DNA of 33,617 bases from positions 1 to 33,617 of the forward strand of contig JAITBL010000159.1 in assembly GCA_031283575.1 (NCBI GenBank), written 5' to 3'. The notes under the pieces are model-generated. The model saw only the letters and a program-made list of their open reading frames with translations, did not search any database and was not told where the DNA came from. The position numbers and the translations under genes are program-made. This DNA comes from Treponema sp. (lineage in GTDB: Bacteria > Spirochaetota > Spirochaetia > Treponematales > Breznakiellaceae). Shown piece by piece: positions 1 through 33,617 of this stretch; position 1 is the first letter of the stretch; each line of letters opens with the position of its first letter.

Positions 1-116
1 GCAAATCGTGCTCCCTTCGAGAGCCTGTAAATTATTTTGTGTAAACGGTATGGGCTAGTACTTGCGGGCACCCCAGTTCTTGGTTCCCGCCAAAAGGCTC
101 CTGATTCTGATGCCGG

Positions 117-1175
117 TTATTCCACGATACGAAAGCTCTCATCGCTTAATTCAAACCACGCCCGCGCTCCCGCCGTGAGCCGTATGGTTTTGTCTTTAAA
201 CACAAAAAGCGCTTCGGCGTTATTTCGCAAAACAAGTTCGCGGCCTTTTTCAAAACCCAGGGCGAAAGCGGCGGTCGAGAGGGCGTCGGCGTCTATCGAG
301 GAGTGCGCGATGATCGTAACCGCGAGCAGATCATTTTCCACGGGGTAACCGCTGGCCGTGTCGAGGATGTGATGATAGCGTTTACCGGCCGCCTCAAAAA
401 AACGCTCGTAGACGCCGCTGGTCACGACCGAAGTGTTCCGTACGGAAAGTACGCCGAGGTAGGAGCCCCGGCTGTCCAGAGGATTTTGTACGCCGACACG
501 CCAGGAAGCCCCCGCCTCAGTCCTGGTTCCGTAAACATAAATGTTGCCCCCCAGATCGATGAGGGCGCGGGGTATATTTTTCTGATACAAAAGCCGCGCA
601 AGCTCATCGGCGGCATAGCCTTTGGCGATGCCGCCCAGATCCAAAGCCATTCCGGTACGGCGAAGCAATACCCGTTCCGCGGAAGCGTTTTCCCCATCGC
701 TGTGATCCGGCAAAATCACGTCCCGCCAGTTTACCAGGGACAGCGCCGAGGCTATTTCCTCCGGCGCGGGAACGCGCTCGTCGCTGGAACCGATTCCCCA
801 GAGTTTGACCAGAGGCCCTACGGTCGGATCGAAGGCGGCCTTTCCTTCCGGCCCGGGTGAAGCGCCGGCAAAATAGAGCGCGCGGGAGAGCGCCGTCATC
901 AGTTCCGGCGAAACCGGCGCGGGTTTAACGCCGGCGTTCCGGTTCACCAGGGCCAGTTCCGAGTCTTCCCGCGAAGCGCTCAACAGCCTGTCCAGTTCAA
1001 AAAGCCTATTGAAGAGCATCGCATAGTTTTCTTTCGTACCGTACTCAAAGAGATCAATGCGGCAGAGCGTACCCAGAACCCATTCCGTACGGGCTTCCCC
1101 GGGCGGGGTCCCGCATGCCGCGGCGACTAAAAGAATCATAATCACGGCCCTGGCAACGCGCAATCTTGTAAACAT
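117..1175 (-). CDS. apbE: FAD:protein FMN transferase, ApbE family lipoprotein
   Basis: 352 aa; N-terminal lipobox-like AAACG; ApbE-like segments GGIAKGYAADELA, LIDLGGNIYVYG, HHILDTASGYPV. Confidence 0.9.
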   Translation of the reverse strand: MFTRLRVARAVIMILLVAAACGTPPGEARTEWVLGTLCRIDLFEYGTKENYAMLFNRLFELDRLLSASREDSELALVNRNAGVKPAPVSPELMTALSRALYFAGASPGPEGKAAFDPTVGPLVKLWGIGSSDERVPAPEEIASALSLVNWRDVILPDHSDGENASAERVLLRRTGMALDLGGIAKGYAADELARLLYQKNIPRALIDLGGNIYVYGTRTEAGASWRVGVQNPLDSRGSYLGVLSVRNTSVVTSGVYERFFEAAGKRYHHILDTASGYPVENDLLAVTIIAHSSIDADALSTAAFALGFEKGRELVLRNNAEALFVFKDKTIRLTAGARAWFELSDESFRIVE

Positions 1176-1200
1176 GTCACTTTTGGCATAACATATTTAT

Positions 1201-1992
1201 ATGGGGGAAGACAAGAACACGCCTGTTTTGGGCAAAAAGATATTTTTTCTCCACCCTTCGGCCTTTGTGCAAAACGAAATTGTGGCCGAACTTGCTCAAC
1301 TGGAACACGAAGTCTATATCGCCAGGGACGAAGACAAGCTGGCAAAGGTCCTGCGCGCTTATCCCGACTCGATTGTGTTTTGCAATGTCGACGAAACCCT
1401 GTCGTCTCAAAAATGGGAGGTCTGGGTCCGTAAAATCATGGGCGAAGAGGCGACACGGACCGTATCAATCGGCGTTCTCTCCAACGCCAATAACGATGAA
1501 GTGCGCCGGCTTTATCTTAACACCCTCGGCGTGTCCTGCGGTTTTGTTTCCGTCAAGGCGGAAAAAAACCAGCTGATAAAAACGCTTTCCGAAATTCTTA
1601 AAGCGGCGGAAGCCAAAGGCCGGCGTAAATACCTGCGCGCCGATACCCGTAACGAAGCCCTGACCACCCTCAATCTTTCCCTGGACGGCCGCTTTATCAA
1701 CGGCGATATCCAGGACATCAGCGTGGTGGGCCTTTCCTGCGTGTTTGAGCGGGACCCCGAACTGGAAAAAAATTCCGTGGTGGCCGACGTTCAGCTTAAA
1801 TTGCAGAGCACCCTTGTTAAAATCGCGGGGATTGTCTTCGGTTCCCGTACGGATGTCGGGGGTGTAAAAGTTTACGTGATTGTATTTGCCCCTAAAACAG
1901 ACCCTTCGGTGCGGGCCAAGATACGCGCCTTCATTCAAAAACATCTACAGGCCAAAATGGACGTGGAACTGGGCCAAAAGACTTCTTGCTAA
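1201..1992 (+). CDS. PilZ-domain-like protein with N-terminal receiver-like region
   Basis: 263 aa; C-terminal RRKYLRADTRNEALTTLNLSLDGRFINGDIQDISVVGLSCVF resembles the PilZ RxxxR...D(I)S..G signature. Confidence 0.65.
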   Translation: MGEDKNTPVLGKKIFFLHPSAFVQNEIVAELAQLEHEVYIARDEDKLAKVLRAYPDSIVFCNVDETLSSQKWEVWVRKIMGEEATRTVSIGVLSNANNDEVRRLYLNTLGVSCGFVSVKAEKNQLIKTLSEILKAAEAKGRRKYLRADTRNEALTTLNLSLDGRFINGDIQDISVVGLSCVFERDPELEKNSVVADVQLKLQSTLVKIAGIVFGSRTDVGGVKVYVIVFAPKTDPSVRAKIRAFIQKHLQAKMDVELGQKTSC

Positions 1993-2244
1993 CGCTCGAA
2001 GTCTGTTGGTCGAAGTTTTTCGGCGTCCCTTCAAGCCCCGCTCCCGCGGGCGCTTGACGGCCGAAAAACTTCACTCACAACCATAAAGACCTTCTTGCCA
2101 GCGCCCGAAGTATGGCGGTCGAAGTTTTTCGGCGTCCCTTCAAGCCCCGCTCACGCGGGCGCTTGACGGCCGAAAAACTTCACTCACAACCATGAAGTCC
2201 TTCTTGCCAGCGCCCGAAGTCTGGCGGTCGAAGTTTTTCGGCGG
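1982..2244. repeat. 109-bp tandem repeat, about 2.4 copies, each full copy containing a long imperfect palindrome
   Basis: cttcttgc at 1982, 2091 and 2200 (period 109); each full unit holds gaagtttttcggc...tcaagc...gcttga...gccgaaaaacttc; third copy is truncated after its left arm. Confidence 0.9.
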
Positions 2245-2246
2245 AA

Positions 2247-4067
2247 TTATTCCACTTTGAATTTTGACACTTCCGTTACCAGGGTATTGATGTGTTCTTT
2301 GTTGGCGCCGCTCAGATCGTTTACCCTTTTTATAATGTCGCTTATCTCGTTGGCGCCTTCGGCCATTGAGGTAACGCCGGCCGAAACTTCCGCCGTTTCC
2401 GTTTCAAGGCGGCGGCTTTCGGCAATCACTTCGCGGCTCCCTTCGAGCATCTCTATCGAACCGTGCTTGACCCGCTGGGTAAGATCATTGAGCCGCCCGA
2501 TTGCCTCCAGTATCTGCCGGCTCCCCTGGCCCTGCTCTTCCATGGCGTTCCGTATGTTTGTCTCCTGATCGGAAACCGTGCGGACCCGCTCGTCAATGGC
2601 CGCAAACTGGGTAAGCACCGCGTCGGTTGATTTAATGATAAGGTCGATGGAATCCTTTATTTTTTTCAGCACGGCGCTGATCGTTTTTGACTGTTCACTG
2701 GAACTTTCCGCGAGCTTGCGGATCTCGTCCGCTACAACAGCAAAGCCCTTGCCCGCTTCTCCCGCGTGAGCCGCCTCAATGGCGGCGTTCATTGAGAGCA
2801 GATTCGTTTGATCGGCAATGCTCTCCATCATCGCGTTAATTTCCAGGAGCCCTTCACTTTCGCGGGCAATCTCCTGCACATCCCCGGAAACTTCCGAAAG
2901 ACCGGTCCGTCCGGCGTCAGAAGCCTCGGTAAGCTGCTTTACATTATCGACATTCTTTACGAGTGTTTCGGTAACGCTTTGAATATTGGCAAGCATCTCT
3001 TCGATGGCGGAAGAAGACTGCGAAACACTCTTGGTCTGTTCTTCCACATTTGCGCTGAGTTTTTCGATATTGATTGTCACCTGTTCCATGGTAGCGGCTG
3101 TTTCGGTCATTGAGGCGGATTGATTTATCATCTTGGTCTTGACATCGTTAATGCCGCCGGTGATTCCGTCGACAGCACCGGCGGTATGATCCATGTTTGA
3201 AGCAAGCTCGTTTCCGATGTTGTAGAGGTTCACCGTCTGGTTTTTGATCGCTACTACAAGGTTCCTGATCTTTTCCAGCGTCATATTAAAATACCGCGCC
3301 AGCTCGCCAATCTCGTTATTTTTACTAATTTCGATTCTGTGCATAAGATTACCCTCGCCTTCGGAGATTTCGCGCAGTATCACGTTGATCCTGCCAAGAT
3401 TCCCAAAGATCATTTTGAGGAAAAAACCCATAAGGAGAAAACCAAGGAACAGCGAAACGGCGCCGATGATAACCTGATGCAGTACCTGCGCCATGATAAC
3501 TTCAAAAAGATGGTCCGCTCCGTAGTCGCAGCCGATGATTCCCACCGTCTCGCCTTTTGAATTTTTTATGGGACTGTAAATCGAAACAAGCCAGCCCCAA
3601 TCGGTTTGTTTGGTAAGTCCGCTGTATTCAATTTTGCCGCTGGTCCACACTCTGCCAAAAGCCGAATCGTAGGAACTGGTATCCTCCTCGTCCCCCAGGG
3701 CGGAAAATCCTTCCCTGCCAGGCTCCACGCTGCCGTCAATGACATACACCCATACGGGATCATCAACCGGCGCCATGGTATAAAGATAGAGACAGTCCGA
3801 ACTGTTCTTGAGTTCCAGGAGTTTTTTTCGTATGCTTTCATAGGAAATATCATCGCCGTCCAGGGTCTTGGCAAGCCGTTCAAAGTCATCGCCGTTAACA
3901 AGAGAGCGCGCCTTCTCCACTGTCGCAACCCCCTGGGAGGCAAACACGTCCACGGAGATCCTGACGGACTGCATCACGGTGAACAGCGAGGTAATCGAAC
4001 ACAACAAAACAATAAACACCGAAAAAAGCAGAATAAAACGGAATTTGAGAGACTGAAAAAGTTTCAT
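2247..4067 (-). CDS. methyl-accepting chemotaxis protein (N-terminal TM, periplasmic sensor, HAMP, signalling domain)
   Basis: Signalling hairpin region [48 protein letters not shown]; start placed at internal ATG 4067 behind AAGGGG. Confidence 0.95.
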
Positions 4068-4134
4068 ACACACCCCTTGGGCGGGGAAATTCATCCGGAC
4101 CCGAACAGTCTTTATTCGCAGTGGGGTCTAATAT

Positions 4135-5415
4135 TCATTCGGACGGTTTGTTCCCGCTTTTTCCTTTGGAAATTTTTGCCAGCGCGCCGGCGACCAGATC
4201 GTTGCGCGCGGCGGCTACGGCGTCGGGGTGTATGGCGGAGATCGGTTCCCTGCCCGCCCCCGCGCCGGTAACTATCGAGACATGGCCCGCCGGATAATGG
4301 GTAAGGGTTTCGGCAAAAGGCTCGAAGAGGGCCTCGAAGTTGTCGATAAGCCATGCGCGCCGCGCGGCGCTTCCTTCGGGAAAACTTTTACCGGACGCGG
4401 CTTTCATCGTTTTTAAGGTCACTTCAAGCTGCTCCATTTCCGCCCTGGCAACTTCAAACCAGGACGAGACTTCGGCCTTGGCGTTGAGCACCGCCTTGTC
4501 CCTGGCGGCCAGCGCGGGAGTAAGTATCTCGGCCCTGTAACGGTTGCGGATCAACTCTATGTTCTGCTTTTCCGCCTCAAGCTGGGCGGTAACGCCGGAC
4601 ACGCAGGCGCGGGCGTTGGCCGCTTCCTGTTCCACACCGACTTTTTGGCGCTGGATTTCTTCGGCAAGCTTTACCCGCACTTCGGCTTTAAGGCGTTCAA
4701 GTTCGTTCTTCAAATTTTTTACTTCGGTTTCGCCGCGGCGCGCTTCGGCCTGTTCCGCGGCCGAGGCTTTTGCTTCGGCCTGCGCTTCACGCGCGCGGGT
4801 CTCGGCGCTGGCCGACTGAATGCGTTTAAGCAGGGCAATATAGAGGTCGGGCTCTTCCACGCCGGGAAGCCGGTGATCGTCGACGTCAGCAATGTTCATC
4901 GTGGTAATTTCAAGGCCTATGTTTTCGAGATCGTGTTTACAGACGTTGATCATCTTGGTAACAAGAATGTCCTTGTCTTTCATTACCTGTTCGGGGGTCA
5001 TGCTGGCTATCGAATCGCGGAGGTGGCCTTCGATGATGTCGCCCGCGATCTTGGCAAGGTTCTGCCGGTCCGCGGCAAGATCGAGAATGCGGGTAACCGC
5101 GTGGCATCGTCCCGCTTCGTTACTGGCGATGGCGAAAGAAACGGTGGCCTTGACGTTAAGGGGAACAATGCCCGCGGCAATGGCCGAATCGACCATGACC
5201 TCGATGGTGATCGGGGTTAAGTCAAATTTGCTAAAACGCTGAACCAGGGGAATGATAAAAGCCCTGCCCCCCGAAAAAGTTCTGAATCCCTTGGGCTTTC
5301 CCGAACCGGTAACTACGCCCAGTTCGTTGCCCCCGACTATCTTCATGTTGGTAAGAAGCTGAATGATGATGGCGATTCCGACAAGTCCCCCGAGCGCTGC
5401 GGCAAAGACGATCAT
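4135..5415 (-). CDS. SPFH/band-7 (flotillin-like) protein, second of a paralogous pair
   Basis: N-terminal TM, SPFH-like domain, long Ala/Glu-rich coiled coil (RAREAQAEAKASAAEQAEARRGE); ATGA overlap with the upstream gene. Confidence 0.8.
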   Translation of the reverse strand: MIVFAAALGGLVGIAIIIQLLTNMKIVGGNELGVVTGSGKPKGFRTFSGGRAFIIPLVQRFSKFDLTPITIEVMVDSAIAAGIVPLNVKATVSFAIASNEAGRCHAVTRILDLAADRQNLAKIAGDIIEGHLRDSIASMTPEQVMKDKDILVTKMINVCKHDLENIGLEITTMNIADVDDHRLPGVEEPDLYIALLKRIQSASAETRAREAQAEAKASAAEQAEARRGETEVKNLKNELERLKAEVRVKLAEEIQRQKVGVEQEAANARACVSGVTAQLEAEKQNIELIRNRYRAEILTPALAARDKAVLNAKAEVSSWFEVARAEMEQLEVTLKTMKAASGKSFPEGSAARRAWLIDNFEALFEPFAETLTHYPAGHVSIVTGAGAGREPISAIHPDAVAAARNDLVAGALAKISKGKSGNKPSE

Positions 5416-6737
5416 TTTACGCCTCCTTCGGCTGCGGCGGGCATGATTAAACTTTTTACATCAACGCCAAAAGCATCCGCAAAGGTTTTAAGAAAATCGG
5501 CAAAAGCGCGGGGCCCGCGGTTTACCGCGCCGCTAAAACCTTCTTCATCGTCCATGACAATATAGTTGTCAACTTTTGTGTTTCCCGCGGCCTTCATATA
5601 TTTTTTGTACAACAACGGAAGCTTTTGCTGAAAAAACATAACCGCCGAAGCGTCGTCTCCGTATTTCGCCAAAAGTTCCGCCTTGGATTTTAAAAGCTCG
5701 TTTCGCGCCGAGCGGGTTATCGCCATCGCTTCCTTTTCGCCTTCGGCAATGATCCGCGCTTCTTCTTCGCGGACGGCGGCCCCAAGCGTCACGGCGCTCT
5801 GATTTTTAAGTTTTTGAAGTTCCACCAGTCTTGCCTGCACCGAAGCCCCGCCCGAATTGGCCGCCTGGGCTATGGCCTGATCGGCCTTGAGCGAAGCTTC
5901 GTTGATAAGCCCCGCCGACTCACGGCGATACACTTCAAGTTCCTGCCGCGCCGCGATAATCGCCTCGTCGGCTTTGTTCTTTGCCACCTCGATACGCTTG
6001 TGGGCGTCGCTTTCGGCCTGTTCCGCGATAGCGTGAAGGCGCGATTCTTCGATCTCAACCTGGCGGCGTTTTTCGGCCAGGGTCTTTTGCGCGAGGTTGG
6101 CGATATAGTTCGAAGTGTCCCAAATTTTTTGCAGTGACACCGACACTACTTTCATCCCAAACGAGCGAAGATCCGAGTTGATGTCGGCAAGCAGCTCCGC
6201 CCTGAACTGGGCCCGCTCGCCAAGATTGCCGTCGTCGTTATCGCCCGCGTCTTCCATGCCGATTGCCTGAAGCGGCGTCGCCTTGTTAAGGGCGCCGCGA
6301 AAATTCCCCACAAGCGTCTGCTGGACCTGGTCGTGAATCTGCCGGGTGTCTTTGCCCATGAGCCGCTCGACGGCGCTGTAGAGCATGGCTTCGTCGTCGT
6401 CGTCAATACAAACGCAGGCGGTAGCGTCGGCGCCCACGGTGATGCCGTTGGCGCTGTTGACCCCTTCGACCCGCACATTGATGGGGAATACGCCGAGGTC
6501 CAGGGCGCTGATGGCCTGGAAGTAGGGAATCACGACGGTCCGCCCGCGGTCCACGGTAAAGCCGAAACTGCGGCCGCCGCGGCGGGCTTTACGGCCGGTA
6601 ACCACGAGGATACGGTCGGGCAGGGCCACATGGATGATCGATTTTAAAAGCGCGATAAGAATGATAAACGCCGCTATCCCCAGGCATCCAAAAAAGAAAC
6701 CCTGGGAACTGTGCCAAAAATCCGCAAGCATAACCAC
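5412..6737 (-). CDS. SPFH/band-7 (flotillin-like) protein, first of a paralogous pair
   Basis: N-terminal TM, RILVVTGRKARRGGRSFGFTVDRGRTVVIPYFQ, coiled-coil C-terminal half. Confidence 0.85.
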   Translation of the reverse strand: MVMLADFWHSSQGFFFGCLGIAAFIILIALLKSIIHVALPDRILVVTGRKARRGGRSFGFTVDRGRTVVIPYFQAISALDLGVFPINVRVEGVNSANGITVGADATACVCIDDDDEAMLYSAVERLMGKDTRQIHDQVQQTLVGNFRGALNKATPLQAIGMEDAGDNDDGNLGERAQFRAELLADINSDLRSFGMKVVSVSLQKIWDTSNYIANLAQKTLAEKRRQVEIEESRLHAIAEQAESDAHKRIEVAKNKADEAIIAARQELEVYRRESAGLINEASLKADQAIAQAANSGGASVQARLVELQKLKNQSAVTLGAAVREEEARIIAEGEKEAMAITRSARNELLKSKAELLAKYGDDASAVMFFQQKLPLLYKKYMKAAGNTKVDNYIVMDDEEGFSGAVNRGPRAFADFLKTFADAFGVDVKSLIMPAAAEGGVK

Positions 6738-6771
6738 CTCCAGACCGCCGAACCGTTACGCGGCATTTTAT

Positions 6772-6800
6772 ACTATACCCCATAGATTGGTATTTGTCAG
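6772..6800 (-). promoter_or_regulatory. Predicted sigma70-type promoter for the SPFH pair
   Basis: CTGACA - 17 bp - TATAGT on the minus strand (tgtcag 6795-6800, actata 6772-6777). Confidence 0.65.
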
Positions 6801-6875
6801 GCAGGAAACCGGCCAATTACAATCGGGAATGTCTCGCGGGGTATGAAAGGAAAAGCCGCGCTTTTTTGAGGCCGC

Positions 6876-8093
6876 CTACAAAGCCTTAAAAATTTGCCCC
6901 AGCGGCAGTGTAAGAAACTCGCGGTAACTTAAACCGCTTTCACCGACGAGGAGAGTCTTTCCGGCGGGAAAGTGTTTTTTAAAAAGCACGAGGTTTTCGG
7001 GGTTCATTTTACCGGGGACGCTTTTTACCTCCAGAGCGAGCAGGTCCTTGCCCCATTTAAGTACAAAATCCACTTCGGTATTTTTTTCCCGCCAGTAATA
7101 CAGCGCGGCGCCGGGGTTGGCGTTCACCTGATTGATAAGGTACGCGCCGACGGCGCTTTCCACATGGCGGCCCCATTTTGCCGAATCAATGAAGCCGTCT
7201 TCAAATGTTTCGCTCTGTACCGCTGAAAAAAGCGCCGTGTTGTGTACTAAAAATTTGGGGCTGGAAAGTTTTACCCGCAGCGGCTTTGCGCTGTACTGGT
7301 TAAGACCCGCAACAAGACCCGCCTGATCCAACAGGGTCGTGTAACGCGCAAGGGTGGTGGTGTTTCCCGCATCGGCAAGCTGTCCCAGCATTTTATTGTA
7401 CGAAAGTATTTGGGCGCTGTAACTGACGGCAAGATCGAAAAGCTGCCGCAACAGCGCAGGTTTGTTAATCTGCTCAAGCATAAATATGTCCCGGTTAAGG
7501 GAAGGCTCAATAATGGAATTAACGACATAGTTCTTGAAACGGTCCTCTTCACTCACCAAAGCCGCCGCGCCCGGGTAACCGCCAAACCATACATACTGTT
7601 CGGGGGTAAAATTAAAAGCCGCCTTCATCTCCGGTAAAGACCAGTGCCCCATAAACAGAAGTTCGAAACGCCCCAGCAGCGATTCCGAAAGCCCCTGTTG
7701 CAGCAGGAGCCGCGAGGAACCGAGGATAATCAGTTTGAGGGGAAATTTGGCGGCGGTGTCGGCATCCCAATTTTTTTTGACACATTCGCTCCATGCGTTA
7801 ATTTTTTGAATTTCGTCAATAACAAGGAGCCCTTCTTTTGCCTTTTTAAGGCGTATCTCCGTCCTGGCGTTGTCCCAGATCGTGTCCAGCCAATCACTGC
7901 CGACGGTAATCGCCTCTTCCGCCGAATAGAAATAGGCCGGCGAGGTCCCATTCTTTGCAATTTCTTCCATTAGCTGCCTGACTATCGTGGTTTTTCCCAC
8001 CTGCCGGGGACCGGCGATAACCTGAATAAAAGTCCTTTTCCCCGAAATCCGCTTTTTGAGGGTTTCCAGTATGGGCCGCTTATACGTTTTTAT
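6876..8093 (-). CDS. AAA ATPase with DUF4143-like C-terminal domain; likely start is a non-canonical ATA at 8093
   Basis: Walker A GPRQVGKTT is only complete if translation starts upstream of the ORF-track GTG at 8000; Walker B-like LLVIDEIQK; C-terminal EVDFVLKWGKDLLALEVKS typical of DUF4143. AAAAGGAG RBS 5 nt before ATA AAA ACG TAT AAG CGG CCC ATA CTG GAA. Confidence 0.8.
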   Translation of the reverse strand: MKTYKRPILETLKKRISGKRTFIQVIAGPRQVGKTTIVRQLMEEIAKNGTSPAYFYSAEEAITVGSDWLDTIWDNARTEIRLKKAKEGLLVIDEIQKINAWSECVKKNWDADTAAKFPLKLIILGSSRLLLQQGLSESLLGRFELLFMGHWSLPEMKAAFNFTPEQYVWFGGYPGAAALVSEEDRFKNYVVNSIIEPSLNRDIFMLEQINKPALLRQLFDLAVSYSAQILSYNKMLGQLADAGNTTTLARYTTLLDQAGLVAGLNQYSAKPLRVKLSSPKFLVHNTALFSAVQSETFEDGFIDSAKWGRHVESAVGAYLINQVNANPGAALYYWREKNTEVDFVLKWGKDLLALEVKSVPGKMNPENLVLFKKHFPAGKTLLVGESGLSYREFLTLPLGQIFKAL

Positions 8094-8105
8094 GACCGCT
8101 CCTTT

Positions 8106-8227
8106 TACTCAGTGCATTGAGTATTTTTACTCAGTGCATTGAGTATTTTTACTCAGTGCATTGAGTATTTTTACTCAGTACATTGAGTACTTTTACTCAG
8201 TATACTGAGTAAAAGTACTCAATGCAA
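8106..8227. repeat. Phased 22-bp dyad (iteron-like) array
   Basis: TACTCA-N6-TGAGTA dyads at 8106, 8128, 8150, 8172, 8194 and a left half-site at 8216; exact 22-bp phasing; perfect 44-bp palindrome 8181-8224. Confidence 0.95.
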
Positions 8228-8270
8228 TAGGGGATTTTTACCCAAGGGAAGGGGGCATCCTGTCAGGGGT

Positions 8271-8948
8271 TTACTCGATCATATCTACCCAGTAAACATC
8301 GTCATCAAACTCGACGATGCGCACACGGCTTCCTTTTGCCAGGGACTGACTTTTGTCCTTTGAACGGACATAGATTTCGACTTCCCTGCCGTATTGCCAT
8401 TGCCTGACGGCTGCTTTTGAAATAGCCCCCGGCGAAAGGGGAAGGAGCAATTCCGCCTTTTCCATTAAAAGCTCGCCGGGTTTTATGGAAGAATCAAGAT
8501 CGCGGCGGATGAATTTTCGGAGGAACCGCGCGAATACCGCGATTGCCGTACCCACGCCGCCCGCCCAGGCAAGGCTCGCCGCCGGCGCAAGCCCCGTAAA
8601 AAGGCCGAAGAGCCCCATAGGCCCCGCTCCCAGCGAAAAGTACACCAGCGTACGAAACAAGCCTATGATCCCCATAACGGCCCGTACGCCGCCGTCTCGG
8701 TTTACGGGGCTCAGGTAGGAACCGTGATGGCTTTCCGCGCCGTCATCAGGGGCGCCGTCGTATGCCTCCGTATCGTGATCACCGCTGTGATCGGCGCCGC
8801 TGTCGCCGCCGTGATCGGCGCCCGCGTCGTCGCCACTGCCGCTGTCGTCCTGGGAAGCGGCGTGTTCCATGACGCCGAGAAAGTCGATAACGGTAACGCC
8901 CGCCCCGAATACGGCAAGCGCCGTATAAAGGACGTAGAGGTTTCCCAT
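8271..8948 (-). CDS. NfeD-like membrane protein with C-terminal OB-fold-like domain and Asp/His-rich insert
   Basis: N-terminal TM, D/H-rich segment, further TMs, C-terminal GREVEIYVRSKDKSQSLAKGSRVRIVEFDDDVYWVDMIE. Confidence 0.65.
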   Translation of the reverse strand: MGNLYVLYTALAVFGAGVTVIDFLGVMEHAASQDDSGSGDDAGADHGGDSGADHSGDHDTEAYDGAPDDGAESHHGSYLSPVNRDGGVRAVMGIIGLFRTLVYFSLGAGPMGLFGLFTGLAPAASLAWAGGVGTAIAVFARFLRKFIRRDLDSSIKPGELLMEKAELLLPLSPGAISKAAVRQWQYGREVEIYVRSKDKSQSLAKGSRVRIVEFDDDVYWVDMIE

Positions 8949-9036
8949 GGGGATATACTACATCCCCTTATAGGGTTGGGCAAGCGGTTCATTCTCTGAC
9001 AAATCCAAATCTATGGCGTATAGATCGTTCTTCCGC

Positions 9037-10353
9037 TTATATCCACACAATCCAGATAAACACCGCCGAGGCCGTTGTGGTAAGCAGGGTAAAGGGAAGG
9101 CCGATTTTGAGCCACTGGAAAAAGTTAAGGCGCACATCGCGCTTGCGGAGTATTCCCACAGAAACCACGTTGGCCGAAGCGCCGAAGGGGGTAAGGTTGC
9201 CTCCCATACAGGAACCGACAAGAAGGGCAAACATGTAAAGTTCCTTATTGAGGTGAAGGCTGCCGGCAAGGCTCGCCGCGACAGGGAGCATGACAATGAT
9301 GTAGGGCACATTATCGACAAAACCGGAAATAAGCGTCGAAACGGCGACAATAAGGAAAAAGCCCAAAAACACGTTGGTTCCCACCAGACGGGAAAGGAAT
9401 GTGGCAAAATCGTCGAGAAGGCCGACCGAAGAAACGGCCCCTACCACCACAAAAATACCTGCGAGAAAAAATACCGTATCCCAATCAAGGCCCTTTACCA
9501 GACTCCACACCCCGGAGGCGCTTACCTTGCGGATGAAGCGGTACCAGATCAACCCGGCGGCGCCAAGAATCATGACGAGGAGCCCCGATGCCAGCGAGAT
9601 ACCACCGTAGATAAAAGACGCCGCGGCGAGCCCCGTGATCATCAGAATAAGGATCCAGGTGGGGACCATCGACAGAATCGTTTCTTTTTCTATCGCGACC
9701 TTTTTGCCGCCGTCCTTGGCGAAGATCCAGTAAAAAAAGAGGGCGCCGCAAATCATCCCCACCTGAACGGCAAAGAAGATTGAAAGCCGTCCATGGTATA
9801 CAAAAAAGTCGTTAAAGCCGTATTTGGCGTAGTCGGCAAAGATCATCGACGGCGGGTCTCCCACCAGGGTCGCCGTTCCCTCAAGGTTCGCCATAACCGC
9901 AAGGCCAACCATAAAGTACATGGGGTTGATCCTGAGTTTGCCGCAAAGAGCCAGGGCGATGGGCGCCATTACCAGCACCGTGGCAACATTTTCAACAAAA
10001 GCGCTGATAATCCCCGTCATCACCAGAATAAGCACCATGGCGATTCCCATATTGGGCGATTTTTCTACCAGAGTATCGGCAATGACCGCGGGAACCCGCG
10101 AGTAGATAAAAAGTTCGGCGATGACGAGGCTGCCCACAAAAATCATCAGTACATTCCAGTTGATAAGCTTAACACACGCTTCCTGGACAAGGAGGACGCA
10201 ATCGGTAAAGAAAGCGCTTTCACCGCCCGCCGCGCGGATAATGATCATGAGGACTGCGGCGCCCACCGCGCTCCAGGATTTGCGGTCCGGAAAAATCACA
10301 ATCAGGGTATACATAAAGACTGCAAGAACAAGCACGATCCATTTGACGGGCAT
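9037..10353 (-). CDS. ArsB/NhaD/SLC13-type ion transporter permease
   Basis: 438 aa, many TM segments, FVENVATVLVMAPIALALCGKL and VDNVPYIIVMLPV paired re-entrant-type motifs, LTPFGASANVVSVGIL. Confidence 0.85.
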   Translation of the reverse strand: MPVKWIVLVLAVFMYTLIVIFPDRKSWSAVGAAVLMIIIRAAGGESAFFTDCVLLVQEACVKLINWNVLMIFVGSLVIAELFIYSRVPAVIADTLVEKSPNMGIAMVLILVMTGIISAFVENVATVLVMAPIALALCGKLRINPMYFMVGLAVMANLEGTATLVGDPPSMIFADYAKYGFNDFFVYHGRLSIFFAVQVGMICGALFFYWIFAKDGGKKVAIEKETILSMVPTWILILMITGLAAASFIYGGISLASGLLVMILGAAGLIWYRFIRKVSASGVWSLVKGLDWDTVFFLAGIFVVVGAVSSVGLLDDFATFLSRLVGTNVFLGFFLIVAVSTLISGFVDNVPYIIVMLPVAASLAGSLHLNKELYMFALLVGSCMGGNLTPFGASANVVSVGILRKRDVRLNFFQWLKIGLPFTLLTTTASAVFIWIVWI

Positions 10354-10468
10354 GGAGAACTCCTATAGTATTTTAATAGACACGTCTTAACAATACAAAG
10401 CAGATATTTGCAATTGTAGAGTATTTGCGCGTCTGTGAAAAGGTACAGAACTTATGCCCGGAGGAAAG

Positions 10469-11281
10469 ATGATCATCGGCATTGACATTGGCAGCACCAC
10501 TACCAAAGCTGTTTCCATAGACGGCGGCCGCGTAATCCACAAAATTAAAACCAAAGCCTCCGACGCCGTTACCTCCGCCACCGGCGCTTTTGGCAAGATG
10601 ATTGTGGAAAACGGCATCAAGATGGGCAGCATTGACCGTATCATGATCACGGGAGCGGGCGCCGGTAAAATACGGGACGATCTTTTTGGCATACCGACCG
10701 GCATGGCCGATGAAATACAGTCGATCGGCATTGGAGGCATCTTCCTTGCCGGCAGGGACAACATCATCATCACCAATATCGGTACCGGCACCGTCTTCAT
10801 CGACGCCCGCCGCGGCGGCATCTCGCATCTGGGCGGTTCGGGCGTGGGCGGAGGTACGATACTCGGCCTTGCCAAGCGGCTTCTCAATGTGTCGGACTTT
10901 AACGGGATTATGGCCCTGGCCGAAAAGGGCCGGCTCAATCAGGTGGATCTGCTGCTGGAAGACATTATGGAAACGGACTTGAGCTTTTTGGGCCGCGAAT
11001 CGACCGCGTCAAACTTCGCCAAAATGCTCGACACCGCCCAAAGCGAAGACATCGCTCTGGGAATTATCAACATGGTCTACCAGGTTATCGGCATGCTTTC
11101 GGTTTTTGCCGCTAAAAGCAAAAACACCGACAAGGTGGTAGTTACCGGCAACGGCAGTAATAATTCCATAGGCAAAAAAATTTTTACCGCCATTACCGGC
11201 ATGTACCAGGTTGAATTTGAATACCCCGCCGGCGCCGAATATACTACGGCAATCGGCGCGGGGCTTAAACCAGTTTCTTGA
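10469..11281 (+). CDS. coaW: Type II pantothenate kinase
   Basis: [16 protein letters not shown] phosphate motif, [37 protein letters not shown]; start at internal ATG behind GGAGGA. Confidence 0.85.
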
Positions 11282-12431
11282 TTTCCCCGGCTTTGTCGGT
11301 TTTCTCCCAGGGGAACTCGCTGCGGCCGAAGTGTCCGTAACTGGCGGTTTTCCGGAAGATAGGCCTGCGCAGATCCAGAACCTTTACAATTCCCGCCGGG
11401 GTAAGGTCAAAAACCTTTTTGACGGCTTCTTCGATGTTCGCCTCGGGGGTTTTGGCGGTACCGAAGGTATCCACCATTACCGAAACGGGAAAGGGAACGC
11501 CGATGGCGTAGGCCAGTTCCACCTCGCAGCGTTCCGCAAGGCCCGCGGCGACAATGTTCTTCGCCACATAGCGGGCCATGTAGGCGGCGGAGCGGTCAAC
11601 CTTGGTCGGATCTTTGCCGGAGAACGCGCCGCCCCCGTGGCGGCCCATGCCGCCGTAGGTGTCGACGATGATCTTGCGGCCGGTAAGACCCGTGTCGCCA
11701 AAGGGCCCGCCCACCACGAAACGGCCGGTGGGATTGATGTAGTATTTGGTGCTGCCGTCCAAAAGGCCGGTGGGTTCAAGAATCGGCTTGATAATTTGGT
11801 CAATAACCGTGTTCTTGATTTCGCTATAGGAAACGTCGGGACCGTGCTGGTGCGAAACCACCACGGCGTCAATGCGTATGGGCTTGTGGCCTTCATACTC
11901 AAGCGTTACCTGGCTCTTGGCATCGGGACGCAGCCACTTGATCGTTTTGTTTTTGCGAAGTTCCGCAGCCTTAAGGAGCACCTTGTGGGCCAGGGTGATG
12001 GGAAGAGGCATCAACTCTTCGGTCTCGTTACAGGCAAAGCCGAACATCATTCCCTGATCGCCGGCGCCCTGCTGGCCCTTGTATTCCTCTAGACCCACGC
12101 CGGAAACGCCCTGGCTGATGTCAGGGGACTGGCTGTGTATCATGTCGAGCACCGCCATGGAGTGACAGTCCAGGCCGTATTCGGGATCGGTATAGCCGAT
12201 TTCCCTTGCCACATTGCGCACCACATCTTGAAAATCCACAAAGGTCTGTGTGGTGATTTCGCCGCCTACCAGCACCAGCGAAGTGGAAGCAAAGGTCTCA
12301 CAGGCAACGCGGCTCTGGGGGTCGTCCTTAAGGCACGCGTCGAGTATAGCGTCCGATACCTGATCGCAAAGTTTGTCGGGGTGGCCTTCGCCCACCGATT
12401 CAGAAGTAAAAAAATAACGCCGGTTTTCCAT
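11265..12431 (-). CDS. metK: S-adenosylmethionine synthetase
   Basis: [58 protein letters not shown] at 12431 behind AGAGGA. Confidence 0.98.
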
Positions 12432-12582
12432 GATTAATTCCTCTCTATTCACTTACGTGTCTTTTTAGCCCCTCATAACAGCCGGAAAAAACGCGACGCG
12501 TTCTACCGGCATTCCGAAACGCCGTTTTATCTACAGGCGGGTTTCCGCCCTTGAGGGCGGAAATGTCGTCAACAGCGTTTCG
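12432..12582 (-). ncRNA. Candidate structured 5' leader RNA of metK
   Basis: 12-bp stem 12571-12582/12515-12526 with one G-U; hairpin 12555-12563/12542-12550 with UCAA loop; alternative hairpin 12545-12549/12536-12540; 3' element GCCGG...CCGGC 12481-12510. Confidence 0.55.
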
Positions 12583-12587
12583 TGATC

Positions 12588-12616
12588 AGTATAGGGGAAT
12601 GAAAGAAAAAATTCAA
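12588..12616 (-). promoter_or_regulatory. Predicted sigma70-type promoter for metK
   Basis: TTGAAT - 17 bp - TATACT (attcaa 12611-12616, agtata 12588-12593). Confidence 0.65.
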
Positions 12617-12677
12617 TCGTTGCCCGCATTGCCGCAGCTTCGCCCCGCTCCGCGGAGGCTCGTTCCGGGACTACAGC

Positions 12678-13310
12678 TTAGGCGGACTCTTCTTCGCAAG
12701 CTTCAAAGTCACAACGGCAGTAGGCGGCGTTGCATTCCGGCAGGGGCAAAGCAGGCACATTGTTGATGGAATAAACGCCGTCGTGATTTTTGATTTCCTC
12801 GCAATCGCCGTCGCCGCCCATGCTGATTATCCTTACTCTGGTGACGCCCCGCGCCCTCAGTTCCATCAGCTTGTACTTTCTGCTGATGCCGAATACGTTC
12901 AGGTAATAGAGGATGGGAATGATTTGGCGGGGATCCTTTTCGGACAAGCCTTTTTCACTCATGCAGTCCACCATTTCCCGGGAAATTTTCAGATCGGGGT
13001 CAATGTGCGCCGCCGCCTTTTCCTCGTCCGAAAGGCAATCGTTATATGAAAACGGATCGGTGAAATAGCCCCCGATTTTAGGGATGATCGTCTCCATGTA
13101 AGGCAATTTTTCCTCTTTAAAATAACCGGAACGCTCGATATCCCGCATCAGTCCCGTAAGTATCTCTTTTCGGAGTATGGCTTTTCGTTCGTTGGGGGGC
13201 AGCGTCACATAGTTTGCCGCGCTTACCAGCAGTTTGATATCCTCGCCGCTCTGCCTGGTTGCCAGAACCTCTCGTATTTTTTTTGCCAATTCCAGAAGAT
13301 CAGCCGCCAT
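12678..13310 (-). CDS. Hypothetical protein with C-terminal cysteine cluster
   Basis: 210 aa; RBS AAGGGGAG; C-terminal CNAAYCRCDFEACEEE; no confident family assignment. Confidence 0.75.
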   Translation of the reverse strand: MAADLLELAKKIREVLATRQSGEDIKLLVSAANYVTLPPNERKAILRKEILTGLMRDIERSGYFKEEKLPYMETIIPKIGGYFTDPFSYNDCLSDEEKAAAHIDPDLKISREMVDCMSEKGLSEKDPRQIIPILYYLNVFGISRKYKLMELRARGVTRVRIISMGGDGDCEEIKNHDGVYSINNVPALPLPECNAAYCRCDFEACEEESA

Positions 13311-13437
13311 ATTCTCCCCTTCTTAAGGACAATAGTATAGCACGTTGGTTTACAGTTGTACAGGGCAAAAATTCGTTTTTTTCACTGTTGATTGGCCGTT
13401 GCGGAAAAATCCGTAAATTTTCGGAGCTTGCCGTATG

Positions 13438-13480
13438 CCGCTTTCATGTCGTTTTCACGCCGTTTTCACGCCGGTTCCGG
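13438..13480. repeat. Short 11-bp imperfect tandem repeat in intergenic region
   Basis: ccgctttcatg/tcgttttcacg/ccgttttcacg followed by ccggttccgg. Confidence 0.6.
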
Positions 13481-13505
13481 CAGAAACCGCATCTTCGCCT
13501 ACAGG

Positions 13506-13532
13506 CAAAAGCGGACGGCCTCAAAGCCGCCC
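13506..13532 (-). terminator. Likely intrinsic terminator of the 13540-14067 gene
   Basis: Minus strand GGGCGGC-TTTGAG-GCCGTCC stem (one G-U) followed by GCTTTT. Confidence 0.55.
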
Positions 13533-13539
13533 TGTAAGG

Positions 13540-14067
13540 TTAATTGAGCAGCTGTTCAAGCCGTTTTTGTTTGTCGTATTCGGCGCGGGCGGCGTCGAGG
13601 TGATCGGCCGTCAGCGCGTCAAGGAAGGCTTCGACCTGTTCTTTTGAGAAACGAAAGTCGGGAACCACTTCCGCGCCCACATTCACATAGAGGGTAAACG
13701 CGGGAGGCGTTCCGCTAAAAACAAAGTAGAGGGTGACGGGCACTTTGGTAAACTCGTCGTGATAAAGGTATTCGTCAATTTCAAGGACATCGATCAGCTT
13801 GGTTACCGCCGCCTGTTCGCTCGAGGCAATCGCCTCCCATTCGAACCACTTGGCAAGCAGGTCCCGCAGGGTTTCGAGCCGCCGCTCGTCCAGAAAAAAA
13901 GCCGTCTCCCTGATGTAGAGAATATAGCGGTAATCGTAGTAGTCGATGTAGCGAAGGGAAAAGGGCGTGGCCCCCGTTTTGGTCTCGACCGTACAGTGAA
14001 AGATCTGGGCCTGGGAAAGAACGGCGGCAAAGGAAAACAGGATCACCAAAAAAAGCGTTTTTTTCAT
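13540..14067 (-). CDS. Hypothetical secreted protein
   Basis: 175 aa; signal peptide MKKTLFLVILFSFAAVLSQAQ; no family recognised. Confidence 0.75.
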   Translation of the reverse strand: MKKTLFLVILFSFAAVLSQAQIFHCTVETKTGATPFSLRYIDYYDYRYILYIRETAFFLDERRLETLRDLLAKWFEWEAIASSEQAAVTKLIDVLEIDEYLYHDEFTKVPVTLYFVFSGTPPAFTLYVNVGAEVVPDFRFSKEQVEAFLDALTADHLDAARAEYDKQKRLEQLLN

Positions 14068-14100
14068 GCCGCCTCCATTCGCGCGCAGTATCCTCTTTAA

Positions 14101-14373
14101 TTAATAGTCTACTCCAAAATTACGAAAAATTCCTTTGGGCGCTCCGTCAACTTTTTCCATATCGTCAACACGGGCGCCCGGCGGGCCCTGCCGCAGCCAT
14201 TGCTCAAAAACGGCAAGCTCTTTTTCGCCGCCTTCGGCCCATACTTCGACGTCACCCGCGCCGGTGTTCCGTACCCAGCCGGAAAGACGCAGCCGCTTCG
14301 CCTCGTTGACCGCGTACCAGCGGAAACCTACCCCCTGAACGCGGCCGTGAAGACGGGCGAAAAAGGCCTTCAC
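14101..14373 (-). CDS. acyP: Acylphosphatase
   Basis: ARLHGRVQGVGFRWYAVNEAKRLRLSGWVRNTGAGDVEVWAEG. Confidence 0.95.
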   Translation of the reverse strand: MKAFFARLHGRVQGVGFRWYAVNEAKRLRLSGWVRNTGAGDVEVWAEGGEKELAVFEQWLRQGPPGARVDDMEKVDGAPKGIFRNFGVDY

Positions 14374-14816
14374 CCTTCCTCCCTCAGCTCCGCAATGATA
14401 TCAGCCGTAAAGCCTTCATAGCGAAGGAGGCGGCGCGTCGTTTCCTCGTTCATGTCAAGCTTTTTTCTGGCAAGAACGCGGCGGATCAGATTTTTTTCAA
14501 GATCCGCGCCAAGCGTTTCGTTCAGGGCCGCTTTGGCCGTCTCGCGTTCAATGCCCCGCGCCTGAAGGGAGGCGAGGAGAAAGCGGGGTCCTTTGTTTGA
14601 ATAGGCGAGGCGGCCCTTGAGCCAAAGCCGGGCATAGCGTTCATCATCAAGGAGTCTGGTTTCGACAAGACGGGCAAGGACATCGGTAATAACGGACGGA
14701 GAATGTTTACGCGCCGCCAGTTTACGGAACAGCCCCGCGGTATTTTGCTCGGCACGGGCAATAAGGCGCAGGGCCGCCTGTTCTGCCGACGCATAGGCCG
14801 GCGTTTTTAAATTCAT
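14370..14816 (-). CDS. recX: Regulatory protein RecX
   Basis: LLDDERYARLWLKGRLAYSNKGPRFLLASLQARGI; ATGA overlap with acyP. Confidence 0.88.
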   Translation of the reverse strand: MNLKTPAYASAEQAALRLIARAEQNTAGLFRKLAARKHSPSVITDVLARLVETRLLDDERYARLWLKGRLAYSNKGPRFLLASLQARGIERETAKAALNETLGADLEKNLIRRVLARKKLDMNEETTRRLLRYEGFTADIIAELREEG

Positions 14817-14860
14817 ACACTTTCGCCTTCGCGGTAAAATCCGTTAACGGCGGCTGATTG

Positions 14861-15253
14861 CTAGCGCTTGCTGAACTGGAAGCGGCGGCGGGCTCCGCGC
14901 TGGCCGTATTTCTTTCGTTCCACCATACGGGGATCGCGGGTAAGAAAGCCGTTGCTCCGCAGGGAAACCATATTGGCCTGGTCGATTTGGCAGAGTGCGC
15001 GGGCAAGGCCGTGACGGCAGGCGCCCGCCTGACCGTTGGAGCCGCCGCCGTAAACATTGATCAGCACGTCAAATTTGTTTTCGCTGGCAGTAACCATGAG
15101 GGGCTGGCGAACTATCATGGCGTGTTCCCCCTGGGAAAAATAAGCGCCCAGTTCCTTGCCGTTGACAACAATTTTACCGGCGCCATCCCTTACATAGACC
15201 CGCGCGACAGCGGTTTTTCTTCTGCCGGTTCCAATTCCTAGATTCTTTACCAC
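14861..15253 (-). CDS. rpsI: 30S ribosomal protein S9
   Basis: GTGRRKTAVARVYVRDG ... NVYGGGSNGQAGACRHGLARAL ... GFLTRDPRMVERKKYGQRGARRRFQFSKR; GTG start. Confidence 0.98.
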   Translation of the reverse strand: MVKNLGIGTGRRKTAVARVYVRDGAGKIVVNGKELGAYFSQGEHAMIVRQPLMVTASENKFDVLINVYGGGSNGQAGACRHGLARALCQIDQANMVSLRSNGFLTRDPRMVERKKYGQRGARRRFQFSKR

Positions 15254-15285
15254 AGTCTCTCCTTATCCTGACGCCAGTTCCACAA

Positions 15286-15714
15286 CTACACTCCGATCGG
15301 CGTCGGGTTCTGGGCCTCGTGGGGGTGTTTGGCCCCCGCGTAAACCTTGACATTTTTGGCAAGCTTGCGCCCCAGCGGTCCCTTGGGAAGCATGCCCTTG
15401 ACGGCAAGCTCCATGGGGGCGGCGGGGTGACGGGCGGCAAGGCGCTCGTAGTTTTCCTCTTTGAGCCCGCCCACATAACCGGTATGATGGCGGTAGAGTT
15501 TTTGAACCGGTTTACGCCCCGTCAGGGCGGCCTTGCCGGCGTTAACGATCACCACAAAATCACCCATTTCCTGATGGGGAGCGAAAATCGGCTTTTCCTT
15601 GCCCCGCACGATGGAAGCGGCTTTGGCGGCAACCCGCCCCAGGGCCTTATCCTGGGCGTCAATGACAAACCACTTCCGCTCAAGCTTCGCCGGCTTTACA
15701 AATATAGTCTCCAT
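15286..15714 (-). CDS. rplM: 50S ribosomal protein L13
   Basis: RKWFVIDAQDKALGRVAAKAASIVRGK ... VKGMLPKGPLGRKLAKNVKVYAGAKHPHEAQ; start moved to ATG 15714. Confidence 0.98.
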   Translation of the reverse strand: METIFVKPAKLERKWFVIDAQDKALGRVAAKAASIVRGKEKPIFAPHQEMGDFVVIVNAGKAALTGRKPVQKLYRHHTGYVGGLKEENYERLAARHPAAPMELAVKGMLPKGPLGRKLAKNVKVYAGAKHPHEAQNPTPIGV

Positions 15715-15746
15715 TTCCAAACCTTCTCTATAAAAGTCAGTTCCGG

Positions 15747-15776
15747 GGCGCTTCCGAAACAGTATTTGGAAGCGCC
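15747..15776 (-). promoter_or_regulatory. Candidate L13 leader hairpin in rplM-rpsI 5' UTR
   Basis: GGCGCTTCC (15768-15776 on minus strand) / GGAAGCGCC (15747-15755) perfect 9-bp stem, 33 nt before the rplM start. Confidence 0.6.
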
Positions 15777-15843
15777 TCATAAGCCATACTGAACATTCAT
15801 CTTCAAAACTGCCGTTTCGAGGGTTTTTAGTTAGTATCGTAAA

Positions 15844-15872
15844 AGTATGCCACAAAGGGCAATTTCTGTCAA
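15844..15872 (-). promoter_or_regulatory. Predicted sigma70-type promoter for rplM-rpsI
   Basis: TTGACA - 17 bp - CATACT (tgtcaa 15867-15872, agtatg 15844-15849). Confidence 0.7.
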
Positions 15873-15888
15873 TATCGCGTATCGCGGC

Positions 15889-16212
15889 CTAATGCCGTCT
15901 AAACTTTCGGACCACCATAACCACAAAAGCGGCGATAAAGAAGCCCGTTCTGAGGTTGGGAAGCAAAATGGCCGCCACGGGAATGGACCCGATGGAAAGC
16001 TGGGCGCCGGTAATGCCGAACAGTTCCAATATCGAGTACACGGTCTCCACATAGGCGGCAATGGTCCCTATCACCATAAGCATCCATGCCACATCTCGGG
16101 TCCTGGACCAGAGCATGATGGCAAAAAAGGCCGCCAGCGCCCCGGTACTCAAGCGGCTGACAATAAAAAGGACTTCGCCCGCATCCATACCGTCAGTATG
16201 CCGTTTTGCCAA
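15889..16212 (-). CDS. Small hypothetical membrane protein
   Basis: 107 aa, about three hydrophobic segments. Confidence 0.55.
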   Translation of the reverse strand: MAKRHTDGMDAGEVLFIVSRLSTGALAAFFAIMLWSRTRDVAWMLMVIGTIAAYVETVYSILELFGITGAQLSIGSIPVAAILLPNLRTGFFIAAFVVMVVRKFRRH

Positions 16213-16319
16213 AACTTTTTCAAGCGCCCGAGCCGGCGAGCGCGCCCTGCCGTCTCATATGGCACGGTGGCGCCGGCGGCGTATTCGTGCTACCCTCAGA
16301 ATACACGGGGAGTTTTGTT

Positions 16320-16829
16320 ATGCCTGAAGGATCATTTTTGGACCGTTCAATCGGCCAGATCGGCTATGTGGTTGAAAATGTTGAAGAAACGGTGAAGTGT
16401 TACTACGAGTTATTTGGCATCGGCAACTGGCATTTCTATACCTACCAACGGCCCCTCCTGAAATTTCAGAACTACCGCGGAAAGCCGATTGATTTTAGCG
16501 CCCGCATCGCCCTTGGTTATTTGGGCGAAAGCCGCGTTGAATTTATTCAAAATCTGGAAGGCCGTACTATCTATACTGATTTTATTGCCGCCCACGGTTA
16601 CGGCGTCCAGCATTTGGGAATCTATGTCCCCAGCATGAAAGAAGCGCTGGCGGAGGCGGCCGAAGCGGGTTTTTCCGTCGTGATGGAAGGCGGCGGCTTT
16701 GGTCTTGACGGCGACGGCCATTTTGCCTATCTCGATACAGAAGAACGCTTTGGGATATGCTATGAACTTATTGAACGGCCCAAACGGCGGCATGAGCCCG
16801 AACAGATATTCCCGTCACCGCTTTCTTGA
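16320..16829 (+). CDS. VOC/glyoxalase-family protein
   Basis: IGQIGYVVENVEETVKCYYELFGIGNW ... YGVQHLGIYVPSMKEALAEAAEAG ... FAYLDTEERFGICYELIE. Confidence 0.88.
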   Translation: MPEGSFLDRSIGQIGYVVENVEETVKCYYELFGIGNWHFYTYQRPLLKFQNYRGKPIDFSARIALGYLGESRVEFIQNLEGRTIYTDFIAAHGYGVQHLGIYVPSMKEALAEAAEAGFSVVMEGGGFGLDGDGHFAYLDTEERFGICYELIERPKRRHEPEQIFPSPLS

Positions 16830-16862
16830 CCGGCATTAGTTGATCCAACGGCTTATCAGGAG

Positions 16863-19235
16863 TCATTCCCCGATTTTGGTAAAGCTCCCGCTCTGGTACA
16901 GGCTGAGAAAGCGCTTTTCGTGTCCGTTGTCAAAACGCACTTTGATGACGGGCCCTTCATCGCCCTCGACAATGTCGATCACCCCGCCGTAACCGTGATC
17001 ATCATGAAAGAGCCGGTCCCCTTTGGTCCAGCGCCCGTCAGAACTTGTTTGTTTCGGGGCCCGCGGTCCCGCCCCCTGAATCGGCTTACCAAAGGGAATA
17101 ACATTCCCTTTGACGGCAAAACGCTTTTGCGGCCGCTCCAAATTAAACGGGATGATTTTATCCGCCTGTGCAAAACCCGCCGGAGCGTCGCCGATGATCC
17201 GCAAAACGGATTTATCCGCTTCGCGCAAAAAAAGCGACGGCTCCGTAAAATCAAGACGGCCATGGAGGCGGCGCGTCGCGCAGCTGGTAAGGTAGAGTTC
17301 GTCCATGGCCCTGGTGGCGCCCACATAAAAGAGGCGGCGCTCCTCTTCCAGATCATCGCCTTCCTTGTCACTGCGCGGAAAAATCCCCTGTTCCAGGCCG
17401 GTAAGAATCACCCGCCTAAACTCAAGGCCTTTGGTATTGTGAACGGTGATCAGCGTAACGGTGTCGGGGTTTTCTTCCTGGGATGCCTCAAGAGAGCGAT
17501 CCAGTTCTATGTGCTCCAAAAATTCAAGAAGACCCTCGCCGCTTGCCCGATACATGCTTGCCGCGTTGACCAATTCCTGCAGATTGCCCAGACGCTGGTT
17601 GCCGTTAATTTCGTCGCGGCCGCCGTGATAGCCGGCCAATCCCGATTCGGTTACGAGGATAGCCGCGGCAATGGCGAGTCCCTGACTCGCCTGTATGCCG
17701 TGAAGCGCGTCAACAAACGCGGCCGCCCGCGGATTCTCCAGAGCCGCCGCGGCTTTGCCAAGCGCGCCGGTAAAAGCGCGGAGTCCCGCGGCGGCCTTGG
17801 CGGAAAGATCCATGCCCTCGGCCGCGGCCGCGATTCCCCCAAACGGCGCCCCTTCGGTAAAAAGTTCCCCGTCCGCGAAAAGATTCCGCCCTTCGCTTTC
17901 GGCTGCGGAACGGCCCGCGCGCCCAACAGCCGAATCGTAAAAGGCGTCGAGTATTTTTTGTACCGTCAAAGGGCCGATGCCGCGGGCCGGTTTGTTGATC
18001 ACGCGGCGGAACGCCACTTCGTCGCGGGGATTCGCAAGAAGGGCGAGCATGGCAAGGGCGTCTTTAACTTCCTCGCGTTCGTAAAATTTGAGCGAGCCGA
18101 CGACGCGGTAGGGAATGCGGCGGCGCAGGAATTCCGTTTCAAAGGTAAGGGATTGGGCATTGGTACGGTAAAGTATGGCCCAGTCGGCATATGAGGCGCC
18201 CTTCACTTTTGCCTTTGGGTTTTTACGCGATTTGGTAATGAGTTCCGCGCAGAATGAAGCTTCCTCATCCTGATCCGGAAGAAAGATCAGCGCCGGCAGC
18301 CTGCCTTCTCCACGTTCGGCGCGCAGGGTTTTTCCCAGCCGGCCCTTGTTGTGATTCACCACCGAGGAAGCGACGTGTAAAATCGGGGCAAAGGAACGGT
18401 AATTCCGTTCCAGGCGGATTATGTCCGTCCCCGCAAAGTTGTCGGGAAACTCGAGGATGTTTTTTACTTCGGCGCCGCGAAAGCGGTAAATGGACTGATC
18501 GTCGTCGCCGACCACGCAGAGGTAGGTGTCGTTTCCGCAGAGTTCGCACAGGAATTTAAACTGCGCCACGTTGGAGTCCTGGTACTCGTCCACCATGATG
18601 ACGCGGTAACGGCGGCGTATCTTTTCCGCCAGGCCGCTGTTGTTCCGCAGCAGTTCCACCGGTTTTTTAATCAGGTCGCCAAAATCAACATTGCCGATGG
18701 CTTTAAGCTTTGCCTCATAGTCGGCATAAATACGGCGGAACTCGGGATGGTAATCAATACGTTCCAGTTCCGTATCATCGGGCGACAAAAAATAATCCTT
18801 GGCGCGGGCAATGGAAGAAGCAAAGCGGCGCAGTTCCGGCCTTGACTTGCCGCCGGCTACCGTTCCCAAAAGTGAAAGCACGTCGTCGTCGTCATAAATG
18901 ACAAAACCGCTTGAAAGGCCGATGAGCGGCGCGTTACGGCGGAGGAGCCAGGCCCCGAATGAGTGAAAGGTGCGGAGCATCGCGTCTCCCGCGCGGCTCT
19001 CGATAAGCCGGGCCCGTTCGGCCATTTCCCGCGCGGCCTTGTTGGTAAAGGTAACGGCAAGTATCGACCAGGGCTCGTATCCCTTCTCGCGGATAAGGTA
19101 GGCGATCTTGGTGGTGATAACCCTTGTCTTGCCGGAACCCGCTCCGGCCAAAATAAGAAGGGGATTTTTTTCGTGGAGCACCGCCTGCCGCTGCTCATCG
19201 TTCAGGGCCGCAAGATAATCGGGATACCCGTTCAC
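16863..19235 (-). CDS. UvrD/PcrA/Rep-family DNA helicase
   Basis: LNDEQRQAVLHEKNPLLILAGAGSGKTRVI, VDEYQDSN, VVGDDDQSIYRFRGA, ITVHNTKGLEFRRVILTGLEQGIFP. Confidence 0.97.
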   Translation of the reverse strand: MNGYPDYLAALNDEQRQAVLHEKNPLLILAGAGSGKTRVITTKIAYLIREKGYEPWSILAVTFTNKAAREMAERARLIESRAGDAMLRTFHSFGAWLLRRNAPLIGLSSGFVIYDDDDVLSLLGTVAGGKSRPELRRFASSIARAKDYFLSPDDTELERIDYHPEFRRIYADYEAKLKAIGNVDFGDLIKKPVELLRNNSGLAEKIRRRYRVIMVDEYQDSNVAQFKFLCELCGNDTYLCVVGDDDQSIYRFRGAEVKNILEFPDNFAGTDIIRLERNYRSFAPILHVASSVVNHNKGRLGKTLRAERGEGRLPALIFLPDQDEEASFCAELITKSRKNPKAKVKGASYADWAILYRTNAQSLTFETEFLRRRIPYRVVGSLKFYEREEVKDALAMLALLANPRDEVAFRRVINKPARGIGPLTVQKILDAFYDSAVGRAGRSAAESEGRNLFADGELFTEGAPFGGIAAAAEGMDLSAKAAAGLRAFTGALGKAAAALENPRAAAFVDALHGIQASQGLAIAAAILVTESGLAGYHGGRDEINGNQRLGNLQELVNAASMYRASGEGLLEFLEHIELDRSLEASQEENPDTVTLITVHNTKGLEFRRVILTGLEQGIFPRSDKEGDDLEEERRLFYVGATRAMDELYLTSCATRRLHGRLDFTEPSLFLREADKSVLRIIGDAPAGFAQADKIIPFNLERPQKRFAVKGNVIPFGKPIQGAGPRAPKQTSSDGRWTKGDRLFHDDHGYGGVIDIVEGDEGPVIKVRFDNGHEKRFLSLYQSGSFTKIGE

Positions 19236-20563
19236 AGCGTTACCCGCAGATCAATGCCCGCCCTGCCGGTAACGGTACAGGGGTAAAGCCCGCCCGGAAC
19301 AATGCCGCGCGGCAAAGCGCTTTCGATGACGGCGGCGCCGTCTACTTCGGGCGCATGACAGTAGAGGCGTCCAAGGTAAATGTCCGCGGAGTGTTCCGCG
19401 TACCCCGCTCCGATTTTTTCTTCAACCAATACTTCGAGACCGCGGCCCATAAAACGTTCGCTTTGTTTTTCGCTGACGGGCCCCTGCGCTTCCTCGACGC
19501 GCGCCTTGCGTTCGGCGGCGATTTTTTTGTTCACCCTGCCCTTCATGCCGCAGGCCGCGGTTCCCTCTTCACGGGAATAGGCAAAAACGCCCAGCCAGTC
19601 AAAACGGGCTTTTTGTTGAAAGTCAAGCAAGTGTTCAAAGTCCGCGCCGGTTTCGCCGGGAAAACCCACAAGAAAGGTGGAACGGATCACCGCGGAAGGA
19701 AGGCGTTTTCGTATCGTGTCGAGCAGGGCCAGATATGTTTCGGCGTTTCCGCTTCGTCCCATGGCCGCAAGAACAGAAGGAGCGGCGTGCTGAAAGGGTA
19801 TATCGAAGTAAGGAAGAAAGCGTTCGTCCTTCTCCATAAGATCCAGTATGTCCGGCGGAAAATGATCGGGGTGCAGATAGAGGAGGCGCGCCCAAAAATG
19901 TCCGCGCAGGCCGGCGATTTTATCAAGCAGCAGACGCAGCGGCGACGGCGATTCGTCCGGCGCGGCCGCGGCAAAATCTTTTCCGTACGAAGCAAGATCC
20001 TGTCCGATAAAACAAAATTCTTTTACCCCGCGCCCAAACAGCGCCGCGCATTCTTCTGCAATGTCATCCATACGCCGCGAACGCAGGCGGCCGCGTATCA
20101 GGGGAATCGCGCAAAAGCTGCAGTTATTATCACAGCCTTCGGAAATTTTTATGTACGCCGAACCGGGGAAACCGGTGAGGGGACGTTCACCCCAGGCGGC
20201 GGGCGGGGAAACGGCGGGACCGCCGGTTAATTCGGCCGCCGCCGGTACGACGCGATCCCATTCACCCGAACCCAAAAGGCCGTCGGCTTCGGACAGGGAT
20301 TCGGCAAGCTCACGTTGGTAACGTTCGGCGAGGCATCCCGCAAGAAGAATTTTTTTTTCGCGGTAACGGCGTTTCCAGGCAATAACGGCGTTGATCGATT
20401 CCTGCTTTGCCGATTGTATAAAAGCGCAGGAATTTACAATGATCAGATCCGCTTCGCCGGCGTCGTCACAGGCGGACCAGCCCGCCTTGTCAAGGAGGGC
20501 CATCATGTTTTCGCCGTCTACCTGATTTTTCGCACAGCCAAAGGGATCAAGAAAATAACGCAT
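19232..20563 (-). CDS. rimO: Ribosomal protein S12 methylthiotransferase RimO
   Basis: GCAKNQVDGENM, ISEGCDNNCSFCAIPLIRGRLRSR radical SAM motif, DFPPDI-type region, C-terminal TRAM-like. Confidence 0.95.
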   Translation of the reverse strand: MRYFLDPFGCAKNQVDGENMMALLDKAGWSACDDAGEADLIIVNSCAFIQSAKQESINAVIAWKRRYREKKILLAGCLAERYQRELAESLSEADGLLGSGEWDRVVPAAAELTGGPAVSPPAAWGERPLTGFPGSAYIKISEGCDNNCSFCAIPLIRGRLRSRRMDDIAEECAALFGRGVKEFCFIGQDLASYGKDFAAAAPDESPSPLRLLLDKIAGLRGHFWARLLYLHPDHFPPDILDLMEKDERFLPYFDIPFQHAAPSVLAAMGRSGNAETYLALLDTIRKRLPSAVIRSTFLVGFPGETGADFEHLLDFQQKARFDWLGVFAYSREEGTAACGMKGRVNKKIAAERKARVEEAQGPVSEKQSERFMGRGLEVLVEEKIGAGYAEHSADIYLGRLYCHAPEVDGAAVIESALPRGIVPGGLYPCTVTGRAGIDLRVTL

Positions 20564-21622
20564 CTACTCAAGGCGGTATTGGTTGAGCCGGAATCTGCCG
20601 TCGTTGTCCCGTATCCAGCGGAGGTCGATCACGACCACTTCGCCCGGGGCGCCCAGTTCCAGGGGAATCGAGCGGCCCGCGCCTATCAGCTGTATCTTGA
20701 CCGCGGCGGCGTTGGAAATCCAGAGCCTCATGCCGTTTTGGGCCTGCACGTTCAGTTCATCACTGCGCACAAAATAACGCTCATTCCGTTCGCGGCGGTC
20801 GATTTCCCAGCGGAACATACAGTAGCCCTGAAACTGCGCCTGCAGGGTAAAGGGATACGCGTTGGTGGAATTAAAGATCGCCAGACCCACCGACATTGTT
20901 TCGCCGGGAGCCGCGGCAAGGCCGGGATCAGCGGCGGTTATGGCGGCGTCAAACCGTATCAGGGCGCCGGCCTGGGGAGATCCCTGTTCCCAGTCGGAAA
21001 GGGTTACCCGCACGTCGGCAATGCCGTCTCCGTTCAAATCAACGTTGGCGCTTTCGGAAAGGCTCAAAACGGCTTTCCCCCCGGGGATGGTCAGGGTAAG
21101 GGGATCGTCCATTGCCTGAAGCTCGACCTTGTACTGTTCATTTCCAAGGGGAATAATAACGGTATCGCCGCGGTAAAAACGCCGCTCCAGCGAAGCGCCT
21201 TCAAGCTGGTACTCCATGGGAAGCTGGGGAATATCCGTGTCGGATGAGGGGGCGGGAGGCCGGATAAACATAAAGTACGCGATCAGCGCGGCAATAAGCA
21301 GCGCCGGCAGCCCCGCTATAAGGACAACGAGCGCTTTGGGAAAAGCCGGAGACGGTTTAAGGAGCTGTTCTACCGGAGTGGGCTGTTCCTGGATTTTGAT
21401 TGCTTTGTACAGGGAAAGGAGTTCTTCCGGATCAATTCCCAGATATTCACCGTAGTTCCGCAAAAAGCCAAGGAGATAGGGCTCGCCGGGAAACCTGGCA
21501 AAATCCTCCCCCTCCAGGGCTTCCAGATAACGGCGGGCAATGTTGGTCTCGCGGCCCACATGCTCGTAGCTGTAACCCTTTGCCTCCCGGGCGGATTTTA
21601 ATTTGTCGCCGAGGGATTCCAT
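20564..21622 (-). CDS. RodZ-like helix-turn-helix membrane protein
   Basis: SLGDKLKSAREAKGYSYEHVGRETNIARRYLEALEGEDFARFPGEPYLLGFLRNYGEYLGID, single TM, C-terminal beta region. Confidence 0.82.
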   Translation of the reverse strand: MESLGDKLKSAREAKGYSYEHVGRETNIARRYLEALEGEDFARFPGEPYLLGFLRNYGEYLGIDPEELLSLYKAIKIQEQPTPVEQLLKPSPAFPKALVVLIAGLPALLIAALIAYFMFIRPPAPSSDTDIPQLPMEYQLEGASLERRFYRGDTVIIPLGNEQYKVELQAMDDPLTLTIPGGKAVLSLSESANVDLNGDGIADVRVTLSDWEQGSPQAGALIRFDAAITAADPGLAAAPGETMSVGLAIFNSTNAYPFTLQAQFQGYCMFRWEIDRRERNERYFVRSDELNVQAQNGMRLWISNAAAVKIQLIGAGRSIPLELGAPGEVVVIDLRWIRDNDGRFRLNQYRLE

Positions 21623-21627
21623 ATCCT

Positions 21628-22296
21628 TTAGTCGTTACCCTTAAGCAGAAAATTATTGTACATGTTGGTGGCGGGAGGCGCTTCGAACTGGAGGAAGCGT
21701 TCGGGAATTCCCGTGTTCAGGCTGACGCCGGAAAAGTCAAAACGTACCGCCGCGTCGGTAACGGTGGTTCCCGCCATGCGTCTGATAAGCTTCGTCTCGG
21801 GGTCTATGTCGATGATAATTTCCTTAAAACCCTCCGAGGGGGAACGCCTGACCAGCCTGAGCTTGATCACCATTTCGCCTGAACCGCTTTCGATGGGCAC
21901 CGGATTGGGTCCCACGACAAAAGCGGGGATATAGTTGCGTATCAGGACGCTAAGCCCTTTGGCCGTGACGATATTGGCCCCGCTTGAGGGGCTTACCGTC
22001 TGGTTAAGGATGGCCCGCTCGCCGGGGAGATAAATCATAAGGCTTTCACCATTGTAGAGGACCACCTGCTCGGCGGGGGAGCTAAAATCAATGCGGAGGA
22101 AGTTGGGCATCATCGCGTACACCGTGCCGTACATCTGTGTACCGCCGCTCAGAATGGCGACGCGGGCAATATAGGTACGGATGCTGCTGTACCTGTCGGA
22201 AACCATCTTCAGATAGTCGCCGGCGGTAAGAATCTCCTGTGCCCGAAGGGTAAACGTCGAAGCGAATAAAAGCGCCAAAACCAAAAATTTCTTCAT
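21628..22296 (-). CDS. LolA-like outer-membrane lipoprotein carrier family protein
   Basis: Signal peptide; GTVYAMMPNFLRIDFSSPAEQVVLYNGESLMIYLPGERAILNQTV. Confidence 0.75.
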   Translation of the reverse strand: MKKFLVLALLFASTFTLRAQEILTAGDYLKMVSDRYSSIRTYIARVAILSGGTQMYGTVYAMMPNFLRIDFSSPAEQVVLYNGESLMIYLPGERAILNQTVSPSSGANIVTAKGLSVLIRNYIPAFVVGPNPVPIESGSGEMVIKLRLVRRSPSEGFKEIIIDIDPETKLIRRMAGTTVTDAAVRFDFSGVSLNTGIPERFLQFEAPPATNMYNNFLLKGND

Positions 22297-22356
22297 GATG
22301 ACCGATCATACCCCAAAAGCGGTTCTGATGACAAGAGGCCGGAACTTATGGTTGTT

Positions 22357-22794
22357 TTACGGCGCGGCCGCCTCGAGCGCCGTTTCATCGGGCGCTTCCG
22401 CTTCAACAGTACGGCTTTCGTACGTGGTACGGAAAACCTCCACAAAATTTTCATCGCCGTTCAGCATGCGGGGCGCGGAAAGGAGGTACATATCATCCTT
22501 GAGGGGAAGAGTGAAGGCGCCCTCGAAGGGCTGCCTGCCGTCCGAAAATTCCACCCGCACCCTGTGTTTTGTGCCGGTCACGGTAAGACGGTCGCGATCG
22601 CCCCTGAGAAGTTCCATGGCCGGCTTGTTGTCAACAATGACCCGGATGCGGTCGGGCGCCGGATCGCCGTTTTCGGGACTGCGGTTATCGATGAGGAGAA
22701 AATGGCCGCGGCTGCTTATAAAGAGGGCGCAGCCCAAAATGATCCAGGCGGCGGCGATGGCGCCCCGCAGCGCCCATGTTTTTGCCGGCGTCAT
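22357..22794 (-). CDS. Hypothetical single-TM protein
   Basis: 145 aa; N-terminal TM; ATGA overlap with the upstream protease gene. Confidence 0.65.
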   Translation of the reverse strand: MTPAKTWALRGAIAAAWIILGCALFISSRGHFLLIDNRSPENGDPAPDRIRVIVDNKPAMELLRGDRDRLTVTGTKHRVRVEFSDGRQPFEGAFTLPLKDDMYLLSAPRMLNGDENFVEVFRTTYESRTVEAEAPDETALEAAAP

Positions 22795-24791
22795 TTGATC
22801 ACCGAAATACCCGATTCCAGCGTTTTATAACGGCCGGTCAACGCTTCCTCGCTGACGGGGTTTTCCATGTTAAGGTAAAGTGAATACCGTACGTCGGCGG
22901 AGAGTCCCTCCTGTTCAAGAAGGCCCGCGGCGGTTCCCGTGTTGTCCCTGGAAGAAATCCGCCCGACGCCGTCGTAGGGGTATTTGGCGGCCACTACGTC
23001 GTTCCAGTTTTCCATGGTTTTGGCTCCAAGCCGCTCGTCGGGTTTGACATGTTCCAGAATCAAAAAGTAATCTTTTCCCTTGATGTCCCGCTGGAGAAAG
23101 AGGGAACGGAAGTCGTATTCGATCTTGCCGTCCTTGCGGTAATAGGCGGGCATCATAAAGAGGGTGGAAGCGCCGGTCCATTCAAAAACCCTGTCGTCGG
23201 TTTTAATCGTCAACTGGGGCAGCGCCAGGTCAATGGTTCTGGCGGCGTCGTTCCAGTCGAGCTTGATCTCTTTAAGGGAAGCGGGCATCCATTCCTTAAG
23301 GCCGATGTAGCTTTCCCACTCGTCAAGATCGCCAAGATAGGCCACCATGATCTTGTTACAGGTTTCTTCCATGTCCCACTCGTAAACATGGCGCTGGGAA
23401 GAAGATTGACGGGTCATAAAGATCACCGGGCCGTTGGGCATGGGCAGAATGTAGGCAAGGATGACCGAATCCTCAAAATCAACAAGCCACCAGGCTTTGA
23501 TCCAGCGCCGTCCCTGCTTGTCACGGTAATCGCCCACGCCGGCCGGCTCGCCAAAAGAAAGTATCCGGTATTCCGCGGATCCCAGCGCGCGCTTGGTACT
23601 GACGCCGGAAAGATACCTGTCCATGATCGCGCGGGGATTGGAATTAAGTTCAACCGCATCGGCGCTCTTGGGGCGGCGCAGCTTGACAAGGGACATACCC
23701 GAAACCGTCGAAAGCATTACCATGCCGTCGTCGGGCAGACCGTTGTTTTGCACGTCCAGATCCGACACCTTCCACTGGTTATCGTTTTTGTCGACAAAAG
23801 CAAGTTGGGGAAAATCGCTGGTTACGACATAGTTCAGGAAATAGCGGTTATCCGGTCCGTCAAGAAATACCGGCGCCTCCTTAAAAAGAGCTTCCATTGC
23901 CGAAGGATAATAGGCCTTGTAGCTGTTGTAAAAAACAGCGCACAGTTCCCTGTACGGCGCGGGGAGCGGCGCGTCAAGCTCAAAAACGCGGGTAAGGTGA
24001 TTATCGAGAATAAGATGGGAATAGGTATATTTGCGCCTGAAGTGGGTCGTATCGGCGGGGGCGCTTATAAGCTCACCGACGGGTATCGAATAAAGAATGT
24101 TGTCCCGCAGGGCGACAACGATGCCTACGACCTTGCCCTGGGGAGTAACGAGGGGGCCGCCCGAATTGCCCGGGTTTCCGTCCGCCGAAGATTTAAGAAG
24201 ATTCCAGCGTCCGTCTTCTTCTTCGGGCACCGTACCCAGCACAAGGCCGTTCCGTACGACAATGCCTTCGCCCAGGGCGTTGCCCACGCTGTACACCTGG
24301 GCGCCTTCGGTAAATTTATTCTCCAGCTCAAACCACGAAGAGAAGGTTTTTTCCTTGACGGTAAAAACAACAAAATCTTTTTCGTTGGACGCTTTTTTGA
24401 TGCTGTCCAGCTCGTACACTCCGCCCCTGGAATCGCGGATATAGTATTCCTTAAACACATCGCTTTCGGCGCCAGGATCGATCACATGAAAGGCGGTAAC
24501 CGCTTCCGTGGCGGAAATGGCAAAAGCCGTTCCGATGGAATAATACTTGTCGCTGCGAATCGTATAGGGGACCAGGGACCAGTCAAGTTCCTTGTCGTAA
24601 ACGAGGTTTTTTTCTTCGGGCTTTTTGATCACCACCTCAAAGACCGCGTCTTTTACCAGGCCCTGCAGCGACGAAGAAAACCCGCCCGCAGGACGCTTTG
24701 CCGCCGCGGGCGCGCTCTGACAGCCGGATAAAATACCGGCGCCGGCAATCACCGCGATAAGCGCATAACGCATATTCCTGTTCATAATCAT
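22791..24791 (-). CDS. Trypsin-like serine protease lipoprotein with large C-terminal region
   Basis: Lipobox-like LSGC; triad candidates AVTAFHVID, EKDFVVFTV, GNPGNSGGPLV. Confidence 0.85.
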   Translation of the reverse strand: MIMNRNMRYALIAVIAGAGILSGCQSAPAAAKRPAGGFSSSLQGLVKDAVFEVVIKKPEEKNLVYDKELDWSLVPYTIRSDKYYSIGTAFAISATEAVTAFHVIDPGAESDVFKEYYIRDSRGGVYELDSIKKASNEKDFVVFTVKEKTFSSWFELENKFTEGAQVYSVGNALGEGIVVRNGLVLGTVPEEEDGRWNLLKSSADGNPGNSGGPLVTPQGKVVGIVVALRDNILYSIPVGELISAPADTTHFRRKYTYSHLILDNHLTRVFELDAPLPAPYRELCAVFYNSYKAYYPSAMEALFKEAPVFLDGPDNRYFLNYVVTSDFPQLAFVDKNDNQWKVSDLDVQNNGLPDDGMVMLSTVSGMSLVKLRRPKSADAVELNSNPRAIMDRYLSGVSTKRALGSAEYRILSFGEPAGVGDYRDKQGRRWIKAWWLVDFEDSVILAYILPMPNGPVIFMTRQSSSQRHVYEWDMEETCNKIMVAYLGDLDEWESYIGLKEWMPASLKEIKLDWNDAARTIDLALPQLTIKTDDRVFEWTGASTLFMMPAYYRKDGKIEYDFRSLFLQRDIKGKDYFLILEHVKPDERLGAKTMENWNDVVAAKYPYDGVGRISSRDNTGTAAGLLEQEGLSADVRYSLYLNMENPVSEEALTGRYKTLESGISVIK

Positions 24792-24831
24792 TACTCCCTA
24801 TATTTATTCGCATCCTTGAGGGCGGTAAAGT

Positions 24832-25974
24832 TCATCTGTCAAAACCATTCGCATTATTTGCGGGACCCCGCAGGCTCCGCCTTGCTTTCTCCGCATTGGC
24901 CCGTTTCCGCCAGGCGTGAAGAGCCAGCGCCAGCGCGATTACCGCGTAACTGAACGCGTCGCGGAAGTATTCGCCTATCATGGCGTTGCCAAAAAGATTT
25001 ACTCCCGCCTTGGGCACGACGATGTACATAAGATGCAGCAGCACCGTACCGACAAACACGTTGGGAATGGTCGCCTTGCTTATCGAAGCGCCGCCCACCA
25101 AAATTGCCGCCGCGGCAAAGAAGCCTGTCTGACGGTGGGCGTTGTAGGTCGCCACATTTCCCATGTTCTGCAAAAAAATGATCTGCCCCAGGCTCGCCAA
25201 AACGGTTGAGATGACGATGGCGATGATCCGCGTCCGGTCCACGGGTATGCCCGAAGCGTGGGAAACCCGCTGATCCTGCCCCACCGCCCTCATATCCTGA
25301 CCAAGCTTGGTACGGCGGAACCATATGATAAACAGGCAGAGGACGCCGATCACCAGATAATTGGCAACGGGAATATTGAGCATGACGGAAGAGGGCAGTT
25401 TAATACTAAGGGGAATAAGCTGATCCAGCGATTGCCGCACCGAATCCAGCGTAAGGGTATTGCGGATTCCATAGCCCCGGCTTAACGTAATGTTAAGGGA
25501 ATGAACGGGTATAATAGATCCCATAAGGTAGAGAACTACCAACTGGTAAAAGCCGTCCGTAAAAAAACCCAGGATATAACCGGTAACCATTTCCCGCCCG
25601 CGGGCGCGGTTAAGGATCTGTCCCGCCAGCGCTCCGAGCAGGGCCGCCAGGGGCGCCCCGATGAGGCCCGCGAAAATAAGGCCGGGGACGCCGATAATGT
25701 TCCAGTCCACGGCAAAGATAAGGCCGATTTCGCCGGCCATGGCGCCCAGAACCATACCAAAGTTAATCCCCATGCCCGCCATAATCGGCAGTATCAGGCT
25801 GAACACAAGAAAGCAGTTCCGCCCGATACGGGCAAGTATGTCCTGCAGGATCGAGTCGGCGGAAAGCCCCGAAAGCGGAACGGCCGCCGCCGTGATGACC
25901 AGAAAAATAAAGACAACCACGTTGTCCGCCATAAAGGCGGCGTATTGTTTTTTCGTTGGCAGATGAAACGTCAT
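24832..25974 (-). CDS. ABC transporter permease (simple sugar/nucleoside-like type)
   Basis: Hydrophobic; GMGINFGMVLGAMAGEIGLIFA, FLGFFTDG-like, FFAAAAILVGGASISKATIPNVFVGTVLLH. Confidence 0.85.
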   Translation of the reverse strand: MTFHLPTKKQYAAFMADNVVVFIFLVITAAAVPLSGLSADSILQDILARIGRNCFLVFSLILPIMAGMGINFGMVLGAMAGEIGLIFAVDWNIIGVPGLIFAGLIGAPLAALLGALAGQILNRARGREMVTGYILGFFTDGFYQLVVLYLMGSIIPVHSLNITLSRGYGIRNTLTLDSVRQSLDQLIPLSIKLPSSVMLNIPVANYLVIGVLCLFIIWFRRTKLGQDMRAVGQDQRVSHASGIPVDRTRIIAIVISTVLASLGQIIFLQNMGNVATYNAHRQTGFFAAAAILVGGASISKATIPNVFVGTVLLHLMYIVVPKAGVNLFGNAMIGEYFRDAFSYAVIALALALHAWRKRANAEKARRSLRGPANNANGFDR

Positions 25975-27041
25975 TTTACCGCCCTGGTTTTACGGGTAAG
26001 CGCGTAGATGATCATCCCGTTGGAAATAAGTATGCGTATCACTTCCGACATATCGGTTTTAAGAACGCTGTTGATCACGCTGGGCGTCATCGCGAGAATG
26101 CTTTGAAAGAGAAAGGTCCCCACCACCACATTGACGATGCTGGCCTTGTTCACCGAAGCGCCCCCCAGAAGCACGGCCGCAACCGCGGGAAAAGCCATGT
26201 AAAGGGGCGCGTTGTACAACTGGATAAAACCAAAGCTCTGCTGATAGACGAGAATTCCGACGGCCCCGTAAATAGTGGAAACCATTACGCTGATGATACG
26301 CATGCGGTTTGATGAAACGCCGCCCGCCCGCGCGAAATCAGGATTGGAGCCGACCGCCGTTAACGCCGTACCGGTGCGGCTTCGCATAAAAACCCACATA
26401 ATCGCCGCCATAAGGGCAAAAAACAAAATCGAGCCTGTGGGAAATTCAAAGCCGCCGATTTTGATCAAAAGAAAATCGTTAAGCACATGGGACCAGTAGC
26501 CGTCCAGGGTTATTGTGGTCCGCAGTCCCTGTCCCGTATAACCCCACACCATGGTAGGATTGGTAAAGGGAATAATAAGCCACATGATCGCCATAAAAGT
26601 AACAATGGAAAAACCCACATACATGGCGATAGTCATTTCCTCGCCTTTTACCTTGTTAAGGAGTATGCCGTAGAGCCAGCCAAAGAGCAGGGCGAAGGGC
26701 AGGGACAAAATGATTGCCGCGCCAAAGCCCGAGATTCCCGTCAGGTGAAACTGCATTGCCAGCGTTGAACCGAGAAGCCCCGCGATAATTCCCACCGGCA
26801 AACCAAAGTTAAGCCCCGCTCCGGCCTGCATCATCGGCACCATCGCAAGCACCATGACGCCGTTCTGTCCAAAGCGAACGACCACGTCTTTGAGCGATAC
26901 GGGAACGCTCACCCCTACCAGCGGGGCGGCGGCAAAGAGCATCGCCACAAAGCAGAAAATGATGAGCCGCGGCCAGCCAAAGTCGGAAACAAAATCCGCC
27001 AGCCTGGTTTTAAAATCGCTGTCCGCAAGGGGAGTTTTCAC
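25971..27041 (-). CDS. ABC transporter permease
   Basis: GAGLNFGLPVGIIAGLLGSTLA, MAFPAVAAVLLGGASVNKASIVNVVVGTFLFQ; overlaps neighbours by 4 bp. Confidence 0.87.
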   Translation of the reverse strand: MKTPLADSDFKTRLADFVSDFGWPRLIIFCFVAMLFAAAPLVGVSVPVSLKDVVVRFGQNGVMVLAMVPMMQAGAGLNFGLPVGIIAGLLGSTLAMQFHLTGISGFGAAIILSLPFALLFGWLYGILLNKVKGEEMTIAMYVGFSIVTFMAIMWLIIPFTNPTMVWGYTGQGLRTTITLDGYWSHVLNDFLLIKIGGFEFPTGSILFFALMAAIMWVFMRSRTGTALTAVGSNPDFARAGGVSSNRMRIISVMVSTIYGAVGILVYQQSFGFIQLYNAPLYMAFPAVAAVLLGGASVNKASIVNVVVGTFLFQSILAMTPSVINSVLKTDMSEVIRILISNGMIIYALTRKTRAVK

Positions 27042-28609
27042 GTTTCGCCTCCGGCCATGAGAAGCCCGAATTCCGCCGCCGGTTTGTCGGGCGGCAGAAT
27101 TCCCGCGACGCGCCCTTCGGAAACAATCGCGATACGGTCGCAGATCGAGCGCAGTTCTTCCAGTTCGCTGGAAACCATAACAATGGTGGTTCCCTGTTTA
27201 CGGTTATAGGAAAGCAGGGTGTCGAGGACGATTTTTTTCGCGCCCACGTCGATGCCCCTGGTCGGTTCCGACACAAAGAGCAGCCTCGGCTCCAGGGCAA
27301 AAGCTTTCGCCAGACAAACCTTCTGCTGGTTGCCGCCGGACAATTCCTTGGCGGGCTGCCTGCACGAGGTACACTTGATTTCGAGTTTTTGTATATAGTT
27401 CTCCGCCAAACGCCGCATGGCCTTTTCATCCCGCTGGGTAAGAAGGCCCCCAAGAAAGCTTTTTAAAAAAGCTCCCCTGGACTGCATGGCGCCAAAGGCA
27501 ATATTCCAGTCAAGGCTTTCGTCAAGAAGCAGGCCCACGCCGCGCCGATCTTCGGACACAAAGGCCATGCCCGCGTCAAGGGCCGCACGGGGGTCGCCCG
27601 GGGCAAGCGGTTTCCCCTCAAAAAAGATACTGCCGCCCGCAGGAAAAAGGCCCATAATTCCGTTGGGTATGCCGAGTTTTCCCTGGCCGGCGAGCCCGCC
27701 TATGCCGAAAATTTCCCCCTGTTTTACGAAAAAGGAAACGTCCCGTACCGTCTCGCCGGGCATATCCACCCAAAGCTGTTCCGCCCTGAACGCCTCGCCG
27801 CTTAGTTCCCGCTCACCGTGAAGGGTGGAAGCGGACAGTTCCCGCCCAACCATCCAGACGGCAAGGTCGCTTGCTTTTAAATGGTCGTTTTTTTCGTCTT
27901 TGATGACTCTGCCGTCGCGAAGAACGACGACGCGGTCCGCGGCTTCGGTTATTTCGTTGAGCCGGTGGCTGATAAAGATAATAGCGATTCCCCCGGCGGC
28001 AAGGTTCCTGATGGCGGAAAGTAAAATCTCCGCTTCGGTTTCGGCGAGTACCGCCGTGGGTTCATCAAGCACAAGGATTTTGACGTTTTCGCGATCGATT
28101 TCGCGGGCGATTTCGGTAAACTGTTTATGGCCCACGGGCATTTCCGAAACCAGCGTATCGGGAGCAATTTTTACCCCCAGACGGGCAATGGCTTTTTTTG
28201 AGCGCTCCGACATAACGCCGCGTCGCAGTGTCGAAAGTCTTGGACCAAAAACCGCGGCGGCGGGATTTGTTTTTACCGGCTCGCGGCCCAGCATGATGTT
28301 TTCGGCGGCGGTAAAACCCGGGATAAGAGAAAATTCCTGATGGACCATGCCGAAACCGGCGTCCAGGGCGTCAAAAGGATTGCTAAAAGACACCTCGTTC
28401 CCGTCCAGGAAAATTTTACCCCGGTAACCGCCGCTTTCGGCGATTACCGGCATACCGAAAAGGATGCTCATCAAGGTTGTCTTGCCGGCGCCGTTCTCGC
28501 CGACAAGACCCACAATTTCTCCCTTTTCAAGGGAGAAACTGACATCCTCCAGAACGGAGGCGCCATAAAAGTCCTTTGACACCCCTTCCAGTTTAAGAAG
28601 AGGCGCCAT
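27038..28609 (-). CDS. ABC transporter ATP-binding protein, duplicated NBD
   Basis: GLVGENGAGKTTLMSILFG, ILVLDEPTAVL, second domain LSGGNQQKVCLAKAFALEPRLLFVSEPTRGIDVGA. Confidence 0.95.
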   Translation of the reverse strand: MAPLLKLEGVSKDFYGASVLEDVSFSLEKGEIVGLVGENGAGKTTLMSILFGMPVIAESGGYRGKIFLDGNEVSFSNPFDALDAGFGMVHQEFSLIPGFTAAENIMLGREPVKTNPAAAVFGPRLSTLRRGVMSERSKKAIARLGVKIAPDTLVSEMPVGHKQFTEIAREIDRENVKILVLDEPTAVLAETEAEILLSAIRNLAAGGIAIIFISHRLNEITEAADRVVVLRDGRVIKDEKNDHLKASDLAVWMVGRELSASTLHGERELSGEAFRAEQLWVDMPGETVRDVSFFVKQGEIFGIGGLAGQGKLGIPNGIMGLFPAGGSIFFEGKPLAPGDPRAALDAGMAFVSEDRRGVGLLLDESLDWNIAFGAMQSRGAFLKSFLGGLLTQRDEKAMRRLAENYIQKLEIKCTSCRQPAKELSGGNQQKVCLAKAFALEPRLLFVSEPTRGIDVGAKKIVLDTLLSYNRKQGTTIVMVSSELEELRSICDRIAIVSEGRVAGILPPDKPAAEFGLLMAGGET

Positions 28610-28611
28610 GA

Positions 28612-29841
28612 CTACTCCGGCTGCTGCTGGAACTTGATCTGGTAGTACTTCTCGGGCACGGTCTGTTCCGTCGTGGGAAGGAAGCTGCCGGGACTGCCCA
28701 TGATATAGGTGTCCATATAGATCAGCACCTGATTTTTGGCGCGTATACCCGTGTTGGCGTCAATGTAGTAACCGCCGTTCCACTTGGCGCGGGGAGTGAA
28801 TTCGGCCAGAGCCGCGTACAGATCGTCAAGGTTATCCTTGCTGGCCGTTCCATCAATGATACGCCTGGCAAATTCACCCAGACCCGCGCTCGCGGTAAAA
28901 CCGTAGGAAAAAGCCCAGGTGCCAAAACGTCCCGCGCCGCCCTGCTCGTTAACGGCGGCTTCCACTTTCTTGAGGATCGCGGGAAAGTCGCCCGCTTCGG
29001 CGGAAAGGTCAATACCCAGCGCGCCCGGGTAGCCCATCAGCGGAGAGGGAAGATCCGCTTCGACAAACATGCCGCCGCGGGCAAGGAGCTGCTTGAGGAG
29101 GGGCTCGGTGTGCGCGTCATTGGTACAGAAGAAGACCGTCTCCGGTCCGTATCTTTCAATCCACTGCGGAGTCTGCTCAAGTATAGTCTGCTGTGCGCCC
29201 GCTATGCCGACATCACTGGTCGGATCCGGCGCCGACACGTATACAAACTCAATCCCCAGGTCCTTGCAGGCCGCTTCCATAATCTGGCGGCGCAGCCCGA
29301 GGGTTTCGTAGCTCATGTGGCGGGGAAAGGAAATGTGCACGAATGTTTTCGCGCCCAGCTGTTTGGCCGCCCAGGGGATCGTGTAACCGCGCGAGATAAA
29401 ATCGGCGGCAATTGCCAGATCGGCGGCGCCCTGGATTACCAGCGGATCTTCGTGGGATTCGCCGGCAAAGAGCAGGATGTCGGGCCGTCTTTCGCGCACC
29501 CGCTTAAAGGCTTCGGCCGTACCGGGCACACCCTGGTTGACGATAATTGCCTTCATCTTGGGATCGTCGGCCAGGCTGACAATCTGGGAAATGGTCACTT
29601 CCTGCTGATCCATGAAGTTGTCGGGGTAGGTGATATGCTGAATGATCCCGCCTTCGGTCGCCTTGCCGTAACGGGCAATCAGTTCTTCGGCGCCCCGCAG
29701 GTCGTCTTCGGACTGGGACACCGTACCGGTACAGATGCCGATATGGTAGGCCGCGCCGGAAGAATCCCCGCTGCTGCCCCCGCAGGAAACAAAAAGCAGA
29801 GCCGCGGCAAGGACGGGCGCTAAAAAGGTCAATTTTCTCAT
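28612..29841 (-). CDS. DUF3798-type periplasmic substrate-binding lipoprotein
   Basis: Lipobox FVSC; HIGICTGTVSQSEDDLRGAEELIARYG, PDNFMDQQEVTISQIVSLADDPKMKAIIVNQGVPGT; 5' end of the ABC operon. Confidence 0.75.
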   Translation of the reverse strand: MRKLTFLAPVLAAALLFVSCGGSSGDSSGAAYHIGICTGTVSQSEDDLRGAEELIARYGKATEGGIIQHITYPDNFMDQQEVTISQIVSLADDPKMKAIIVNQGVPGTAEAFKRVRERRPDILLFAGESHEDPLVIQGAADLAIAADFISRGYTIPWAAKQLGAKTFVHISFPRHMSYETLGLRRQIMEAACKDLGIEFVYVSAPDPTSDVGIAGAQQTILEQTPQWIERYGPETVFFCTNDAHTEPLLKQLLARGGMFVEADLPSPLMGYPGALGIDLSAEAGDFPAILKKVEAAVNEQGGAGRFGTWAFSYGFTASAGLGEFARRIIDGTASKDNLDDLYAALAEFTPRAKWNGGYYIDANTGIRAKNQVLIYMDTYIMGSPGSFLPTTEQTVPEKYYQIKFQQQPE

Positions 29842-30069
29842 AATTCCTCCTGTAAACAGTATGGCTACCAGTATGCACGATTTATGGAAACAGGTCCAGT
29901 ATAGGGGCGGCGGCCGGCAATTTTACATTTTACAAGGGGAATGAACCTCACGAACACCACGAACAGAAGGCGGGGTAAAATTCCAGCGCCGGTACGTTTA
30001 ACGTATTACGGGGCGTTTTTTCGTCCCTGCCCGTAAACCCCGCCGGCAAAGATGAAGCGGCGTTATCTG

Positions 30070-30483
30070 TTACTTGACCACATTGCGTATTTTGTCGCCG
30101 TGGGCGCCGGTAACTTCCTGCCTTTGGGGATGAACCGTTAAATCCATCCCTTCCAGGGGATACGCGCCCAGGAGGATTTCTTCCTCATCGGGAAGGACCA
30201 CCGCTTCGCAGACGGTCTTCCGGTCTTTCCAGCGGACCTCCACATATTCGGTTATCCGGCTGGGTATTTTTATCCCTCCGGCAACGGTAGTTTCGGTGGT
30301 TTCCTCTACCCGCAGGCCCAGTTTTTGGCGGGTTTCCTCGTTGATGACCAGGGTCCACGCGCCGGTATCCACAAGGGCGTTGACCGTAAGCCGCCGGACC
30401 CCCGACTCCGGGATGAATCCGTCCCGCGCTTTAACCGCATCCCCGATGTTGACGAGGGTGATTTCCGTATGTACTTCGCCCAT
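30070..30483 (-). CDS. Retropepsin-like (clan AA) aspartic protease family protein
   Basis: VNALVDTGAWTLVINEETRQKLGL with later EEEILLGAYPLEGMDL; ATG at 30483 behind GGAGAG. Confidence 0.8.
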   Translation of the reverse strand: MGEVHTEITLVNIGDAVKARDGFIPESGVRRLTVNALVDTGAWTLVINEETRQKLGLRVEETTETTVAGGIKIPSRITEYVEVRWKDRKTVCEAVVLPDEEEILLGAYPLEGMDLTVHPQRQEVTGAHGDKIRNVVK

Positions 30484-30550
30484 ATCGTTCTCTCCGCCTT
30501 CAAGTATACCGTAAACACAATCCTTACGCATAAGACGCTTGGGGAAGGCC

Positions 30551-30584
30551 CAAAAAAAACCGCCGCCGCATCATCGCGGACGGC
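30551..30584 (-). terminator. Intrinsic terminator after the FloA/NfeD operon
   Basis: Minus strand GCCG-T-CCGC-GATGAT-GCGG-CGGC then GGTTTTTTTT, starting directly after TAA at 30585. Confidence 0.8.
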
Positions 30585-31094
30585 TTACATTCCCCGCGGC
30601 GCTCCCAAAACCTCCGACCAGACGAGCGCCTGCTGCAAGGGTGTAAGGCGGGCCAGGCCGGCGATGGGTTGTACGCTTTCCGAAGCGGGCAGCGGCGCGG
30701 TTTCGGCCGGCGCGGCGGCCGTTGTGTCGGGCTGTATTTCGTAAGCTCCCCGCGTTTTTGCGGCCGCCGGTGGCTTTTTGGGGACGCTTTTCTTCTTTGC
30801 CGCCGGCCTGGGAGTCGACGGCCATACGACAGGCTTTTCGGAAAACGGGGACGAAGCGGCGTTCTGCGTTTTGAACAGCGGTGCGGCCGGAGGAAGGTAG
30901 ACGCCGGTGTCCCCGGTCAGGGCATCGGCGTAAGCGGGGTTACGGCGGGCTTCGTTGATTTTTTCCACGAGCTCGTCATTGGACGCTTTTTGGCGCTCCC
31001 GGTTTTTTTGCCGCGCGCCGGCGTTGAGAATACGAACGCTGATCACCAGAGCAATGGGAATAAGATAAACGAGCCAGCTTGCCATATCGTCCAT
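30585..31094 (-). CDS. Hypothetical single-TM protein of the FloA/NfeD operon
   Basis: N-terminal TM, Pro/Ala/Lys-rich linker, C-terminal LTPLQQALVWSEVLGAPRGM. Confidence 0.7.
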   Translation of the reverse strand: MDDMASWLVYLIPIALVISVRILNAGARQKNRERQKASNDELVEKINEARRNPAYADALTGDTGVYLPPAAPLFKTQNAASSPFSEKPVVWPSTPRPAAKKKSVPKKPPAAAKTRGAYEIQPDTTAAAPAETAPLPASESVQPIAGLARLTPLQQALVWSEVLGAPRGM

Positions 31095-31105
31095 AGACGC
31101 CCCCG

Positions 31106-32098
31106 CTACTGCTTTCCGCCGATTGACGAACGCATATCGGTGTCGGCCTGAACATTTTTAAGCCGGTAATAATCCATAACGCCCAGGTGGCCGTTCTTGA
31201 AGGCCTCGGAAATGGCAAGCGGTATCTGGGCTTCGGCAAGCACGACCTTGGCGCGGTTTTCCTGAACCAGGGCGAGCATTTCCTGCTCCTGGGCCTGGGC
31301 GGCGGCGCGGCGTTTTTCCGCTTCCGCCTGAAAGCGGCGCTTGTCCGCTTCCGCCTGATCCGCCTGAAGCTTGGCGCCGATATTCGCGCCCACGTCGATG
31401 TCGGCTATATCTATTGAAAGAATCTCGAACGCCGTCCCCGCGTCAAGGCCCTTGGAGAGCACCGTCCGCGAAATCGTGTCGGGGTTTTCCAGCACCGACT
31501 TGTAAGATTCCGAAGAACCGATAGTGGTGACAATGCCTTCGCCGACACGGGCGATAATCGTTTCTTCGGTTGCGCCGCCGACGAGCCGTTCAATGTTGGC
31601 CCGCACGGTAACCCGCGCCTTGACCTGGAGCTGAATGCCGTCCTTCGCAACGGCGTCAATGGTCGTTTTGCCCTTGGAAGTGTCGGGACAATCGATCACC
31701 TTGGGGTTTACACTGGTCCGCACCGCGTCCAGCACGTCGCGTCCCGCAAGGTCGATGGCGGCGGCCCGCTGAAACGGAAGCGGAATGTTCGCCTTGTTTG
31801 CCGCCACCAGGGCGCGGCTTACCTTCATGACATCGCCCCGCGCAAGGAAGTGGGTTTCCAGCAGGTCGGAAGAAACTTCGATTCCGGCTTTGGAAAGCAT
31901 GATCCGCGAATCGACAATGACCCCCTCTTTTACATGCCGCAGCCACATGCCGATGAGCCGCCCCAATCCTACGTGCGCGCCCGAAAGCAGCGCCCTGAAC
32001 CAGAGCCCGAAGAAACGAAAAAAGAGCATCAGGAAACCGATGCCGATTATGGCGATAATGACAATACCGATAAGAATTAAAACTCCAACACTCATCAT
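31106..32098 (-). CDS. floA: Flotillin-like FloA (YqfA family)
   Basis: [109 protein letters not shown]. Confidence 0.93.
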
Positions 32099-33600
32099 AC
32101 ACTCCTTACAAAAATATTATTTCCCTGAATTTTCACTACTTTGATTTCGCGGCCCGCCTCAATAAAAGAGGCGTCGGCTTCGACCTGATAATTTTCGCCG
32201 TCAATTTCCGCCTTGCCGATGGGACGGAGCACGGTAACGGCCCGTCCGGTTTTTCCCGCAAGCGTCCGGTAATCCGACTCGACGCCGCCGTCTTCTTTCC
32301 AGCCGCCGCCTTCGCTGGCGCTCTGCCCGATCTGCGTTTTTAACATAATCGGATCGAAGAGATGGGTTTTGGGACCCAGCAGCGCGATCATCGCGATTCC
32401 GATAATCGCCGCGAAAAGTCCCACGGCGACCACGATGGTGTTGCGGCCCATGAGCGACCACTCCCAGTCAAAACGCGGAATGATAAAATCCTGCATAGAA
32501 AGAACAAGGGAAAGACCGATGATCACAATTCCCGAAATACCGGCGACGCCGAAGCCCGGCAGGATAAAAATTTCCACGGCAAGAAGGCCCACGCCGAGTA
32601 TAAAGAGGATCAGCTCCAGGGAGTCCACGCGGCCCAGCAAAAAGCTGGAGCCAAAGACCAGAAGAAAGGCAAGTATCGCCGCCGTGCCGGGAATGCCGAA
32701 ACCAGGGCTCTGGATTTCAAGAAACACCATAACCAGACCGATGAGGATGAGCAGGCCCTGTACGGGACCGGAGACGAGAAAGGAGATGACCGAGTCCGCG
32801 GCGCCGGGGCTGCTCTCTTCCAGTACGACGGCGTTATCCAGACCGGCCAAAAGTTCTTCGCGGTCATTGGCAAGCCCCCGCGAAAGGCCGTAACGGAACG
32901 CTTCGCCCGCGGTAAGCGAGAGCAGTTTACCCGTGGGGCTGATTATCGCAACCCGCTTAATGTCGGGCTTCGGATCGCTTTTTTCAAGGCGTTCCATCTC
33001 CTGCAGGGTAAGTATGCGCGTAACGCCGTCTACGCTTGTTTCCCACAGTTCCACGTCGTAATCCACCATGGCCAGCGCGATGCCGGTGGGGTAACCGTTT
33101 TTTTCCGCAAGGGCGGCGATTTGTGAACGCACCGCCGCGACGGTTTTTTCGCCGGTGCCTTCGGTCGTACCGTCGGCGCCTATCGTAACCGGCGCGGCCG
33201 CGCCCATGGAGGTGCCTTCGGCCATGTAAATTTCAGCGCAGGAAAGGGCGATGAGGGCGCCCGCCGACCAGCTTACTCCCATGGAAGATTCGCTGTTCCT
33301 CACCCAGGCCACCGTGACGGTGTCTTTAAGCGACATGATAAAACTCGTGATCTGCAGGGCCGAATCAACACGCCCCCCAAAAGTATCGATTTCGAAGATA
33401 ATATAGGAAGCTTTTTGTTCCAGCGCGTTCCGCGCCTCGCGGCGCACAAAAGTTACCATCGAGGGCTCAATATCACCCTGAATGGGAATGATCCAGGCGG
33501 TGGGCGCGTCCTTGACCGGCGCGGCAACGGATTCGGCGGGCGCCTGCGCGGACAGCAAAACGGATACAAAAAAAAGCAGGCACAGCGGGATCTTCCTCAT
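32095..33600 (-). CDS. NfeD family membrane-bound serine protease (ClpP-class, long form)
   Basis: Signal peptide; [73 protein letters not shown]-terminal NfeD region. Confidence 0.93.
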
Positions 33601-33617
33601 ATATTCTTTCTCATATA

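Follow-up and report, generated by a model that had tools for sequence, protein, structure and literature searches.

A phased array of 22-bp dyads, probably an autoregulatory operator, precedes a PDC-S01 ATPase gene in Treponema

Toxin-antitoxin and restriction-modification control proteins have autoregulatory operators. An array of palindromes in the 33,617-nt stretch of Treponema sp. DNA analysed here (the window) resembles these operators in being palindromic, in covering both the promoter and the leader of a compact gene of accessory or defensive function and, presumably, in being bound by the product of that gene. As tandem intergenic palindromes, the repeats also recall REP/BIME and other dispersed palindromic repeats, from which the array differs in being confined, with few exceptions, to a single locus per genome and in being tied to one gene family. 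The adjacent gene encodes an ATPase that is a full-length member of the PADLOC PDC-S01 candidates (residues 5-402 match PDLC04791 with 525 bits). PDC-S01 reportedly ranks fourth by frequency among the 'defence' systems of prokaryotes, and validation is pending for most phage-defence candidates (PMC12988326). By its sequence match the ATPase is thus a member of PDC-S01, a very common but unvalidated candidate phage-defence gene. A literature search covering open journal papers returned no operator or regulation for PDC-S01/DUF4143 and no mechanism for PDC-S01.

The array consists of five full dyads and a half-site (Table 1). Tandem Repeats Finder assigns it a period of 22 with 97% matches. TACTCA-N6-TGAGTA, allowing up to two mismatches, has six matches in the window against 0.31 expected, and none of 100 shuffles reached six. 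The 2.39-Mb genome, a MAG of the termite-gut Treponema type to judge by its nearest named relatives, has no exact dyads besides the five in the array; at up to two mismatches the dyad is found at 33 places, as compared with 17 for the reversed control. An earlier note on this DNA had described the dyads and the left half-site at exact 22-bp spacing, the central hexamers GTGCAT (three times), GTACAT and GTATAC, and a gene-proximal unit running into the ribosome-binding site, and all of this holds: on the minus strand the proximal dyad reads into the Shine-Dalgarno sequence (TGAGTAAAAGGAG), with AGGAG at the end of the array. Across 47 units from the ATPase clade the consensus is TACTCA-RT-NN-AY-TGAGTA, with T8 and A11 in the loop of the dyad conserved; judged from this consensus, the half-site is about 8 bp long and the central hexamer is not free. 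The distal hexamer, GTATAC, differs because the distal unit holds the -10 box. A CRISPR array is ruled out by the 22-bp head-to-tail units, the near-constant linkers and the lack of unique spacers, and a REP/BIME or other dispersed repeat by the restriction of exact dyads to one genome locus. Elsewhere in the window, an intergenic 109-bp unit is present in 2.5 tandem copies with 93% matches (1977-2243).

Table 1. Coordinates of the array, the predicted promoter and the surrounding genes in the window
Feature	Position	Strand	Remarks
Probable operator array	8106..8227	-	five TACTCA-N6-TGAGTA dyads and a half-site; conserved upstream of orthologs
Full dyads	8106-8123, 8128-8145, 8150-8167, 8172-8189, 8194-8211		22-bp phase
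Half-site TACTCA	8216-8221		in 22-bp phase with the five dyads
Predicted -10 box TATACT	8199..8204	-	inside distal dyad, register +7 as in seven orthologs
Candidate -35 TTGCAT	8222..8227	-	17 bp from -10; weak, 3/6 matches
Shine-Dalgarno AGGAG	8099..8103	-	directly after proximal dyad
AAA_14/DUF4143 ATPase gene, PADLOC PDC-S01 (PDLC04791)	6876..8093	-	405 codons
Walker A GPRQVGKTT	7986..8012	-	G28, R30, Q31 and G33-T36 invariant in 21 orthologs
Walker B region VIDEIQK	7803..7829	-	D93, E94 and K97 invariant in 21 orthologs
Winged helix-turn-helix, residues 212-283	7245..7460	-	predicted DNA-binding part
PD-(D/E)XK-type core E340-V-D342...E355-V-K357-S	7020..7094	-	E340, D342, E355 and K357 invariant in 21 orthologs
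NfeD-like gene, upstream of ATPase gene	8271..8948	-	NfeD-like by our reading; no Pfam match
SPFH/Band_7 gene, downstream of ATPase gene	5412..6737	-	own promoter-like site at 6772-6800

The dyad symmetry lies over the core promoter of the ATPase gene, as predicted from sequence, and the array covers the -10 box and continues as far as the Shine-Dalgarno sequence. The -10 hexamer sits at dyad offset +7 not only in the window but also in Collinsella and in six members of a clade with a 21-bp period, most of which have TTGACA or a close variant 16-17 bp upstream of it. TTGACA stands at the -35 place in several orthologs, and in three close orthologs the array starts with a degenerate dyad that TATACT overlaps. 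The candidate -35 of the window was not recovered by a stricter promoter scan of this DNA.

The ATPase matches Pfam AAA_14 and DUF4143 above the cut-offs. An AlphaFold model (pLDDT 87.1, pTM 0.87) predicts three parts, an AAA domain, a winged helix (approximately residues 212-283) and a PD-(D/E)XK-like end, the domain and winged-helix assignments being our reading of the secondary structure of the model. Motif invariance (Table 1) refers to an alignment of 21 orthologs that includes the ATPase of the window; the recognition helix of the predicted winged helix, D-A-G-N-T..L..Y..LL, is almost invariant among orthologs. The DUF4143 and PD-(D/E)XK assignments that had been proposed from the translation are confirmed by Pfam, the invariant motifs and the predicted structure. 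Fold matches in the PDB include Orc1/Cdc6 (2qby), ORC, Sso1545 (2fna) and Avs4, all with low TM-scores, and some of the Orc1/Cdc6 structures are DNA-bound; searching the PDB by sequence gave no relative. None of the start codons ATG, GTG and TTG precedes the P-loop in the gene, and the next standard start lies inside the P-loop. The apparent start is an ATA (8093-8091) that aligns with the ATG of the orthologs and is preceded by a good Shine-Dalgarno sequence, and this copy may be poorly expressed owing to the ATA start.

A search of 394 genomes of the order found the exact 28-bp array in 16 (reversed control, 0) and relatives of the ATPase in 25. Eleven of the 16 array-bearing genomes also have the ATPase (Fisher p 7e-12), including one (G015) in which array and gene lie on different contig ends, a split that we read as an assembly break. 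Two of the other five keep a clear C-terminal remnant of the ATPase after the array (E 1.6e-10 and 1.9e-9) and one keeps a weak C-terminal remnant. In two Treponema genomes, G150 and G340, clean arrays precede a phosphatase-like gene, and neither the neighbourhood nor a genome search yielded an ATPase; at these loci (L041:1450-1610 and L038:1480-1545) the arrays adjoin an XRE-type regulator gene as well as the phosphatase-like gene. In the upstream regions of the orthologs, the array stands directly before almost every ATPase gene, with about one to five full units per ortholog. The earlier note had named arrays scattered without the ATPase, or missing upstream of its orthologs, as findings that would speak against a link between the two, and neither is what these genomes contain.

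The association extends beyond the order. In a tree of 85 family members the dyad is found in 23 of the 25 members of one clade with 100/100 support, the exceptions being L077 and L273, and in 0 of the 60 others (Fisher p 9e-19; two state changes on the tree). According to plasmid-collection records, on which the cross-phylum evidence rests, this clade includes Collinsella (Actinomycetota), Bacteroides finegoldii (Bacteroidota) and Thermus oshimai (Deinococcota), at 42-49% identity; the ATPase gene is preceded by two 22-bp units in Collinsella, by a degenerate array in B. finegoldii, and by a variant dyad, TACTAG-N6-CTAGTA, with a half-site in T. oshimai. Units follow one another every 22 bp in most orthologs and every 21 bp in one sister clade, in either case close to two turns of the helix. 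On these comparisons, the array is conserved with the ATPase clade, not with the host or the locus.

Other branches of the family carry palindromes of their own. A strong inverted repeat lies just upstream of 66 of 83 family ATPase genes, as compared with 28 of 124 other genes from the same loci, a control count that is too high, since some of the control genes diverge from the same palindrome. The palindrome GGGATAAT-N17-ATTATCCC is present in all eight members of one ATPase clade, GAGATTT-N13-AAATCTC in 3/3 of another and GTATAAT-N17-ATTATAC in 3/3 of a third. Paralogs within one genome (G044; L071, L093, L115 and L139) have TACTCA-, GGGATAAT-, CGACTAAT- and ATTATAAT-type sites, each matching the clade of its ATPase. 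The second DUF4143 gene of the genome to which the window belongs (L113; G000:C149, about 1300-1490) also has short upstream dyads, of another sequence.

In two relatives, whose SPFH proteins are 76-80% identical, the SPFH gene directly follows the NfeD-like gene; in the window the array and the ATPase gene lie between them. Array and gene thus appear to form one unit inserted into a conserved operon, the array going with the ATPase rather than with the operon of the host. A toxin-antitoxin module was rejected, as there is no partner gene and the neighbours are the NfeD-like and SPFH genes of the conserved operon. Translations of positions 31106-33600 (minus strand) reveal a second SPFH/NfeD-like pair in the window.

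We conclude that the array probably serves the adjacent ATPase gene alone, as a multi-copy operator to which the ATPase binds so as to repress its own promoter. An autoregulatory operator had been proposed in the earlier note; this reading is well supported by the clade association across phyla, the overlap with the promoter, the predicted winged helix and the lack of further exact sites in the genome, and the ATPase is suggested as the binder by clade-specific co-occurrence and by the winged helix-turn-helix in the model. An ATPase dimer would bind each dyad, or an oligomer the whole array, via the winged helix, and would thereby repress its own promoter, repression rather than activation being suggested by position alone. 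Cooperative filling of the phased sites could sharpen the switch, ATP or a phage signal may release the ATPase from the array, and the nuclease-like domain would be the effector. Against the operator stand the two clade members without a standard dyad, the weak -35 in the window, the possibly poor expression of the ATPase copy there, and the clean arrays without ATPase in G150 and G340, which something else might read.

A search of IMG/VR recovered the 22-bp array from at least 120 contigs and the 21-bp form from 6; the reversed pattern gave 0. The array-bearing viral loci examined yielded no ATPase, and a search over the full length of 24 longer viral contigs, with one exact site each, yielded no DUF4143. 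Among the contigs listed, 111 of 120 arrays lie outside open frames of at least 100 codons, and the flanks form 18 clusters, one of which comprises 93 contigs. In this largest cluster the site is often situated within an extended non-coding gap close to terminase genes; for one such contig, the terminases matched best those of Flavobacterium and Bacteroides phages, at ~35% identity. In L161 (1072-1892) and related freshwater phages the non-coding gap runs from a probable small-terminase to a large-terminase gene, and gaps of this type resemble a mosaic of several different short palindromes, the TACTCA array among them. A few viral contigs have the array directly before a Shine-Dalgarno sequence and an open frame; in L153, L187 and L226 the Shine-Dalgarno sequence is that of a probable tail-fibre-like gene. 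The viral dyads keep the T8 and A11 preference of the ATPase-clade dyads. Named phages searched for the array gave only partial, chance-level matches.

These viral arrays are possible decoys or targets. A general decoy rule gains no support from the palindromes of two other clades: GGGATAAT-N17-ATTATCCC is present in 9 viral contigs and GGAGATTT-N13-AAATCTCC in 19, both near what we roughly expect by chance, and the viral loci with either yielded no ATPase. An arms race, in which PDC-S01 ATPases would recognise clade-specific phased palindromes and repress themselves by occupying their own array, and phage copies would serve as decoys that titrate the ATPase or as sites for its detection of phages, is a tentative and rather doubtful idea.

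Three other readings of the array have to be weighed. The array lies largely within a predicted leader that folds at -42.5 kcal/mol (z -8.2), and it abuts the Shine-Dalgarno sequence, as would suit hairpins in the 5' leader that control translation or stability. We consider such hairpins, the alternative raised in the earlier note, very unlikely. Stable folding is expected of any tandem palindrome; the stem changes over the 47 units comprise 14 one-sided and 0 compensatory changes, 10 of them breaking a pair, a pattern devoid of the compensatory base-pair changes of a structured RNA leader; and the motif overlaps the -10 box, with loop bases T8 and A11 conserved. An Rfam search returned no family at threshold, and sub-threshold miRNA-type matches were attributed to palindromicity. 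A separate host transcription factor, acting on the ATPase gene by binding to the array, would account for the clean arrays of the two genomes in which no ATPase was found, but is quite unlikely, given that the array is the only exact site in the genome, that the motif tracks the ATPase clade across phyla and that no regulator gene common to the loci read was seen. One shared host regulator is also hard to reconcile with the G044 paralogs because these carry different, clade-matching palindromes, which fit a cis-encoded binder.

In the remaining reading the array would be mainly an assembly or target platform for the ATPase-nuclease, as for Orc1/Cdc6 on ORB, with regulation secondary and the phage copies serving as recognition sites or decoys. 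The AAA and winged-helix fold resembles Orc1/Cdc6, there are several phased sites, the nuclease-like core is intact, and the array recurs in the viral contigs with no ATPase in the sequence searched. However, the core promoter and the Shine-Dalgarno sequence are where a repressor has to sit, a single palindrome is all that many family members have, and a nuclease active against its own gene would have to be restrained, of which there is no evident sign. We regard a platform as unlikely.

If the array is the autoregulatory operator of the ATPase gene, a cognate operator provides a predicted DNA target, an inducer reporter and a clade-wise pairing of proteins with sites, and the phage copies make the decoy or target hypothesis testable. 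Among described systems, archaeal Orc1/Cdc6 with its ORB repeats, the fold match 2qby included, resembles the locus in combining an AAA and winged-helix protein with repeated dyads beside its own gene. In contrast to Orc1/Cdc6, for which TM-scores are low (about 0.33), the ATPase has an extra PD-(D/E)XK-like domain, and nothing points to a replication origin. The locus differs from toxin-antitoxin and restriction-modification operators in that a single ATPase gene is proposed to supply regulator and effector in one product, and in that the sites form a phased array of up to five units whose sequence changes with the ATPase clade.
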